Below, piece after piece: positions 1 to 64,000 of a stretch of 64,000 nt of DNA. Position 1 is the stretch's first letter, and every line of letters begins with the position of its first letter. Made by a program: the position numbers and the translations under genes. Where the stretch lies: contig JAAFIS010000003.1 in the NCBI GenBank assembly GCA_013298695.1, forward strand, positions 1 through 64,000, in the 5' to 3' direction. The notes under the pieces were generated by a model that was not told the DNA's origin, searched no databases, and saw only the letters and a list, made by a program, of their open reading frames with translations. This DNA comes from Betaproteobacteria bacterium (GTDB lineage: Bacteria > Pseudomonadota > Gammaproteobacteria > Burkholderiales > Casimicrobiaceae).

Positions 1-204
1 GTGCCCGAGCTGCTGGCGCGAAGCGATCTCGCGCAGGGTCGAATCAGTCTTGTGTTCGCCGAGCGGGTCACGCTATCTCGAGGCTACTACGCGTGTTACC
101 CCCGAGCGCGCCGCAGCGGCTCGCTTGAGGAGGCGGTGACGCAATGGATGGAAGACGAAGCCCGGGCCGACGGCGCTGACACCCAACTTGAGAACGCACC
201 GTAG
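1..204 (+). CDS. LysR-family regulator, C-terminal fragment (cut by window start)
   Basis: The reading frame is open from the first base and stops at 202-204, so this is the last ~67 residues of a gene that begins upstream. The segment reads like the end of the effector-binding domain of GcvA-type LysR regulators: a short strand-turn ending in Gly-Arg, then SRGYYACYPR, which matches the usual YYLVYP motif, then a terminal helix (EEAVTQWMEDEA). Members of this family bind DNA and respond to small ligands. The target cannot be inferred because the DNA-binding half and the upstream neighbour are outside the window. The next gene, pckG, is 507 nt away on the same strand. Confidence 0.75.
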   Translation: MPELLARSDLAQGRISLVFAERVTLSRGYYACYPRARRSGSLEEAVTQWMEDEARADGADTQLENAP

Positions 205-711
205 CGCGAAAAACGAAACAACATCCTCTGCGTCTGGTGCGGCCGCTTAGAGCAGGCGCAGAGGCGAGCAAGAACTACGAAAAACTACATAGTGCAAGTT
301 TTTCAGTAAATAGTCGCTGCCACGATTAACTTAAAGCTCTAAGCAGTTAAAGCCTATTCGATTGGGCCGAAATCGAATGAAAGCCGTCGATCGCTGTTCA
401 GGCTAAATCTGCGTTTTACCCAGTAAAATAGGCAGAATAGCCGATTAGTAGCGCCCAAAACACACATATTTACCTGTAGTTTTGCTAGAGAAACGCAACC
501 TTTTTCGTCTCGTGCATTTCAATATGCATTTCATGCATCGAAGCGGCCTGTAGTTCGCCGTAGTCCGCACCTACAATCGCCGCTCGCCTAGCAAAACGCC
601 ACCCGCGTGATGTCTTGCGCCCGATCAAACTCAGTGTGCACGCGATCTGCGCTTCACCACGTTGTCGGTCATTCCTCTTTTTTGTCGACAACCTTGCATT
701 CGTTATCGCCC
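205..711. other. Non-coding region upstream of pckG
   Basis: No convincing gene lies in these ~500 nt. The stretch is clearly AT-richer than its flanks. It contains one copy of the paired-hairpin element (351-434). Closer to pckG are two direct copies of TGCATTTCA (513-521 and 525-533) followed by another TGCAT (534-538), with two extra ATGCAT palindromes created at the joins. This phased repeat could be an operator for pckG, but I cannot name a regulator. No clear sigma-70 promoter was identified. Confidence 0.5.
351..434. repeat. Paired-hairpin 64-nt element, copy 1
   Basis: The left arm ATTGGGC is at 361-367 and the right arm ACCCAGT at 418-424, spanning exactly 64 nt. The outer halves complete two short imperfect hairpins: GCCTATTCGATTGGGC at 352-367 and ACCCAGTAAAATAGGC at 418-433. 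It belongs to the family described in the findings. Confidence 0.55.
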
Positions 712-2586
712 ATGAATCAACCCGAAACGCTCGCTTCGCTTCAAGCCTCAGTTCACGCTCCATCGCACGTCATCCATGTGCAACTACTTGCCTGGGTGCG
801 CGACATCGCCTCTCTCACCCAGCCTGATTCGATCTACTGGTGTGATGGCTCACAAGCGGAATATGATCGTTTGTGTGGCGAATTGGTGAAGGCAGGCACG
901 TTCAAAAAATTGAGCGACGCCAAGCGCCCAAATTCGTATTTGGCGTGGAGTGATCCGACCGACGTCGCGCGCGTTGAAGATCGCACCTACATTTGTTGCG
1001 AGAAAAAAGAAGACGCAGGCCCCACTAACAATTGGATGGCGCCTGATGAAATGCGCGCCACGTTGCAGCCGCTGTTCACCGGTTCGATGCGCGGCCGCAC
1101 GATGTACGTCGTGCCGTTTTCGATGGGGCCGCTGGGTTCGCCGATTGCGCATATCGGCGTTGAACTCAGCGATTCTCCGTACGTTGCCGTGAATATGAAA
1201 ATCATGACGCGCATGGGCAAAGGCGCGTTGGATGTGCTCGGTTCGAACGGCGAATTTGTGCCTTGCGTTCACACGGTTGGCGCGCCGCTTCTCAACAACG
1301 CGAAAGACGTCGCGTGGCCGTGCAACAAAACCAAGTACATCGTTCACTACCCCGAATCGCGCGAGATCTGGAGCTACGGTTCGGGCTATGGCGGCAACGC
1401 GCTGCTTGGCAAAAAATGTTTCGCGTTGCGCATTGCGTCGACGATGGGCAAACGCGATGGGTGGCTCGCGGAACACATGCTGATTCTGGGCGTCACGAAT
1501 CCCGAAGGTAAAAAGTATCACGTTGCCGCCGCGTTTCCATCGGCCTGTGGCAAAACCAATTTCGCGATGCTCATCCCGCCTAAAGGTTTTGAGGGCTGGA
1601 GCGTCACCACCATTGGCGACGACATCGCGTGGATCAAACCGGGTGCCGATGGCCGCCTGTACGCGATCAATCCCGAAGCCGGTTATTTCGGCGTTGCACC
1701 AGGCACCAACGATCAATCGAATTTCAACTGCATGGCCTCGCTTAAGCGCGATGTGATTTTCACCAACGTCGCGCTCACCGATAACGACGATGTGTGGTGG
1801 GAAGGCATGACGAAAACGCCGCCCGCGCACTTGATCGATTGGCAGGGCAACGACTGGACGCCAGAGATTGCTGGGCGGACAGGCGCAAAAGCCGCACACC
1901 CGAATGCTCGCTTTACTGTCGCCGCGACCAATAATCCCGCGCTCGATAGCGCTTGGGATGATCCCAAAGGTGTCGCCATCGATGCGTTCATTTTCGGCGG
2001 TCGCCGTAGCACTACGGTGCCGCTCGTTACCGAAGCCCGCAACTGGGAAGAAGGCGTTTACATGGCCGCCACCATGGGCTCGGAGACCACCGCTGCCGCC
2101 GCAGGTCAACAAGGCATCGTGCGCCGCGATCCGTTCGCGATGCTGCCGTTCATGGGCTACAACATGAGCGATTACTTTGCGCATTGGCTCGGTCTCGGCA
2201 AAAAACTTGCCGACAGCGGCGCGAAGCTGCCAAAGATTTTCACCGTGAACTGGTTCCGCAAAGATGCGAACGGCAAATTCGTGTGGCCAGGCTTCGGCGA
2301 CAACATGCGCGTGATGGCCTGGATGCTTGAGCGCGTCGATGCGAACTCGAACAACGCAAAAGAGGGCGTCGAACACGTCTTCGGCGTCTCTCCGCGCTAT
2401 GGCGATTTGAATTGGAATGGTCTTGATTTCAGCGAAGCGCAGTTCAACAGCGTCATCTCGATCGAACGTGACGCCTGGGTTGCCGAGATGAAACTGCATG
2501 GCGAGCTGTTCGAGCAGTTAACGCATCGACTCCCCGCAGAGCTGCCCGCTATCAAAGCCAAGCTCGAATCAAAATTACAAGCCTGA
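712..2586 (+). CDS. pckG: Phosphoenolpyruvate carboxykinase (GTP)
   Basis: Converts oxaloacetate plus GTP to phosphoenolpyruvate, CO2 and GDP, the entry step of gluconeogenesis, in the cytosol. The 624-residue product has the normal family length. Visible hallmarks are the kinase-1a loop FPSACGKTN at residues 275-283 with the hyper-reactive Cys279, the metal/kinase-2 motif GDDIAW at about 302-307, and the PEPCK signature region around the GRR of FGGRRSTT. The frame is open back to 607, but the ATG at 712 (MNQPETL) fits the family start, and the extra 35 residues are unlike any PEPCK N-terminus. The GTP-type enzyme rather than the ATP-type is usual in Burkholderiales-like bacteria. It appears monocistronic. 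The GNAT gene follows after 45 nt. Confidence 0.96.
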
Positions 2587-2631
2587 ACTCAAAACCGTGA
2601 GCGCGCCGCAAGCCCACCTAGAATCGGTAGG

Positions 2632-3231
2632 ATGCCCGCGCACGTTGCTCCGCTCTTCGACAAACCGCCCACGCTTTCCACGAATCGCCTAACGATTCGA
2701 TTTGTGACGGAAAACGATCTCGCTGCGCTGATGAAAATCAACGGCGACGACGAGGTCACGCGCTACTTGCCGTACGCGTCATGGAAATCGAGCGCCGACG
2801 CCGTCGCGTGGTTTGGGCGCTCAATGCAGCGCCATCGCGAGCGCACCGTGGCTCAATTTGTGATTGAACGCAAGGCCACGGCCGCTGAGTCCCCCGCTTG
2901 TGTGATCGGCACCGCGCTGTTCATCTTTCACAACTTAGTCAACGAGTGCGGCGAGATTGGTTACGTGCTCGGACGTTCTCACTGGGGCCAGGGTTACGCT
3001 CAGGAAGCGGTTCAAGCGATGCTGAGCTACGCCTTTGCCACGCTGCAGCTACACCGCCTCGACGCCACCGTTGATCCAAGAAACCGCGCGTCAGAAAACG
3101 TGTTGCGGCGGCAAGGTTTTCAACATGAAGGAACGCGGCGCGAAAATTGGCTGGGACGTGATGGTCATTCCGACAGCGCGCTTTATGGCCTGTTGCGACG
3201 CGACTGGGAAAACGCCGCAAAATCGCGCTAA
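2632..3231 (+). CDS. GNAT N-acetyltransferase, RimJ/RimL type
   Basis: A 199-residue acetyl-CoA-dependent acyltransferase. It starts with the typical RimJ/L motif (TNRLTIRFVTENDLAAL), has the acetyl-CoA pyrophosphate loop in GRSHWGQGYAQEA around residues 118-130, and the conserved N..S..VLRRQGF helix near 150-160. Such proteins acetylate the N-termini of ribosomal or other proteins, or small amines; the acceptor cannot be told from sequence. GGTAGG just before the ATG may serve as a weak ribosome site. It lies between pckG and a ParA-like gene on the same strand with 45-50 nt gaps, so co-transcription is possible but there is no functional link. Confidence 0.85.
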   Translation: MPAHVAPLFDKPPTLSTNRLTIRFVTENDLAALMKINGDDEVTRYLPYASWKSSADAVAWFGRSMQRHRERTVAQFVIERKATAAESPACVIGTALFIFHNLVNECGEIGYVLGRSHWGQGYAQEAVQAMLSYAFATLQLHRLDATVDPRNRASENVLRRQGFQHEGTRRENWLGRDGHSDSALYGLLRRDWENAAKSR

Positions 3232-3280
3232 ACGCTCGTCAGCGCTTGCTTCACGCGGCGATCCCGCCTAACCTTCGATC

Positions 3281-4108
3281 ATGGCAACCATCGCAGTGAT
3301 CAGCCGCAAAGGCGGCAGCGGCAAAAGCACGCTCGCTACCAACCTCGCGGCGTATTTCGCGCTGCATAACCTGCCGGTAACGCTTGGTGATCTTGATCAT
3401 CAGCAGTCAATGCGCGTGTGGCTGCAGCGCCGCCCGAGCGCAGCGCCGACCATTGCGAGTTGGGTCGCCGAGGCGACGTCGCTCACCCGACCGCCATCGG
3501 GTGTTCAAAACCTTGTGATCGACACCCCCGGCGGGTTAACGGGTTTAGCGCTCGCTAAAACCGTGATGCTCTCCGACGCAATTTTGCTACCCGTCTGCGG
3601 CTCCATTTTCGACCGTGAATCGGCGTCTGATTGCTGGGCTGAGTTGCGCCAACATCCGCGCGTCAAAAGCGGGCGTTGCGTGGTGGCTGCGGTGGGCATG
3701 CGGCTCGACGCGCGCACCCATGCTGAACTTGTCACCCGCGACTGGGCGGCGTCGGTTCAACTCGATTTCATTACGTCGCTGCGGACCACCCAGCTCTACG
3801 TCCGCGCCGTAGAAAACGGGCTCTCAATTTTCGATATGCCGCTCGCGGTGTCGGAAACCGATCGCGAACAATGGCGCCCGATCGTGCGCTGGGTTGGCGA
3901 AAAAGTGTTTCAGGTGCGTGAGCCGTCCGCCGCGTCGAGCGACACCGCGACCACGAAGGCGAGCAGCTTTTCTTCGCGCCTGCCAGCTAACACGGTGGCG
4001 TTACCCGTAAATCGACACATTTTGGGCAAACTCGAACCGGCACCACTCAAAGAAGAACCGAGCGTCGTTCGCTTTCTAAGTGGATTACTAAAACGAAAAA
4101 CGGGCTAA
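3281..4108 (+). CDS. Orphan ParA/MinD-family ATPase
   Basis: A 275-residue deviant-Walker ATPase. The Walker A motif KGGSGKST is at residues 10-17 (with the signature lysine at 10), the A-prime region DLDHQQS follows near 38-44 where DLDPQGS is usual, and the switch II motif VIDTPGG lies near 82-88. These ATPases dimerise on DNA or membranes and position plasmids, chromosomes, chemosensory arrays or other cargo. No parB partner or parS-like site lies nearby, so this is an orphan rather than a segregation pair. The last ~60 residues are serine/alanine-rich and unlike the core, perhaps a partner-binding tail. The cargo is unknown. Confidence 0.85.
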   Translation: MATIAVISRKGGSGKSTLATNLAAYFALHNLPVTLGDLDHQQSMRVWLQRRPSAAPTIASWVAEATSLTRPPSGVQNLVIDTPGGLTGLALAKTVMLSDAILLPVCGSIFDRESASDCWAELRQHPRVKSGRCVVAAVGMRLDARTHAELVTRDWAASVQLDFITSLRTTQLYVRAVENGLSIFDMPLAVSETDREQWRPIVRWVGEKVFQVREPSAASSDTATTKASSFSSRLPANTVALPVNRHILGKLEPAPLKEEPSVVRFLSGLLKRKTG

Positions 4109-4157
4109 ATCGAAATGCATTGTTTCTACGCTGATTGCCCAATAAGGAAGACGTTTT

Positions 4158-4517
4158 ATGGCTATGGCTGCTACCGTATTAATCGCGCTCGTCGCGCTGC
4201 TGCACGTGTATTTTTTAGTGCTCGAAATGTTTTTGTGGGACAAACCGGCGGGCATGCGCGCGTTTGGATTGAAACAAGAAATGGCGACCGCCACCAAAGT
4301 GCTCGCCGCGAATCAAGGTTTGTACAACGGGTTTCTCGCCGCAGGTTTGTTCTGGGGGCTGTGGCTCGGAGCGGCGGGATTTGAGATCAAAGTCTTCTTT
4401 TTGCTGTGCGTGGTCATCGCGGGCGTATTCGGAGCGGCAACGGCAAACAAGAAAATACTTTTTGTGCAAGCGCTCCCCGCAGCGCTCGCGCTCGTTTTGC
4501 TGGTGTTGACGAAGTAA
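4158..4517 (+). CDS. DUF1304 family inner-membrane protein
   Basis: A 119-residue protein with about four hydrophobic helices. It carries the family pattern: an N-terminal helix ending LHVYFLVLEMFLW, then KPAGMRAFG and a conserved NQGLYNGFLAAGLFWG helix. It matches DUF1304 (YqjF-like) membrane proteins, whose biochemical role is not established. The start at 4158 is supported by AAGGAAGA seven bases upstream; a second ATG two codons later is possible. It sits between parA-like and panB on the same strand. Confidence 0.85.
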   Translation: MAMAATVLIALVALLHVYFLVLEMFLWDKPAGMRAFGLKQEMATATKVLAANQGLYNGFLAAGLFWGLWLGAAGFEIKVFFLLCVVIAGVFGAATANKKILFVQALPAALALVLLVLTK

Positions 4518-4583
4518 ACTTCGCGCGATTTCATTAACGAAGGCAACGCTCGGCAACTCTGCTTCGCGTCGCAAACGCCCGCC

Positions 4584-5444
4584 ATGGTTTACGGAACACC
4601 TGCCGCCGCTGCAACGCCACCGTCCTCTGCTGCGTCCGCCACAGCACGCAAGCCAATGAGCTTGCATCGTCTTCGCGAAATGCACGCGAGCGGAGAGAAA
4701 ATTGTGATGCTCACCGCGTACGATGCGAGTTTCGCGCGGCATGCCGCCGACGCCGGAGTTGATTGCTTGCTGGTCGGCGATTCGCTGGGCATGGTGGTGC
4801 AAGGCAAGGCAAGCACGGTGCCGGTCACGCTAGAACAGATGGCGTATCACACCGAATGCGTGGCGCGCGGCAATTCGACGGCATGGGTGATTGGCGACTT
4901 GCCTTACGGCAGCTATCAGCAATCAACTGCACAGGCGATTGCTAGCGCGACCACGCTGATGCAGGCCGGCGCGCACATGGTGAAGCTTGAGGGCGGCGGC
5001 TGGACAGCAGCGGTGGTGCAAGCGCTCACAGAGCGCGGAATTCCTGTGTGCGCGCATCTCGGCCTTACGCCGCAAAGCGTTCACTCGCTGGGCGGCTATC
5101 GGATTCAAGGCAAAAGCGAAGCGCAGGCCAACACGCTCAAGGCTCACGCACAGGGGCTATCTGACGCTGGTGCCAGCATGTTGGTTTTAGAGCTAATCCC
5201 GGCAACGCTGGCTGCGGAAGTCACGGAGATGTTGCCGATTCCAACGATTGGCATCGGCGCTAGTGCTGAATGTTCGGGGCAAGTGCTGGTGATGCACGAC
5301 ATGCTGGGCGTTACTCGCGGTAAATTGCCGCGCTTCGTGCGCAATTTCTCTTTAGGCAGCGAAAGCATCGAAGCAGCATTTAGAGGCTATGTCGCGGCGG
5401 TGAAAGACAAATCGTTTCCCGTGCTCGGTGAACACACCTACTAA
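4584..5444 (+). CDS. panB: 3-methyl-2-oxobutanoate hydroxymethyltransferase
   Basis: Transfers a hydroxymethyl group from 5,10-methylenetetrahydrofolate to ketoisovalerate, giving ketopantoate, the first committed step of pantothenate and CoA synthesis. The 286-residue TIM-barrel protein shows the family blocks [21 protein letters not shown] (metal-binding Asp), DLPYGSY and the [20 protein letters not shown] signature. An alternative ATG at 4656 (MSLHRLREM) would remove an alanine-rich 24-residue N-terminus; both starts are plausible. The partner gene panC is not in the window. Confidence 0.95.
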
Positions 5445-5895
5445 GCGCGGCGAAAAACGTATCTCCCTTCGAGCGCGCTGGGCGAATTGAGGAAGACTAG
5501 TGTCCTTCACAAATCTAGTGAATTGAAACCTGCCCGAACGAGGAGGTGATACCTCTCACTTTTGGCGATAGCATATTCAGACAAAACTTAGAGCAAAGTA
5601 TCAGACCGGGTGTTAAAAAGAGTGTGTTTTCCTATGAAACGAGCGGGTTTCACTCGCTTTTTTTGACAACAACGCGCGTTTCAATTGACCGATTGGGCGC
5701 GGAGCACTCGATAAGATGAATCCGAAGCGCTGCGGGTTGCGTAGTCCTCGCACAGCAGCATGTTCCGACCGTTTATCGAACCGATGTTCGTGACGGCAAC
5801 GGAGGCGTAAGCTCCGTTAAAAAGCGTCATCCAAGAACACGCACTAAGTTAGCGGATATTGGGAGCCAGTAGTTTGTTGGTTGAGGTGTTTCGGT
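5445..5895. other. Intergenic region panB to luxR
   Basis: About 450 nt without a convincing gene. It contains a clear intrinsic terminator (5642-5664) nearly 200 nt after panB, so a small RNA or a long panB 3' UTR may end there. A short palindrome GAGGT-N3-ACCTC lies near 5544-5556. Past the terminator is a hairpin AACGGAG-N7-CTCCGTT near 5797-5818. A GCTGGGC (5477) and GCCCGAA (5532) pair 62 nt across resembles a decayed paired-hairpin element. The stretch is AT-richer than neighbouring genes. Confidence 0.45.
5642..5664 (+). terminator. Rho-independent terminator upstream of luxR
   Basis: Stem AGCGGGT / ACTCGCT (7 bp with one G-U pair) around a TTC loop, followed directly by seven T residues. 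It lies 198 nt after the panB stop and 230 nt before luxR, so it closes panB read-through or a small RNA and insulates luxR. Confidence 0.75.
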
Positions 5896-6624
5896 ATGGA
5901 TATCGATAAGATATTGGGTGAGTTTTCTGCTGCGGACGGTGACGCGAACGCATATTTCGAGGCGCTTAAGCGCGTCGCGAATTCTCTTGGGTACGACCAT
6001 GCGATTGCCGCATATGCACCGAAGGCGGGCGAACGTAAAAATGCATTCCTCGCGAGCACTTACTCGCAAGAGTGGATGCGAGAACAAAGCCAGCTAGAAA
6101 TGAATGATGTGCTCAGAGATCCTATCGTCTCTCATTTGAGCACTCGCGTAGATCCAATCTTCTGGAGCAAGCGCAACTACGATGACGTGGGCTTGGCGGC
6201 GTTCTATGAACACGTGAAGAACAAGGGCCTTGGCTCCGGTATTGCGCTAGCCGTGCGCGGCGTACGTGGAGAGATGTTGAGCGTAGGCTTTAGCAATTCG
6301 GAACAACTCTCGTCAGATCGTAATTTGCCAGTCGAGCAAATGGGTGCCTTGTATTTATCTGCGACCGCAATGTTCAATCGATTCTTGGATATTGAAGAGC
6401 AGCGCAAGTTTGAAATGCAAGTAGAAACACCAAAGCTCACGCCACGTGAGCTTGAGTGTTTACGCTGGTCACGCTCTGGAAAAACGAGCTGGGAAATTGC
6501 CAAGATACTCGGCATTTCGCAGGCAACCGCGATTTTCCACATGAAAAACGCGATTTCAAAACTGGGTGCTTCTAACAAAACACACGCAGTGATCATGGCC
6601 GTCGAGCTGCAGTTAATCAGCTAA
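5896..6624 (+). CDS. LuxR-family regulator with autoinducer-binding domain (no LuxI partner in window)
   Basis: A 242-residue regulator: N-terminal autoinducer-binding domain (about 20-165) and C-terminal LuxR helix-turn-helix (about 178-240). Compared with TraR/LuxR, the ligand-pocket residues Trp (W60), Asp-Pro (D75-P76), Trp (W90) and the glycine of GLGSG (112-114) are present. The position four after the first Trp, normally Tyr, is Gln64. The DNA-binding signature is intact (LTPRELECL, then GKTSWEIAKILGIS). The ATG at 5896 is chosen because GAGGTG lies nine bases upstream; a TTG at 5881 is in frame but overlaps that ribosome site. No luxI homologue lies in the window, so it may be a LuxR solo. 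A lux-box-like palindrome and a peptide gene follow directly. Confidence 0.88.
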   Translation: MDIDKILGEFSAADGDANAYFEALKRVANSLGYDHAIAAYAPKAGERKNAFLASTYSQEWMREQSQLEMNDVLRDPIVSHLSTRVDPIFWSKRNYDDVGLAAFYEHVKNKGLGSGIALAVRGVRGEMLSVGFSNSEQLSSDRNLPVEQMGALYLSATAMFNRFLDIEEQRKFEMQVETPKLTPRELECLRWSRSGKTSWEIAKILGISQATAIFHMKNAISKLGASNKTHAVIMAVELQLIS

Positions 6625-6915
6625 GAAATCAAATCGCGACAGTACTGACCTAGTCCTCTAGCGCAGAGCACTTGCTGCCCCGCAGCACTGTCCGATTTGT
6701 TTGCGGATTACCGTATTGATTTACCCAATTTTTGTTTGCCGCCGAAACGTGCTTGGGCTTTAGCTGCCAATTTAGGCAGCTAGACAAACCTTACATTTTC
6801 TCTTAGGCGAAATAGGCTCCACAACTCTCAATAAAGCGAGTTCACAGCGCGCTAGCGCTCCGTTGAAATAGATCCAACGCAATCAAGCGTTCTATCAATC
6901 CTAACGGAGTAAGTC
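6625..6915. other. Regulatory region between luxR and the peptide gene
   Basis: 291 nt, AT-rich, no other gene seen. It holds the 22-bp palindrome at 6761-6782 and a TAGACA hexamer (6781-6786) overlapping its right edge that could act as a -35 box with no obvious strong -10. Two small inverted repeats lie in the presumed leader RNA: AGCGC-N4-GCGCT near 6847-6860 and AACGC-N6-GCGTT at 6876-6891, the latter just before the peptide ribosome site. Confidence 0.5.
6761..6782. promoter_or_regulatory. Lux-box-like operator
   Basis: A perfect 8-bp inverted repeat, TAGCTGCC and GGCAGCTA, separated by AATTTA. It contains CTG (6764-6766), ten bases, then CAG (6777-6779), the CTG-N10-CAG hallmark of LuxR-family binding sites. 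It lies 136 nt after the luxR stop and 133 nt before the peptide ATG. Position and symmetry suggest that the upstream LuxR protein binds here to control the peptide gene. This is inference; binding is not shown. Confidence 0.7.
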
Positions 6916-7032
6916 ATGCAAGTCGAAGCAAAAGTGGGTCAAGAGAATGAAGTGGTCGAACTCTCTTTGGAGCAGATCGATATCGTGGCTGGTGGTTTCC
7001 CGGTAGTACCTCCACTGGGTGGCGGCGGCTAA
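6916..7032 (+). CDS. Small double-glycine-leader peptide (38 aa)
   Basis: A 38-codon gene with a good ribosome site (GGAG six bases before the ATG). The first 27 residues are acidic and end in ELSLEQIDIVAGG. Counting back from the GG, this gives L at -12, S at -11, hydrophobic residues at -7 and -4 and Gly-Gly at -2/-1, the pattern of leaders cut by C39 peptidase-containing ABC exporters. What follows is an 11-residue core FPVVPPLGGGG with no Cys, Ser or Thr, so a lanthionine or thiazole product is unlikely. It could be a secreted signal, a bacteriocin-like peptide or an RiPP precursor. The unit has its own operator-like site and terminator. No exporter or modifying enzyme is adjacent, unless the convergent PLP enzyme is involved. 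Confidence 0.7.
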   Translation: MQVEAKVGQENEVVELSLEQIDIVAGGFPVVPPLGGGG

Positions 7033-7052
7033 ATCGAAGCTACCGAAGCGTT

Positions 7053-7105
7053 CTAGGGCTGGAGCAATGCGATATTCGTCGCATTCCTTCAGCCCTAGTC
7101 GTTTT
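7053..7105 (+). terminator. Long terminator hairpin after the peptide gene
   Basis: CTAGGGCTG at 7053-7061 pairs with CAGCCCTAG at 7090-7098. An inner AATGCGA / TCGCATT pair forms a second block, with a small internal bulge and a TATTCG loop. TCGTTTTATT follows. The hairpin starts 21 nt after the peptide stop, so the peptide mRNA is probably short and monocistronic. It also separates this unit from the convergent PLP-enzyme gene. Confidence 0.75.
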
Positions 7106-7159
7106 ATTGGCGTCAACGTGCGTGCCGCTCCAACATGACGAACGCTCTTTAAACGGCGA

Positions 7160-8290
7160 CTATATTGGGGTGAGCTGAGCGAAACGTTTGCAAGCGTGTT
7201 CGCAGTTTCCTAGCTGGGCATTGACCCATGAATCGGAGTGATAGGTCGGAAGGTATCGCTCGCCTGCGTCACAAATGAGCGAGAGAATCGCCCCTTGCAC
7301 GCCAGCTTTTCGCATTTCTTCAGCAATTGAAATTACCGCAAAGAAATTGGTGCCCGTTGACGGTCCGACTTTTCGCGCGAGCAGTGCCGACAGCGATCGC
7401 ATCGCGGCAATTGAATTCACATTGCTTACTTCAATCATTCGATCCACAAGCTCGCGAATGAAGCTTGGCTCCACCTGCGGGCGACCGATACCTTCGATTT
7501 TTGAGCCGTTAGACGTCAAGCTCGCGTCGCCACTTTGGTGATACTTTGCAAACACTGATCCTTCTGGATCGGCCACGCACAATTGCGTCGGATGGCGGTG
7601 ATAGCGGACGTAGCGTCCAATCGTCGCGCTGGTGCCGCCGGTGCCCGCGCCGACCACGATCCACGTGGGTATGGCATGTCGCTCTCGTGACATTTGCGAA
7701 AAAATGCTCTCCGCAATATTGTTGTTGCCGCGCCAATCCGTTGCGCGTTCAGCGTAAGTGAATTGATCCATGTAGTGGCCGCCGCTTTCCTTCGCAAGCA
7801 GGCGTGACGCGGCATAAACATCGCTCGCGCGCTCAACGAAATGGCAGCGCCCACCGTAGAACTCGATCAGCGCAATTTTTTCAGGCGACGTTGTTTTCGG
7901 CATCACCGCGATAAATGGCAATCCGAGCAAGCGAGCGAAATACGCTTCGCTCACCGCCGTTGAACCGCTTGACGCCTCAATCACCGTTTGCCCTTCACGA
8001 ACCCAGCCGTTGCAAAGGGCATACAAAAATAGTGAACGCGCAAGACGATGCTTGAGTGACCCGGTCGGGTGCGTGGACTCGTCTTTGAAATAGATATCGA
8101 TGCCAGCGTCGCTAAATTTCTTGATCGAATCAGATTTGATCGCGATCAAGTGCGTGTCGGCAGAGCGCTGAAAATCGGATTCGATTTGCGCAATCGCCCA
8201 GTGCAACCATTGTTGCGAAGTTGCTGAATTGAGTGCAGCGCCTACGCTGGAGCCCGCATGAAATAAGCCTTCGGTCGTATTGCCTGTCAT
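7160..8290 (-). CDS. PLP-dependent cysteine-synthase-family protein
   Basis: A fold-type II PLP enzyme of 376 residues (start at 8290, MTGNTTEG). The Schiff-base lysine is K80 in PTGSLKHR, the substrate loop is [10 protein letters not shown] near 104-113, and the phosphate-binding loop is [12 protein letters not shown]. The frame is open to 8503, but that would overlap the divergent amidotransferase gene. The family includes O-acetylserine sulfhydrylases and cystathionine beta-synthase-like enzymes. The N-terminal ~45 residues and longer C-terminus set it apart from CysK/CysM, so the real substrate is uncertain. It converges on the peptide gene and is divergent from the amidotransferase across a 57-nt gap. 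Confidence 0.85.
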
Positions 8291-8313
8291 AATCTTGTCG
8301 TCAATATATGTTT

Positions 8314-8330
8314 TCAGCGAATAGCGCTGA
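8314..8330. promoter_or_regulatory. Operator-like inverted repeat in a divergent gap
   Basis: TCAGCG and CGCTGA flank AATAG in the 57-nt gap between the divergently transcribed PLP-enzyme and amidotransferase genes. Perfect 6-bp arms and the location suggest a protein-binding site acting on both genes. No regulator can be named. Confidence 0.4.
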
Positions 8331-8347
8331 GTGCGAAAGCGAAGTTT

Positions 8348-9157
8348 ATGTGCCGCCTGCTCGCCTACACGGGCGAACCGATTTTCCTCGAAGAGCTCAT
8401 TTGTAAACCGCAGCATTCTCTCGTTCGGCAGTCGATGCGTGCCGATGAAGCGAAGGTTACGACCAATGGCGACGGCTTCGGCATCGGCTGGTACACCGGT
8501 CACCCTGATCGCACAGACCCCGGGCTCTATCGCGAGGTCACGCCCGCTTGGTCGGATGAAAACCTGCTCGCGCTTTGCAGCGCGGTGCGCTCACCTCTTT
8601 TTTTCGCACACGTGCGCGCAACCACTGGCACCGCCGTTGCCCGCCAAAACTGTCATCCGTTTCGCTATGGAAAGTATCTTTTCATTCATAACGGGCAGAT
8701 CGGCGGTTATGAAAAAGTTCGCCGACAGCTCGAAGCCATGCTGCCCGATGAACTCTACACAGCACGCAAGGGTGCGACAGACTCGGAACTTATGTTTTTG
8801 CTCGTTATCGCCCAGTTAAATGGGGGTACAGCGCCAGTTGCCGCTGTGGAATCGATGCTTTGCGCGGTTGAACAGGCAATGCAAGAAAAGGGCGTCATTG
8901 CGCCGCTTCGCTTCGCCGCAGTCCTCTCCGAAGGCGAAAGCATTTACGCGTTTCGTTACTCGAGCGACGATAAGCCGCCTACGCTCTACTTAAGCCAATG
9001 TTTCGGCGGCACCGTCGTTGCTTCGGAGCCGCTGCAGGATCGCGCGTCGCCGCAGTGCCCGGAGTGGGCAGCGGTTGCGCCGAATAGCGCGGTCGTTATC
9101 ACTGGCGAGAGCATGATGCGACATTCGCTAAGGTTGGCGCATCTAGAGCCGGTCTGA
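8348..9157 (+). CDS. Class II glutamine amidotransferase (YafJ-like)
   Basis: A 269-residue Ntn-type glutaminase-domain protein. Cys2, exposed after Met removal (MCRLLAYTG), is the expected nucleophile. Downstream blocks typical of the family are [33 protein letters not shown] and TDSELMF. It consists of the glutaminase domain only, as in YafJ and the EgtC-like group, which remove ammonia or gamma-glutamyl groups; the acceptor is not evident. The gene is divergent from the cysteine-synthase-like gene. No ergothioneine genes are nearby, so a role in that pathway is not supported. The end of the gene carries an AT-rich patch with a hairpin GCCCAGT-TAA-ATGGGGG at 8810-8826. Confidence 0.88.
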
Positions 9158-9186
9158 TCTCGCTGCAGTTAGCTGCCTCGCCAGCA

Positions 9187-9537
9187 CTATAAGCTCGAAA
9201 TCCAATCCGCGTCGAAACCAATCGCAATTGAGTCGTTGCGAGCGATGACGGGTCGCTTGATAGTGCTCGGATTTGCGATCATCACGCGAATTGCTGATGC
9301 CGCATCGACAACGCTTTCTTTCGTTGCGTCATCAAGCGTGCGCCAGGTAGTGCCTTTGCGATTGAGTACAACTTCCCAGCCTTTCGCTGCAACCCAGCGA
9401 GCGAGCTCCTTCTCTGGCACGCCGAGCTTCTTGTAATCGTGAAATACGTATTCGATGCCGCGCTCGGCGAGCAGCGCACGTGCCTTTTTTACGCTGTCGC
9501 AAATTGGAATGCCGTACAGAATTGTGCTCTTGGTCAT
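9187..9537 (-). CDS. ArsC/Spx-family (YffB-like) protein
   Basis: A 116-residue thioredoxin-fold protein. The start TILYGIPICDSVKKARALL has the family's Cys at position 13 of a YGIPxCDxVKKA motif, and NRKGTTWR near residues 59-66 matches the second conserved block. The N..T..RP motif near the C-terminus (NPSTIKRPV) is also present. YffB/ArsC-like members are often annotated arsenate reductases, but with a single Cys and no ars genes nearby a glutathione- or redox-linked role is as likely. It is the last gene of the phn-type transporter run, 16 nt after a permease gene. Confidence 0.85.
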   Translation of the reverse strand: MTKSTILYGIPICDSVKKARALLAERGIEYVFHDYKKLGVPEKELARWVAAKGWEVVLNRKGTTWRTLDDATKESVVDAASAIRVMIANPSTIKRPVIARNDSIAIGFDADWISSL

Positions 9538-9553
9538 GCTTACTACGCCGCAA

Positions 9554-10357
9554 TCAAATCACTCGACGCCGAATCTGCATCACGATGATTTCAATCAAAA
9601 TCACCACGACGAAAATCGTGAGCAAAATCAGCGACACGCGATCCCATTGCAAAAGATCAATCGCGGAATTGAGCGCAACACCAATGCCACCCGCGCCAAC
9701 AAGCCCGAGGATCGCTGATTCGCGCACGTTGATGTCCCAACGAAACAGCGCCACCGACCAAAACGTTGGCAACACCATTGGCCAATAGCCCATCACAATT
9801 TGCTGCATGCGCGTTGCGCCGGCCGCTTGCAGTGCTTCAATCGAACCACGATTGGACTCTTCGACACCTTCCGAGAACATTTTTCCAATGAATCCGATGG
9901 AGTGAAACGCAATCGCTAGGGCACCCGCGAGCGGACCCGGGCCAAACATCGCCACGAAAAATAGCGCCCACAGCAGCGTTGAAATCGATCGCGTAGCCAC
10001 CAGAACAAAGCGCGCAGCGTGATTGACCCACGGAAACGGGGTGGCGTTTCGGGCAGCAAGAAAGCCGACAGGTATACCCATACACAGCCCGAGAATCGTG
10101 GCCATTGCAGCGATGTGTAAGGTTTCGACCAACGCGGGCCAAATACCGGGCCAAAAATGAGCGAAGTCAATCGGCCACATCCGCGCGCCCATGTCGACAA
10201 CTTGTGCAGGCGCGTCGTACAAAAACTCGGGAATAACCTCAATGGTTTTGAGCGCCCATACGATCGCCGCGACCATCCCCAGATACACCGCAAACCGCGC
10301 AACGCGCTGCGCGGGCGTGAAGCGAATCCAGCGATTCATTTCGGCAGTGGCGTTCAT
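9554..10357 (-). CDS. phnE: Phosphonate/phosphite-type ABC permease (distal copy)
   Basis: A 267-residue inner-membrane permease with about six helices. It carries the PhnE pattern: FWPGIWPALVETLHIA at the start of the BPD_transp domain, the GKMFSEGVEE...AIEALQAAGAT coupling block, and a final LGLVGAGGIGVAL stretch. The EAA-type loop contacts the ATPase. It is one of two homologous permeases here. phnD-phnC-phnE-phnE is the common order for phosphonate, phosphite or hypophosphite importers, and the true ligand cannot be read from the permease. A 241-nt repeat-filled gap separates it from the upstream permease gene. Confidence 0.9.
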   Translation of the reverse strand: MNATAEMNRWIRFTPAQRVARFAVYLGMVAAIVWALKTIEVIPEFLYDAPAQVVDMGARMWPIDFAHFWPGIWPALVETLHIAAMATILGLCMGIPVGFLAARNATPFPWVNHAARFVLVATRSISTLLWALFFVAMFGPGPLAGALAIAFHSIGFIGKMFSEGVEESNRGSIEALQAAGATRMQQIVMGYWPMVLPTFWSVALFRWDINVRESAILGLVGAGGIGVALNSAIDLLQWDRVSLILLTIFVVVILIEIIVMQIRRRVI

Positions 10358-10404
10358 GCAGAGGCGTCAACCCGTCGACGGCCGCAACCGATGACTCTCA
10401 GCGA

Positions 10405-10432
10405 AACCGCAAAGAAACGACGCGGTTTTTTT
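10405..10432 (+). terminator. Terminator-like hairpin in the phn gap
   Basis: AACCGC and GCGGTT arms with an 11-nt loop, followed by T residues when read on the plus strand. No plus-strand gene precedes it, so it may stop antisense transcription or be part of the repeat block. Confidence 0.4.
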
Positions 10433-10438
10433 GTTAGA

Positions 10439-10598
10439 TGGAGCCCGACCTTGGTCGGGACGACGCAGTCATAGGAGGGACCACATTCACTGCGTTCATG
10501 GTGATCCCGTGTCGTTGCACGGGAGTAAACCCTGTCCGTGCATCCCGAGCGTGTCGAGGGGTCACATTCACTGCGTTCATGGTGAGCTTGTCGAACCA
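10439..10598. repeat. REP-like repeat block inside the phn operon
   Basis: Contains a palindrome GAGCCCGACC-TT-GGTCGGGACG (about 10440-10462) and two near-identical 24-nt direct copies containing ACATTCACTGCGTTCATGG (10481-10504 and 10562-10585). The second runs into GTGAGCTTGTCGAACC. This resembles the widespread proteobacterial repeat that also appears at 55671-55716. It fills the gap between two permease genes of one operon. Confidence 0.7.
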
Positions 10599-11390
10599 TC
10601 ACCGAAACACCCGTTTCACATAACTCTGTATCGCCTCGCCCAACATCACGAGTGCGATGATGGCAATGCTGATCCCGGCAACGAAATCGTAGTCGTAGCG
10701 TTGAAAAGCCGCGAACAAGGTGCCACCGATGCCACCTGCGCCAACAACGCCAACGATTGTTGAATGCCGTAAGTTCGAGTCCGTTTCGTAAGCAACGAAG
10801 CCAATGAAGCGATTCATTACTTGCGGCACTACGCCGAAAATAATGGTGTTCATGAATGACGCCCCGGTCGCGCGGATCGCTTCAATTTGTTTCTTGCTGA
10901 TTTCTTCAATCGCTTCAGCGAGCAGTTTGCCCACGAAGCCAACACTCGCCACGGTGAGTGCAATCACGCCCGCCATTGCGCCAAACCCTACGGCCTTCAC
11001 CGCAATAATGGCGACGATCACAGGATGAAAAGTGCGACACAAAATGATGATGACGCGCATCGGCCACGTGACAAACGCGGGCATTAGATTTCGCGCGGCG
11101 AGCACCGACAAAGGAATTGCGATCAACGTCCCAAACAACGATGCCAAAAACGCGATTTGCAACGACTCCAACAAGCCCGGAATCAAATCGCTTTTGGTGA
11201 AACTCGGCGGAAAAAAACCCGCTAAAAATTTCGCGCCGTAACCTACGCCGCGCTCAATCCGCTCCCACGACAGCCCGAGCGTTGCTGCAGCGTAGATGAC
11301 GTAGACAACAAGCAGCGCGTAGCCGAGTCGCTTCCAGATGGAAGGTTGGAAAAAATCAGCGCGGGTGACGGCATTCACGTGGCCAACCAA
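10599..11390 (-). CDS. phnE: Phosphonate/phosphite-type ABC permease (proximal copy)
   Basis: A 263-residue permease homologous to the copy at 9554-10357, with about six membrane helices. The matching blocks are [13 protein letters not shown], the cytoplasmic [10 protein letters not shown]...[10 protein letters not shown] coupling loop and [14 protein letters not shown]. Its start overlaps the end of phnC by 16 nt, a strong sign of translational coupling. The two permeases probably form a heterodimeric channel with PhnC and receive substrate from PhnD in the periplasm. Confidence 0.9.
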
Positions 11391-12133
11391 TCCTCGCCGC
11401 CATAAATTTTCTGCAGCGTGTCTTGTGTCAATCCGTCTGGCGCGCCGTCGTAAACGACGAGGCCGCCGCTCATGCCAATGATGCGCTCGGCGAAGCGCTG
11501 AGCGAGCTGCACTTGATGGATATTAATCACAACCGGCACGTTGTTTTCGCGAGCAAGATCGCGCATGAGCTCCATGATTTCAACGGAGGTTTTTGGATCA
11601 AGCGACGAGGTTGGTTCATCTGCAAGCAGTAAACCGGGAGACTGCATCACGGCGCGACAAATGCCCACGCGTTGGCGTTGCCCGCCAGAGAGTTCATCCG
11701 CGCGACGATTCGCGAAATCGGCCAGTCCGACCCGCTTCAACAAATCAAACGCGCGTTGAATATCGTCGTTGCTAAATTTGCGACGAAACGCGGTCCACGC
11801 AGAGACGTAGCCTAGTCGACCCGAGAGCACGTTTTCCATTACCGTTAAGCGCTCTACTAGGTTGTATTCCTGAAACACCATGCCAATGCGCCGCCGCGCT
11901 GCGCGCAGCTCTGCACCTGCGAGTTTCGCCAGGTCTTTGCCTTCGAAATGAATCTCGCCGGAGGTCGGATCGATTAACCGATTGATGCAACGAATGAGCG
12001 TAGATTTTCCAGTGCCCGAGGGCCCGATGATCGCGGTGATGCCCGTGCCCTCGATCTCGAGCGAAATGTCCCGCAACACCGGTTTGCCCGCGACGTATTC
12101 CTTAGCCAATTGACGGATGCTTAGTGTGCTCAT
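11375..12133 (-). CDS. phnC: Phosphonate/phosphite-type ABC transporter ATPase
   Basis: A 252-residue ATPase powering the phn-type importer. It shows Walker [10 protein letters not shown] near residues 35-43, the Q-loop [17 protein letters not shown], the ABC signature [11 protein letters not shown] and Walker [14 protein letters not shown]. The start at 12133 (MSTLSIRQL) is preferred over an in-frame ATG at 12175, which adds 14 residues not seen in PhnC. The gene lies 283 nt after phnD, and that gap holds a long inverted repeat which may set different expression for the binding protein and the ATPase. Confidence 0.93.
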
Positions 12134-12192
12134 TAGCTCAGCGTGCTCAAACCAATTTTGCGCTTTGCGCGACACAACGATGCACGCTTCGC

Positions 12193-12399
12193 AAGGACGA
12201 GAGGACGACGCGCTGACGCGCTAAGACGACGCTCCAGTGGGTCGCTATGACGCAAAGCGCACTCATTTTTTTCCTCATGTCATAAGCTCGTGTTTTCGAA
12301 GCGCTGATGCAAGATTAGACAACGAGAAGCAGCAAGCCTTTGCGTCATAGCACCAAAGGTGCGACGTCCTAGCGCGAAGGGCGTCGTCCTCTCGTCCTA
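12193..12399. repeat. Long inverted repeat between phnD and phnC
   Basis: Arms at 12193-12260 and 12336-12399 are imperfect reverse complements. Shared blocks include CTTTGCGTCATAGC, TAGCGCG and GCGTCGTCCTCTCGTCCTA (12381-12399; its complement is at 12193-12211 with one change). The same 19-mer recurs at 40791-40809, so this is a dispersed family. The insert between the arms is AT-rich. A folded transcript here could stabilise the phnD mRNA or limit read-through into phnC. Confidence 0.7.
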
Positions 12400-12416
12400 A
12401 GAAATAACGCAATGCG

Positions 12417-13421
12417 CTACTTCTTCTTTGCAGCGGCTTCGCGTTCAGCTTCTTTTTGATACGCCGCTTTGCCAAAAGATTCACCACCCGCTGCGGCGAC
12501 TGCGCGCACCGGCTCCCAGGTCGTTTTGTAGTTGATCGGGAAGAAGCGATCTGCCCCATCAAACGCTTTTTGCATTTCTGCGTTAAAGCGGTAGTCGTAG
12601 AAGCAACCCGTTACTTTATCTGCGAGCTCAGGCGCGAGATCGTGCGCATGCGCGAAGCTCGATGTTGGGAATTTTTTGCTACGGTAGACGATGCGGAAAT
12701 CGCTTTCTTTGATCTGGCCGCGTCGCGCCATGCGCTCGTACACGTCGCTGGCAACGGGTGCTGCGTCATAGTCGCCTTTCAGTACACCCAGGATCGATTG
12801 ATCGTGCTTGCCTGAATACACCACGGTGTAGTCTTTCTCAGGGGTCACGCCCTCGCTGGGGAACAGCGCGCGGGGCGCCATGTTGCCGCTATTAGAAGAA
12901 GGCGACGTGTGCGCTACTTTTTTGCCCTTGAGATCGGCAATTTTTTGGATGTTGCCGCTGGCCTTGGTAACAACGATCAGGTTGTACCCCTGGAAATCTT
13001 TTGCAGTACCTTTCACCGCAAACGGAACTGCGCCCGCGACGTTTACAGCAAATGCCGTTGGACCAGTAGAAAACCCCGCCACATGCAAGCGACCCGAGCG
13101 CATCGCTTCAATTTCAGCTGCGTTGCTCTGCACTTGGAAGAACACGACTCGCTTCCCTGTGCATTTAGTGAGATGTTCAGTGAACGGCTGGAAGATTTTT
13201 TCGTACACCGCCGGGTCTTCAACCGGGGTGTAGGCCCACACTAACGTCGATGGATTCTTCCAGCGTTTTGAGTCCTTCGGCAAATCGGCGACTAGATCGC
13301 CGTTGTCATCACAATAGTTCGCATCAAGTTCGCCCCGATTCTTGCAAGCACTTTGCGCTTGAACGGATGTTGCGATGGAAACGGCGGCTACAACGAGCGC
13401 GCCGCGAAGCATTACATTCAT
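12417..13421 (-). CDS. phnD: Phosphate/phosphite/phosphonate ABC transporter binding protein
   Basis: A 334-residue periplasmic protein with a Sec signal (MNVMLRGALVVAAVSIATSVQA). The mature part matches PhnD/PtxB-type binding proteins: VWAYTPVEDPAVYEKIFQPF, then a Y/S-rich pocket (GFSTGPTAFAV) and LKGKKVAHTSPSSNSGNMAP. The C-terminus is lysine/alanine-rich (REAAAKKK). It binds a phosphorus oxyanion or phosphonate and delivers it to the PhnE permeases; which one cannot be decided. It is the first gene of the run, divergent from glmU across 86 nt. GGAGG-like sequence (AGGAGGTCTC when read on the minus strand) precedes the start. Confidence 0.92.
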   Translation of the reverse strand: MNVMLRGALVVAAVSIATSVQAQSACKNRGELDANYCDDNGDLVADLPKDSKRWKNPSTLVWAYTPVEDPAVYEKIFQPFTEHLTKCTGKRVVFFQVQSNAAEIEAMRSGRLHVAGFSTGPTAFAVNVAGAVPFAVKGTAKDFQGYNLIVVTKASGNIQKIADLKGKKVAHTSPSSNSGNMAPRALFPSEGVTPEKDYTVVYSGKHDQSILGVLKGDYDAAPVASDVYERMARRGQIKESDFRIVYRSKKFPTSSFAHAHDLAPELADKVTGCFYDYRFNAEMQKAFDGADRFFPINYKTTWEPVRAVAAAGGESFGKAAYQKEAEREAAAKKK

Positions 13422-13507
13422 AGAGACCTCCTAGTCACGAATCCGCATTGTAGGCTGCGCTCGGGAAGTTCTGATTCGTAGAATCCATGCATAACAAAGG
13501 ATTTGTC

Positions 13508-14893
13508 ATGACCTTGTCACTTTCCGTGATTGTCCTCGCCGCAGGCAAAGGCACGCGTATGAAATCGCGTTTACCCAAGGTGTTGCAGCCGCTCGCGGGG
13601 CGACCGCTGCTCGCTCACTCGCTGGAAAGTATCGCTGCGCTTAAGCCAGAGAAAACCGTGGTCGTGGTGGGGCATGGCGCCGACGAGGTACGCACAGCAT
13701 TTGCGTCGCAAAAACACCTCGATTTCGTATTACAAATGCCGCAAAACGGAACGGGTCACGCCACGCAAATCGGGCTCGCACCGATCGCTGACGGCGGCGT
13801 CACTTTGATCGTCTCAGGCGACACGCCACTCATCAACACCCAAACCCTCGCCGATCTCGCGGCGCTCGCGAACGACGAAACGTTTGCGCTACTCACGTGT
13901 CACGTTGCCGACCCCACGGGCTACGGCCGTATCGTTCGAAACGCTGCGGGCGATGTCACCAAAATCGTTGAACATAAAGACGCCCTCGCCGCAGGCGATC
14001 ACGCTACGCTGGCAATTACCGAGATGAACACCGCCATCATGTGCGCGCCGACCGCTTGGTTACGCAAGGCGCTCACAAAACTTACGCCAAAAAATGCGCA
14101 GGGTGAGCTGTACTTAACGGACGTCATCGCGATGGCCGCCATTGATGGCTTGAAAATCGCGACGGCACAGCCGGCCGGTGGCGAAACCGAAATCGCGGGC
14201 GTGAACGACAAGATCCAACTCGCCGCGCTTGAATGCGCGTTTCAACATCAACAAGCTGAAGCGTTGATGCGCGATGGCGTCACGCTGGCCGATCCGCACC
14301 GCATCGATGTGCGCGGCACGATCACCTGCGGCGTTGATGTGTTCATCGACGTGAACTGCGTGTTTGAAGGCGAGGTAGCGCTTGGTGACAACGTAACAAT
14401 TGGCGCAAACTGCGTAGTCAAGAACGCGAACATTGCAGCTAACGCAGTGATCCATCCGATGAGCCACATCGAAGGCGCTGCAGTCGGTGAAGGCGCGCTT
14501 ATCGGGCCGTTTGCGCGGGTGCGTCCGGGCGCGAAATTAGGGGCGGAAGTTCATATCGGCAATTTCGTTGAAGTGAAAAACTCAACGCTTGCCAAAGGTG
14601 CAAAGGCGAACCACCTCGCGTATTTGGGCGATGCGACAGTGGGTGAGCGCGTGAATTTTGGCGCGGGGGCGATCACCGCAAACTATGACGGCGCAAACAA
14701 ACACCAAACCGTAATCGAGGCCGACGTTCACATCGGCAGCAACAGCGTGCTCGTAGCGCCAGTGACGATTGGCGAAGGCGGCACCGTAGGCGGCGGCAGT
14801 ACGGTGACAAAAGACACGGCGCCGGGCGCGCTCACCGTTGCGCGCGGCAAGCAAATTTCTATCGCTAACTGGAAGCGACCGAAGAAGCCATAA
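13508..14893 (+). CDS. glmU: Bifunctional N-acetylglucosamine-1-phosphate uridyltransferase / glucosamine-1-phosphate acetyltransferase
   Basis: Makes UDP-GlcNAc in two steps for peptidoglycan and LPS, in the cytosol. The 461-residue protein has the N-terminal pyrophosphorylase domain (LAAGKGTRMKSRLPKVL near residues 9-25, PQNGTGHA near 75-82, SGDTP near 99-103). The C-terminal left-handed beta-helix of hexapeptide repeats includes FARVRPGAKLG, NFVEVKNS and ITANYDG around the acetyltransferase site. The ATG at 13508 is preferred over 13487 because AAAGGA lies 7 bases before it and the encoded start (MTLSLSVIVLAAG) matches the family. Confidence 0.96.
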   Translation: MTLSLSVIVLAAGKGTRMKSRLPKVLQPLAGRPLLAHSLESIAALKPEKTVVVVGHGADEVRTAFASQKHLDFVLQMPQNGTGHATQIGLAPIADGGVTLIVSGDTPLINTQTLADLAALANDETFALLTCHVADPTGYGRIVRNAAGDVTKIVEHKDALAAGDHATLAITEMNTAIMCAPTAWLRKALTKLTPKNAQGELYLTDVIAMAAIDGLKIATAQPAGGETEIAGVNDKIQLAALECAFQHQQAEALMRDGVTLADPHRIDVRGTITCGVDVFIDVNCVFEGEVALGDNVTIGANCVVKNANIAANAVIHPMSHIEGAAVGEGALIGPFARVRPGAKLGAEVHIGNFVEVKNSTLAKGAKANHLAYLGDATVGERVNFGAGAITANYDGANKHQTVIEADVHIGSNSVLVAPVTIGEGGTVGGGSTVTKDTAPGALTVARGKQISIANWKRPKKP

Positions 14894-14911
14894 TTGACCA
14901 TTCGCGTATAA

Positions 14912-14995
14912 AGCCAACTCCATTGGGCGGAGAATGCATTTGATTGTTATTTCGACATACACTTAAAAACGCGGTTTAGCCCAGTTAATTAGGCA
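14912..14995. repeat. Paired-hairpin 64-nt element, copy 2
   Basis: ATTGGGC at 14922-14928 and GCCCAGT at 14979-14985 span exactly 64 nt. Outer halves give left hairpin GCCAACTCCATTGGGC and right hairpin GCCCAGTTAATTAGGC. It starts 19 nt after the glmU stop, in an AT-rich 211-nt gap. The left inner flank GGAGAATGC and right inner flank GCGGTTTA resemble other copies. Confidence 0.75.
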
Positions 14996-15104
14996 TATCA
15001 ATTACATTGCCATTGCATTTTGTTTGAACTAGCTGCATCTGAGGCAGTGAACGCGTGCGCTCTCCTGCAGAATCCAGCCTCCATCTGAAATTTAAGGCAG
15101 CGCT

Positions 15105-15776
15105 ATGTCGCACACGATCGTGATGTTGGGCGCTACCGGCGCGGTCGGCGGCCACGTTGTAAAAACGCTGCTCGCTTCTGGCGCCATCCAGAGGCTATCG
15201 CTTCTGGGGCGCCGCCGCGTGGAAGGTATCAACGCAAGCTTCGTTGAACAACACACCGTAGATGTTTTTGCGCCTGCTTCCTATGCAGCGCGGCTGCCCG
15301 GTCATCGCGCGGCGATCTGCACACTGGGTGTGGGTGAACCGTCGAAGATAAGCAAGGAAGAATTTGTTCGAACAGATCGCGATGCCGTGCTCGCGTTTGC
15401 AAGCGCATCAAAAACGGCTGGCGTCGAACATTTTCAGTTGCTGAGCTCGGTGGGCGCAGACTCGCGCTCGCGCTCGTTTTATTTGCAAACGAAAGGCGAA
15501 CTAGAAGACGGAATACGCGCGCTTGCGTTCAAGCGGCTCAGCTTGTTTCAGCCCTCAATGATTATGACGCCGACCAACCGTTACGGATTGAGCCAAGCGT
15601 TTTTCTTGCGCGCGATGCCATTGATCGATCCACTGCTCATCGGATCGACACGCAAATTCCGCAGTGTGCAGGTTGAAACGCTAGGCCGCGTGATGGCCGT
15701 AAACGCGCTGCGCAGTTCAACATTTATCGGCGTGGAAACGCTGCGCTTTGACGAAATCGTTGCGCTCGGAACGTAA
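15105..15776 (+). CDS. NAD(P)-binding oxidoreductase, atypical SDR
   Basis: A 223-residue Rossmann-fold protein. The dinucleotide loop GATGAVGGHV is at residues 8-17, an RR pair (GRRRVEG) that may select NADP lies near 37-43, and YLQTKGELEDGI near 125-136 stands where classic SDRs have YxxxK. It resembles the HTATIP2/NmrA-like group, in which members act as reductases or redox sensors. No substrate can be assigned and no pathway partner is adjacent. It is a single gene between glmU and a convergent M16 peptidase. Confidence 0.75.
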   Translation: MSHTIVMLGATGAVGGHVVKTLLASGAIQRLSLLGRRRVEGINASFVEQHTVDVFAPASYAARLPGHRAAICTLGVGEPSKISKEEFVRTDRDAVLAFASASKTAGVEHFQLLSSVGADSRSRSFYLQTKGELEDGIRALAFKRLSLFQPSMIMTPTNRYGLSQAFFLRAMPLIDPLLIGSTRKFRSVQVETLGRVMAVNALRSSTFIGVETLRFDEIVALGT

Positions 15777-15802
15777 CTCGTACGCGAACCGAGCGCATCG
15801 TG

Positions 15803-18538
15803 CTACTTTGCGCTCGCCTTCTTCTTGTCGCCCGCTTTCACCACCGAGAGCCGCGCCGGATCAACATACTTTTTGAACGCGGCCTGTGCTTGCTCGGGTG
15901 TGACGGCTTGTACTTTCGCCAGAAACGCTTCGAAATCAGCGAATGTCAAACCGCGATCAAGTCGATCAATCCACATCGACGCGACAGCGCCATCGCTTGC
16001 ATACTGTTGATCGTAGTTCGCGCGTGCGCCAGACTTCACACGATCAATTTCGTCTTTCGTGAAGCCTTTATCGCGCGCCAAATTGATTTCTTCAAACACG
16101 GCCTTCTCATACTTTTCTACGTTTTGCGGCGCGACGATGCCATCCACGCCCCAGCTCGCGACTGCTTCATAAATGCCAGCCCCGAAACTCGCGCTGATCG
16201 AATAGCTCAACCCGTCGGTCACGCGCACGCGCTTGGTTAAACGGCTGTCAAAGCTGCCAGAGCCCATTGCTTCGTTGGCGACCCAAAGCGCAGGGTAATC
16301 TGGCTCATCGCGTTTGAGCGCGAAGTTCAACCGCATGCTGACCACGGCGTTTTCTTTGTCAGGCGTATCGATCCATTCGTTGATTGGAGAGGGCGTGGCT
16401 AATCTCGACGGCACGCGCGCGTAAGGCGTGGGAGATTTCCAATCGCCAAACAACTTGTTGACGAGTGTCGTGATTTCCTTAGGATCAAAGTCGCCGACGA
16501 TGACGATGTTGCCAACGCTTGCGCCAGAGAAATCGCGATACGCCTTCACGAGATCATCGCGCTTTGCGTTTTTGTAATAGGCGCTGATTTCATCCAGCGA
16601 TTGATGCGCCGATGGATGATTTTTTGGATACGCGTTGAAATGTTCGCCTATGCGCTGGTTAACCAACGTGCCCGGGTCAGACTTGGCCAGCTCGATCCCC
16701 GCAGCCGTTTCGCGCTTGATTTGTTCTAACTCTGATTCTGGAAAATTGGGTTCACGCAACACGTGCGCTGCAAGCTCGAGCGCACCCGCAAGTTCGCCGC
16801 GCGTCGTCTCGAACCCCGTCACGCCGCCTCGCAGTTTGCGCTTTTGAAATTCATCCGCTAACTGTGCGCGGGTGAATTTAGTGGTGCCGCGCGACAGCAT
16901 TGATAGCGCAGCGCCAAGATCAGCAGATCGTCCGGTTAGCGTCGTTTCGTTTCCGTTTTTGAAGTTAATGCGAACCTGCACCGTTTCTCCGCGCGTTTTC
17001 TTCGGCAATAGCGCGAGTTTGACGTCGCCCATTTGCGCAAACTGTGTCCGCGCATCGATGTTTTTTGCAGTAGCTTCAAACGCCTCACCGAGCGCGACTT
17101 GCACCGCTGGTTTCCAGTCGGCGAGTACGGTCTTGGCGTCGGGCGACGCCGCTATTTCTGCGCGCTTGGGATCGTTTTCGGGTAAGAAGGTCGCCGTGGT
17201 GCGGTTGTCGCGAATAAAGTATTTCGCAGCAACGCGTTGCACGTCTTGCGCAGTAACCTTGGCTAGTGCATCGCGTGCGTAGAAAAACAAACGCCAATCA
17301 CCGAGCGAAATGTATTGCGACAATCCGAGCCCGACGCGATCGGCTTGCGCGAGCGTCGCTTCAAAACCGTTGTCAATAATCTGCTTTGTGCGCGCCATTT
17401 CTTCTGCGCTCGGCGCGGTGCTCGCAAACGTCTCTACTTCACGAAGCAATTCTTCGCGAACAGCATCGGCGTTTTCGCCAGCCTTTTGAACCGCAATAAA
17501 AATCGTGGGGTACGGGTCAACATAGCCGAGTGTTTGCGCGCCCGTGGCGATGGCCTTTTGCGTATCCACCAACTTTTTGTGCAACCGACCGGACGGCGTG
17601 TGTCCTAGGATCAATGACGCAAACGAAAGCGCGGTCGAATCGGGGTGCAACGAACCCGGCACTTTGTACGCGGCCGCATGAAACTGAATTTCGCCTTTTC
17701 GTCGAACGACAACGTGGCGCTCACCGTCTTGGGTGGGCTCGATCGTGTTGATTTTTGGCAACACGCGCGCAGGCTTTGCGATCAGACCGAACTCGCGAGC
17801 GATCTCGCTAAGTGCAAGCGCAGGCTCGAACTTGCCAGCAACGAGCAACACTGCATTATCAGGCTGGTAGTACGTCTTGTAGAAAGCGCGAAGCTTCTCG
17901 ATATCAACGCCTTCGATATCGCCGCGATTACCAATCGGAAGTTTTGCGTAGTTATGCCAATCGTAGGCGACACCAAACAGGCGCTTGAACATCACCTGCG
18001 CGGGCTGATTTTCACCCGCTTCATATTCATTGCGAACGACGGTGAACTCTTTGTCAAGCTCTTCTTTTTTCAAAAAAGAATTCACCATGCGGTCTGCTTC
18101 GAGGCGGATCGCAAACTTCAAATTGTCATCGCTTGCGGGAAACACGCCAAAATAATTGGTGATGTCGGTGCGCGTGATTGCGTTTCGTTGCGCGCCGCGC
18201 TTGCTGTATTCCGCGTCAACGTCCGGCACTTTGGGCGAACCTTTGAATAGCATGTGTTCAAGCAAATGCGCTTGACCGGTTTCGCCGTAGTTTTCGTGAC
18301 GCGAGCCGACAAGATAGGTGATGTTTACCGTCAACTTAGCTTGCGCCTGATCGGGAAACAACAGCACCGTGAGCCCGTTGGGCAACCGGTATTCGCTGAT
18401 GCCGCCGACTGTAGGCCCAGCAACAACGCCGCGCGGCACGTCAAAGGCAAACGTTGTGGGGCTGAGCGAAAAGACGGCCGTGCTCGCGGCGATAATGATT
18501 GCAGCGAACCCGCGCCGCGCACCCGATAACTTGAACAT
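15803..18538 (-). CDS. M16 family zinc metallopeptidase (secreted, double-length)
   Basis: A 911-residue protein with an N-terminal signal (about residues 10-32). It contains an active M16 half with the inverted zinc motif HLLEH (His91, Glu94, His95) and the distal glutamate in RNEYEAGENQP near 170. The second half repeats the fold (from about 470) without the motif. This two-domain layout is that of pitrilysin-like processing peptidases that degrade peptides in the periplasm or at the outer membrane. It ends 26 nt from the convergent oxidoreductase gene. Confidence 0.92.
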   Translation of the reverse strand: MFKLSGARRGFAAIIIAASTAVFSLSPTTFAFDVPRGVVAGPTVGGISEYRLPNGLTVLLFPDQAQAKLTVNITYLVGSRHENYGETGQAHLLEHMLFKGSPKVPDVDAEYSKRGAQRNAITRTDITNYFGVFPASDDNLKFAIRLEADRMVNSFLKKEELDKEFTVVRNEYEAGENQPAQVMFKRLFGVAYDWHNYAKLPIGNRGDIEGVDIEKLRAFYKTYYQPDNAVLLVAGKFEPALALSEIAREFGLIAKPARVLPKINTIEPTQDGERHVVVRRKGEIQFHAAAYKVPGSLHPDSTALSFASLILGHTPSGRLHKKLVDTQKAIATGAQTLGYVDPYPTIFIAVQKAGENADAVREELLREVETFASTAPSAEEMARTKQIIDNGFEATLAQADRVGLGLSQYISLGDWRLFFYARDALAKVTAQDVQRVAAKYFIRDNRTTATFLPENDPKRAEIAASPDAKTVLADWKPAVQVALGEAFEATAKNIDARTQFAQMGDVKLALLPKKTRGETVQVRINFKNGNETTLTGRSADLGAALSMLSRGTTKFTRAQLADEFQKRKLRGGVTGFETTRGELAGALELAAHVLREPNFPESELEQIKRETAAGIELAKSDPGTLVNQRIGEHFNAYPKNHPSAHQSLDEISAYYKNAKRDDLVKAYRDFSGASVGNIVIVGDFDPKEITTLVNKLFGDWKSPTPYARVPSRLATPSPINEWIDTPDKENAVVSMRLNFALKRDEPDYPALWVANEAMGSGSFDSRLTKRVRVTDGLSYSISASFGAGIYEAVASWGVDGIVAPQNVEKYEKAVFEEINLARDKGFTKDEIDRVKSGARANYDQQYASDGAVASMWIDRLDRGLTFADFEAFLAKVQAVTPEQAQAAFKKYVDPARLSVVKAGDKKKASAK

Positions 18539-18653
18539 ATCAATCCTCGTGACTTAATAAACTCACGATAACGATAGGCGGTTTCGCGGCGTTTTGGCGC
18601 GACATTGCGACGAGCTGCGCACTAATGGATTAGCTTGTGGCTCAGGCCTTAGA

Positions 18654-18738
18654 GCCCCGTAGCATAGGGAATAAATGCTCAGTTACGCTAATAATCAACG
18701 TAAATCTAATTCTGCACTACCGCCCAATAATATTGGGC
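18654..18738. repeat. Paired-hairpin element, near-copy with one extra base
   Basis: The right hairpin is the best in the window: GCCCAATAATATTGGGC at 18722-18738. A weaker left partner GCCCCGTAGCATAGGGA lies at 18654-18670, giving an offset of 68 instead of 67. It sits in the AT-rich 225-nt gap behind the M16 gene. A separate hairpin GGCTC-N8-GAGCC lies just upstream at 18640-18657. Confidence 0.55.
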
Positions 18739-18763
18739 GATAAGTGCTAGAGCCACATGCCGA

Positions 18764-19885
18764 TTATCCAGGCTGCCGCGCAGCGGCAACGTTTCGCGCA
18801 AGTGGTTCGTATTTGCCGTCACCCAAAACAAATCGCGCTAGCCCGAACGCTCGCGCTACCGCAACCGCGCTCACGCGACGGGGTTGACCCGTTCGATCGC
18901 GCTCTTGTCCGAAGCCGGAGCGCGTGTTGTTGGCGATCTGAATGACGCCTGTTGCATTGACTCGCGTTTCGAGCCAAGCCAGCGCGCGTCGTACCGAAGG
19001 CTCGATCGCGCGACGCGCATCCGCGGTTGCGACGTGATCGTGATAGCGCAGCAAATACACCAGCGCTTCGCCGTGAAAACTCACGTCGAATCCTGCGCGC
19101 TCCGGAAAGTAACCTGCCGCATTTTGTTTGGCAATGCCGTCGCGAATCCATTGTTCGCCAGCGGCGGCAAGCGCGGGATCGTTGACAACACGAGCCGCCG
19201 CGCCAAGCGCGTAACCGGTCAAAAAATATCGCGAAGTGAACGCATCGTTAGCGGGCTTTGCGGCGGCCATGTTGTTTGCCGTGCCGAGCCAACGCGCAGC
19301 GAGAGCGAGCTTCGGCCGCATCGTTGCGATGCGACCCGAAAAGTCGCGCGCGAAACCGGAGGTTTCGAGCAGCCAAATTGAGTGCGCAACGCCTGCAACA
19401 TAATAGGCGGTGGAAATGTAGTTGTCTTTACAAGGAAAGCTACCGTCGGGCGACTGTTGTTGAAAGCCCCATTCGAATGCGCGAAGGCCAGCGTCGATCA
19501 AATCAACGCGGTTTCGGTTTACGCCAGCGCCAATGATGGTGTCGCCAAAACGCTGTTCTTCGATGTACCAATCGCCGCCTTTGCGCGCGGCGGCTTCCCA
19601 TCCGCGGTTCACGCCCATCGCACCGCTGCGCTCCACTTGCTGCAATAGCGCGTCGCCATTTTTGTAGTACGTGTCGGCGAGAAAGGCGCTGCGCTCAAAC
19701 GCAATATCTTGCCCTTGACCAGCGGCTCTCCAGTCTACTTCGTCAGTTCGCGAAGGCGGCGTGCCCGTTGGACGCTGTGCGCTGGTTTGCCCGCTGGGCG
19801 TTGAAGGACCGTAGTTGCGGGGCGGCTCAACCGTCGCGCAGCCACTCATCAGAACCAAAGTTAAAAGAGCGAGTGATCGAATCAT
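18764..19885 (-). CDS. Predicted lipoprotein, possible alpha/alpha-barrel
   Basis: A 373-residue protein with a lipoprotein signal: MIRSLALLTLVLMSGC, lipobox LMSGC with Cys16. A Pro/Ser/Thr-rich linker (about 20-50) is followed by a domain rich in Trp and alanine helices with recurring GWEAAARKGGDWY, FEWGFQQQSPDGSFPC and YLLRYHDH patterns. The spacing of helices suggests a six-hairpin or alpha/alpha-toroid fold, as in polysaccharide-active enzymes. I do not recognise a specific family and no catalytic site can be named. It ends in the AT-rich gap with the near-copy element and precedes the M16 gene on the same strand. Confidence 0.65.
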   Translation of the reverse strand: MIRSLALLTLVLMSGCATVEPPRNYGPSTPSGQTSAQRPTGTPPSRTDEVDWRAAGQGQDIAFERSAFLADTYYKNGDALLQQVERSGAMGVNRGWEAAARKGGDWYIEEQRFGDTIIGAGVNRNRVDLIDAGLRAFEWGFQQQSPDGSFPCKDNYISTAYYVAGVAHSIWLLETSGFARDFSGRIATMRPKLALAARWLGTANNMAAAKPANDAFTSRYFLTGYALGAAARVVNDPALAAAGEQWIRDGIAKQNAAGYFPERAGFDVSFHGEALVYLLRYHDHVATADARRAIEPSVRRALAWLETRVNATGVIQIANNTRSGFGQERDRTGQPRRVSAVAVARAFGLARFVLGDGKYEPLARNVAAARQPG

Positions 19886-19920
19886 GGCTGAATTATCGTC
19901 GCAATGCGAGCGTGCACCGC

Positions 19921-20391
19921 TTAGGATGGTTGCGTGCTGCGCGAGTCTCGCTGCTTTTTGGTAGCTTTAGGTTTCGCCGCTTTTTTCACGGTGACTTTTG
20001 GCGTTGTTTTCTTCTTCGCGAGTTTTTCCGCTGCGGCTTTTTCTTTCGCCGCTCGCTTATCCGCAGCGGCCTGCGCACGTCGAACTTCCGAACGCTCTTT
20101 CGCCTCCGCACTCTGCCGTGAGGCAATTTTGCGGTCGACAGCCGCTTGATCTTGTTTCAGCTGGCGCGCAGCCTGCTCGGATCGTGCGCGCTGTTCGGGC
20201 GTTTCCTGAGCAACGACGCTCGATGCGCCCACCGCGCAAGGTTTCTCAGAGTAGCTCACCGCGCCGTTTACGTCACAGCGGTACGTGGTTTGTGCATTTG
20301 CAACCGGTGAAACGCCGACAATCCAAGCCAACGCTGAGATCGTACTTATCGCTAGCGAAGCGCTAACACTGGTTGCTCGAATCGTTCTCAT
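19921..20391 (-). CDS. DUF4124 domain-containing secreted protein
   Basis: A 156-residue protein with a signal peptide (about 1-33, ending VANA). The short DUF4124 motif QTTYRCDVNGAVSYSEKPC is at about 34-52. The rest is a charged, coiled-coil-like Ala/Lys/Arg/Gln region (EQRARSEQAARQLKQD) and a very basic Lys/Pro/Thr tail. DUF4124 proteins are common in beta/gammaproteobacteria and of unknown role, probably periplasmic. The basic tail could bind nucleic acid or cell wall. It sits 34 nt upstream-side of the esterase gene, on the same strand. Confidence 0.8.
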   Translation of the reverse strand: MRTIRATSVSASLAISTISALAWIVGVSPVANAQTTYRCDVNGAVSYSEKPCAVGASSVVAQETPEQRARSEQAARQLKQDQAAVDRKIASRQSAEAKERSEVRRAQAAADKRAAKEKAAAEKLAKKKTTPKVTVKKAAKPKATKKQRDSRSTQPS

Positions 20392-20425
20392 ATCTATTTG
20401 GCCGAAAGGCGACCCGCAAACGGGG

Positions 20426-22156
20426 TCAATCCTCGTATTTTGCCGCGCAGAAGACGGGTCCCTCCGCCGACCACTCGGCGGTGAACGTGGAACGCGCCAA
20501 AAGACCCTCGGTAAGGTAGATGTGATTGACTAAATTAGTGTTGAACAACCGGTGCACTTTGACCATATCGGCAGGGCAGCTGGTTGCCGTCCCCGAGCTT
20601 GCCACCGGCTGCGCTCGCATCACGATGCCTTCATCTCGTGCCCAGGGTTGTGCGCGCACGAGGTCACACTCAGCGGGCGAGATCGAATAAAAATGCGTGT
20701 TCAGGCGCGCGTTGTCTTTGCCCCAGAATCTGCACATCGGCGTGCCAAGCGCGCTGTCGGTGCGAAAGGTTGCAAAACGGTGTCCCGTTCGCTGCCACAG
20801 CGCTGGAAAGCTATCGAGCAGTCCGATTTCCGCCGCAATGCCAGTCATGAAATATTTGTTGGTTTCACGGCTCTGAAATTGCACCACTTCTAGCTCGTCG
20901 CGCGGACCCCACGCGAGCGTTTTGCGCTGCTGCACGCGATCATCCGCATTGCCGGTGAAGTTGGTGATTTGCGCAAACGTATCGCGATCGGCTTGATTGC
21001 GTGAGAGTTGCGCTTTGTAGAAAGCGAAGGTCCAGCCAAAAAGCTCTGGCGCGTCTTGTTCGCGCAGGCCGTGTGGCATGCCTTCGATAGTGACAAAGTA
21101 GCGCGAGCCGGCAAGCGCTTCAGTCATCTGAGTGCTGCGGCTGATTGGCGCAACGACATCGGCCGTACCGCCGAGCGCTAGAAACGGCACGCGTACTGAC
21201 TTCACACCTTGATTAGAGTCTCCGAACGCCGCCAAAAAACTGTATCCCGCAAAGGGCACATAACCGACCACCGCCTTGTAGCGAGGGTCGCGCACGATCA
21301 CGCGCTCACGGCCGCCCCAGCTCGCAGTCATCTTCGCACCCTGAACTAGCATCACCGCCATACCGCCAAGCGATGCGCCAAAGGCAACAATTTGGTCTTG
21401 ATCAACGGCGGCTTGGTAGCCGCTGCGCGCTAGTAAATTATCGAGCCCCTGCTTCAAACCAATCGCGCGGAGCGCCTGCATTTCCGCGATCTCTTCGTAT
21501 TGATTGAGCACGTATACAAAGTCGCTGAAATCCTCGACTTTGGTTCGCGCAAACCGAGCGTCCGCGTGGAACGGCGCGTAAACGATGTAGCCCTCAGCGG
21601 CGAAACGCGCAATCACTTGCAGATACGTGGTTTCCGAGGGCGCGCCACCCAGCCCGTGGCTCAACACAATGAGCGGCCATTTGCCATCGGCTGCATTGGG
21701 GTTCGCGCGAATGATCGGTGCGTCGTCGCCGCGCTCCATTTTTGGAATACGAGTGCCGTCGGGAAGCGTGTAGTCGGCGCGCGAATTGGCAGCGGTCGTT
21801 GGGTAACAAGCAATTGCGGCATACGGCACTTGCTTGCCGCCGTAGCGCTCAAACACGTCGATCTGCGACGCGGGCGGTACATTAAGCGCAAAGGTAAGCG
21901 CTTTCGTGGGGGACGCCAAGATATCGTTGATGTAGCGAACGCGCGACGAAGCGGGCGTGCCGTCGGCATATTGCGCCACCGATTCCCCGGATTGCAGCTT
22001 CGAGGTGTCTACTTCAATGTTTGAACAGCCCACTGCATATTGCCCCACAAGACTTGGGGGACTAGCTGAAAAAGCACTAACGTTGAATGACAACAAAAGA
22101 GCCGCTGTAGCCCAATTAAGGCGGGTTTTCAACGGGTGAGTTATTACTCCAAACAT
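20426..22156 (-). CDS. Secreted alpha/beta hydrolase with C-terminal DUF5648 domain
   Basis: A 576-residue protein with a signal peptide ending near SAFSA (residue 31). The hydrolase core has LSHGLGG (oxyanion loop, ~166-172), nucleophile elbow GASLGG with Ser262, an acid in GGTADVVAP (Asp332) and His362 in MPHG, as in dienelactone-hydrolase/PAF-acetylhydrolase-like esterases. From about 425 to the end is a DUF5648 repeat (NKYFMTG, RLNTHFYSISPAECDLV, NHIYLTE), a domain often found on secreted proteins. Oddity: the codons for residues 11-38, including the signal core, coincide with a paired-hairpin element (22043-22126). Confidence 0.85.
   Translation of the reverse strand: MFGVITHPLKTRLNWATAALLLSFNVSAFSASPPSLVGQYAVGCSNIEVDTSKLQSGESVAQYADGTPASSRVRYINDILASPTKALTFALNVPPASQIDVFERYGGKQVPYAAIACYPTTAANSRADYTLPDGTRIPKMERGDDAPIIRANPNAADGKWPLIVLSHGLGGAPSETTYLQVIARFAAEGYIVYAPFHADARFARTKVEDFSDFVYVLNQYEEIAEMQALRAIGLKQGLDNLLARSGYQAAVDQDQIVAFGASLGGMAVMLVQGAKMTASWGGRERVIVRDPRYKAVVGYVPFAGYSFLAAFGDSNQGVKSVRVPFLALGGTADVVAPISRSTQMTEALAGSRYFVTIEGMPHGLREQDAPELFGWTFAFYKAQLSRNQADRDTFAQITNFTGNADDRVQQRKTLAWGPRDELEVVQFQSRETNKYFMTGIAAEIGLLDSFPALWQRTGHRFATFRTDSALGTPMCRFWGKDNARLNTHFYSISPAECDLVRAQPWARDEGIVMRAQPVASSGTATSCPADMVKVHRLFNTNLVNHIYLTEGLLARSTFTAEWSAEGPVFCAAKYED
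22043..22126. repeat. Paired-hairpin 64-nt element inside a coding start, copy 3
   Basis: Left hairpin CCCCACAAGACTTGGGG at 22043-22059, right hairpin GCCCAATTAAGGCGGGT at 22110-22126, with 50 nt between. The inner arms CTTGGGG and GCCCAAT span 64 nt. On the coding (minus) strand it encodes the signal-peptide region of the esterase. CGCTGTAGCCCAATTAA closely matches CGCTGTCGCCCAATTAA in the copy at 36656-36739. Confidence 0.6.
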
Positions 22157-22279
22157 TGCAATCTCCTAATGCTCAAATCCAAGAAGCGATGAGCTGGAGC
22201 CCAGCGCAATCGCTCCATTTCACAACGGATGAAGCGGGTGGCGCGTAGGACAAAAACGCAACTTTGTGTCGGTGCTGCG

Positions 22280-24469
22280 TCAGCCCGCATGCGATAGCTG
22301 CGAATTTCCAGCACGCGACCGTATGACTTGCGAGATCAGCATTGGTGCCGCAATCGCGATTCCCACAGCCAGCATGGTCGCGCCAGGAGCTATCAACACA
22401 AGCGCTGCAACAAAAGCGAGCGCTCGCTCCCAGCCTTTCATCTCAACCAACAAATAGCGCGACATGGTCGCCGCGAGCAGCATTACGCTGCAAATACAGG
22501 CGGTGAACACAATCGCGAACGCGCTCCAGGTGAAGCCTTTGGTCACCAGCAATAGCGCGGGCGAAAACACGAAGATAAACGGCACCAGCGCTTTGCCGAT
22601 ACCCAGCCGAAACGCCGTGTTTCCTGTTTTGAAAGGATCGGAGTTCGCCATGCCTGCGGAGGCATACGCCGCGAGCGCAACGGGCGGCGTAATATCGGCG
22701 AGCACGCCGTAATAGAAAACAAAGAAATGCGCGACGATCGGCTCCACGCCCATTTGCACGAGCGCGGGCGCGGCAATCGTCACCATGATGATGTAGTTCG
22801 CAGTCGTCGGAATGCCGCAGCCCATGATGATGCACACGAGCCCGGTCATGAAGAGGGCGCATAGCAATTTCAACGCGGCGGTGCTTGCCATCCATGCGGG
22901 AAGAATGGTTGTGAAAAATTCCGCCATTGCACCAGCGGAGGAATTCACGATGTAGCTCACCTTGAAGCCGACACCGGTCAACGTGACCACGCCGATTACC
23001 AAACCTACCGTGCCCGCCGCTGCGCCCACAGCGAGCGCGTACTTCGCACCGGTAGAGAACGCGTCAATCAATTCCGCACGGGTGAAACGCGCAGGCAGAT
23101 TGAGCATTTTGATCGCGAGAACCAGTGCGACTGCGCCGATCAAAAACAGAATGACGCCGTAGGTTTCGAGCTGACCTGAAATCACGATTGCGAGCGCCAC
23201 GTGGAGCGCCGCCATGATCCCAAGCGCGAGCGGCGTGTTGCCTTTCTCGCTCGTTGTCATCCCGACGATGATGCAGCTCGTGATGCCCGCGAATGCAGAC
23301 ACGTACGGCGTGAAGCCACTCATCAAGGTGCCGACGAGCAACACGAGCGGAATCAACGTCGGCCAACGTTTCTTGAAACTCTCGCGCACATTGGGCAACT
23401 CTTCCGCCGTGAGGCCACGCAATCCGGTGCGCTTCGCCTCAAAATGCACCTGCCAAAACACGCCAAAGAAATGCATGAACGCGGGCAAGATCGCTGCCAT
23501 CACAATCGTCGAATACGGAAGCGCGAGAAATTCAATCATCAAAAACGCAGCCGCACCCATGATCGGCGGCGTGATTTGTCCACCCGTCGACGCTGCTGCC
23601 TCTACCGCACCCGCGAAATGGCGCGGATAGCCGATGCGAATCATCGCGGGAATCGTGAGCGAACCGACCGTCACTGCATTTGCAACGGAAGAACCCGAAA
23701 GCATGCCGAACATGGCCGAACCAAATACGCTCACTTTAGCTGGGCCGCCTGCGTATTTGCCTGCCACCGATGAAGCAACATCCAGAAAAAGTTGTCCGAG
23801 ACCGATGCGCGTCGCCAGTACGCCAAACAACACGAAGTGAAATACGTAAGTTGCAACTACGCCGACCGCGATGCCGTACACGCCTTGACTCGTTAAGTAT
23901 TGATGATTAACGACTGAGGACCAGCTCGCGCCTGCGTGTTTGAGCAAGCCCGGGAAGTAAGGGCCGAAGAGCGCGTACAACATAAAAATCGACGCGATGA
24001 TCGGCAGCGGCCAACCCATCGAACGTCGCGTGGCTTCGAGCAGCAATACGATCATGATCGTTCCCATCACCACGTCCATCGTGTCGGGATTGCCGATGCG
24101 AAACGCAAGATCGTCGAACACATACGGGATGTAGAGCGAGGCCGCAACCGCGAGCAGCGCGAGGATCCAATCGTAGAGCGGCAATCCAAATGGATGATGC
24201 CAACTCGACTCACTCTGCGCTTGCGTTTTTTTGTTAAACGCGAACACCAAAAAAATCAAACCGAGCACAAACGCCAAATGCACACCGCGATGCGTCGCTT
24301 CACGCAACAGCCCGAATCCTGCTGTGTAGTAGTGGAAGATCGACAGCGCGATCAACAAAAACGTAACGGTTTTCAGCGCGATATTCGCCATCGGGCGAAA
24401 CCGCATCTCACTATCGTATTTCGATTCAAGTTCGGCGACGGCTTTGTCGTCAATGGCGGCGGTGGTCAT
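22280..24469 (-). CDS. TRAP transporter permease, fused DctQ/DctM type
   Basis: A 729-residue integral membrane protein: four N-terminal helices of the DctQ type, then about twelve of the large DctM subunit, joined in one chain as is usual for TAXI-type TRAP systems. Recognisable blocks are FGSAMFGMLSGSSVANAVTVGS, EAAASTGGQITPPIMGAAAF and GCGIPTTANYI. It imports organic acids using a sodium gradient; the substrate is unknown. The ATG at 24469 (MTTAAIDD) is chosen over 24535, since the added residues would be read from a repeat. The binding protein gene lies upstream on the same strand, with a terminator hairpin between. Confidence 0.93.
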   Translation of the reverse strand: MTTAAIDDKAVAELESKYDSEMRFRPMANIALKTVTFLLIALSIFHYYTAGFGLLREATHRGVHLAFVLGLIFLVFAFNKKTQAQSESSWHHPFGLPLYDWILALLAVAASLYIPYVFDDLAFRIGNPDTMDVVMGTIMIVLLLEATRRSMGWPLPIIASIFMLYALFGPYFPGLLKHAGASWSSVVNHQYLTSQGVYGIAVGVVATYVFHFVLFGVLATRIGLGQLFLDVASSVAGKYAGGPAKVSVFGSAMFGMLSGSSVANAVTVGSLTIPAMIRIGYPRHFAGAVEAAASTGGQITPPIMGAAAFLMIEFLALPYSTIVMAAILPAFMHFFGVFWQVHFEAKRTGLRGLTAEELPNVRESFKKRWPTLIPLVLLVGTLMSGFTPYVSAFAGITSCIIVGMTTSEKGNTPLALGIMAALHVALAIVISGQLETYGVILFLIGAVALVLAIKMLNLPARFTRAELIDAFSTGAKYALAVGAAAGTVGLVIGVVTLTGVGFKVSYIVNSSAGAMAEFFTTILPAWMASTAALKLLCALFMTGLVCIIMGCGIPTTANYIIMVTIAAPALVQMGVEPIVAHFFVFYYGVLADITPPVALAAYASAGMANSDPFKTGNTAFRLGIGKALVPFIFVFSPALLLVTKGFTWSAFAIVFTACICSVMLLAATMSRYLLVEMKGWERALAFVAALVLIAPGATMLAVGIAIAAPMLISQVIRSRAGNSQLSHAG

Positions 24470-24492
24470 TCGTGTCCCCTTTGTTTGTTCGT

Positions 24493-24515
24493 TCCCTCCC
24501 GTTGAAGGGGGAGGA
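24493..24515. repeat. REP-like palindrome
   Basis: TCCCTCCCGTTGAAGGGGGA and a few following bases form a short palindrome just upstream of the TRAP permease start. It resembles the Pro/Gly-coding repeat found inside the hydrolase at 37147-37183. Confidence 0.5.
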
Positions 24516-24521
24516 GCACGC

Positions 24522-24550
24522 AAAAAAGGCCGCATGCGGGCGGCCTTTTC
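24522..24550 (-). terminator. Intrinsic terminator between TRAP binding protein and permease
   Basis: Arms AAGGCCGC and GCGGCCTT flank ATGCGG. A-runs on one side and T-runs on the other make it work in either direction. On the minus strand it lies after the TAXI binding-protein gene and before the permease, so it may let only part of the transcription reach the permease. Confidence 0.75.
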
Positions 24551-24557
24551 TTCAATT

Positions 24558-24660
24558 CGTCATTCCCGCAGACACAGGAACGGACGACGTCAAAACGCGA
24601 GCGAGTGAAACATTGCAGCGATTCTTCAACTATGGATTCCCGCCTTCGCGGGAACGACAA
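24558..24660. repeat. Inverted REP-like pair (CGTCATTCCCGC type)
   Basis: GTCATTCCCGC near 24559 and TTCCCGCCTTCGCGGGAACGAC near 24639-24660 are members of a common proteobacterial intergenic palindrome. They lie in the gap between the TAXI gene and the terminator. Confidence 0.6.
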
Positions 24661-24663
24661 CAG

Positions 24664-25623
24664 TTATTTCAGCAAACCCACTTCTTTATAAAACTTCTCC
24701 GCACCCGGATGCAGTGGGATGCCCGCGCCTGCAATCGCGTTTTGGCGAACAATCGATTTGCCTTTTGCATGACCCGAATCGAGCGCCTTGCGGGTGTTGT
24801 CGTTCCACATCGCTTTGGTGATGTTGTAGACGAGCGTTGTGTCTTGCTTTGCGCTAGTCACCCATTGCGCGCCGACCGCAAGCGTTTTCACTGCGCCGAT
24901 GCCTTTGTAGGTGTCAGCGGGAATGCTGTCTGCGGAATAGAAATTGAATTGCTTGGCGAGCTTTTCTGCTTCGGGGCCGCTGATCGAAAGAATATCGATG
25001 CCGCCGGTCGCTGCGAGTTCAGCAATTGCGCCCGCAGGGTAGCCGCCAACGAAGAAGAACGCGTCAAGCGAATTGTCTTTGAGCTTTTCTCCTGCGGCGT
25101 TGGGCTTTAAGTTCTCAACCTTGATGTCTTTTTCGCTAATGCCATAGGCCGCGAGAATCGCGCGCGCATTCACGAGCGTGCCGGAGCCTGGCTCATCGAG
25201 CGACACGCGCTTGCCTTTGAGATCAGCAATCGTTTTGATGTTCGCTGCTTTCCGAACGACTAAGTGAAAGCTCTCAGGGTACAAATTCGCGATCAAGCGA
25301 AGATCCGCGACTTTTGGTTTGCCTTCAAACGTGCCGGTGCCGGTGAATGCCCAATACGCGACGTCAGCCTGCGAGAAACCTGACTCAGCACCACCGCCTT
25401 GAATCGCGTTCACATTCGCCACGGAGCCATTCGATGCCACCGCTGTTGCCACCAAATTGGGCACCGCAGGCTGCGAAATCGCATTGGCGATCAAGCCGCC
25501 AATTGGGTAATACGTGCCCGCTGGCCCGCCGGTATTGATGCGAAAAAATGTTTGTGCGCCAGCGCCAAAACTAAAACTGAGCGTTGCAGCGCCGAGTAGC
25601 GCAGCGAGAAGAGTGCGTTTCAT
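24664..25623 (-). CDS. TAXI-family TRAP transporter solute-binding protein
   Basis: A 319-residue periplasmic protein with signal peptide MKRTLLAALLGAATLSFSFG, cleaved near GAGA-Q. The mature start FFRINTGGPAGTYYPIGGLIANAIS is the TAXI hallmark (TGGxxGTYYPxGG), and LKGKRVSLDEPGSGT marks the ligand cleft. It captures a substrate, commonly a dicarboxylate or amino acid, for the fused TRAP permease downstream. The gene and permease form one transport unit separated by 194 nt holding repeats and a terminator. Confidence 0.93.
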   Translation of the reverse strand: MKRTLLAALLGAATLSFSFGAGAQTFFRINTGGPAGTYYPIGGLIANAISQPAVPNLVATAVASNGSVANVNAIQGGGAESGFSQADVAYWAFTGTGTFEGKPKVADLRLIANLYPESFHLVVRKAANIKTIADLKGKRVSLDEPGSGTLVNARAILAAYGISEKDIKVENLKPNAAGEKLKDNSLDAFFFVGGYPAGAIAELAATGGIDILSISGPEAEKLAKQFNFYSADSIPADTYKGIGAVKTLAVGAQWVTSAKQDTTLVYNITKAMWNDNTRKALDSGHAKGKSIVRQNAIAGAGIPLHPGAEKFYKEVGLLK

Positions 25624-25894
25624 AAAACCTCCGGGAGTTAAACGTATGCCGCATTCAATCGCAGCAAATTAGTAGTCGATTGTAGGCGTCCAAACGACAG
25701 CGTTCATGCGAGCTTTGCATGAACGCGCTTTCTTCGAAATGCTCAATTTTTGAGCACTAAACTTTCTATCAACTATATTGCTCAAAGCGCAATTTAAATG
25801 GGCAACGGCGCTCATCAATTCAATGACCAATAAATGTAATAAACATCGCAGAATCGATTTTGAACGGGCTAAACAAGCCAAAGCTAAGCATCGA
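25624..25894. other. Intergenic hairpins near the TAXI gene
   Basis: 271 AT-rich nt with no gene. A 9-bp hairpin CGTTCATGC-N7-GCATGAACG spans 25700-25724 and a second hairpin GCTCAA-TTT-TTGAGC spans 25741-25755. A single half-hairpin GCGCAATTTAAATGGGC lies at 25787-25803, similar to the right end of the paired-hairpin elements but without a partner at the usual distance. Confidence 0.45.
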
Positions 25895-26902
25895 TTAGTC
25901 CAGGCGCACTTCCGCCGTCGTGATCACTTTCTTCCACTTTTCGTTTTCACTTCGCAATACTGCTGTGAGCGCATCCGCGGTGCCGCCAACAGGCTCTGCA
26001 CCTTGGCTCGCGAAGCGGTCTTTCACATCCTGGCTCTGCACCGCTTTTGCTACTTCGCGTTGTAGCTTCTCTACGATCTCGCGCGGCGTGTTCGCTGGTG
26101 CAAACAGTCCGAAATACGTGTTGACTTCATAGCCCGGCAAACCCGATTCAGTAACCGTAGGAACCTCGGGCAATAGCGGTGAGCGTTTCGCCGAAGTCAC
26201 AGCAAGCGCGCGGACTTTCCCGCTTTTGATGTGAGGCAGCGCCGAAACAATGGAATCAAAAATCAACTGCACTTGTCCACTCATCACGTCGGGCATGGCA
26301 AGCGCCGTGCCTTTGTAAGGAACATGCGTAATTTTTGTAGCCGACAGTTGTTTGAACAGCTCGCTTTGCAGATGAACGATGGTGCCGTTGCCGCTAGACG
26401 CGTAGTTCAATTTGTCCGGCTGCGCCTTCGCGAGTGCCACAAGCTGGCGCACATCGGCCACCTGCAAGTTCGGTGCGACGACGAGCACGTTGGTCGCGGT
26501 TGCGACTTCGCTGATCGGTGTGAAATCTTTCTCAGCGGTGTAGCCTAGATTTTTATAGAGCGACGGCGCGATGGAATGGGTGGAAGTGGTGCCGAGCAAA
26601 AGCGTGTAGCCATCGGGTGCGGCCTTCATCACCTCAGCGCTACCGAGCGTGCCGCCAGCGCCAGCGCGGTTTTCAACGATCACAGTTTGACCGATCTGCG
26701 CGACCAGTTTTTGTGCCAGAGTGCGAGCGATGATGTCGGTTGCACCGCCTGGAGGAAACGGGACCACCAAGCGGATTGGCTTGGACGGAAACGATTGCAC
26801 GGTCGCGGACGATTGTGCTGCGCTAACCGCGCTGAAAAGCAAAGTTGATGTGGCGGCGAGAAGCACTACGCAGCTGCGCGACCACGAAAAAAACTGCGTC
26901 AT
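25895..26902 (-). CDS. Bug-family (tripartite tricarboxylate transporter) binding protein
   Basis: A 335-residue periplasmic protein with a signal sequence (about 1-28, ending VSAAQ). The Bug family blocks are YPSKPIRLVVPFPPGG-like FPSKPIRLVVPFPPGGATDI, VENRAGAGGTLG, PDGYTLLLG and HVPYKGTALAMPDVMSGQV. Most Bug proteins lack an adjacent TctAB transporter, as here, and bind small carboxylates or aromatic compounds with unknown routes. The start at 26902 has GGGAA six bases upstream; a longer frame to 27043 lacks a signal peptide at its end. It is divergent from the outer-membrane protein gene. Confidence 0.9.
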   Translation of the reverse strand: MTQFFSWSRSCVVLLAATSTLLFSAVSAAQSSATVQSFPSKPIRLVVPFPPGGATDIIARTLAQKLVAQIGQTVIVENRAGAGGTLGSAEVMKAAPDGYTLLLGTTSTHSIAPSLYKNLGYTAEKDFTPISEVATATNVLVVAPNLQVADVRQLVALAKAQPDKLNYASSGNGTIVHLQSELFKQLSATKITHVPYKGTALAMPDVMSGQVQLIFDSIVSALPHIKSGKVRALAVTSAKRSPLLPEVPTVTESGLPGYEVNTYFGLFAPANTPREIVEKLQREVAKAVQSQDVKDRFASQGAEPVGGTADALTAVLRSENEKWKKVITTAEVRLD

Positions 26903-27158
26903 AAATATTCCCTGAAAATTTGAAACTGCGTTGATAGTAACGTCTACGCTCAGATGTAAGACGCCACGTTTCCACGAATTCGAAGGACGACATTTGTGCC
27001 TACAATTGTGAGGCGAAACGTCACTAGTCGAACCGCAAATCACTGACGCGGAGAACGATCAAATAACAACGGCTAGGCGCAGCGCATTGTTGCACGGGGG
27101 TTTTCTAAAACGTGCGGCGTACTTTTTCGCGCCGTGCATCGAGCTTATTAGGAGCCTT

Positions 27159-27851
27159 ATGTCATCGACCGCATCCTACTTTTTTTCCGCCGTCGCAGCC
27201 CTGAGTCTTGCGAATGCCGCGAACGCCCAGAGTAGTTGGTACGCAGGCGCATCCCTCGGCGCCACTTTCAACAGCGGAAACTATTCGAGTCAAGTTGTCG
27301 CCGCCGGCGAACCCATTGAAGGTTTCAGGTTCGTCAGCGCTGACCGTAAAAACGGCAGTGAGGCTGGCGGGCGGCTTGCGCTCGGCTATCGCTTCAATCC
27401 CATGTTTGCGCTTGAGCTGGGCTACGCGAACTTTGGAAAACAGAACGTCAATTACCAGTTTGAGAAGACGACGGGATTGATTCCGCCGGAGCGTTTTTTC
27501 ACGACGCGTGGACAGTTCAAACTAGATGGCATCACACTTGATCTCGTCTCAAGCGCGCCGGTCGGCGCCAATTTTTCGGTCAATGGCCGCGTTGGTTTGA
27601 TGTCGACTAATCTGCGCTATTCCGAAGTTGCGACGTTTTTGAACCAAGGCGACCGTGCGTTTTCCACATCTGACCGGCAAACTCGATTTCACTGGGGTTT
27701 GGGCGGCGCGTACCAGGTGAGCAAGCCCCTTGCAGTAACGCTTGATTACACACAGGTGCAGAGCGTTGGAACCCGATTCGCATGGAATGAAAAAGGCAAC
27801 GGACGCTTAAGCTACGGCTTACTTTCCGCCGGAATTCGCTACAACTTCTAG
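27159..27851 (+). CDS. Outer-membrane beta-barrel protein (OmpA/opacity-like)
   Basis: A 230-residue protein with a signal ending NAANAQ. The mature chain has alternating aromatic strands: SSWYAGASLGATF, GGRLALGYRFNPMFALELGYANFG, FSVNGRVGLMSTN and a terminal LSYGLLSAGIRYNF. The terminal Phe is typical for Bam insertion. About eight strands are predicted, as in OmpX/opacity porins. AGGAG lies 6 bases before the ATG at 27159, so the earlier TTG-started extension is unlikely. The function is unknown, perhaps surface adhesion or permeability. Confidence 0.8.
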   Translation: MSSTASYFFSAVAALSLANAANAQSSWYAGASLGATFNSGNYSSQVVAAGEPIEGFRFVSADRKNGSEAGGRLALGYRFNPMFALELGYANFGKQNVNYQFEKTTGLIPPERFFTTRGQFKLDGITLDLVSSAPVGANFSVNGRVGLMSTNLRYSEVATFLNQGDRAFSTSDRQTRFHWGLGGAYQVSKPLAVTLDYTQVQSVGTRFAWNEKGNGRLSYGLLSAGIRYNF

Positions 27852-27867
27852 CGCCGTCGCGATGAAC

Positions 27868-28932
27868 TCAATGGGTTCGAAAACGAGTCGTTAGCTGATC
27901 CGCTGCGGCAGACAGCTGCTCGATATCTACGTGCGCGAGCGAAACTCGCTCGGCACGAGATAGATTGACATAGTTTTTGCTAATCGCCTTTGTGTAGAGC
28001 GGGTCGTAGTGATCCACCATCAACGACCCAAAAAGCGCATCAATGTCTCGCGATTCGGCCTGACGTTGCCATGATTCGAGCAGCTTTGTGCCTCGTAGCG
28101 GTCTTAGCGGCTCGAGTTTTCCAACTAGCGCGAGCGGGTCGCTCACAAAATGCGCATAGTCGTTTCGGATATGCATTACGCGAGCAGACAGCGGCACGTC
28201 GAGCCACACGCACTCGCCCGTTTTCATACGCTCGCGCATCGCTTCCGGCATTTGCAAGAGCCCGATCTTTTTGCTTTCGGACTCAACAAAAACGGGCTTG
28301 TTTGGATCGAGGGAGCTGAGTTTCGCCCAGAGCAAAGTATCAAAGCGCTTCTGCGACGGTTGCGGTTCATCCGGCAAATCACCAAGCAATGATCCGCGAT
28401 GTTTCGCGATACCTTCAAGGTCAACGGTTTGCGCGCCAGCGCGATCAAGGGCGTGCAAGAGCGCGGTCTTTCCGGTTCCAGTAACACCGCAAATCGTGAC
28501 GTAATTGAATCGTCTCGACAACAGCGGCAGCTCTTCGTTGACGTGTCCGCGGAACGCTTTGTAGCCTCCGTCGAGTTGCACTGCATTGAAGCCGATTTCG
28601 CGCAGGATGTGCGTGGTCACGCCGGATCGCTTTCCGCCGCGCCAGCAATAGACAAGCGGCGACCAATCCTTTGGCTTGCTCGCAAAATGAGTCGCGATCA
28701 TGTCGCCGATGTTTTTGCTGACGAGCGCCGCACCGAACCGCTTTGCTTCAAACGGCGACTGCTGTTTGTTGATCGTGCCGACTTGGGCGCGCTCATCGTT
28801 ATCGAGTACCGGATGGTTTTTTGCGCCAGGAATGAAATCTTCAGCGTACTCACCGGGCGAGCGCACGTCGATAATTTCCTCACGTTGAATGTACGGCGCT
28901 ATTTCAGTCACCGTGATTTTGTTCGCTGCCAA
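27868..28932 (-). CDS. mnmH: tRNA 2-selenouridine synthase
   Basis: Replaces sulfur by selenium (through a geranylated intermediate) at the wobble 2-thiouridine of certain tRNAs. The 354-residue protein has an N-terminal rhodanese domain with catalytic Cys96 in YCWRGGKRSG and a C-terminal P-loop GVTGTGKT at residues 149-156. selD is not in the window. It begins right after the tesA stop (0 nt gap), so tesA-mnmH is probably one transcript. It is convergent with the barrel gene at a 16-nt distance. Confidence 0.93.
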   Translation of the reverse strand: MAANKITVTEIAPYIQREEIIDVRSPGEYAEDFIPGAKNHPVLDNDERAQVGTINKQQSPFEAKRFGAALVSKNIGDMIATHFASKPKDWSPLVYCWRGGKRSGVTTHILREIGFNAVQLDGGYKAFRGHVNEELPLLSRRFNYVTICGVTGTGKTALLHALDRAGAQTVDLEGIAKHRGSLLGDLPDEPQPSQKRFDTLLWAKLSSLDPNKPVFVESESKKIGLLQMPEAMRERMKTGECVWLDVPLSARVMHIRNDYAHFVSDPLALVGKLEPLRPLRGTKLLESWQRQAESRDIDALFGSLMVDHYDPLYTKAISKNYVNLSRAERVSLAHVDIEQLSAAADQLTTRFRTH

Positions 28933-29595
28933 TTACTTCAGCGCCCTCAGCAAAACTGGCCACACGGTATCTAGCAGCATCGGTTGCGCCTCGCGCGTCG
29001 GATGAATGCGATCTGCTTGAAAAAATTTCAAATCCGTGCCTAGTTTCTCTAAAAAAAACGGCACTAAATTAACCTTTGTTGCTTTCGCGACGTCACGGTA
29101 CATTGCCTCGAACGCGCTGGTGTACGCGAGGCCGAGATTGGGAGGCATGCGCATCCCAACCAACACCACTTCAGCGCCCGCTTTTTGAGATAACTCCACC
29201 ATCTTCTGCAAGTTCGCTTTCGAACCTGGCACTGGCGCGCCGCGCAAACCATCGTTGCCACCGAGTTCGATTACAACGTGTGTCGGCGAATGTTTTGCGA
29301 GCAACGCGGGTAAACGCGATAAACCGCCTGCAGTGGTGTCGCCGCTGATGCTGGCATTCGTTACTTTCGCCTTAATTTTTTGCCCTTCGAGCTTTTTGCC
29401 GAGCAAATCGACCCAACCTTCACCCGCAGCCAGCCCGTAACCTGCGGACAAGCTATCACCGACGATCAAAATGTGAGCGTCTTTTGCGTTCGCGAGCGAA
29501 ACCAGTGCGAGCGAACTGAAAGCAAAAACGGCGGTCAGACCGAGCAATTGCCGCGCAAAGGCGCGAAAATGAACAAAAGTAAACATAGTTAGCAT
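28933..29595 (-). CDS. tesA: GDSL-type arylesterase / thioesterase I
   Basis: A 220-residue SGNH hydrolase with a signal peptide (about 10-37), active in the periplasm on esters, acyl-CoA or lysophospholipid-type substrates. The catalytic serine is Ser48 in VGDSLSAGYG, GGND follows near 113-116 and DRIHP holds the catalytic Asp/His near the C-terminus. GGAAA before the ATG at 29595 supports this start. It is divergent from ybbA with only 9 nt between starts, the same arrangement known in Escherichia coli (tesA-ybbA-ybbP). Confidence 0.93.
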   Translation of the reverse strand: MLTMFTFVHFRAFARQLLGLTAVFAFSSLALVSLANAKDAHILIVGDSLSAGYGLAAGEGWVDLLGKKLEGQKIKAKVTNASISGDTTAGGLSRLPALLAKHSPTHVVIELGGNDGLRGAPVPGSKANLQKMVELSQKAGAEVVLVGMRMPPNLGLAYTSAFEAMYRDVAKATKVNLVPFFLEKLGTDLKFFQADRIHPTREAQPMLLDTVWPVLLRALK

Positions 29596-29604
29596 CGATT
29601 TTCC

Positions 29605-30327
29605 ATGAATGCAGATTTTGGCGGCGCAAGCGCTGCGCCCTCTCTAAGTACCTCGAACGCCCATGTGGCGATTGCCGCCGACAAACTCAACCGCACCGTG
29701 CCGCTCGGCGATCGTCAGCTCACCATTCTCGACGATGTGTCGCTCACGGTAAACGACGGCGAAACGCTCGCGATTGTCGGCGCGTCGGGTTCCGGCAAAA
29801 CCACCTTGCTCGGTTTGCTCGCCGGTTTGGATCGCCCGAATACCGGCAGCGTGTCGTGGCACGGCGAAGTGATCAATACGCTCTCCGAAGATGCGCTCGC
29901 GAAGAAACGCCAAGGTACGGTCGGTTTTGTGTTTCAGTCATTTCAATTATTGCCTGCACTCAACGCGCTTGAAAACGTGATGCTGCCGCTCGAACTCGCC
30001 AACAACGATGACGCTGAATCACGCGCCAAAGAATGGCTCACGCGCATGGGCTTGGGTGAGCGCATCGATCATTTACCGCGCCAACTCTCGGGCGGCGAGC
30101 AGCAACGCGTTGCCATCGCGCGCGCTTTCGCCGCGAGCCCGTCGATTGTGTTCGCCGACGAACCGACCGGCAATCTAGACACCGACACCGGCAACGAAAT
30201 TATCGACTTAATGTTTCAGCTCAATCGCGATCAAAAGACGACGCTGATTTTGGTGACGCATGATCTCGAACTCGCCGCGCGCTGCAATCGGCATATTCGG
30301 TTGGCGCGTGGGAAAGTTATCGCATGA
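29605..30327 (+). CDS. ybbA: ABC transporter ATPase, YbbA type
   Basis: A 240-residue ATPase of the LolD/MacB-like group. Walker [10 protein letters not shown] lies near residues 59-67, the Q-loop [19 protein letters not shown] follows, the signature is [14 protein letters not shown] and Walker B is [12 protein letters not shown]. It overlaps ybbP by 4 nt, and the pair probably forms a mechanotransmission-type complex acting on envelope lipids or lipoproteins. Divergent tesA shares the short upstream region. Confidence 0.93.
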
Positions 30328-32840
30328 ACTTGACTCTCATCTTCCGTTTCGTCAAACGCGAACTTCGCACTTCTGAGGCGCGCATTTTGGTGCTCGCACT
30401 CGCACTCGCGGTGGCGAGCGTTGGCGCGGTCGGCATGTTTGCGGATCGGGTGAAGGGGGCGTTTGCGAATCAAGCCAATGTGTTGCTCGGCGCGGATGCG
30501 CTGATTTCTGGCGATCGCGAGCTTCCGGCGTCTTTGCCCGAAGAAGCCGCGCGATACGGCTTAAAAACCACACAATCTATTCGCTTCGGAAGTATGGTTG
30601 CCGCCCGCAGTAATGGGGCGAATGCGGGCGAAGCTGCTTTGTCAGATGTAAAAGCGATTTCTGCGCCTTATCCGCTGCGCGGGTCGATTGAAATTCGCGG
30701 CGAACCCACGAGCGCGGAGCCGCGCGGCAAGCGGATGCCCATCGCCGCCGATCAATCCACGCCGAAGCCGGGCGAAGTGTTCGTTGATGAACGACTGGCA
30801 TCGCGACTTAACGTAAAAGTCGGCGACACGATTGATCTCGGCAAACTCTCGCCGCGCATCGCACAAGTGTTCGTGGAAGAACCCGAAGTCGCCGGCAACT
30901 TTCTCTCCGCTGCGCCGAAAGTATTGATTAACGCGAACGATCTCGCGGCGAGCGAATTGCTCGGACCGGGTTCGCGCGCCTCGTATCGTTTGCAAGTCGC
31001 TGGCGCTCGCGCTGAAGAATTCGCGCAAGTGATCAAGCCGAAACTTGCGCCCGGCCAACGTTTGGAAACTGTGCGCGAACTGCGCCCTGAAGTAAAGAAC
31101 ACGCTCGAACGCAGCGAGCAATTTTTAGGGCTCGCCGCATCATTCGCGGTCTTCCTTGCGGTCGTTGCGATCGTGCTCGCACTGCGCCGCTATTTGAAAC
31201 GCGAAATCGATACAGCCACCATTTTCCGAACACTCGGCGCGGGACGCACGCAAACGCTCATTCATTTCATTGGGCAGTTCGCGCTCCTCTCGCTCATCGC
31301 CTGCGTGCTCGGGGTGATCGGTGCGTATCTCGCGCAAGCGGGGCTCGCGTATGTTGTGCGCGGACTGTTCGCCTCTGAATTACCGCCCGCAGGTGTAGCG
31401 CCGCTATGGCGAGCCTTTCTCACGGGCGTTGTGCTCTTGCTGGGCTTTGCATTGCCGCCGCTGGTCGCGCTCGCGAGCACGCCGCCGGTGCGCGCCTTGC
31501 GTCGCGATATGCAAATGCCAGGTGGCGGCGGCGTGATCGCGACCGTGCTCGGCATCGCAGCGGTGCTTGGCGTCGTGCTCATGCAGGCGCAGGATTTGAA
31601 AACGGGATTCATCTTTGTCGGTGGCATCGTCGCGCTGGTGGGCGCAGCCTCGCTTGGTGCGGCGGCGATGCTGTGGGGCGTTCGTCGCGTCACCAAAGCG
31701 CGAACGAAAAGCGCGTGGCAAATGGGCTTGGCGAATCTCGATCGTCGTCGTCTTTCCACAAGCATTCAGGTCGCCTGTTTGGGCTTGGGTGTGATGACTT
31801 TGATTACGGTGGGCTTCGTGCGCACTGATTTGTTCTCAGCATGGCAAAAATCATTGCCCGTTGACGCACCGAATCGCTTCCTCATCAACATTCAAAAAGA
31901 ACAAGTGGAACCGCTCACGAGTTTGTTGAAAGAACGCGGACAAGACGCAACTTTTTATCCGATGGTGCGCGGTCGATTGGTTGCGGTGAACGACAAATCG
32001 GTGTCGGGCAAAGACTACGTTGACGAGCGCGCCAAACGCCTTGTGGATCGCGAATGGAATATGTCGTCCGCTGATGCGCCGCCTAAAGGCAACGTGATTC
32101 TTTCCGGTAATTACTTCGGCGCAGACGCGAAGGACGAAGTCTCGCTCGAAGACGGCATCGCCACCACGCTCGGCGTGAAACTCGGCGACAAACTCACCTA
32201 CGATATCGCGGGCGACAAAGTCACCGTGACGATCACGAGCTTGCGCAAAGTTGATTGGGATAGCTTTCGCGTGAATTTCTTCGCGCTGGTGCCGAAGACT
32301 AACGTTGACGCGCTGCCGAAGAGCTACATCACGGCGTTTCATCTTCCAACAAACGATCTTAAAACGCTGCCCGCGATTGTGAACGCGGCGCCGAACGTGC
32401 TCGCGATTGATGTGTCGGAAGTGATGGAGCGCGTGCGAAGCATCGTCGAACAAGTCGCGAGTGCGCTCGAATTTGTGTTTCTTTTCACGCTGGCAGCGGG
32501 TTTGCTCACGCTCTACACCGCCGTCGTTTCCACGCAAGATGAACGTCGCTACGACACGGCGATTGTGCGCACGCTCGGCGGCACGCGCACGCAAGTCAGA
32601 AACGCGCTCGTTGCGGAATTTTCATTGCTAGGTGTCGCAGCGGGCGCGCTCGGCGTGCTGGGTGCGGTGATTCTTACCTGGGCGCTTGCAACGCGGATTC
32701 TGAAAATTGAATTTGTCGCCTCGCCGCTGGTGTGGGTCATCGGTCTGGTCGCCGCTACCGTGCTCACGTTAGTCGCCGGTTGGCTCGGAACGCGAAGCGT
32801 GCTTTCGACGCCACCAATTCGCGTGTTGCGAGAGGGGTAG
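30324..32840 (+). CDS. ybbP: ABC transporter permease, YbbP type (FtsX-like)
   Basis: An 838-residue membrane protein with an N-terminal helix, a large periplasmic domain, and two FtsX-like blocks of three helices each (about 265-400 and 710-835) plus two central helices. Features such as RTLGAGRTQTLIHFIGQFALLS and its partner copy RTLGGTRTQVRNALVAEFSLLG mark the duplicated permease core. It belongs to the family of E. coli YbbP and acts with YbbA. The exact cargo is unknown. Confidence 0.9.
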   Translation: MNLTLIFRFVKRELRTSEARILVLALALAVASVGAVGMFADRVKGAFANQANVLLGADALISGDRELPASLPEEAARYGLKTTQSIRFGSMVAARSNGANAGEAALSDVKAISAPYPLRGSIEIRGEPTSAEPRGKRMPIAADQSTPKPGEVFVDERLASRLNVKVGDTIDLGKLSPRIAQVFVEEPEVAGNFLSAAPKVLINANDLAASELLGPGSRASYRLQVAGARAEEFAQVIKPKLAPGQRLETVRELRPEVKNTLERSEQFLGLAASFAVFLAVVAIVLALRRYLKREIDTATIFRTLGAGRTQTLIHFIGQFALLSLIACVLGVIGAYLAQAGLAYVVRGLFASELPPAGVAPLWRAFLTGVVLLLGFALPPLVALASTPPVRALRRDMQMPGGGGVIATVLGIAAVLGVVLMQAQDLKTGFIFVGGIVALVGAASLGAAAMLWGVRRVTKARTKSAWQMGLANLDRRRLSTSIQVACLGLGVMTLITVGFVRTDLFSAWQKSLPVDAPNRFLINIQKEQVEPLTSLLKERGQDATFYPMVRGRLVAVNDKSVSGKDYVDERAKRLVDREWNMSSADAPPKGNVILSGNYFGADAKDEVSLEDGIATTLGVKLGDKLTYDIAGDKVTVTITSLRKVDWDSFRVNFFALVPKTNVDALPKSYITAFHLPTNDLKTLPAIVNAAPNVLAIDVSEVMERVRSIVEQVASALEFVFLFTLAAGLLTLYTAVVSTQDERRYDTAIVRTLGGTRTQVRNALVAEFSLLGVAAGALGVLGAVILTWALATRILKIEFVASPLVWVIGLVAATVLTLVAGWLGTRSVLSTPPIRVLREG

Positions 32841-32872
32841 AGCGCAATCTCATTGCGCTCTACGAATTTCAC

Positions 32873-33499
32873 ATGACACTTCCCCTCGAAACCCTCCGCC
32901 ATCACATCACTCGCGCTCACGCCGTCCAAAATTACATTTCGGGCGACGGCACGAGTGATGAGCGCAAGCTCGCGCATCAGGTGACGGGTCGCACGGTGCG
33001 CCCGGCAGCGGTGCTGATTTTGCTGATCGAGGGCGATGCGAAACACGAATGGGATATCGTGCTCACGCAGCGCACCGCGCACTTGCACGACCATGCGGGG
33101 CAAATCAGTTTTCCCGGCGGTCGCAAAGACGATGAAGACGTTGATTTGATCGCCACGGCGCTGAGAGAAGCGAACGAAGAAATCGGCGCGGACGCTTCGA
33201 AAATTGAAGTGATCGGCGCGTTGCCGAGTTATGTGACGATCACTGCGTACGAAGTGACGCCGATTGTTGCGGTGAGTGCGCCGCAATTATTCAAGGGCGA
33301 TCCGTTTGAGGTCGCAGACATTTTTCACGTGCCGCTTTCGCATGTGCTCGGTGAAGAAAATTGGCGCCGCGATAGTTTTCTGCGCGCGGGTTTGCGGCGT
33401 GACTATTGGGCCGTGCCCTACAAAGAGCGCTACGTTTGGGGCGCGACCGCGGGGATGTTGCGCACCTTAAAAATGACGCTAAGCGGCGCAAGTCAGTAG
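32873..33499 (+). CDS. nudL: NUDIX hydrolase, CoA pyrophosphatase-like
   Basis: A 208-residue hydrolase. The NUDIX box is present (GGRKDDEDVDLIATALREAN followed by EEIGA) and is preceded by the LHDHAGQISFPGG region that marks the CoA pyrophosphatase group (UPF0035 motif: LTQRTAHLHDHAGQISFPGG). It probably cleaves CoA or similar nucleoside diphosphate derivatives. The ATG at 32873 (MTLPLETL) fits the family. It starts 32 nt after ybbP and may be co-transcribed. The gene symbol rests on this motif, not on context. Confidence 0.85.
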   Translation: MTLPLETLRHHITRAHAVQNYISGDGTSDERKLAHQVTGRTVRPAAVLILLIEGDAKHEWDIVLTQRTAHLHDHAGQISFPGGRKDDEDVDLIATALREANEEIGADASKIEVIGALPSYVTITAYEVTPIVAVSAPQLFKGDPFEVADIFHVPLSHVLGEENWRRDSFLRAGLRRDYWAVPYKERYVWGATAGMLRTLKMTLSGASQ

Positions 33500-33529
33500 T
33501 CATATTACTTAATACCACTCACGATCAAA

Positions 33530-33613
33530 CGGCTATTTTGTTAGGTCTAGAGGTTGTTGATTGCTTATACCCGTCAAACAACTTATGCGCTCTTACGCCC
33601 AGTGCATTGAGCG
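33530..33613. repeat. Paired-hairpin 64-nt element, copy 4
   Basis: GTTAGGT at 33540-33546 and GCCCAGT at 33597-33603 span exactly 64 nt. The left hairpin is GGCTATTTTGTTAGGT, the right one GCCCAGTGCATTGAGC. The left arm is more diverged than in other copies. Confidence 0.55.
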
Positions 33614-33716
33614 ATTGAAGACTATTGCTGATCTTCGTTTTCATTGAGTGAATTGAAGCCTCACGCCTCTGACTTCTCGACGGCCGTAACCGCTTGAAAT
33701 CAATTGTGCAGTGCGG

Positions 33717-33743
33717 AACGAAACGCCACGTTTCGTTTTTTTT
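33717..33743 (+). terminator. Strong rho-independent terminator
   Basis: AACGAAACG and CGTTTCGTT form a perfect 9-bp stem around CCA, with a run of eight T residues. It lies between nudL and the small membrane peptide gene, insulating the latter. Confidence 0.85.
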
Positions 33744-33897
33744 GAAACATTGCGCTGATCTGCGTCTTGACGCGTGCGAATTTTGCGCAGAGCATCCGCC
33801 GCCTGACGTGTCATGCCGCCGCAAGAAAAACAAACGGAAGGTGGGCGAACGATGTGAAGGCGTCTTTGTAGTCGTTGATGCCAAAGAGGAGGAAATC

Positions 33898-34014
33898 ATG
33901 ACGTTACGCAAGACTGCCATTCGTGCAGGGTTCGTGGGATTGTTGGGGATCGTCGCCGCCGCGTTTGCTTGGTCGCAAGCCGCGCTCTATCGCTTGACTT
34001 ACAAAGCGCCGTAA
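33898..34014 (+). CDS. Small single-pass membrane peptide (38 aa)
   Basis: Very strong ribosome site (GAGGAGGAAATC directly before the ATG) on a 38-codon frame. The product has a basic start (MTLRKTAIR), one hydrophobic helix (about residues 10-30, AGFVGLLGIVAAAFAWS) and a short basic end (YRLTYKAP). No family recognised. It could be a small regulatory membrane protein or a leader coupled to the cytochrome gene 132 nt downstream. A longer in-frame extension upstream (to 33694) lacks support. Confidence 0.6.
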   Translation: MTLRKTAIRAGFVGLLGIVAAAFAWSQAALYRLTYKAP

Positions 34015-34146
34015 TCTCTCCACCGCGCCCCATCAAAGCGCGGGTTAGGGTCGCGATGGGTTTCGGTGGCTTTTCATCCATCGAGCCTGTTCTCGTCATC
34101 GCCGCGCGGATGCTTCCGCATGCGTATCCGCATCAGCCCGCAAACA

Positions 34147-34467
34147 ATGAAACCTTACGCATTACTTCTCCCGCTCATTTTGTTGCCGTTCGCCGCACAC
34201 GCTCGCGACCCCGTCGCAGGCAAAACCAACGCCGCACGAGTCCGCAACGTTTGCCACGGTGCTAATGGTCTCAGCAGCTTACCGAACGCGCCGCATCTCG
34301 CGGGCCAACCGGCGATTTACTTCACCGAACAAATGAAGGCCTACAAAAACGGCAATCGCAAAAACGAGGCGATGGCCGTGATCGCCAAATCGCTTACAGA
34401 TGCGGAGATCGACAATCTCGCCGTGCTGTCTGGATCAATCAAAGTTACCGTTGAGATGTCGAAGTAA
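34147..34467 (+). CDS. Cytochrome c-like protein with a broken haem motif
   Basis: A 106-residue class I cytochrome c-like protein with a signal peptide (to AAHA). The motif region reads RVRNVCHGANG where the family has CxxCHG: the first cysteine is Arg (CGC instead of TGC). His and the second Cys remain. Further blocks are normal (NAPHLAGQPAIYFTEQMKAYKNG, with a typical distal region in MAVIAKSLTDAEIDNLA). A single-Cys c-haem attachment is possible but rare; otherwise the protein may be a haem-less remnant. It stands 41 nt before the TonB receptor gene and may be co-transcribed with it. Confidence 0.75.
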   Translation: MKPYALLLPLILLPFAAHARDPVAGKTNAARVRNVCHGANGLSSLPNAPHLAGQPAIYFTEQMKAYKNGNRKNEAMAVIAKSLTDAEIDNLAVLSGSIKVTVEMSK

Positions 34468-34508
34468 CGCATCTCGCGTATCAATCAGCAACAAGCTACA
34501 TTCGACGC

Positions 34509-36620
34509 ATGAAACCACATTTTCTCGCCGTAATTTTTGTTTCGACTTCGTGCAGCGCACTGTTTGCACAACAACGGGTTGAACCCGTCGTAGTGACGGC
34601 AACACGGAGCGCAGCGAATCCTTTCGATATTCCGGCATCGGTGGACGTCGTCGATGGCGACACGTTGCGCACGGGACAACTGCAGGTCAATCTCTCCGAA
34701 ACGCTCGCACGCATTCCCGGCATCAACGTACAAAACCGCAGCAACTACGCGCAGGATTTGCAAATCTCTTCACGCGGCTACGGCGCGCGCGCGAGCTTCG
34801 GCGTGCGTGGCATCAAAGTGTTGATCGATGGCATTCCCGCGAGCGCACCCGATGGTGCGGGGCAAGTCTCATCGTTCGCGCTCTCGTCTGCGGAGCGCGT
34901 GGAGGTATTACGAGGACCTTTCTCCGCGCTCTATGGCAATGCGTCCGGCGGCGTGATTCAACTCATCAGTGAAGCACCACCGAAGAAAACGACATTTGCT
35001 TTGAGTGGGGCTGTGTCCGCGAACGATACCTATCGCATCGGCGTGCGCGGCGGTTTCGCCGCGGGCGATGCAGGCGGCGTCACGCTCGATGCTTCACGTT
35101 TTGAAACCGATGGTTTCCGCCCGCAAAGTGCCGCGCGTCGCGATCTGTTCAACGCGAAAGGCGAATGGAAGTTCGGCGATCACGCGTTTGCACTGCTCGT
35201 GAACAGCGTGAACATGCCCGATGCACAAGATGCGCTCGGCCTCACGCGGGCGCAGCTCGACGCCAATCCCGATCAAACGGCAAGTGTCGCCACGCAATTC
35301 AATACGCGCAAAACCACGCGACAATCGCAACTCGGTGGCACCTGGCGCTGGAAAGCGAGCGACACATTCAATGTTGATGCGATGAGCTACATCGGCACGC
35401 GCGACGTCACGCAATTTCAATCGATCGCTACCGCCGCGCAAGGATCACCCACGCATCCCGGCGGCGTCATCGATTTTTCTCGCGATTTTGTCGGCGCCGA
35501 CTTGCGTATGAGCAACGTGTGGCGCATGAGTCCAGGCGCGTTGAAACTCACCGCTGGTGTGTCACACGACAAACAAGATGAGGATCGCAAGGGCTTTCAA
35601 AACTTCACGGGTACAGGCATTTCTCAAGTGCTCGGCGTCGTTGGCGCATTGAAGCGCGATGAAGACAATCGTCTCACCGCAAACGACGTATTCGCGCAGG
35701 CCGATTGGCAAAGCGATTTCGTGAATGCATTTATCGGCGCGCGACATTCGCAACTCAAAATGCGCTCGACTGATCGCTACATCGTGGCGGGCAATCCCAA
35801 CGACAGCGGCGCGCTTAGCTTTTCAGCCACAACGCCTGTGATTGGCGCGAGCTTCAAGATATTGCCCGCGCTGCGTGTGTACGCGAGCGCGGGTCGCGGG
35901 TTCGAAACGCCCACGTTCAATGAAGCCGCCTACCGCGCGGGCGGTCAAACCGGACTCAATTTCGATTTGAAATCCGCCACCAGCAAAAACGCTGAACTCG
36001 GCGTCAAGTGGCGCAACGGCCAAGGCGTGAACGCGACGCTCGCACTATTCCGCTCAGAAACAAACAACGAAATTGCACCGCTCACCAACAGTGGCGGCCG
36101 CAGCGTATTCCGCAACGTCGGCCGCACGCTACGCGAAGGCGTGGAAGCAACTTTCTCGATGCCGATCAGCGAGCGCATTGATGTCTATGCAAGTGCAAAC
36201 ACGATAGATGCGAAATATCGTGACGCCTTCCTCGCCTGCGGCGCACCGCCTTGCACCACGCCCAATATCGCCGTCGCCGCGGGCGCGAAGATTCCCGGCG
36301 TACCGAAGCAGCAAGCGTTTTTCGAACTGCGTGCGAGACCGTTTGACGGCTTTACCGCATCGATTGAATTGCAACATCAAGGCCGCATTTACGCGAACGA
36401 CACCAACACCGAATCGGCGAAACCCGCAACGCTTTTGAACGCGATGATTGCCTATCGCAAATCGTTCGGCGCGATGGACTGGACGACCAGCGTGCGCGTG
36501 GAAAACCTGAGCGATAAACGCGATGCATCCACAGTGATCGTGAACGAAGCGAACGGCAGATTTTTTGAGCCGCGTCCGCCGAGGAATTGGCTGCTTTCTG
36601 TTGAGGGGCGCTGGCGATAG
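34509..36620 (+). CDS. TonB-dependent outer-membrane receptor
   Basis: A 703-residue receptor with a signal peptide (to LFAQQ) and an N-terminal TonB box-like region (VEPVVVTATR). The plug domain (SVDVVDGDTLR...LSETLARIPGINVQNR...VEVLRGPFSALYGNASGGVI) precedes a 22-strand-type barrel with a C-terminal aromatic end (LLSVEGRWR). Such receptors take up iron-chelates, cobalamin or other compounds; the substrate is not evident. The cytochrome-like gene lies 41 nt upstream. No siderophore or TonB/ExbBD gene is adjacent. Confidence 0.93.
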   Translation: MKPHFLAVIFVSTSCSALFAQQRVEPVVVTATRSAANPFDIPASVDVVDGDTLRTGQLQVNLSETLARIPGINVQNRSNYAQDLQISSRGYGARASFGVRGIKVLIDGIPASAPDGAGQVSSFALSSAERVEVLRGPFSALYGNASGGVIQLISEAPPKKTTFALSGAVSANDTYRIGVRGGFAAGDAGGVTLDASRFETDGFRPQSAARRDLFNAKGEWKFGDHAFALLVNSVNMPDAQDALGLTRAQLDANPDQTASVATQFNTRKTTRQSQLGGTWRWKASDTFNVDAMSYIGTRDVTQFQSIATAAQGSPTHPGGVIDFSRDFVGADLRMSNVWRMSPGALKLTAGVSHDKQDEDRKGFQNFTGTGISQVLGVVGALKRDEDNRLTANDVFAQADWQSDFVNAFIGARHSQLKMRSTDRYIVAGNPNDSGALSFSATTPVIGASFKILPALRVYASAGRGFETPTFNEAAYRAGGQTGLNFDLKSATSKNAELGVKWRNGQGVNATLALFRSETNNEIAPLTNSGGRSVFRNVGRTLREGVEATFSMPISERIDVYASANTIDAKYRDAFLACGAPPCTTPNIAVAAGAKIPGVPKQQAFFELRARPFDGFTASIELQHQGRIYANDTNTESAKPATLLNAMIAYRKSFGAMDWTTSVRVENLSDKRDASTVIVNEANGRFFEPRPPRNWLLSVEGRWR

Positions 36621-36655
36621 CTTCGCACAGAGTGAGGTCAGCTACGTTCACGTTC

Positions 36656-36739
36656 GCTCGACAGCATTGGGCAAAATAAATGAAAAATGCGCTTATCAAA
36701 AATGCAGCAAACAAGCGCTGTCGCCCAATTAAAATGGGT
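36656..36739. repeat. Paired-hairpin 64-nt element, copy 5
   Basis: ATTGGGC at 36666-36672 and GCCCAAT at 36723-36729 span exactly 64 nt. The left hairpin is GCTCGACAGCATTGGGC, the right one GCCCAATTAAAATGGGT. It lies between two convergent genes, so it is not tied to a promoter here. Confidence 0.8.
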
Positions 36740-36753
36740 GACGACTCGAAAAG

Positions 36754-37752
36754 TTAATAGAACTTTTTATCCCGCAATAACGCGTCAATTTGCTTCTTTG
36801 CCGCCTCGCGCGCTTCCGGATTCGGGCCGACCGTCACGCCTTTTTCAGCGCCGTTCACGCCGTTGGGCACGTCTTTCCGCACACGGATTTTTCCGTTCGG
36901 ATTATCGAAATCGTGAAAGGCGTCAGCGAAGGTGGTGATCGTTGCCGGCAGTTTGTTTTCTTGCAAGGTTTTCACCCACGCTTTGCACGGAGCCGCCGGC
37001 GTCCAATCGTCGGACTCGCCGATGAGCAAGGTGAGCGGCGACGAAAGTTTCGGCGCACGCGCCGACATCATGTAGCTGGTGCAGCCCGGATAAAACGAAA
37101 TGGCGTGTGCGAAATTCGTATCGCCTGCGGATTTGAGCGGCTCACTCCCCTCGCCCTTCGGGAGAGGGGTTGGGGGTGAGGGGCTGAGCGTTCCATTGTT
37201 CGTCTTGTTCGAACGCTCAGCGGTGATCGTCGCGAGCACCGTGCCGCCGCCGTGTGACCAGCCCCAAATAACGAGCTTTGATGCATCAACATCGTTGCGC
37301 TCGGTCAACCATTGCTTCGTCGCGAACACATCATTCACACGATCCGATTGCTTGAGGGTGCGTGTTGAAAATTTCTGCGTGCAAATCTCTTCGTAACCGC
37401 GTGAGGTGAAACTTTCGGGATACACAACGATGAAACCGCGCTCCACGAGCCAATCTTTCCACATCGTGTGGCGCGCGTTCAACTTGCCGTTTGCGCCAAC
37501 GCCGCCGCAACCGTGCAACATGATCGCGGCGGGGCGCATTTCTGGTTTTTTTGATTCCGCTTTTGAGTCGGATTTGTTTTCAGATTTCGCGGACGCCGCT
37601 TCTACCTTTGTCTCCGGCACGAAGAGCTGCGCGCGTAACGTCTTTCCATCGCCCAAATGTGGCGCGGGGATTGCGACGATCTCTGCATACGCCGTCGACA
37701 AGCACAGAAAAACTGAAGTGAGAACGAGGTTGATCGTATTGCAAGTTTTCAT
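36754..37752 (-). CDS. Secreted dienelactone-hydrolase-like protein with in-frame repeat insertion
   Basis: A 332-residue alpha/beta hydrolase with a signal peptide (to TAYA). It contains GCGGVGANG as the oxyanion-loop region, GWSHGG nucleophile elbow with Ser166, and a C-terminal DAFHDFDNP with the likely His. A charged Ala/Ser/Lys-rich linker lies at about 51-70. Oddity: residues 189-203 (LSPSPPTPLPKGEGS) are encoded by a REP-like palindrome and separate ITAERSNKT from TNFAHAISFYPGC, so the repeat was tolerated as an in-frame insertion in a loop. Confidence 0.82.
   Translation of the reverse strand: MKTCNTINLVLTSVFLCLSTAYAEIVAIPAPHLGDGKTLRAQLFVPETKVEAASAKSENKSDSKAESKKPEMRPAAIMLHGCGGVGANGKLNARHTMWKDWLVERGFIVVYPESFTSRGYEEICTQKFSTRTLKQSDRVNDVFATKQWLTERNDVDASKLVIWGWSHGGGTVLATITAERSNKTNNGTLSPSPPTPLPKGEGSEPLKSAGDTNFAHAISFYPGCTSYMMSARAPKLSSPLTLLIGESDDWTPAAPCKAWVKTLQENKLPATITTFADAFHDFDNPNGKIRVRKDVPNGVNGAEKGVTVGPNPEAREAAKKQIDALLRDKKFY
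37147..37183. repeat. REP-like palindrome inside a coding region
   Basis: CCCCTCGCCCTTCGGGAGAG followed by GGGTTGGGGGTGAGGGG forms an imperfect palindrome found intergenically in many proteobacteria. Here it lies in frame within the hydrolase gene, giving the residues LSPSPPTPLPKGEGS. Confidence 0.75.
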
Positions 37753-37826
37753 TTGCGCATACTAAACGTAGCAACGCCGTACGCATGAAATTCTGTCGCC
37801 GTTTTCGTAACGAGTTGCAAACGGCG

Positions 37827-38255
37827 TTAAACCAACACCGTATCCACCTCCGGCGGCAATTCACGCGGCTTACGATCCGCGCCAATCGCCACATACGTCA
37901 ATTCCGCCTCGGTCACCTTCGCCACCGTGTGTCCGCGATCACGCTCGGCATACACCTCGACATCGACCGTAATCGAGGTGCGCCCGACACGTTTTACCGA
38001 CGCATAAAAGCTCACCACATCGCCAATCTGCACCGGTTGCTTAAACACGAATTGATTCACCGCGACCGTTGCGATGCGCCCACGCGCGCGCCGATGCGCG
38101 GGAATGCTGCCCGCCAGATCGACCTGCGACATGATCCAGCCGCCAAAAATATCGCCGTTGGCATTCGCGTCAGCAGGCATCGGGATCACGCGCAGCGCGA
38201 CTTCTTTATCGGTGGGGAGCGAAGGCCGGGTAGCGCTGGATTCGGTCATGGACAT
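37827..38255 (-). CDS. Acyl-CoA thioesterase, YciA-type hotdog protein
   Basis: A 142-residue hotdog-fold thioesterase: ALRVIPMPADANANGDIFGGWIMSQVDLAGSIPA contains the catalytic Asn-x-x-Gly-Asp-Ile-Phe-Gly-Gly-Trp block. RIATVAVNQFVFKQPVQIGDVVSFYASVKRVG and SITVDVEVYAE follow, matching YciA. It hydrolyses acyl-CoA to the free acid and CoA in the cytosol. It is a single gene; the next (38556) is on the opposite strand. Confidence 0.9.
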   Translation of the reverse strand: MSMTESSATRPSLPTDKEVALRVIPMPADANANGDIFGGWIMSQVDLAGSIPAHRRARGRIATVAVNQFVFKQPVQIGDVVSFYASVKRVGRTSITVDVEVYAERDRGHTVAKVTEAELTYVAIGADRKPRELPPEVDTVLV

Positions 38256-38555
38256 AGCCTGTTCTCTTGCAAAATTGCAACTGATTATCCGACAGGTGAT
38301 TCAACGCTGCGATGAAGCGCGTAGCGCAGAGCGGTAAACGCTTGCGCGTTGCCGCAGCGAGCAGATGCACGCTTGTGCTGTCTGGTTGCCGAAATGGCGC
38401 ACTCCGCTTCGAGTGTTGGGAGATTGCCGAGGTTGGGGCTAGACGACCACCATCCGATACGTCAAAATTTAATGAAGAAAGCAATTCCGCAGACCAGCTC
38501 GCAGAATTGAAATCCTAAAACAGCGACTTGTACTGGATGAGGGGAGTGGATCACC
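38256..38555. other. Intergenic region, 300 nt
   Basis: No gene found. It contains dyad elements such as CGCTGCG / CGCAGCG near 38300-38360 and is otherwise unremarkable. It separates the divergent thioesterase and the dockerin-like gene, so promoters for both are expected here. Confidence 0.4.
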
Positions 38556-40043
38556 GTGTTCAATCCGTGGCGGCGCGAGATGTGGCAATGCGCGCGCACC
38601 GCGTGCGCGGTGATATCTCTCGCACTTTTCTGCTGCGCCTCTATCGGCATCGCCGCGCCGCCGACGGTGGGCGGCGCGACGGTGTCTGGCCTGCCCATTG
38701 AAAATCTTCGGGTTATCGATGACGACATCATCCCCATGATGGGTTCGTTGGCGATCCATGGCGCCGACGCCATGACGTGGGGTGAATATTCGTTTTGGAT
38801 GGCGCAACACGAATCACTTCAATCGAATCGCGCGGCGACGGTGCTGCAGTCGATCTACGACCGACCATCGAGTCGCGCGAACTTCCCCTCTTTCTTTCTG
38901 AACTCTGAAATTGCCACCAAGCTCATCGAAAACATTTACAGCAACACGCCGAGCGACGCTGCGGTGCTGTTTTGGACATCACGGCTGAACGCGTACTCGA
39001 GCGATCCGCAGATTAGCCTGCGCCCGTTGGCAAAAGGCCGGCTGATCTATGACATGGTGACGAATGCGCTCGGAGTGGCCAACTCCGACCCCAACGCGGG
39101 GCAGTTCAGCCGTCGATTGAACGCAGCGCTCGTTATGAAAAAAGAAACGGACACTGGAGCCGAGCGCAACGATCAAACTGCGACGACCGCCGCAATCTTC
39201 AACGCGTCGCGGCCCCGCTTACTAACAATTACTAACGATGTCGCGACCTACAACGCAGCGCTCACGCCGCTTGCGCGCTTGAACTGGGTGATCGACCAGT
39301 CGGCTATTCCGGCTAGCGCCACCTACGATGCTGAAACCGGGCTTCTCTCCGTTTCAGGCACCGAGCTCATCGCGCTAGCAGACCCTGACAATGATATTGA
39401 CCTGTCGAAACTCACGCTCTACGGCGACGGCTCGCCGTATGCGCTAACTACCGCGCCCGTCGAAATTACCAACTCATCGAGCTTTCAGGTGCGGCTCAAC
39501 GCTGCGGATCGTATCGCCTTGCGCTCGCGCTTCAACCGAGACGGTACGGCGTCGAGCGGAAACGTCAAATATCTGCTCGCAGCGGCGCCAGGTTGGTCAG
39601 CGGCGCTCAGTGCAGCCCAGCCTCAGCCCGCGCTTACTGGCACCCGAATCACCGTTGTGAACAACGCGCCAGCCATCCTCAACATTGACCGAAGCGATGC
39701 GGCCACGCGCTACGACGCTGCGACCGACGGCGTTCTCTTGATGCGCTATCTGCTGGGTTTTCGCAATGCAGATCTGATCGCTAACGCCCGTGGCAACGGG
39801 GTAAACCTACGCGATGCGATACAAATTGAGAATCACATTTCTGCGTCGCTTGCCCTGTTAGATGTGGACGGCGACGGCCAAGCCCTTGCGTCAACAGACG
39901 GAGTGATGATTCTGCGGCGCTTACTCAATCCAGGTGCCGCCATCGGTAACGCTGCAGCCATGGCAACCCTCACCGCAAACGCAAAGCGCGGCACGCGAAC
40001 GGATGCGGAAGTGGTGAGCGCGATTGATGCGTTGAAACCGTAA
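38556..40043 (+). CDS. Secreted protein with DUF4214-like and dockerin-like parts
   Basis: A 495-residue protein, GTG start with a GGGGAG ribosome site. A signal segment (about 12-34) is followed by a region resembling DUF4214 (MTWGEYSFWMAQHESLQ...VLQSIYDRPSSR...FLNSEIATKLIENIYSNTPSDAAVLFWTSRL) that occurs on secreted or S-layer-like proteins. The end carries two EF-hand/dockerin-like repeats: one near 375-400 (ATDGVLLMRYLLGF) and one near 434-460 (DVDGDGQALASTDGVMILRR), separated by about 60 residues. They suggest a Ca-binding attachment module. No cohesin partner is in the window. Confidence 0.7.
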   Translation: MFNPWRREMWQCARTACAVISLALFCCASIGIAAPPTVGGATVSGLPIENLRVIDDDIIPMMGSLAIHGADAMTWGEYSFWMAQHESLQSNRAATVLQSIYDRPSSRANFPSFFLNSEIATKLIENIYSNTPSDAAVLFWTSRLNAYSSDPQISLRPLAKGRLIYDMVTNALGVANSDPNAGQFSRRLNAALVMKKETDTGAERNDQTATTAAIFNASRPRLLTITNDVATYNAALTPLARLNWVIDQSAIPASATYDAETGLLSVSGTELIALADPDNDIDLSKLTLYGDGSPYALTTAPVEITNSSSFQVRLNAADRIALRSRFNRDGTASSGNVKYLLAAAPGWSAALSAAQPQPALTGTRITVVNNAPAILNIDRSDAATRYDAATDGVLLMRYLLGFRNADLIANARGNGVNLRDAIQIENHISASLALLDVDGDGQALASTDGVMILRRLLNPGAAIGNAAAMATLTANAKRGTRTDAEVVSAIDALKP

Positions 40044-40065
40044 GCGAGAAACGCAATCGCCCCAC

Positions 40066-40093
40066 AAAAAAAGCCCGGCGAGCCGGGCTTTTT
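40066..40093. terminator. Bidirectional terminator
   Basis: AAAGCCCGGC and GCCGGGCTTT form a perfect stem around GA, with A-runs and T-runs on both sides. It ends the dockerin-like gene and the convergent peroxiredoxin gene. Confidence 0.9.
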
Positions 40094-40148
40094 CGTGTTT
40101 CCGTTTGCGCTCGTGCACCGCGTTTGCGGCCAGCCCGGGCGGCCTCGA

Positions 40149-40658
40149 CTAGCCGAGTTGCACCAGCATATTTTCAGCAAACGAGCAGTTCGGCGCGCCT
40201 ACGCCTTCAACGTTGACTTGCTTCACCACGCCGTCTTCGACAAGCAGCGAGAAACGCTGGCAACGCACGCCCATCCCTTTAGCAACGAGGTCAAGCTCCA
40301 GGCCAAGCGCTTTGGTGAACGCAGCGGAGCCATCGCCCAGCATGCGAATTTTGTCGCCGACTTTCTGCGATTGACCCCAAGCGCCCATCACAAAACCGTC
40401 GTTCACCGACATGCATACGATAGTGTCCACGCCTTTCGCTTTAAGCGCGTCGTAATTCTTTAAATAGCCGGGTACGTGTTGCGCTGAGCAAGTGGGTGTG
40501 TATGCGCCCGGCAAGCCAAAGATCACTACTTTTTTTCCGGCAGTTAGCGCTGTCATGTCGACGGGCGTCGGTGGCATCGGGCAGTTTTTCGCGTCGTCTT
40601 GGCCGACAGATTCGAACAGCGTACCTGCGGGAAGTTTGTCGCCGATTTTGATAGTCAT
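40149..40658 (-). CDS. Peroxiredoxin, Prx5 (AhpE/hybrid) type
   Basis: A 169-residue thiol peroxidase. The peroxidatic cysteine is Cys57 in PGAYTPTCSAQHVPGY, which carries the Prx Pro-x-x-x-Thr-x-x-Cys motif, and NDGFVMGAWGQSQK marks the Prx5 group. It reduces peroxides using glutathione or thioredoxin in the cytosol. Cys26 and Cys81-like positions could act as resolving residues, but this is not certain. It ends at the bidirectional terminator. A GCGTCGTCC-type repeat lies in the gap upstream. Confidence 0.93.
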   Translation of the reverse strand: MTIKIGDKLPAGTLFESVGQDDAKNCPMPPTPVDMTALTAGKKVVIFGLPGAYTPTCSAQHVPGYLKNYDALKAKGVDTIVCMSVNDGFVMGAWGQSQKVGDKIRMLGDGSAAFTKALGLELDLVAKGMGVRCQRFSLLVEDGVVKQVNVEGVGAPNCSFAENMLVQLG

Positions 40659-40769
40659 GATGTTTCCTTTGTCAGTGCGTCAAGCGCGAGAATGAAAAAG
40701 GACGTAGGTACGAGACACCGTTGAACCCGTTACTGCCAAGACGAAGCGCCGAAATCAACCATCGACATC

Positions 40770-40838
40770 TCGTCTTAGCTGCCGCAGGCAGCGTCGTCCT
40801 CTCGTCCTAGCCGCGACAGCGGCGACGTCCTTTTCGCG
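40770..40838. repeat. GCGTCGTCCTCTCGTCCTA-family repeat, third copy
   Basis: The 19-mer is at 40791-40809 and short G/C stems flank it (CTGCCGCAGGCAG, then CCGCGACAGCGG). CTCGTCTTAGC upstream and GACGTCCT downstream are also shared with the phnD-phnC inverted repeat. It is in the gap between peroxiredoxin and the HisN-type gene. Confidence 0.65.
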
Positions 40839-40873
40839 GCAAAAGCCGCGAATAGCAGAAAATTATCGTCGAT

Positions 40874-41680
40874 ATGAATTCCCCACTTCTGTACAAGGCC
40901 TTTGCCGAACATTTGGCCGACCTCGCGCGCCCCATTGCGCGGCGTTATTTCCGCTCCGATTTGAAGGTGATCGACAAGCCGGATGCAACACCTGTCACGC
41001 TCGCCGACATGGAAATCGAGGCGCGCCTGCGCGAGGAAATCGGCAAAACCTATCCCGAGCACGGCGTTTTGGGCGAAGAAGAAGATCCGAAAAACATCGA
41101 TGCGGAATACGTGTGGGTGATCGATCCGATTGATGGCACCAAGGCGTTCACCGTCGGCAAACCGCAGTTCGGTACGTTGGTTGGTTTGTGTAGAAACGGC
41201 GAGCCGATCATCGGCGTGATCGATCAAGCGATCACCGATGAGCGCTGGACGGGGGTGAAAGGCGAGGGCGCGTGGTTTAACGGCGCGCCGCTGCGGCGCG
41301 ATGCGAGCGGGCACTTACTGCCAGGCAAACATACTAAACCACTCAAAGAAACGATAGTTCTTGCAACTAGCCCGAGCATTTTTGAGGGGACAAATACAGA
41401 CGCTTTAGCCCAATTGAAGCGGGCGAGCAAGGGTTTTTATTGGGGAGGAGATTGTTACAATTTCGCCTTAGTTGCCCAAGGTTGTGCGGCGTTAGTTGTT
41501 GAAGCTGGGCTAAAAACAGTTGACTTCATCGCGCTCGTCAATCCGATTATCGAAGCCGGTGGCCACGTTTGCGATTTCAACGGCAAACCGCTCACGATGG
41601 CGAGCGACGGCACCATCATCGCCGCTGCAACGCAAGCGCTCGCCGATGAAGTGCTTGCCATGATTCACTCCACGCGCTGA
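40874..41680 (+). CDS. hisN: Inositol monophosphatase-family phosphatase, HisN-like
   Basis: A 268-residue magnesium-dependent phosphatase. Metal ligands are in LGEEED (Glu68-Glu69), DPIDGTKAF (Asp84, Asp87) and WGGDCYNFALVAQG (Asp193). The last block and FIALVNPIIEAGG favour the histidinol-phosphatase (HisN) subgroup over IMPA, but this is not certain. Between about 41340 and 41530 the coding DNA is AT-richer than around it and uses TTA, GTT and ACA codons, with hairpin words (GCCCAATTGAAGCGGGC at 41408-41424). The glycosyltransferase-like gene begins 3 nt after the stop. Confidence 0.85.
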   Translation: MNSPLLYKAFAEHLADLARPIARRYFRSDLKVIDKPDATPVTLADMEIEARLREEIGKTYPEHGVLGEEEDPKNIDAEYVWVIDPIDGTKAFTVGKPQFGTLVGLCRNGEPIIGVIDQAITDERWTGVKGEGAWFNGAPLRRDASGHLLPGKHTKPLKETIVLATSPSIFEGTNTDALAQLKRASKGFYWGGDCYNFALVAQGCAALVVEAGLKTVDFIALVNPIIEAGGHVCDFNGKPLTMASDGTIIAAATQALADEVLAMIHSTR

Positions 41681-41683
41681 TTG

Positions 41684-42571
41684 ATGCCGACACCGCAGCT
41701 CATTTCAACGCTGTCTGAACTGCCCAAGTTCGATACGGTCGCCTTCATCATCGGGATCGATACGCGAATTTTCACCACGCTCGCTGCGGTAAGCGCCGCA
41801 CGCCATCTTGCAGTTCCGCTTTTGCTAATCGACGGCTATTCCAACGACGGCAGCTTCGAGACGCTGCGATCGCTCGACTTGCCTACGACAAGCTATTTGG
41901 TTCGCATGGAGCGTCGCGTTCACGGACTCCTCATTGATCTTTTGATGTGGCAGTTAAACGCCAAGCGCGTGTTGCTCATCGATTCCGATGTTGAAGTGAA
42001 ATCGCCCGCTGCGTTTAACGCGATGACTGCATCGCTGGAGGCCGAAAAAACGAACGACCCGATCCTTTGGGGCGCAGGCTACGCACACGGCGATCACGAC
42101 ATGGCGAGCGATGGTATGCCGCACGCCTGGTTTCCAAAGCGGCCGTGGATTCCGTTTGCGCTGTTTGATCGCGCGCGTTGCGTTGAAATGCTCAACGCAA
42201 AATCGTCGTTTGAAGCGAAGCACATTGGGAACGAATTTCGAGGATCGTGGATCGCAAATTTGCTCGTGAAACGTGCGTACTTCACGCGAACACAGCGTTG
42301 GGCATTGTCTGTACTCGCACCGTTTCGCGGCGAGCGGCGCGGTCAGCGCGCAGCGTTCTACATCTACGACACTGGCGCGCTAATTTACGAGGCAGCCGAA
42401 TCGCGCAGCTGGACATTCGCCGATATCGGCGGCACGTTGATCGCTGAGAGCGTGGCGCATTACGACGGCGCCACCCGAAGCGCAGAGCGCTCACGTTGGC
42501 AAGGCCATAGCGATGCTGAATTGCGATTACTCGATACGCTTCGTACGCAGTACGCCGTTGAGCTAAGCTAG
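41684..42571 (+). CDS. Glycosyltransferase-like protein (GT-A type, role unclear)
   Basis: A 295-residue protein of unknown exact family. It starts with a Rossmann-like half (FDTVAFIIGIDTRIFTTL), then DGYSNDGSFETL and LLIDSDVEV with an Asp-x-Asp (Asp100, Asp102), the metal-binding motif of GT-A transferases. A later part is rich in aromatic and basic residues. The context (hisN-like phosphatase before, Wzm/Wzt exporter after) fits surface polysaccharide synthesis. It is 3 nt after hisN, so probably in the same operon. Confidence 0.6.
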   Translation: MPTPQLISTLSELPKFDTVAFIIGIDTRIFTTLAAVSAARHLAVPLLLIDGYSNDGSFETLRSLDLPTTSYLVRMERRVHGLLIDLLMWQLNAKRVLLIDSDVEVKSPAAFNAMTASLEAEKTNDPILWGAGYAHGDHDMASDGMPHAWFPKRPWIPFALFDRARCVEMLNAKSSFEAKHIGNEFRGSWIANLLVKRAYFTRTQRWALSVLAPFRGERRGQRAAFYIYDTGALIYEAAESRSWTFADIGGTLIAESVAHYDGATRSAERSRWQGHSDAELRLLDTLRTQYAVELS

Positions 42572-42582
42572 ATCGTGACCAT

Positions 42583-43356
42583 ATGAAATTGATCAACCCG
42601 CTCTTCGTTGCCTTCCTTGAACGCGAATTCAAAAATCGCTTCTTGGGAGGCGTGCTCTCGCCAGTGTGGTGGGTCGTGCAGCCTCTGTTGCAGCTCTCGG
42701 TGTATGCGCTTGTGTTCAGCGTGTTTTTGAAAATTCAGTTGCCGGAAAAATACGGTACGAGTTACCTCGCGTTTCTTGCCGTCGGCTTGTGGCCGTGGCT
42801 CGCGTTTACGGAGAGCGTTACGCGCGGCGCGGGCAGTTTACTTGCGCAAGGCGCGTTGATTACCAAAACACAACTGCCTCGCGCGTGGGTGCCGCTTGCG
42901 ACTGTGACGGTGAGTTTTTCGCTGCACTTTGTGGCGCTCGCGGTTATTGTGTTGATGCTCAAAGTGTTCGGCGTTGCGATCAACGGTTGGGCGATCGTGA
43001 CCAGTGTGCCGACATGGTTCGCGCTCTATTTAGCCGCGCTCGGGGTCGCGTGGTTTGTCAGCGTTGCGCATGTGCTTATCCGCGATGTTGAATCGATGCT
43101 CGCGCCGCTGCTTTTCTTGATGACGTTTCTGGCGCCGATTCAATACGCGATTGAAATCATTCCCGAGAAATTTCGTGGCTACGTGTACGCGAATCCGTTT
43201 ACGTTCGCGATTGAGCGAATGCACCAACTTTTTTTGACTGGCCCGGTAACGCCAGCATGGATTGACCTTGCGCTTTTGCTTGGCGGTGCGCTGGTCGCAT
43301 TTCTCGGTTACTTCGTATTCAAGCGCGTCGCACCGCATGTGGACGACTACCTATGA
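42583..43356 (+). CDS. Polysaccharide ABC exporter permease, Wzm-like
   Basis: A 257-residue ABC-2 type permease with about six helices. It begins with the cytoplasmic LINPLFVAFLEREFKNRFLG block and has the LGGVLSPVWWVVQPLLQLSVYALVFSVFLKI helix, as in KpsM/Wzm. With the ATPase downstream it exports a lipid-linked O-antigen-like or capsular polymer across the inner membrane. Its stop overlaps the ATPase start by 4 nt. Confidence 0.9.
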   Translation: MKLINPLFVAFLEREFKNRFLGGVLSPVWWVVQPLLQLSVYALVFSVFLKIQLPEKYGTSYLAFLAVGLWPWLAFTESVTRGAGSLLAQGALITKTQLPRAWVPLATVTVSFSLHFVALAVIVLMLKVFGVAINGWAIVTSVPTWFALYLAALGVAWFVSVAHVLIRDVESMLAPLLFLMTFLAPIQYAIEIIPEKFRGYVYANPFTFAIERMHQLFLTGPVTPAWIDLALLLGGALVAFLGYFVFKRVAPHVDDYL

Positions 43357-44504
43357 GCGCGCTTCTCTCTGTAAGTCACGTCAGCAAAGTCTTCCCGCGC
43401 ACACACCGCAGCGCAGGCTTGCGCGCCTTTGTGCGCCTCGCGCTTGGTCGCACCAACACCGAAGGCTTTTCTGCCCTCGCCGACATCGATTTCGAAGTCA
43501 ACAAAGGCGAATCGCTCGCGCTCGTCGGAGAAAACGGCGCGGGGAAATCAACGCTCCTGAAAATCATCGCGGGCGTGCTGCAGCCGACGCAGGGCAGCGT
43601 TGTTCGCGTGGGCACGGTCGGCGCGCTGCTCGAACTCGGCGCGGGGTTTCATGCCGAATACACGGGCCGTGAAAACCTAAAGCTCGCTGCCGCATTGCAA
43701 GGACTCATCGGTCGTGCGTTCGAAGAAAAGTTAGACGAAATCATTGCGTTTGCCGACATCGGCGAACACATCGATCAACCGATTAAAACCTATTCAAGCG
43801 GGATGATCGTGCGGCTCGGTTTCGCGCTCGTCACCGCGATGAAACCGGACTTGTTGATCACGGACGAAGTGCTCGCGGTCGGCGACGAATCATTCCAAAA
43901 CAAATGCATCACCTGGATGGAGCGATACCTGGATCAGGGCGGCACGCTGCTGCTAGTGTCGCATTCGCTGTATCACGTAAAAAAGCTCACGCAACGCGCG
44001 GTGTGGCTCGATCACGGCAAGCAGCGCATGCTCGGCTCGAGCAATGATGTGGCGATTGCCTATCAAACATTTCACGAGGAAAAACAGGCAACACAAAAAG
44101 TGGCTGCGCTCGCGCTCGACGAAACGATGCTCGGGCAATACGCCGTGACTGCGTTGCACATTGATTCGAGTGACGCCACAAGTTTGCGTGCCAATGGCGA
44201 AGTGAAGGCGCGCGACGGGCGTCGTCCTCATGTGGCTATCGGCATCGTGCGCGCTGATGGCACCCCGGTGTTCGGCACAACGTCAGAAATCGATGGGTTC
44301 ACTTTGCGTCACGCGGCGCCGGGGGTTTTCAAATTTGCAATTTCACTGACCGATTGGCGATTGCTGCCCGGCAGTTATCGACTGAAAGCCCACGCGATGG
44401 ATCCAGAAGGTATGCGTGTCTATGACACGCTAGAGCGCGAATTCATGGTTCCCGGCACAAAACGCGAGCTTGGATTTGTGGATGTGCCTCGAACCTGGGA
44501 CTAA
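43353..44504 (+). CDS. Polysaccharide ABC exporter ATPase, Wzt-like, with C-terminal domain
   Basis: A 383-residue protein: ABC domain (about 1-245) with Walker A GENGAGKST, a signature degenerated to YSSGMIVRLGFA and DEVLAVGDESF, then a beta-rich domain (about 250-383) as in Wzt, which recognises the non-reducing-end cap of the polymer. The altered signature (YSSGM instead of LSGGQ) is normal for this family. It is translationally coupled to the Wzm-like permease and its polymer would be made by genes outside the window. Confidence 0.9.
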   Translation: MSALLSVSHVSKVFPRTHRSAGLRAFVRLALGRTNTEGFSALADIDFEVNKGESLALVGENGAGKSTLLKIIAGVLQPTQGSVVRVGTVGALLELGAGFHAEYTGRENLKLAAALQGLIGRAFEEKLDEIIAFADIGEHIDQPIKTYSSGMIVRLGFALVTAMKPDLLITDEVLAVGDESFQNKCITWMERYLDQGGTLLLVSHSLYHVKKLTQRAVWLDHGKQRMLGSSNDVAIAYQTFHEEKQATQKVAALALDETMLGQYAVTALHIDSSDATSLRANGEVKARDGRRPHVAIGIVRADGTPVFGTTSEIDGFTLRHAAPGVFKFAISLTDWRLLPGSYRLKAHAMDPEGMRVYDTLEREFMVPGTKRELGFVDVPRTWD

Positions 44505-44712
44505 TGACGCAATGCACGTAACGCATGAAAATCCGGGGCAAGTCAGAATAAACCTTATTTATCGATATCATAGATAGGTAACGCGAAGCCCCAAGTAAAT
44601 GGTCACCGTGTTGCAAATGCGATCACACCAGTCAATTTTGTAGCGCTGAGTAGTTTCTGAAACCGCGTGGCGATGCGTGCGCGGCAGATCGCTCTAAAAA
44701 CAACGTGTTGCG

Positions 44713-44742
44713 TTGCAGCACGGATCAATCCGTGCCTATAAT
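44713..44742 (+). promoter_or_regulatory. Sigma-70-type promoter for the atp operon
   Basis: TTGCAG (-35, 44713-44718) and TATAAT (-10, 44737-44742) with an 18-nt spacer. A palindrome GCACGGAT-CA-ATCCGTGC overlaps the spacer and could be an operator. It lies 142 nt before atpI. Confidence 0.7.
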
Positions 44743-44776
44743 ATTAGTCTTTGCTGATTGGCGACACAACGCTGCG

Positions 44777-44795
44777 TTGCCCGAAAAACGGGCAA
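44777..44795. promoter_or_regulatory. Hairpin in the atp leader
   Basis: TTGCCCG and CGGGCAA form a perfect 7-bp stem around AAAAA, with no T-run after it, so it is not a terminator. It would sit near the start of the atp leader RNA and could affect its stability. Confidence 0.5.
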
Positions 44796-44884
44796 TCAGG
44801 GAGACAGCGGGCGCTACATAAATTCACTGCGATTCAGAGGCGAAAAAGCGCACCGGATCACACGAACGACATAGACGAACCCGC

Positions 44885-45289
44885 ATGCTGAGTGACATTA
44901 ATCTGCAAAATCCGACGATCCGGCGCATGGTACTTTTGCAGCTCGGAATTACAGTCGGGTTCGCGATCATCGCGGGGATCATTTCGGGGGAACACGCCGC
45001 AGTCTCAGCCGTTTTAGGCGGACTCACCAACGTGTTCGCTTCGGTGATCTTCGTATTTGTGGCGAACGTGGGCTTACGAACCGCGAACCGCGCGGGCGAT
45101 ACCGGGCTTTGGCCTCTGTTGCGTGCGGAACTCGTGAAACTGATGTTTATCGCGATTCAACTCGGGTTAGTCATCAAGTTCTACGACGCAGTTTCTATTC
45201 CGGCCCTGTTCACTACATTCTTGGTGACGTTGTTGGCGTGGCGAGCAATGCTCCTAGCGCGTGGCAATACACCTGCTACTAACCGTTAA
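44885..45289 (+). CDS. atpI: ATP synthase subunit I (AtpI)
   Basis: A 134-residue membrane protein with four helices, first gene of the operon. It carries charged residues near the helix ends (QNPTIRRMVLLQLG, LLRAELVKLMFI) as in AtpI proteins, which assist in assembly of the c-ring, perhaps also in magnesium uptake. Followed by atpB after 27 nt. Sequence is variable in this family, so the call leans on context. Confidence 0.82.
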   Translation: MLSDINLQNPTIRRMVLLQLGITVGFAIIAGIISGEHAAVSAVLGGLTNVFASVIFVFVANVGLRTANRAGDTGLWPLLRAELVKLMFIAIQLGLVIKFYDAVSIPALFTTFLVTLLAWRAMLLARGNTPATNR

Positions 45290-45316
45290 CGCACGAAACG
45301 ACGAAGAGCTCGAACG

Positions 45317-46120
45317 ATGGCATCAGGAAAAGGTTACGAAGGTCCGGGCGATTACATCGACCACCACCTATCGAATCTCAAAGTTGATTTCAGCAACTTT
45401 GGCACGGTACACCTAGACACCGTGATCATGGGCTGGGTGCTTGGTGCTGTCGTATTCGGCATTCTCTTTCTGATCTCGCGCAAAGCAACCGCAACCGGTG
45501 TCCCGGGCAAGGCGCAGGCTTTCTTCGAACTGCTCTACGACTTCGTAGACACTCAAATCAAAGATATCTTCCACGGTGATCGTAAGTTCATCGTGAGCTT
45601 GGGAATTACTGTGTTTGTATGGATTCTCGCGATGAACGCGATGAAATTCTTGCCGGTTGATTTCATCGCAAAAGGCTTCGAAGCCGTCGGAGTTGGATAC
45701 TGGAAGCCAGTGGCCACAGCCGACATCAACACCACGCTCGCGCTGTCGCTATCAGTGATTTTCCTGGTCATCGTGTTCAGCTTCAAGGCCAAAGGTTTCC
45801 GCGGCTACATGCATGAGCTGTTTTGCACGCCGTTCGGCGGCTTTCCGCTTCTGTGGCCATTTAACTTCTTGTTTCAGTTGATCGAACTGGTGTCGAAACC
45901 TCTTTCGCTTGCGCTGCGACTCTACGGAAACATGTACGCTGGCGAAATCATCTTCTTACTGATTTCACTGCTTTCAATCGCGGGCTGGTACGGCGTCATC
46001 TCTGGCAGTGTGCTTCACGCCGCGTGGGCCATCTTCCACATTTTGGTCGTCCCGCTCCAAGCGTTTATTTTCATGATGTTGACCGCCGTTTATTTGGCGC
46101 TTGCACATGAGAGTCACTAA
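45317..46120 (+). CDS. atpB: ATP synthase Fo subunit a
   Basis: A 267-residue inner-membrane protein with five to six helices. The essential Arg is in LALRLYGNMYAGEI, which faces the c-ring carboxylate. FNFLFQLIELVSKPLSL is the other conserved block and the C-terminal VYLALAHESH is typical. It forms the two proton half-channels. Confidence 0.97.
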   Translation: MASGKGYEGPGDYIDHHLSNLKVDFSNFGTVHLDTVIMGWVLGAVVFGILFLISRKATATGVPGKAQAFFELLYDFVDTQIKDIFHGDRKFIVSLGITVFVWILAMNAMKFLPVDFIAKGFEAVGVGYWKPVATADINTTLALSLSVIFLVIVFSFKAKGFRGYMHELFCTPFGGFPLLWPFNFLFQLIELVSKPLSLALRLYGNMYAGEIIFLLISLLSIAGWYGVISGSVLHAAWAIFHILVVPLQAFIFMMLTAVYLALAHESH

Positions 46121-46144
46121 TTCTTTTTTTGTATCTGTCATTAA

Positions 46145-46456
<312 letters not shown>

Positions 46457-46505
46457 TTTCAGTCGATTCTCGCTAACGTTCTCTAGATAACAAAAGGTCA
46501 AAGTC

Positions 46506-46976
46506 ATGAATATCAACATGACCTTGCTTCTGCAAGCGATGGGCTTCGCGATCTTCATTTACTTCACTGCGAGGTTTGTGATGCCGCCGCTTGCTAACGC
46601 AATCGAAACGCGTCGTCGGCAAATTGCTGATGGACTCGCTGAAGCCGAAAAAGGTAAAGCGTCGTTGGTGATTTCGCAAAAAGAAGCAGACAAAATCATT
46701 GCGGAGGCGAAAGCCAAAGCCACTGACATCGTCGCGCAGGCTGAAAAGCAACGCAACGCCACCATCGAAGCGTCGAAAGTTGAAGCGAAGACGGCGGGTG
46801 AGCGTGAAAAAGCGTCTGCTCAAGCCGAAATCGATCAGCTGTCGGTGAAGGCAAAAGAAGAGTTGCGTGATCGCGTGGCGGATCTAGCGGTTGCGGGTGC
46901 TCAGCGCATTCTCAAACGCGAAATCAACCCACAAGTTCACGGCGATTTGCTTTCGCAACTCAAAGCAGAGCTGTAA
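46506..46976 (+). CDS. atpF: ATP synthase Fo subunit b
   Basis: A 156-residue protein: one N-terminal helix (about 5-25) and a long charged coiled coil (Ala/Lys/Glu-rich), forming the peripheral stalk that holds F1 still. Normal length for proteobacteria. atpH follows after 6 nt. Confidence 0.96.
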
Positions 46977-46982
46977 TCGATC

Positions 46983-47519
46983 ATGGCTGAACTCGCAACC
47001 ATCGCTCGCCCCTACGCCGAAGCCGCGTTTTCGCTCGCACGCGAAAATAAAGCGCTTCCAGCTTGGTCAGACGCGCTCGCGATGCTCGCCTCGGTCGTAT
47101 CGGACGTGAAAGTCGCAGCTGCGGTTGATAACCCAAAGCTCTCGAACGCAGAAAAGCATTCGCTGTTTGCTTCGATTTTGGGTGACAAATTGCCCGCGCC
47201 TGCTTCGAGATTTGTGAACGTCTTGCTCGACGCGGACCGCGTGAAATTGTTGCCGCATATCAGCGATCAGTTTCAGGCGTTGAAGCGAAGCGCTGAGAAC
47301 GTTTCGAAAGCGACCGTCGTTTCTGCGTTCCCCTTGACCGATGCACAGCGTGCAGACATCAAAGCGGCTCTCGCAAAACGCTACAGCAGCGACATCGAAC
47401 TGGTTGAACAAACCGACACCGCATTGATTGGCGGCGCCAAGATCATCGTTGGCGATCAAGTGATTGATCGCACCGTGGTTGGGCAGCTTGCCAAGATGGA
47501 ACGCCAGATCAAGGCGTAA
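46983..47519 (+). CDS. atpH: ATP synthase F1 subunit delta
   Basis: A 178-residue protein with an N-terminal helical bundle (MAELATIARPYAEAAFSLA) and a C-terminal part with IGGAKIIVGDQVIDRTV, both signature stretches. It connects the F1 head to the peripheral stalk. It starts 6 nt after atpF. Confidence 0.96.
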   Translation: MAELATIARPYAEAAFSLARENKALPAWSDALAMLASVVSDVKVAAAVDNPKLSNAEKHSLFASILGDKLPAPASRFVNVLLDADRVKLLPHISDQFQALKRSAENVSKATVVSAFPLTDAQRADIKAALAKRYSSDIELVEQTDTALIGGAKIIVGDQVIDRTVVGQLAKMERQIKA

Positions 47520-47562
47520 CCGAACTTAACGAAACTTAAAGACCTCCGTGCTGGAGTAAAAA

Positions 47563-49104
47563 ATGAATTTGAATCCCTCTGAAATCAGCGAACTGATTAA
47601 AGCCAAAATCGCAAACCTCGATGTTGGCAGCGAAGTGCGGACCCAAGGCACGGTGGTCTCGGTGACCGACGGCATCTGCCGCGTGCATGGTCTTGCCGAC
47701 GTGATGCAAGGCGAAATGCTTGAGTTCCCAGGCAATACGTTCGGCCTCGCGCTAAACCTTGAGCGTGACTCCGTCGGCGCCGTGATTTTGGGCTCGTATG
47801 AGCACATCACCGAAGGCGACACGGTTAAATCAACGGGTCGTATTTTGTCGGTGCCGGTCGGTCGCGAATTGATCGGTCGCGTGGTGAACGCGCTGGGTGA
47901 GCCCATCGACGGCAAAGGTCCGATCAACGCCAAAGAATCCGACGTGATCGAAAAAGTTGCGCCGGGCGTGATCGCGCGTAAATCGGTGTCGCAGCCCGTG
48001 CAAACGGGTTTGAAATCGATTGACGCGATGGTACCGGTCGGCCGTGGCCAGCGCGAGCTCATCATTGGCGATCGCCAAACCGGCAAAACCGCCGTAGCGA
48101 TTGACGCCATCATCAACCAAAAAGGCAAAGACCTCGTCTGCGTTTACGTCGCGATCGGCCAAAAAGCTTCGACTGTTGTTAACGTCGTCAAGAAGCTCGA
48201 AGAGAAGGGCGCGATGGCCTACACCATCGTGGTTGCCGCAACTGCGTCTGACTCGCCAGCGATGCAATACCTCTCAGCCTATGCAGGCTGCACAATGGGT
48301 GAATATTTCCGTGATCGCGGCGAAGATGCGTTGATCGTGTACGACGATCTGTCGAAGCAAGCCGTTGCGTATCGCCAAATTTCCTTGCTGCTGCGCCGTC
48401 CTCCAGGTCGCGAAGCGTTCCCTGGCGACGTGTTCTATCTCCACAGCCGCTTGCTCGAGCGCGCGGCTCGTGTAAACGAAGACTACGTTGAGAAATTCAC
48501 CAAGGGTGCCGTTAAAGGCAAAACCGGATCGCTCACCGCGCTTCCCGTGATCGAAACGCAAGCAGGCGACGTGTCTGCATTCGTTCCGACCAACGTGATT
48601 TCGATTACCGATGGTCAGATTTTCTTGGAAACTGACTTGTTCAACGCTGGTATCCGCCCCGCGATTAACGCCGGTATCTCGGTGTCGCGCGTCGGTGGCG
48701 CAGCGCAAACGAAGATCATCAAAAAGCTCGGCGGCGGCGTGCGTCTCGCACTCGCGCAGTACCGCGAACTCGCGGCGTTCGCGCAGTTCGCCTCTGATCT
48801 CGACGAAGCGACACGTAAGCAATTGGAGCGCGGCCGCTTGGTGACTGAGCTCATGAAGCAAGCGCAATACGCGCCGTTGTCCGTTTCCGAGATGGCGTTC
48901 ACGCTGTTCGGCGTGAACAACGGTTTCTTCGATGACGTCGAAATCAAGAAAGTGTTGCCTGCAGAAAAAGCATTGCACGCGTTCATGAAAACGAAGTACG
49001 CCGATCTCACCAATCGCATCGAAGACACGAAAGATTTGTCGAAAGATGACGAAGCCGCGTTGACCGCTGCGATGAAAGACTTCAAAGCCAACGGTTCGTT
49101 TTAA
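47563..49104 (+). CDS. atpA: ATP synthase F1 subunit alpha
   Basis: A 513-residue non-catalytic nucleotide-binding subunit of the hexamer. Walker A GDRQTGKT is at residues 169-176 and the signature [17 protein letters not shown] follows near 365-380, all as in the family. AAAAAATG directly follows TGGAGTA. Confidence 0.98.
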
Positions 49105-49126
49105 TAACGACGCCTGAAAGCAAATC

Positions 49127-50005
49127 ATGGCTGGCTCAAAAGAGATTAGAACCAAGATCAAGAGTGTGCAAAACACTCGCAAGATCACCAAGGCGATGGA
49201 AATGGTCGCCGCATCCAAAATGCGCAAAGCGCAGGAACGGATGCGCGCGGCTCGTCCGTACGCCGACAAGGTTCGCAATATCGCAGCGCATATGGGTGCG
49301 GCGAACCCGGAATACCGTCATCCGTTCCTCATGAAACGCGAAGGCGCGAAAAAGGTCGGGATGATCGTGGTCTCTACCGACAAAGGTTTGTGCGGTGGCT
49401 TGAACACCAACGTGCTGCGCGCGGTGATGACCAAGTTCAAAGACATTGAAGCAGGCGGCTCGAAGCTGCAGGTCACGGCGATTGGCAACAAAGGCTTCTC
49501 GTTCATGAATCGCATGGGCGTGTCGGTCGTGTCCCACGTCATTGGCTTGGGCGACACGCCGCATCTTGAAAAGCTCATCGGCGCAGTCAAAGTGCAGCTC
49601 GACGCGTACGAAAAAGGCGAAGTCGATACCGTCTACATCGCGTACACGAAATTTGTGAACACGATGAAACAGGAATCGATGGTCGAGCAGCTTCTGCCGC
49701 TTACCGCCGACAAGCTTGAGCAAACCGCCGCCGAAAAACAAGCGTACAGCTGGGATTACATCTACGAGCCTGATGCGAAAACGGTCGTTGATGAATTGCT
49801 CACGCGCTATGTAGAAGCGCTGGTGTACCAGGCCGTTGCGGAAAATATGGCGTCTGAGCAATCGGCGCGGATGGTCGCGATGAAAGCGGCGTCGGATAAC
49901 GCGAAAAACGTGATCGGCGAATTGCAGCTTTCGTACAACAAAGCGCGTCAGGCAGCGATTACTAAAGAACTCTCCGAAATCGTCAGTGGTGCCGCAGCGG
50001 TGTAA
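49127..50005 (+). CDS. atpG: ATP synthase F1 subunit gamma
   Basis: A 292-residue central stalk protein. N- and C-terminal helices ([20 protein letters not shown] and [20 protein letters not shown]) form the coiled coil in the hexamer, and the middle carries [11 protein letters not shown]. It transmits rotation from the c-ring. Normal length. Confidence 0.97.
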
Positions 50006-50060
50006 TCGCTCCGCAATGGCTGTCTAACGATACGAATCAACTAATTTGCAATTGAGATAA

Positions 50061-51479
<1,419 letters not shown>

Positions 51480-51480
51480 T

Positions 51481-51582
51481 TGCAATGCGCTGCGCGGGCG
51501 CTCACTTCGTTGCACTAACTCGCCGTACATTCGTACTGCCTTCGTTAGTGCGCCTCGTGATCATTCCGCAGATCGCATTGCA
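51481..51582. other. Nested stem-loop between atpD and atpC
   Basis: TGCAATGCG (51481-51489) can pair with CGCATTGCA (51574-51582), and GCACTAAC (51512-51519) with GTTAGTGC (51544-51551), with a GTAC/GTAC inner pair. An RNA folded this way could reduce transcription into, or translation of, atpC, so that the epsilon subunit is made in lower amounts than beta. Confidence 0.55.
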
Positions 51583-51601
51583 GAATTGATAGGAACACAT
51601 A

Positions 51602-52015
51602 GTGAGTACCATCCACGTAGACGTCGTTAGCGCAGAGTCCTCGATTTTTTCGGGTGAGGCGAAATTCGTCGCGCTTCCAGGCGAGGCGGGCGAGCTCGGC
51701 ATCATGCCGAAGCACACGCCGCTAATTACGCGCATCAAACCGGGCGCAGTGCGCATTGAAAAGGCTGACGGCACCGAGGAATTCGTTTTCGTTGCGGGCG
51801 GCATTCTCGAAGTGCAACCCAACGTTGTGACAGTACTCGCCGACACCGCGATTCGCGGCCACGATCTTGACGAAGCAAAAGCCACGGAAGCGAAGAAACG
51901 CGCAGAAGAAGCCATGCAAAACAAAGACGCGCTCATCGACTACGCGGCAGCGCAAGCCGAACTGGCATCCGCCGTTGCGCAACTTGCAGCGATTCGTAAA
52001 TTGCGAAAAAAGTGA
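51602..52015 (+). CDS. atpC: ATP synthase F1 subunit epsilon
   Basis: A 137-residue subunit with an N-terminal beta sandwich ([26 protein letters not shown]...[12 protein letters not shown]) and a C-terminal helical hairpin that can block rotation. It starts with GTG; the ribosome site ATAGGAACACATA is close before it. It ends at a strong terminator. Confidence 0.96.
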
Positions 52016-52035
52016 TTCGCACTTCGCGATAAAAC

Positions 52036-52060
52036 AAAGGCGACTTCGGTCGCCTTTTTT
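52036..52060 (+). terminator. Terminator of the atp operon
   Basis: AAAGGCGAC and GTCGCCTTT arms around a TTCG tetraloop, followed by T residues. It lies 20 nt after the atpC stop. Confidence 0.92.
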
Positions 52061-52092
52061 GTTTTTACGAACGTATCGCATTGTCATTTCCA

Positions 52093-52120
52093 CGTCATCG
52101 CGAGGAGCGAAGCGACGTGT
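52093..52120. repeat. REP-like unit (GTCATCGCGAGGAGCGAAGC type)
   Basis: CGTCATCGCGAGGAGCGAAG followed by CGACGTG is a member of a widespread proteobacterial repeat, in the gap between the atp terminator and glpD. Confidence 0.6.
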
Positions 52121-52210
52121 TGACCCAGGAAGTGAAGCTTGCGCATACAGTGCCAAAATTTCCAGCGCAAGCGACCCCAACAACTCACCCAACTTCGCTA
52201 CCATTACAAC

Positions 52211-53713
52211 GTGAATTCGCCGACCACGCCCACCATCGATCTGCTCATCATCGGCGGTGGCATCAATGGCGCAGGCATCGCGCGTGATGCCGTTGGTCGC
52301 GGCCTTTCGGTGTTGCTAGTCGAACGCGATGATCTTGCTGCACATACGTCGCAATGGTCATCGAAATTGATTCACGGCGGCCTTCGCTATTTGGAGCAAT
52401 ACGAATTTCGTCTCGTGGGCGAAGCGCTCGCCGAGCGTGAAGTGTTGTTGCGCGTTGCGCCGCATTTGATTCGTCCGTTGCAATTCGTGTTGCCGCACGA
52501 GCCACATTTGCGTCCGAAATGGATGCTGAAAGCGGGTCTCTTTCTCTATGATCGCCTTGGCGGATGGAGCGGTCAGAAGCAAACACTACCTGCGTCGTTT
52601 GGTGCCAAACTCGGTGCTAACGCCCAGAATAATTGGGCGGCAGGGCTTAAAGCTGATTTCACTTCTGGATTTGTGTATTCCGATGCGCAAGTGAACGACG
52701 CGAGGCTCGTGGTGGAGAACGCGAAAGATGCGAAGCAGCGCGGAGCTGATGTTCGTGTTGGCACTGAATTCATCAAAGCGCATCGCGAAAACGATCTATG
52801 GATCGCAGCGATTCGCGACAACTCAACGCGCATAGAGCAAACCATTCACGCCCGCGCCATCGTGAACGCCTCAGGCCCGTGGGTGAAAGCGCTGCTCTCG
52901 CAGATCGACACACCCGCGACCAAAGAGTCGGTGAAACACATCAAAGGCTCGCACATCATCGTGCCGCGCGTTCACGACGAGCCGCACGCCTACATCTTGC
53001 AAAACAAAGACGGCCGCATCGTTTTCATCATTCCGTATTTCGAGCGCTTCTCACTGATCGGCACGACCGATGTTGAAGTCGAGGATTACGCCGCGCCAAA
53101 AATCAGCGACGCCGAAACTGATTACTTGCTCGATCTCGCGAACACGTATCTCGCAAAACCGCTCACCCGCGCCGACATCGTGAGCACCTACGCGGGCGTG
53201 CGGCCGCTCTATAACGATGGCGACGATAATCCGTCTGAAATCACGCGCGATTACACGCTGAAACTTGATGTGCTCAATAAGAAAGCGCCGCTCTTAAACA
53301 TCTACGGTGGCAAGATCACCACCTACCGCAAACTCGCCGAACACGCCGTCGAAAAGTTGCTGCCGTTTTTTCCACACGCGAAAAAGCATTCGTGGACGGA
53401 CACGCCGCTACAAGCCGGTGCGAACGAAGCGGTGTTGCAATCATTGAAACGCGATTTGCAAAAGCAAGGCATTGATGCAGGTTACGCAAACCGCATCGTC
53501 AATCGCTACGGCCTCGAAGCGCAAACGCTCGTTGACCGCGGGCTTGGTGAAGTGTTTGATCACTCGTTTGCCGAAGGTGAAATCGCGTATCTGCGCGATC
53601 ACGAATGGGCGCATTCTGTCGATTCGATGTTGCAGCGAAGAACGAAAACGAATTTGTTAGCGACGCCGGAATCGCTCGTGCGTATTCGGGCGTTGATTGA
53701 AAAATCGCTTTGA
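52211..53713 (+). CDS. glpD: Glycerol-3-phosphate dehydrogenase (aerobic, FAD)
   Basis: A 500-residue flavoprotein that oxidises sn-glycerol 3-phosphate to dihydroxyacetone phosphate and passes electrons to ubiquinone at the inner membrane. The FAD motif IDLLIIGGGINGAGIARDAVGRG is right at the start, and HGGLRYLEQYEF, TDVEVEDY, AGVRPLYNDG and YGGKITTYRKLAEHAVEKL follow. A GTG at 52211 (MNSPTTPTIDLL) is chosen, since the in-frame TTG at 52139 would add an unrelated basic stretch. A stretch near 52622 (NAQNNWAAG) is read from the hairpin word GCCCAGAATAATTGGGC. No glpK or glpF is adjacent. Confidence 0.95.
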   Translation: MNSPTTPTIDLLIIGGGINGAGIARDAVGRGLSVLLVERDDLAAHTSQWSSKLIHGGLRYLEQYEFRLVGEALAEREVLLRVAPHLIRPLQFVLPHEPHLRPKWMLKAGLFLYDRLGGWSGQKQTLPASFGAKLGANAQNNWAAGLKADFTSGFVYSDAQVNDARLVVENAKDAKQRGADVRVGTEFIKAHRENDLWIAAIRDNSTRIEQTIHARAIVNASGPWVKALLSQIDTPATKESVKHIKGSHIIVPRVHDEPHAYILQNKDGRIVFIIPYFERFSLIGTTDVEVEDYAAPKISDAETDYLLDLANTYLAKPLTRADIVSTYAGVRPLYNDGDDNPSEITRDYTLKLDVLNKKAPLLNIYGGKITTYRKLAEHAVEKLLPFFPHAKKHSWTDTPLQAGANEAVLQSLKRDLQKQGIDAGYANRIVNRYGLEAQTLVDRGLGEVFDHSFAEGEIAYLRDHEWAHSVDSMLQRRTKTNLLATPESLVRIRALIEKSL

Positions 53714-53740
53714 CAGTTGCGAAAGCGTGCCCACAAAACT

Positions 53741-53843
53741 GCGTCATCCCGGCAAAGGCCGGGACCGATCGTCGTCAACGCCAGCGCTTGTTCTTTGCTT
53801 TGAACTTGGTATGAATGGGTCCCGGCCTTCGCCGGGATGACGC
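53741..53843. repeat. Inverted REP pair (CGTCATCCCGGC type)
   Basis: GCGTCATCCCGGCAAAGGCC (and GGGACC) at 53741-53766 is the reverse complement of GGTCCCGGCCTTCGCCGGGA (and TGACGC) at 53818-53843. It is a typical proteobacterial intergenic repeat pair behind glpD. Confidence 0.85.
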
Positions 53844-53914
53844 GATGATCGTGATCGAAAAGCAAATCGAACGACAGCGTTAATCTGCGTAATCAGCGAA
53901 ATCTGCGTCAAAAA

Positions 53915-54718
53915 ATGCCCCGCCTCCAACCCCTGTCATCGCTCACCGCCGCGCAACTTCGTCCCATCGATTTCCTCCTCTTCGACGTCGATGAAACCTT
54001 TACTTCGCACGGCTTGCTAACCGCAGAAGCGTACGCCTCACTCTTCGATTTACAACGCGCAGGCATCACCGCAATTCCTGTCACCGGTCGCCCGAGCGGT
54101 TGGGGCAACGTCATGCTCTCCACCTGGCCGATCAAAGCCTGCGTTACCGAAAACGGCGGCGTGATTTCGTGGAAAGACGCCGCTGGCATCGCGCGCCAAC
54201 GAGTGATTCACGAACAACACCGCGGCCCCGGCTATATCGTTGCGCTGCGCACACTCGGCGGAAAAATCGCCGCGCAGTTTCCCGAGATTCGCGTAAGCGC
54301 CGATCAGCCGTATCGTCTCACCGATCTCGCGATTGATTACAACGAGCAATCGGAAAACGTGTCGCCGAACACCGTGCGCGCCATCGTCGACATCATGCAA
54401 AGCGCGGGCTACAAAACCGCCGTGAGCAGCATTCACGTTCACGCCTATTTTCCGAGTAACGAAAAAGCCGACGGCGTGTATCCACTCATGCAAACCGCGT
54501 TTGATCTTGATGCCAATGCGCTCCATGCCCGCGCGGCCTTTATCGGCGATTCGCCGAACGACGCGTCGCTCTTCAAAGCGATCCCGATTTCAGTGGGCGT
54601 TGCCAACGTGCGCGACTCGCTCGACAAAATAGAAACGCCGCCCGCTTACATCTGCGAGCGCGCCTGCGGCGCAGGCTTCGTAGAATTCGCACAACGCTTA
54701 ATTGAAGCGCGTTCGTAG
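53915..54718 (+). CDS. HAD-superfamily hydrolase (Cof/MPGP-like)
   Basis: A 267-residue phosphatase. Motif I FDVDETF has the nucleophile Asp24 and Asp26, motif II VTGRPSG supplies Thr, and motif IV GDSPNDASLF holds the metal-binding Asp residues. The cap between motifs resembles the Cof/mannosyl-3-phosphoglycerate phosphatase group. The substrate is not known. It sits between REP pairs. Confidence 0.85.
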   Translation: MPRLQPLSSLTAAQLRPIDFLLFDVDETFTSHGLLTAEAYASLFDLQRAGITAIPVTGRPSGWGNVMLSTWPIKACVTENGGVISWKDAAGIARQRVIHEQHRGPGYIVALRTLGGKIAAQFPEIRVSADQPYRLTDLAIDYNEQSENVSPNTVRAIVDIMQSAGYKTAVSSIHVHAYFPSNEKADGVYPLMQTAFDLDANALHARAAFIGDSPNDASLFKAIPISVGVANVRDSLDKIETPPAYICERACGAGFVEFAQRLIEARS

Positions 54719-54881
54719 ATGCCCTCTCCTTGGGGGACCAGCCGAAGGCGCAGGACGCAGCGAAGCTGCGGTCTCGACCAACGGGAGAGATGAGCGTAAG
54801 CTCACAGAGGGTGCCCGAGAGGGCGGGGGAGGGTGTGAGCGCATCTTCATCTCGTAACTAGGTAAAAAAAAGGAACTCACC
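54719..54881. repeat. Repeat-rich gap after the HAD gene
   Basis: 163 nt composed of small palindromic words: CCCTCTCC near the left end and GGGAGAG further on, GAAGCTGCGGTCTCGACC and GAGCGTAAGCTCAC, ending in GGCGGGGGAGGGTG. It looks like overlapping REP debris. No gene. Confidence 0.5.
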
Positions 54882-55388
54882 ATGCTCGCCATCTTTCGCA
54901 TCCTCGGACTCGCAATTCTCGTCATCCTTATCGTATTTGCGGTGTGGGTCGTCATTGTGAACATCACTCGCCGCGAATCCTCGATGTGGTTCGGCGGAAG
55001 ACCTTCCACGCTCGGCGTCAAAGAAGGCAAACTAGGTGGCCCGAAAACGCGCACGCCCAACAGCGTCGTGAGCGAAGGCATCGAGCCAACGCATCCCGCG
55101 TACATCGCGCCGATCACGTTTACCGGCGACGCGCGCACCGCGATGGCGAAGCTGCTCACCGTCATTCAATCAATGAGCGACGCCACGATCATCGAAGCCA
55201 ACGAAACCTACGTGTGTGCCGAATTCCGCACCCCGAAAATGCGCTACGTTGATGATTTCGAAGCGCGCGTTGATGCATCCGCAAATGTGATCCATGTGCG
55301 CAGCGCATCGCGCTTAGGCAAAAAAGACTTCAACGTAAACCGTAATCGCGTTGAAGCGATCAGGAAGCGCTTCGCGGAAGCATCCTAG
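54882..55388 (+). CDS. DUF1499 family membrane-anchored protein
   Basis: A 168-residue protein with one N-terminal helix (about 5-27) and a DUF1499 domain (WFGGRPSTLGVKEGKLGGPKTRTPNSVVSEG, then TYVCAEFRTPKMRYVDDFEARVD and VIHVRSASRLGKKDFNVNRNRVEAIR). Members occur widely, with no proven function. AAAAAAAGGA comes before the ATG. Confidence 0.85.
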   Translation: MLAIFRILGLAILVILIVFAVWVVIVNITRRESSMWFGGRPSTLGVKEGKLGGPKTRTPNSVVSEGIEPTHPAYIAPITFTGDARTAMAKLLTVIQSMSDATIIEANETYVCAEFRTPKMRYVDDFEARVDASANVIHVRSASRLGKKDFNVNRNRVEAIRKRFAEAS

Positions 55389-55402
55389 CTACAAATGTTG
55401 CT

Positions 55403-55486
55403 GGGGATAAAAATTGGGCGATATCGCTGAATTTATGCGTTATCGAAATAGATAATAAAGTGACGCATCGCCCAATTTAAATCGGC
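55403..55486. repeat. Paired-hairpin 64-nt element, copy 6
   Basis: ATTGGGC at 55413-55419 and GCCCAAT at 55470-55476 span exactly 64 nt. The right hairpin GCCCAATTTAAATCGGC is good, the left one is poor (GGGGATAAAAATTGGGC). The inner flanks CGATATCGC and GACGCATCG mirror each other, extending the inverted repeat. With copy 7 it brackets the GNAT gene. Confidence 0.8.
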
Positions 55487-55518
55487 ACGCAACGCATAAG
55501 CTAGTCGCCAAATTAGCC

Positions 55519-55620
55519 GTAGCCCGGAAGCTTGCATCCGGGTTCCCGTGTGTCATCGCGAAGCGGTCAAAAAATGACTTCGTCAAATTGAGGAACCCGG
55601 ATGACGAGCATCCGGGCTAC
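55519..55620. repeat. Inverted BIME-like pair (GTAGCCCGG type)
   Basis: GTAGCCCGGAAGCTTGCATC and CGGGTTCC at 55519-55546 is nearly the reverse complement of GGAACCCGGATGACGAGCAT and CCGGGCTAC at 55592-55620. It is another common repeat pair, ahead of the GNAT gene. Confidence 0.85.
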
Positions 55621-55655
55621 ATTCGCGTCTGCGATCTAAAGTAAAAAGGCGAAGA

Positions 55656-56243
55656 ATGGAAAACGAACGCGTTCATGGTTCGACCCTTCGACAGGCTCAG
55701 GGCTCACCACGAACGGAGGAGACGGTCGCGCCCTTCCTCAGCCTCCGACCCCACCGCCCCGGCGACATCGGTTGGGTCATCTCACGGCATGGTGCGCTGT
55801 ACGCGCAGGCGTACGGTTGGGACATGACGTTCGAGGCGCTGGTCGCGGAAATTTGTGCGAAGTTTGTGAATGAATTCGACGCGAGCTGCGAGCGTTGCTG
55901 GATCGCGGAAGAGGCGAATAATGTGACGGACGTGAATGACGCAATGGAGAAGCGCCCGCTCGGTTGTGTGTTCGTGGTGAGGAAAGATGCGACGACTGCG
56001 CAGCTTCGCATGTTGCTAGTCGAGCCGCGAGCGCGTGGCATGAAGCTCGGCGCGCGATTGGTCGATGAAGCGATTGCCTTCGCACGCGCGACCGGCTACA
56101 CGACGATGACGTTATGGACGAACGACATCCTGCATGCAGCGAAACACATTTACGTGGCACGCGGATTCAAGCTCGTGAACGAAGAAAAGCATCACAGCTT
56201 CGGCCACGATCTCGTGGGGCAGCATTGGGAATTGCAGCTGTGA
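55656..56243 (+). CDS. GNAT acetyltransferase with a repeat-encoded N-terminus
   Basis: A 195-residue protein. From about residue 28 (LRPHRPGDIGWVISRHGALYAQAYGWD) it matches the GNAT partner domain of MarR-GNAT proteins, with the acetyl-CoA loop VEPRARGMKLGARLVDEA and LWTNDILHAAKHIYVARGF. Residues about 6-21 (VHGSTLRQAQGSPRTE) are translated from a REP-like repeat (55671-55716), and no other start codon is available before the conserved domain. The gene lies between two paired-hairpin elements. Confidence 0.82.
   Translation: MENERVHGSTLRQAQGSPRTEETVAPFLSLRPHRPGDIGWVISRHGALYAQAYGWDMTFEALVAEICAKFVNEFDASCERCWIAEEANNVTDVNDAMEKRPLGCVFVVRKDATTAQLRMLLVEPRARGMKLGARLVDEAIAFARATGYTTMTLWTNDILHAAKHIYVARGFKLVNEEKHHSFGHDLVGQHWELQL
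55671..55716. repeat. REP-like repeat in the GNAT start
   Basis: GTTCATGGTTCGACCCTTCG and ACAGGCTCAGGGCTCACCAC then GAACGG is a widespread repeat that also appears at 10562-10598 in part. It is read in frame as the N-terminus of the GNAT protein. Confidence 0.8.
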
Positions 56244-56269
56244 ATCGTGGAGCAGCTTTTACGCTGATT

Positions 56270-56353
56270 AACCTAAATTATTGGGCGAAGAGTACGATTA
56301 CTTAAAGTATTGATACATCTTATTTCATTGCGTATAGCCCAGCGCAATTGGCG
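56270..56353. repeat. Paired-hairpin 64-nt element, copy 7
   Basis: ATTGGGC at 56280-56286 and GCCCAGC at 56337-56343 span exactly 64 nt. The left hairpin is AACCTAAATTATTGGGC, the right one GCCCAGCGCAATTGGC. It starts 27 nt after the GNAT gene; copy 6 is on the other side of that gene. Confidence 0.78.
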
Positions 56354-56470
56354 TTTGACGAATATCGCTGACTGTAAAAATGCCTCGCAATCCCCCGACG
56401 CAGCGGCGCTTTCACCTTCGCGACGGTGGGCGCAAGCCATCGCCTCTCGCCCTGCGCACCCAGCGTGTAT

Positions 56471-57547
56471 CTATTCAGCGGCTGAAGCTTTTGCGACCGC
56501 ATCGTTCGCGTTGCCGAATCGTTCGCGCAGGCGGGCCGTTGTTTTACGTGCGCTGAGTTGTTGCGCGGTTGGTGGTGGAATGATCGAGGTGCCGCCGAGC
56601 AGTTGCATGTACGTTGTGGTGTGGTGTTGTAGCGAAAGCTCGCCGTACCAACTGAGCCCGCCCGTGAATTGGCCAGTCATCGGGCTGTTCATTGTCGGCT
56701 GAACATAGCGCACGCCGTTGATCGACATCAATGCTTTGAAGCCAACGATGGCTGCGTAAGCGGCGTCTGCGATCGGCAAATTCCACGAGTCATAAATGGT
56801 TTCGATACCGGCTAGATCCTGCCACGCGTGGGGCACCACGTCGAGTGTGTTGTGATAGCGCAGCGAGTATTGAAATTGACTATCAAAATAGTTTGCAAAC
56901 GCAGCGTTGCCCGCAGTGGGGCCAGCAAAACTACACGGCACAGTCGGCGCGTTAACACCACTCGCAGCAAGCGCGCTTTTGAGCCACGGCGCGACCACGG
57001 ATACGAGGCAGCCGCCCAGGCTGTGTCCGGTGACAATGAGCACCGGGCGTTGATTGACCGGATCGCGCAGGAACCCGCTGAGAAAGTTAAGCAAACTTTG
57101 ACCGCCGGATCGGAGCGCGCTAATTTCACCAATCGCATCGGCGGTGCCTGCCGCAATGCGCGCCGGATTTGTGCGATCCCATGGCATCGGCACTTGTGAG
57201 GTGACGTCAAGGTCTTCCCACACTTGCTCAACGATGCCCCAGTCGCTCACCGCGAAATCCGTGCCGCGCAAACACACGACAACGGCAACCGGAAGTTTGC
57301 TTGCGTCGTCGTAATACACGGCAGCGAATGCGAGATTGGCTTCATCGCCGTTAGTGGCGGGGCCCCACGCGCACTGCCAATGGCCGTTGCCCATGTTGCC
57401 AAGCGGCGCGAGCGCAGCAACGGCGGGCGCGATTTCAGACGGCGGTAGAAAGTATGAAATTTGGCAGAGCTGCAAATAGCTCACTGCATACGGATCGGCG
57501 GAGGCCGCACTGGTGAGCGCCTGCAGAAGATCGTCGCGATTTGACAT
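56471..57547 (-). CDS. Lipase class 3 family protein
   Basis: A 358-residue alpha/beta hydrolase of the fungal-lipase type (class 3). The nucleophile is Ser176 in VTGHSLGGCL, VCLRGTDFAVSDW carries the oxyanion-hole region and an Asp/His pair lies further on (DVVPHAW). No signal peptide is seen, so it is cytosolic or exported another way. It is 21 nt after the multihaem cytochrome gene on the same strand, perhaps one unit. Confidence 0.88.
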   Translation of the reverse strand: MSNRDDLLQALTSAASADPYAVSYLQLCQISYFLPPSEIAPAVAALAPLGNMGNGHWQCAWGPATNGDEANLAFAAVYYDDASKLPVAVVVCLRGTDFAVSDWGIVEQVWEDLDVTSQVPMPWDRTNPARIAAGTADAIGEISALRSGGQSLLNFLSGFLRDPVNQRPVLIVTGHSLGGCLVSVVAPWLKSALAASGVNAPTVPCSFAGPTAGNAAFANYFDSQFQYSLRYHNTLDVVPHAWQDLAGIETIYDSWNLPIADAAYAAIVGFKALMSINGVRYVQPTMNSPMTGQFTGGLSWYGELSLQHHTTTYMQLLGGTSIIPPPTAQQLSARKTTARLRERFGNANDAVAKASAAE

Positions 57548-57568
57548 GATGACTCCTCAACTGTGGCG

Positions 57569-60184
57569 TTAGCGAACCGGCGCTGCCGCAGACGCGACGG
57601 CGATCTTCCAGCCCTTGGCGGGCGTGTTGCTGTAGTCAACCAACTGCACCAATGCGCGCAGTTGCGCAGTGGCTGGGTTGTTACCGCCAATCGTGAATCG
57701 GTCTTCCAAGTAATACGGCGGAATCGCCTGATAGTTGAGCACGACGCGCACTTGCTTCACGAGCTTTGCCGTTGCTGCAGGAATGCGATAGGTCACCCGA
57801 TCACTGCCCGCACCGTCGTAATAACCGGGGCTCGCGCTCATCGGCACAGCAACAGGCGCTGTCCAGCTCGCATACGGGCCGGTGCTGTTCCAACCCGCGG
57901 GCATCAGTCGGTTGTCTTTCACTTGCTTCGCGAGGCCCAAGAAACTCGTGGTGAGTAGCCCTTGCAAATCTTTGGTTCGCGATTCATAAATTTGCACTGA
58001 ATTACTGCTGCTGATAGTTCGCCAATGCGGCTGCCACGTTGTTTTGCTGAATTCAGTGGCGAGTGGTTTTCCCGCATCATCAAGCAACACGCCTTTGTCG
58101 TTGCTGCGCCCTGACGACCAAATCACTTTGCCGTTAGCGTCAGTCGCCGTGAACTCAACATAGGCGCGACGGAAGCCCACACCCGAAGGAAATTTATGCC
58201 CCGTTTTGTTCACGACGTTGACATCAATTTCAAGTCCGTTCGCAGTCTTTCGCTGTGCTGTGATCGCAACGCTTGCGCTGTTGCTCTGCACTTGTTGAAC
58301 CGTTTCTTGCGTGGAAAGATCGAGGCGCGGCTTCCATGCGAAGTTGGTGGTGTCGTAGTTGGGGTCGCTCGTGGTGAGCCCGAGCTGTGCACCGAACTGC
58401 TTAAACATTTCCAGCACAAAAATATTGGCGCCAACGAAGGTGTGGCGACTGTAGTCACTGCGCGGCTTCAACGTAATGTCGGCGGCGGGTGCGGTGTTCG
58501 GGAAAGGCTTGTTGCTTGCATCGACGTAGGTGTTGTCTTGAATGTTTGCGATGCGGCTGGTGATGGGTTTGCCATCCATCGTACGCGGCATGTGGCATTG
58601 CTGACAGGTTTGCGGTGTTGCGCCCGGTTGCGGTGGCGCTTTCGTTTGATAGCGGCTGTTCAGCCATTCAAGATACGTTGTTTGCTCGTGTGATTTAGGC
58701 TGCTTGCTGAAACTTGATCGATCATACGTTTTGTTCTTATCGAGGATTTCTGTTTCCACCACATGGCACGATCCGCACATTGCGGGATCCGATACCGCGT
58801 CGCCATGCTTAGGTGTCATCCCCACCGAGTTTTGCATCGGAAACGCCACCACGTCCTTGAATGGCCCGTAAACGATTGACGGATCGCCGACTTTGAAATT
58901 TCCGGTGAACGAATCAGGCGTGCCCAAACCATCTGGCGTCATGCGATGGCAGGCAAGACAAGAAACGCCGTCACGAGCTAGCGCGCCGTATTTCGCATCG
59001 GGTCCGCTCGATGCGAGGAACTCTTTATGCGTAAACAATGCGCCGGGCCTATCGATTTCAAGTTGACGTTTGCCCATCACGCCGTGGCAGGTGTAGCACG
59101 TGTTGTCGATCTCATCTTTCACCGACGGATAGGTGAGCGTTTCTGATTCACGCTGCGCTTGAAACACCGGATCGCGCCCCGCAAGCCCCATGAGTGACGC
59201 GCCCCATTCGCCAAATGGTGAGATGTTTGACAGCACCGTCGTCGGCGGATTCTTCGCGGGCGTGTTTTGCGGCCACGACATATGCGCCTGCACTTTAAGC
59301 GCGAGGTTGCTCGCATCATGACAACCGGAGCACACGTCGGAGGTCACAAATCCCGTTGCGCCATGCGGTCCGACAATCCATTTGCTATCGGCTTGCGAAG
59401 GGATCGAGTAGCTCGCGAACGCACTCGGCAGCGCGTTTGCGGCGGCAGTCGATGGCGCGGCCGTATGTGCCGCCAACGCGTTGACTTTCGCATGTAACGA
59501 GCCGCCGAGTAACCCGTTTGCTGTGGGCATTGCGGTGTTGCCAAAGACCGGAGCCATATTGACGAGCGAAGAAAACGTCAGCTCGCGTGTGCTCGCGGAC
59601 GCGTGGCAGCCCACGCAGTTCGGATCAAAAAACTGACCGCCGTAGAGCCCATCGCCGCCCGATGTTTTTGTCGGGTCGACATAGCCCCAGAGCCAACCAT
59701 CAAACGACGCGTCTTTCTTCTTAACGATGATCGTCCAGCCGTTGATCGCGCCCGGTTTGCCGCCGACGTCGTTGTACATCTGCTTGATGATGAGCGCGCC
59801 CGTGGGAATGCCGCCATTGGGGCGCCCCGCCTTCAACCAGGCGTACACCGACGGCGCGTAGTAATTCAGCACGAAGCCATGCACCGATTTCGCACCCGAC
59901 GGTTTGGGGCCAGTCATTCGCGGCGCGGTATCGTGCGGCCAGTTGAGCAACTGCGGGCAGCCCGCCCAAATGAAGTTGGCAACGGTTTTTAAATCCGTTG
60001 CTGACAAGGGCACGCTGCACGCGGCCGGTAGCACAGCAGCACTGCTCGTTTGGGCGGAAGCTGGGGTCGTTGTTTGCGCAGCTGCCGCGCTCACACCGAA
60101 CAGGATCAGCGCGCATACCGAATGGTGCGCGCGTCGCCACCAGGGCCGCGACGAGAAGACGAAAGCATCGTGTTGAAACTGCAT
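57569..60184 (-). CDS. Hexahaem cytochrome c with cytochrome P460-like N-terminal region
   Basis: An 871-residue secreted protein (signal about 15-38, ending SAAAAQ). Six CxxCH motifs lie at residues 190-194, 285-289, 363-367, 409-413, 470-474 and 527-531. Before the first haem is a domain resembling cytochrome P460 (GFVLNYYAPSVYAWLKAGRPNGGIPTGALIIKQMY, then WTIIVKKKDASFDGWLWGYV). The last ~300 residues are beta-rich without haem motifs. It suggests a periplasmic electron-transfer or oxidoreductase protein. The ATG at 60184 has GGGGAG before it; an earlier ATG at 60280 would bury the signal. Confidence 0.85.
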   Translation of the reverse strand: MQFQHDAFVFSSRPWWRRAHHSVCALILFGVSAAAAQTTTPASAQTSSAAVLPAACSVPLSATDLKTVANFIWAGCPQLLNWPHDTAPRMTGPKPSGAKSVHGFVLNYYAPSVYAWLKAGRPNGGIPTGALIIKQMYNDVGGKPGAINGWTIIVKKKDASFDGWLWGYVDPTKTSGGDGLYGGQFFDPNCVGCHASASTRELTFSSLVNMAPVFGNTAMPTANGLLGGSLHAKVNALAAHTAAPSTAAANALPSAFASYSIPSQADSKWIVGPHGATGFVTSDVCSGCHDASNLALKVQAHMSWPQNTPAKNPPTTVLSNISPFGEWGASLMGLAGRDPVFQAQRESETLTYPSVKDEIDNTCYTCHGVMGKRQLEIDRPGALFTHKEFLASSGPDAKYGALARDGVSCLACHRMTPDGLGTPDSFTGNFKVGDPSIVYGPFKDVVAFPMQNSVGMTPKHGDAVSDPAMCGSCHVVETEILDKNKTYDRSSFSKQPKSHEQTTYLEWLNSRYQTKAPPQPGATPQTCQQCHMPRTMDGKPITSRIANIQDNTYVDASNKPFPNTAPAADITLKPRSDYSRHTFVGANIFVLEMFKQFGAQLGLTTSDPNYDTTNFAWKPRLDLSTQETVQQVQSNSASVAITAQRKTANGLEIDVNVVNKTGHKFPSGVGFRRAYVEFTATDANGKVIWSSGRSNDKGVLLDDAGKPLATEFSKTTWQPHWRTISSSNSVQIYESRTKDLQGLLTTSFLGLAKQVKDNRLMPAGWNSTGPYASWTAPVAVPMSASPGYYDGAGSDRVTYRIPAATAKLVKQVRVVLNYQAIPPYYLEDRFTIGGNNPATAQLRALVQLVDYSNTPAKGWKIAVASAAAPVR

Positions 60185-60814
60185 GGCACTCCCCCGAGTG
60201 TGATGTGGCTCGAACATCGGAGGCGATTGTGACGACCCCGATGGCTGCAAGGTGTAATTCCAAACCAGCACGAAACTCACCCGATACTGCGCTACGACAT
60301 CAGATAGCTCTGACGAGGCTGATTCTAGGGTCGATATCGACGTCTGAACCTATCCTTTTTGTGAGGCAGTTGCCGACGAAGCTGGCGCTCGGTTGATGTG
60401 CGCAGCCACCAACACGATGCGGCGGTTTGCTCAGTGCTGAGGCTAAACGCTTTTGAAGCTCGCGCGGAATGCATCCCAAAGCGCTGGCCGAATCGCGCTG
60501 TTACCGAGACGATTCGCGGCAGCAGCGCTTGTAATCTCACAACAGCTAGTTCGGTCTTCCGTCGTTTTTGTTGGGCTATACTCGCATTTCTTGCGAATAT
60601 TGACAAATTAAAGTAAAGATCTGATGGCCCAATAATTACGGGCATATGGCTACGTAGGCGTTAGAAGCTAGAGTCATTTACTAAGCCCGTCGCTTTGACA
60701 TTCGCACCGCGATCCGCGAAAATAGCGGGCTTCGCTAGAAAAATAGCCAATAAATATCCAAAAAGGCACAGCGAACCCGATTTCAAAAATAAGAACGACA
60801 ACAATAAAAATATC
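60185..60814. other. Long non-coding region before tRNA-Met
   Basis: Some 630 nt with no supported gene, turning AT-rich after about 60550. It contains a paired-hairpin element (60560-60643). TTGACA at 60695-60700 with GAAAAT 17 nt on could be the tRNA promoter, about 90 nt ahead of the tRNA. No other structure was identified. Confidence 0.5.
60560..60643. repeat. Paired-hairpin 64-nt element, copy 8
   Basis: GTTGGGC at 60570-60576 and GCCCAAT at 60627-60633 span exactly 64 nt. The right hairpin GCCCAATAATTACGGGC is good; the left half (CGTCGTTTTTGTTGGGC) is weak. TTGGGCTATAC also occurs in the mirrored arm of copy 7 and after the left hairpin of copy 9 as AGGGCTATAC. Confidence 0.75.
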
Positions 60815-60891
60815 GGCGCTTTAGCTCAGTTGGTTAGAGCGATGGAATCATAATCCACAGGTCCGGGGTTCGAATCCCTGAAGCGCCACCA
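60815..60891 (+). tRNA. tRNA-Met (CAT anticodon, elongator type)
   Basis: A complete cloverleaf: acceptor arm GGCGCTT / AAGCGCC, D-arm AGCTCAGTTGGTTAGAGC, anticodon loop ATCATAA with CAT, T-loop TTCGAAT, and encoded CCA (60889-60891). Its first base pair is a Watson-Crick G-C, as in elongator Met tRNA rather than initiator. The outer anticodon-stem pair is an A-C mismatch (ATGGA / TCCAC), which is unusual. A terminator follows at once. Confidence 0.92.
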
Positions 60892-60897
60892 AATCCA

Positions 60898-60920
60898 AAG
60901 CCCGCGAAAGCGGGCTTTTT
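60898..60920 (+). terminator. Terminator after tRNA-Met
   Basis: AAGCCCGC and GCGGGCTT around GAAA, followed by five T residues. It ends 7 nt downstream of the tRNA. Confidence 0.9.
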
Positions 60921-60976
60921 CGTTATTGGTCAATCGTTTGCAACGCGCACACAAGCTATCCGTACACTTGCCGCAA

Positions 60977-61657
60977 ATGAACAAGCTAGTACAAACGGGC
61001 AACACCGCAAGGCGAGCGACTACGGAGCGCGTTCAGCGTATCAATGATCCTGATCGTACGCGCGCCGACATCATCGCAGTGGCGACGCGCGAGTTTGCCG
61101 AAAAGGGATTGGCGGGCGCGCGCGTTGATGAAATTGCAGCGCTGACTAAAACTAGCAAGCGCATGATTTACTACTACTTCGAGAGCAAAGAGGGCTTGTA
61201 TCTCGCAGTGCTTGAAGAGTGCTACCGCGCGATGCGTGAAATTGAATCGAGTTTGTCGCTTGACGAGCTTGCCCCGTTTGACGCGCTGCGCGCGCTAGTC
61301 GCGTTTACTGTCGACTATCAGTTTTCGCATCCCGATTTCATTCGGCTTGTAATGACCGAGAACATTCACCGAGGGCAATATCTCGCGACGAGTAAGGCGA
61401 TCCAAAAGCTAAACGTGCCCGCCATTGATGGGTTACGTCGAGTCTACGAACGAGGCGTAGCGTCGGGAGAATTTCGCCCCGGAATTGATTTGATTGACCT
61501 GCATATGTCGATCAGCGCGCTCTGCGTTTTTAATGTGGCCAATCGCTACACCTTCAGCCTCATTTTCAAACGCGACATGGGGCAAAAGCGTTGGCTGAAT
61601 CGCAGAAGCGATGAAATCTGTGAAATGGTGCTTCGCTTTGTAAAGAACGATCGCTGA
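60977..61657 (+). CDS. TetR-family transcriptional regulator
   Basis: A 226-residue regulator. N-terminal helix-turn-helix: RADIIAVATREFAEKGLAGARVDEIA and TKTSKRMIYYYFESKEGLYLAVLEE (about residues 33-85). The ligand-binding C-terminal half (LAPFDALRALVAFTVDYQFSHPDFIRLVMTEN) is of the TetR_C type found near aromatic catabolism genes. The ATG at 60977 (MNKLVQTG) is preferred to 60926, since the latter's start overlaps the terminator tail. It probably controls the downstream quinate/protocatechuate genes. Confidence 0.88.
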   Translation: MNKLVQTGNTARRATTERVQRINDPDRTRADIIAVATREFAEKGLAGARVDEIAALTKTSKRMIYYYFESKEGLYLAVLEECYRAMREIESSLSLDELAPFDALRALVAFTVDYQFSHPDFIRLVMTENIHRGQYLATSKAIQKLNVPAIDGLRRVYERGVASGEFRPGIDLIDLHMSISALCVFNVANRYTFSLIFKRDMGQKRWLNRRSDEICEMVLRFVKNDR

Positions 61658-61772
61658 AGTTTGCCAAAAATACTTATCGAAATTCGCGAAAGTTAGACAA
61701 TGAAATCGATCAATGTTCAGCGCGAGCATCTCATTCGACGGGGCGCAAACCTAAATAGGCAGAACTGAATTT

Positions 61773-62804
61773 GTGAATGTCATTCTTGAAACTGCCGACC
61801 ACTCCACGCTCGCCTCTTCGGGCCAGGCCGAATTGCGAACAGCGCATCATGTGCCGCCGACGAATCGCTCCGAATCGTTTGCGAGATTGCAGTCAGGTGC
61901 GTTCGCTGAACCCAAGAAAATGTTGCTGGGTCTGATCGGAAGCGGCATTCAACTCTCGCTAACGCCTGCGATGCACGAAGCAGAAGCCAGTTATCACGGC
62001 CTGCGTGTGCACTATCAACTGATTGATTTAGCGCTCGCCGATCGCGACGCAAACGCGCTGCCAGCGCTGATCGAAGCGGTTGCAGTGATGGGATTTTCGG
62101 GCGTCAACATCACCTATCCGTGCAAACAGAAAATTATTCCGCTGTTGAGCGAATTGTCGGACGATGCTCGAGCTATGGGCGCCGTGAACACGGTGATTGT
62201 TGACGGCACGCGGCTCATAGGTCACAACACCGATGGCTCGGGATGGCGGCGTGGTTTCGAAATGCAAATTGGCAGCGCGAACCTCTCGCACGTCGTGTTG
62301 TTGGGTGCAGGCGGTGCGGGCGCAGCCATCGCGCACGCGGTGCTTTCGATGGGCTGTGAGCGGCTGAGCGTGATTGATCGCGATCACGCGCGAGCCGTCG
62401 AGCTATCGGAAACACTGAGCCTCCGGTTCAAACACCGCAAAATCGAAGCCATCCATTTTCATGAAGCGGCCCGACTTCTAGAAACAATCCGCGATGCAGA
62501 TGGCCTAATCCACGCAACGCCGACCGGCACCGCACATTCGCCCGGTATGCCGATATCAGCGTCACTGCTCCAGGCGCATCATTGGGTGTCCGAGATCGTG
62601 TACTTTCCAATAGAAACGGAATTTTTCAAGGCAGCAAAAGCGTGCGGCTGTCGCGTGATGGACGGCGGCGCGATGGCGGTCGGGCAGGCCATCGACGCTT
62701 TTGCATTGTTTACGGGCCAAACGCCCAACGCCGAGCGCATGACGGCTCATTTTCAGCAAGTCCTCGCGGCGCGCGATCAACTGTTTACGGAGCAAGCGCC
62801 ATGA
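61773..62804 (+). CDS. Quinate/shikimate 5-dehydrogenase
   Basis: An AroE-family dehydrogenase of 343 codons from the GTG at 61773, or 294 from an ATG at 61920. Catalytic Lys is in NITYPCKQKII, the Asp in HNTDGSGW, and the dinucleotide loop is GAGGAGAAIAHAV. Since it sits directly before protocatechuate dioxygenase genes, a catabolic role (quinate or shikimate to dehydroquinate or dehydroshikimate) is more likely than biosynthesis. The family usually begins near the residue encoded at 61920 (LLGLIGSGIQLSLTPAMH), so the first 49 residues may not be translated. Confidence 0.87.
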   Translation: MNVILETADHSTLASSGQAELRTAHHVPPTNRSESFARLQSGAFAEPKKMLLGLIGSGIQLSLTPAMHEAEASYHGLRVHYQLIDLALADRDANALPALIEAVAVMGFSGVNITYPCKQKIIPLLSELSDDARAMGAVNTVIVDGTRLIGHNTDGSGWRRGFEMQIGSANLSHVVLLGAGGAGAAIAHAVLSMGCERLSVIDRDHARAVELSETLSLRFKHRKIEAIHFHEAARLLETIRDADGLIHATPTGTAHSPGMPISASLLQAHHWVSEIVYFPIETEFFKAAKACGCRVMDGGAMAVGQAIDAFALFTGQTPNAERMTAHFQQVLAARDQLFTEQAP

Positions 62805-62979
62805 ACCGCTTCGCAAGCATTGCATTGAACAATTTGCTCGCATGCGCTTTCGTCCATCGCGCGTCTTCCCCAAATCTGCGCGTCGCTCGGAATTCTTTCC
62901 ATCGCTTTGCTACCAATGTGTCGATAGGGTGTGTTGACACGATTGACACGGTGAAAATTTATCTTCTACCAGTCTCATC

Positions 62980-63063
62980 GCCCAACAAATTAGGGCTATA
63001 CGTTTAGAAATAGGATGAATCGATGAACTACGCATTTGAGCTTGACGCCCGGAAGAATTGGGC
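62980..63063. repeat. Paired-hairpin 64-nt element, copy 9, overlapping the pcaH start
   Basis: The clearest full copy: left hairpin GCCCAACAAATTAGGGC at 62980-62996, right hairpin GCCCGGAAGAATTGGGC at 63047-63063, 50 nt apart. The inner arms TTAGGGC and GCCCGGA span 64 nt. The pcaH ATG is at 63023, between the hairpins, so the right one codes for residues 9-14 (ARKNWA). Confidence 0.72.
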
Positions 63064-63721
63064 GAAAGACGTATACGCTGGCTACAAATCTACGAAATTG
63101 CGCGGCCCGCTGCGATCCGCGATTCGCTTGCATGACTCGCTTGCTGCAAGCTTGCCGACGCAAGCGCCAATCGCGTTGATTACAGCGCGCGATTGCGACC
63201 TCACGCGACATGGCGCGGCGGAGCCACAAGGCCAAGCGATCACCGTGTCTGGGCGTGTTGTCGACGAAGACGGACGCGCTGTCTCCGATTCGCTAGTTGA
63301 AATTTGGCAGTGCAACGCGGCCGGTCGCTATGCACACGAAAAAGACGATCATGACGCACCGCTCGATCCCAATTTTTCGGGTTGGGGAAAGTGTTTGACA
63401 GACAGCGATGGCCGTTATCGCTTCAAAACTATTAAGCCCGGCGCCTATCCGTGGGGCAATCACGAGAACGCGTGGCGGCCCGCGCACATTCATTTCTCAC
63501 TTTTTGGAAATGTTTACGCGCAACGCCTCATCACGCAAATGTATTTTCCCGATGATCCGCTGTTTCCGTTTGACCCGATTTTCAACAGTGTGCCTGACGC
63601 CGCTGCGCGTCAGCGCATGATCTCGCAATTTAGTATGGACGAAACCATTCCTGGAACGTCGCTCGGCTTCACGTTTGACATCGTGCTTCGCGGCCGCACT
63701 GCAACACCGACAGGAATGTAG
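63023..63721 (+). CDS. pcaH: Protocatechuate 3,4-dioxygenase beta subunit
   Basis: A 232-residue intradiol dioxygenase subunit. The non-haem iron ligands are Tyr103 (GRYAH), Tyr142 (GAYPW) and His155/His157 (RPAHIHFS). With PcaG it opens protocatechuate to 3-carboxy-cis,cis-muconate. It is followed 2 nt later by pcaG. Its first codons lie on a paired-hairpin element, so the ribosome site (ATAGGATG) is inside that element. Confidence 0.95.
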   Translation: MNYAFELDARKNWAKDVYAGYKSTKLRGPLRSAIRLHDSLAASLPTQAPIALITARDCDLTRHGAAEPQGQAITVSGRVVDEDGRAVSDSLVEIWQCNAAGRYAHEKDDHDAPLDPNFSGWGKCLTDSDGRYRFKTIKPGAYPWGNHENAWRPAHIHFSLFGNVYAQRLITQMYFPDDPLFPFDPIFNSVPDAAARQRMISQFSMDETIPGTSLGFTFDIVLRGRTATPTGM

Positions 63722-63723
63722 CC

Positions 63724-64000
63724 ATGAACGCCAAGCAAAACTTGCCTTTCGAGCCTACGCCAAGCCAAACCGTTGGCCCCTTTTTTCATCACGCGCTGCA
63801 CTGGGCAAAGAGCGAAGATCGCGCGCCCGACGTTGGCGAACTTCGCGTTCGCGGCATGATTTTTGATGGGGACGGTGTGGGGATTGGCGACGCGATGATC
63901 GAAGCGATGAGCGCAAGCGACGGCAAACTCTCCCGCGCGTACTCGCATGCAACTGGAGAATTTGCTTTCACCGTGAAACGTGGCGCGATCAACGCGCCGC
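63724..64000 (+). CDS. pcaG: Protocatechuate 3,4-dioxygenase alpha subunit, 5' part (cut by window end)
   Basis: The first 92 residues are in the window. The start FEPTPSQTVGPFFHHALHW is the typical PcaG N-terminus with the SQTVGPF block, then LRVRGMIFDGDGVGIGDAMIEA as in intradiol dioxygenases. The alpha subunit has no iron ligands but completes the active-site pocket. The gene is 2 nt after pcaH, so it is translationally coupled. The rest lies outside the window. Confidence 0.93.
   Translation, partial: MNAKQNLPFEPTPSQTVGPFFHHALHWAKSEDRAPDVGELRVRGMIFDGDGVGIGDAMIEAMSASDGKLSRAYSHATGEFAFTVKRGAINAP

Follow-up and report, generated by a model that had tools for sequence, protein, structure and literature searches.

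A LuxR-type regulator gene paired with a double-glycine peptide gene: a possible peptide signalling unit in Burkholderiales

A LuxR-type gene is followed by a double-glycine precursor gene

We analysed a stretch of 64,000 nucleotides (hereafter the window) in which a LuxR-type regulator gene is followed by several inverted repeats, a short precursor peptide gene and a long hairpin (Table 1). The regulator, which an earlier note had recognised from the letters alone, is borne out by profile matches to both of its domains (Autoind_bind, E 1.8e-15; GerE, E 1.3e-17) and by a structure model whose PDB matches, LasR, RhlR, QscR, SdiA and TraR, share the LuxR fold. Its helix-turn-helix has E185, L189 and G195 at the positions of TraR E178, L182 and G188. 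The reading frame is taken to start at the ATG at 5896, although a TTG upstream at 5881 is also in frame, and the flanking products in the window are PanB, a PLP enzyme and an EgtC-like protein.

Table 1. Features of the LuxR-peptide locus, in coordinates of the window.
Feature	Position	Strand	Basis or remark
LuxR-type regulator gene (autoinducer-binding domain and GerE HTH), solo	5896..6624	+	profile matches, structure model
Perfect palindrome, 8-bp arms, CTG-N10-CAG, possible lux box	6761..6782	.	asymmetric in G002 and G009
Promoter-like block TAGACA-N17-TAGGCG	6781..6809	+	inside the most conserved intergenic stretch
Second inverted repeat AACTC-N10-GAGTT	6823..6842	.	arms kept in 3/3 species
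Third inverted repeat AACGC-N6-GCGTT, 5' of ribosome site	6876..6891	.	arms kept in 3/3 species
Ribosome site GGAG	6906..6909	+	
Precursor peptide gene, 38 aa	6916..7032	+	ORF, conservation in relatives
Double-glycine leader, 27 aa, ending LSLEQIDIVAGG	6916..6996	+	
Conserved hexapeptide FPVVPP, then tail LGGGG	6997..7014	+	family motif [FY]-P-[VI]-x-P-[PR]
Long hairpin between convergent peptide and PLP-enzyme genes	7053..7098	.	folding

The 38-codon gene that the earlier note proposed behind its GGAG site stands up to comparison, as relatives retain the frame, and pairwise alignments of 23 codons, three in all, give pN (0.23-0.29) below pS (0.57-0.65). Its leader carries L, I, V, G and G at positions -12, -7, -4, -2 and -1, which is the double-glycine pattern (hydrophobic residues at the first three, glycines at the last two) and confirms the C39-type leader that had been suggested. 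These residues do not vary at random: -12, -4, -2 and -1 are L, V, G and G in the window, G002 and G009, and -7 is I in the first two and L in G009. Residues 11-27 match the CTB bacteriocin NCBIfam (NF038167) with 21 bits (E 0.00028), short of the cut-off of 32 bits. Behind the leader end LSLEQIDIVAGG stands FPVVPPLGGGG, previously read as an 11-residue Pro/Gly core; the FPVVPP part of that reading is conserved, but the LGGGG tail varies, and by these alignments the conserved unit is the hexapeptide and not the whole core.

A LuxR of this kind (FP type) is present in 6 of the 17 same-genus genomes, and a search for similar short frames beside it finds one with [FY]-P-[VI]-x-P-[PR] at all six loci, that of G009 being read through overlapping contig ends. 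The first residue of the unit is aromatic in 6/6, and the pair is kept in G010 and G015 despite different flanking frames. Comparison of these loci supports inheritance of the 38-codon gene together with the FP-type LuxR.

Inverted repeats and a hairpin flank the precursor gene

The palindrome that had been taken for a lux-box-like operator is present (TAGCTGCC-AATTTA-GGCAGCTA, with no mismatch in either 8-base arm), but its symmetry is lost in the closest relatives: G002 matches at 5/8 arm positions, judged by eye, and in G009 the arms are broken. CTG-N10-CAG occurs in one of the six FP-type LuxR-peptide regions, the sole carrier being the window. The exact form AGCTGCCN6GGCAGCT has a single place in the 4.08-Mb genome record, and we rejected it on that count as an exact regulon-wide operator; the looser CTGCCN6GGCAG, with at most one mismatch, is found once against 2.1 expected by chance per window and is not rare.

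Directly behind the palindrome, the promoter-like block lies in a stretch conserved in all three aligned species, and if it acted as a promoter, its start site would lie some 44 bases downstream of the palindrome centre. A sigma-70 scan gave no consensus promoter, and an ordinary sigma-70 promoter was rejected. The second inverted repeat may be an operator or an RNA hairpin. The long hairpin after the peptide gene was located where the earlier note put it; positions 7040-7116 fold with -38.9 kcal/mol (z = -7.8 versus shuffles). Its T tract is weak and a simple scan for terminators passed it over, but judged from its fold it is probably a terminator.

The pairing recurs with a different hexapeptide in a related clade

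LuxR relatives from one Burkholderiales family (Roseateles, Ideonella and others) precede double-glycine precursors that hold x-P-x-x-x-W. Under a strict rule (a GG-type leader, then xPxxxW, with the frame start less than 500 bases away) the pair is found in 40 of 44 rows, or 39 of 43 distinct loci because G610 was entered twice (L204, L219), and another collection has it at 15/16 loci, compared with 0/54 and 0/21 other LuxR homologues and 18/880 shuffled segments. The two collections are not independent, because some genomes are of the same species (e.g. L041, L178). L107, whose LuxR is cut, is excluded from the 16 loci. In G585, the 44th of the genomes that reach E 1e-90, the sequence ends 31 bases past the LuxR stop, and the 53 genomes that reach E 1e-60 were used without G553, which lies at a contig edge. 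The four rows outside the rule are L206 (LPRAGW, without a GG leader), L213 and L215 (both LPRVGGW) and L203 (GGGLPRVGGL, without Trp). L046 also falls outside, its leader deviating from the pattern used even though it ends in APKHGW twice. Second-tier LuxR proteins with readable downstream DNA (16) gave one strict case, three partial forms and twelve with none.

Pro at residue 2 and Trp at residue 6 are fixed by the search rule itself; the middle of the unit varies at positions 3-4, with 32 distinct units among the 40 rows. Examples from the clade are APKSTW, SPKGTW in Roseateles subflavus and LPYRGW in Ideonella paludis. Twelve precursor rows carry two to five copies of the unit, identical within 11 of the 12 precursors, with differences at silent sites only. 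Perhaps GPIVII in G011 represents a third branch. Cultured strains exist in Roseateles, Ideonella and Albitalea.

FP-type and W-type (xPxxxW) rows fall in one 64-row group of the LuxR tree with moderate support (91/78), a group that includes two rows in which a peptide was not found. The tree omits L033, L087, L102 and L107 (no usable start), L099, L100, L105, L109 and L217 (stop), and L162, L166, L168, L171, L172 and L219 together with identical rows. A partial Mantel test on 28 of the 40 rows (12 were dropped, with a LuxR identical across collections, broken or outside the tree set) gave r 0.151 with a permutation p of 0.038, and we set receptor-peptide coevolution aside as support since this r is too weak. 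Plasmid carriage of the related LuxR was rejected, as the plasmid collection gave no match at E 1e-30.

These counts bear on whether the LuxR and the peptide are chance neighbours and the palindrome mere noise. Such an account would accommodate a one-mismatch palindrome that is not rare, is not kept in G002 or G009 and lacks its CTG-N10-CAG counterpart in five of the six FP regions, but it sits badly with a pairing seen at every FP locus and in 40/44 W rows against 0/75 other LuxR rows. Conservation disfavours it, and we regard it as extremely improbable.

A lux box and a C39 exporter accompany the related loci

The order LuxR, box, peptide is general in the W clade. CTG-N10-CAG lies at most 120 bases past the LuxR stop in 38 of the 44 rows and in 10/16 of the other collection, against 1.5/44 expected in shuffles and 6/57 and 3/21 in other LuxR loci; the rows without it are L177, L178, L179, L185, L207 and L217, and in L182 the first match counted is a non-consensus box, with a consensus box also there. 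The sequence CTGTAAGANNTGACAG was found in 21 of 23 genomes, which were chosen mainly because the box had already been seen there; it stands at the LuxR-peptide locus in 21/21, is the single occurrence in 19, and its reversed control gave 0. The putative LuxR-binding sequences are CTGTAAGAGTTGACAG and, in the window, the palindrome.

The C39 export route that the earlier note presumed is available in the genome of the window, which holds one C39 exporter, in trans on contig C20 (127 bits, domain set confirmed), with an HlyD-type partner and a separate peptide gene beside it. C39 exporters occur in 15 of the 17 same-genus genomes whether the pair is present or absent, so co-occurrence proves little, and within this genus we rejected it as evidence. 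In the W clade, HlyD and a C39 exporter lie directly downstream in 12/16 and 10/14 loci, and a C39 exporter in 0/58 others; adjacency was scored where the downstream sequence ran on for about 4 kb or more (16 named and 14 fetched loci), with L152 and L177-L205 outside the count.

A GG leader with a C39 exporter is the classical bacteriocin export route, and together with the weak CTB-bacteriocin leader match (21 bits versus 32) this raises the alternative of antimicrobial peptides akin to microcins or bacteriocins, with the LuxR as their regulator. The core is only 6-11 residues here, however, the hexapeptides are multi-copy and identical, and a lux box is present; moreover, where an exporter is present the HlyD match in most cases begins 292-461 bases past the LuxR match (859 in L216), so there is little room for an immunity gene. 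We consider an antimicrobial role very unlikely. In the ComX pheromone a Trp carries a prenyl group, and Trp-6 of the W-type units, like the aromatic first residue of all six FP-type units, could likewise be modified before export or uptake to give a ribosomal modified peptide. Against this, the recurring W-locus neighbours identified by a domain search of some of them are HlyD, the C39 exporter, a TAP-like hydrolase (upstream in 11/16 named loci) and an ABC-2 transporter, and we give modification little credence.

The lactone pocket is altered and LuxI is rarely found

The acyl-homoserine lactone (AHL) pocket of TraR is described as W57, Y61, D70, P71, W85 and G113 (PMC10134790). In the window LuxR Y61 is replaced by Gln64 and the other five are kept. 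Across the set the contact tyrosine is present in 0/5 FP, 8/47 W and 66/67 other homologues, and the contact tryptophan in 5/5, 4/47 and 65/67 respectively, while D70, P71, W85 and G113 are retained almost throughout. The sole PF00765 match in the genome of the window reaches 24.3 bits (cut-off 24) and fits Acetyltransf_5 better, and a clear LuxI is found in 0/6 FP and 4/44 W genomes. The earlier note spoke of quorum-type sensing; sensing of an AHL is unlikely because the contact tyrosine is replaced and a search of the genome found no LuxI; an AHL circuit in this genome was rejected on the same grounds.

A different possibility is that the LuxR senses exogenous AHL or another metabolite and switches on secretion of an effector peptide, the peptide being the output. 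Solos with altered pockets can sense other molecules (PMC10134790, PMC4414361), and for PipR, peptide-responsive at first, the inducer was afterwards given as an ethanolamine derivative (PMC10134790); the tyrosine is also retained in 8/47 W-type proteins and four other pocket residues almost throughout. Yet Pro-2/Trp-6 units with a variable middle, identical in tandem and differing between precursors, look like signals read by a receptor, the box stands at the peptide gene and hardly elsewhere, as in a self-reinforcing signal circuit, and 40/44 W genomes are without a clear LuxI. We judge the peptide rather unlikely to be an output only.

Discussion

We think it probable that the LuxR-type regulator senses its own exported, short Pro-2 peptide and drives its production. 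The observations behind this are the conserved gene pair, the leader, the hexapeptide, the identical copies, the box and exporter of the related clade and the lost AHL-contact residues; from them we infer the cleavage site, trimming, export, import, LuxR binding and activation. The window would thus hold one of a family of units for peptide signalling, in which a LuxR without a LuxI acts at a lux-box-like site to activate the adjacent peptide gene. The C39 exporter, in trans on another contig, would cut the double-glycine leader of the precursor, and the secreted product would be FPVVPP, possibly with the LGGGG tail. The peptide would re-enter the cytoplasm, most simply by an ordinary oligopeptide importer, and bind the autoinducer domain of the LuxR, closing a positive feedback loop, so that its gene would occupy the place of luxI in AHL quorum sensing. 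By sequence comparison the pairing is well supported and export is plausible; that the peptide is the LuxR ligand is what we infer from these, and we find it likelier than the earlier reading, which had no peptide ligand.

The arrangement resembles LuxI/LuxR in its two-domain regulator, in having a CTG-N10-CAG lux box close to the regulator gene (W clade) and in an adjacent target gene that would make the signal. It differs in that the signal gene encodes a peptide and not a LuxI enzyme, in the AHL-contact tyrosine (in the W group the tryptophan too) being mostly replaced, and in the lack of a clear LuxI in 40/44 W and 6/6 FP genomes. Like the plant-responsive solos OryR and PipR, this is a LuxR solo altered at the residue of TraR Y61 (and at W57 in the W group) (PMC4981722, PMC10134790). 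The tripeptide Ser-His-Ser elicited a response from PipR, for which a peptide-type ABC importer was required, but its inducer is now given as an ethanolamine derivative, and the peptide tested there was not self-encoded (PMC4981722, PMC10134790). The TAP-like hydrolase upstream in 11/16 named W loci, which may trim or destroy the peptide, faintly recalls the peptidases that adjoin PipR. OryR and PipR neighbour proline iminopeptidases and importers, whereas the window LuxR is adjoined by PanB, the PLP enzyme and the EgtC-like protein; their substitutions are W57M and Y61W, whereas the window protein has W and Q at these positions and the family Q/C/S or F/Y and others where theirs are M and W.

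RRNPP receptors are TPR proteins of Gram-positives that work with short linear peptides, some from multi-copy precursors. The RRNPP systems of Firmicutes are similar in that a short propeptide and a cytoplasmic receptor are encoded side by side (PMC10075063). Unlike in those systems, the receptor here is LuxR-type, the host belongs to the Betaproteobacteria and the peptide has a C39-type leader. Among Gram-negative double-glycine peptides, of which Dirix and colleagues reportedly made a genome survey, class II microcins are a kind with C39 exporters; the likeness lies in the leader motif and in the C39 ABC exporter with its HlyD-type partner, and the difference from class II microcins in hexapeptide units tied to a LuxR and lux box, with a core below toxin size. 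The textbook ligands of LuxR proteins are lactones and a handful of other small molecules, whereas signalling by linear peptide pheromones is regarded as a Gram-positive habit. In the literature searched (the open part of PMC, without preprints) we found no description of a LuxR, GG-hexapeptide and C39 system.

The pairs of relatives, with their many different hexapeptides, suggest that these bacteria may be talking by peptides through the LuxR family. We lean, if only somewhat, towards a class of Gram-negative quorum sensing in which LuxR proteins would have switched from acyl-homoserine lactones to ribosomal, C39-exported and often multi-copy Pro-2 hexapeptides with a specificity-giving middle, in the branches FPxxP[PR], xPxxxW and perhaps GPIVII, with the peptide gene replacing luxI behind the lux box. 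If this is true, an exported-hexapeptide gene in the place of luxI would bridge LuxR and peptide-pheromone signalling, one group among the LuxR solos would gain a ligand, and a role would be explained for at least some Gram-negative double-glycine peptides.

A LuxR gene and a short peptide gene are paired within the genus

The LuxR-type gene, palindrome, 38-codon gene and terminator hairpin that an earlier note had described are all present at the positions it gave. The structure model of the LuxR protein (mean pLDDT 88, pTM 0.67) matches LasR, RhlR, QscR, SdiA and TraR. A search with the peptide alone matched three of 60 genomes (the window's own, G009 and G002), and a profile built from five LuxR proteins found the window LuxR type in six of 17 same-genus genomes (own, G002, G003, G009, G010 and G015). 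The short frame that the note had suggested looking for beside the LuxR genes of relatives follows the regulator on the same strand at all six loci; in G009 the two genes are on separate contigs, with the final 99 bases of one contained in the other.

The peptides end ...LSLEQIDIVAGGFPVVPPLGGGG (own), ...LALDDIEIVSGGFPIVPPNSTTP (G002), ...LALDQLDVVSGGYPVSPPPSSTGG (G009), ...VGAAGGVEDFPVIPR (G015), ...VGAAGVSVDEFPVIPR (G003) and ...IAGATLEAFPIFPR (G010), and share the unit [FY]-P-[VI]-x-P-[PR] (hereafter FP type). In three genomes this unit lies immediately behind GG and precedes a tail; in the remaining three it is C-terminal, with a spacer before it, and among these G003 and G010 have no true GG. 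Over 23 aligned codons of the frame pS is 0.57–0.65 and pN 0.23–0.29. Since the flanking frames in the ORF lists differ in G010 and G015, the LuxR–peptide pair seems to move as one unit.

Features of the window unit and its surroundings
Feature	Position	Remarks
LuxR-type regulator	5896-6624	autoinducer-binding and GerE domains
Palindrome	6761-6782	
Candidate promoter hexamer TAGACA	6781-6786	
Candidate promoter hexamer TAGGCG	6804-6809	
Inverted repeat	6823-6842	upstream of peptide gene; arms kept in 3/3 species (own, G002, G009)
Inverted repeat	6876-6891	upstream of peptide gene; arms kept in 3/3 species (own, G002, G009)
Peptide gene, 38 aa	6916-7032	GGAG site, double-glycine leader
PLP enzyme and class-II amidotransferase	7160-9157	adjoin LuxR–peptide pair

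The upstream neighbour of the window pair is a PanB gene. The convergent neighbour is a PLP enzyme whose match to L-cysteine desulfhydrase Cds1 scores 544 bits (cut-off 600), and beyond it lies an amidotransferase of EgtC-like type (184 bits against a cut-off of 219). Both genes also adjoin the pair in G002 (locus L033) and, in a different order, in G003 (L034), and the PLP enzyme is beside the G009 pair; they are possible output genes. The LuxR gene of L033 (3971-4725) is broken in the record by a frameshift, either real or an assembly error, and its peptide frame is open.

Control DNA upstream of the peptide gene

The perfect palindrome, which the earlier note took for a lux-box-like operator, is not conserved as such: in an alignment of own, G002 and G009, G002 agrees at five of eight arm positions (counted by eye) and G009 is broken, and CTG-N10-CAG is found in one of six FP regions. 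The block AGCTAGACAAAC..TT..ATTTTC directly behind the palindrome is kept in all three species. With TAGACA and TAGGCG as promoter hexamers, the centre of the palindrome would precede the start by about 44 bases, and LuxR proteins activate from a site near that distance. A consensus scan listed no promoter.

A wider family in Burkholderiales

Genome contigs were scanned with a LuxR profile, and among the best 80 of 118 confirmed relatives a double-glycine precursor whose unit ends in tryptophan (W type) follows the LuxR gene in Burkholderiales, in genera including Roseateles, Mitsuaria, Pelomonas, Paucibacter, Rhizobacter, Ideonella, Methylibium and Albitalea. In a sample of 200 genomes from that family, LuxR matches reach at least E 1e-60 in 53 genomes and at least 1e-90 in 44 of these; downstream DNA was read for 43 of the 44 (44 rows, one locus twice). 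A strict rule, namely a leader pattern ending G[GAS] and then x-P-x-x-x-W, finds the precursor in 40/44 rows (39/43 loci) and in 15/16 loci of a collection from named organisms, compared with 0/54 and 0/21 other LuxR rows and 18/880 shuffled segments. A second tier (E 1e-60 to 1e-90, plus second copies) gave 18 stretches: two end before a peptide could be visible, one passes (G517), three are partial (G455, G568 and G557, which has SPKGGW, SPKGGW and APKGGW consecutively and no leader) and 12 have none. With this tier so mixed, the pairing is a property of the main clade rather than of every relative.

Three loci (L254, L206 and L262, from G557, G433 and G455) have a similar terminal unit in frames adjoining LuxR that carry no GG leader, which suggests another export route. 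At three others (L208, L216 and L219, from G513, G486 and G610) four to five LuxR genes stand in a run beside one W-type peptide gene, three of those in L219 on the opposite strand; these tandem copies may be additional receptors. At 5824-6465 of the reoriented L208 locus, one copy has a GG frame of its own behind it, with ...TPVIPVLPGHGKFPLPDP.... A third same-genus LuxR type (G011, G014 and G003) groups near the peptide-linked clade; behind it in G011 is a GG-leader frame ending GPIVII (L117:2194-2394), again with proline second; G014 and the surroundings of the G003 copy showed no frame of this kind.

The hexapeptide unit

The 40 passing rows hold 32 different units, in which P at residue 2 and W at residue 6 are set by the rule itself, residues 3 and 4 vary and G or T predominates at residue 5. 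The four failing rows still show LPRAGW, LPRVGGW (twice) or LPRVGGL. The unit is C-terminal in 36 of the passing rows and has a tail behind it in four; the window's group shows these two layouts as well. Between two and five copies occur in twelve rows (GPNGGW five times in L197, SPKGTW four times in both L178 and L179). In 11 of the twelve they are identical within the precursor, the DNA differing only at silent sites (serine as AGT or TCC in L187). Selection thus seems to hold the copies equal inside one cell, while the unit changes across lineages. An x-Pro N-terminus would resist most aminopeptidases. Judged from these features, the pattern is that of a receptor-read signal, not a toxin.

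Lux box, exporter and neighbouring genes

CTG-N10-CAG lies no more than 120 bases from the LuxR stop in 38/44 rows (1.5/44 in shuffles) and 10/16 named loci, compared with 6/57 and 3/21 other LuxR rows; its commonest form in W loci is CTGTAAGAGTTGACAG. In 23 genomes chosen mainly because the box is present, CTGTAAGANNTGACAG occurs in 21, at the W LuxR locus in all 21 and nowhere else in 19; the second copy is upstream of luxR in G465 and elsewhere in G542, and a reversed-sequence control gave none.

An HlyD-type protein and a C39 exporter are directly downstream in 12/16 named and 10/14 fetched loci, with L208 an eleventh fetched locus having them farther downstream; L052 and L208 are one species. 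No C39 exporter was found near 58 other LuxR loci, nor any exporter near four FP loci. The sole C39 exporter found in the window's genome is on contig C20 with an HlyD partner (45% and 33% identical to those of L042). Behind it there (L122:8020-13664) come a convergent GG-peptide gene of its own (...LDDIELLFVGGGDVVQMGG) and a gene for an HD_5-domain protein. Similar GG frames adjoin the exporter in G002, G009 and G015, and tandem ones in G003 (four, ...GGGEFSGLLN), G005 (six near-identical, ...GGGEAVGTTY) and G007 (two); these frames make up another family of short peptides linked to an exporter.

The 4 kb upstream of LuxR contain genes for a TAP-like (S33-type) alpha/beta hydrolase and for an ABC-2 permease in 11/16 named W loci (L039-L042, L044, L054, L056, L074, L075, L083 and L086), 0/58 others and 0/4 FP loci. 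Their presence may reflect synteny that related genera have in common, or they may constitute a module for handling peptides; by analogy with the peptidase beside PipR, the hydrolase could trim or destroy the peptide.

The ligand pocket

AHL receptors share W57, Y61, D70, P71, W85 and G113 (TraR numbering), according to the account in PMC10134790. Among 129 LuxR proteins the last four are retained nearly throughout; FP-type proteins have Q, C or S at the Y61 position.

Pocket residues by LuxR group
Group	Tyr at Y61	Trp at W57
Peptide-less homologues	66/67	65/67
FP type	0/5	5/5
W type	8/47	4/47
Tandem copies	0/7	0/7
Third same-genus type	0/3	3/3

The FP type forms one branch of the LuxR tree (support 100/99), and a moderately supported group of 64 rows (91/78) unites W type, FP type, tandem copies and third type, together with L103 and L155, in which no peptide was found. 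PF00765 matches reach E 1e-20 or better in 4/44 W genomes. The three weaker hits, in two of the W genomes and in G010, fit Acetyltransf_5 better, as does the PF00765 hit in the window's own genome. Some of these genomes are incomplete.

A proposed peptide counterpart of luxR–luxI

By analogy, we read the unit as a peptide counterpart of luxR–luxI, with regulator, lux box, signal gene and exporter. The sequences show the pairing, the leader and the conserved unit, and in the related clade the box and exporter. The precursor would be cleaved and its tails or spacers trimmed, and the peptide would be exported, taken up again and bound by LuxR, leading to activation. The peptide as LuxR ligand is the least certain step. 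PipR was described as answering to Ser-His-Ser with an importer required (PMC4981722), and its inducer is now given as an ethanolamine derivative (PMC10134790); because of this reassignment the ligand step is to be read cautiously. In our searches of open PMC papers no description of LuxR combined with a GG-hexapeptide and a C39 exporter appeared. The components are already known, and we regard their combination as a new form of LuxR-type signalling, which would amount to a class of its own should the peptide prove to be the ligand.
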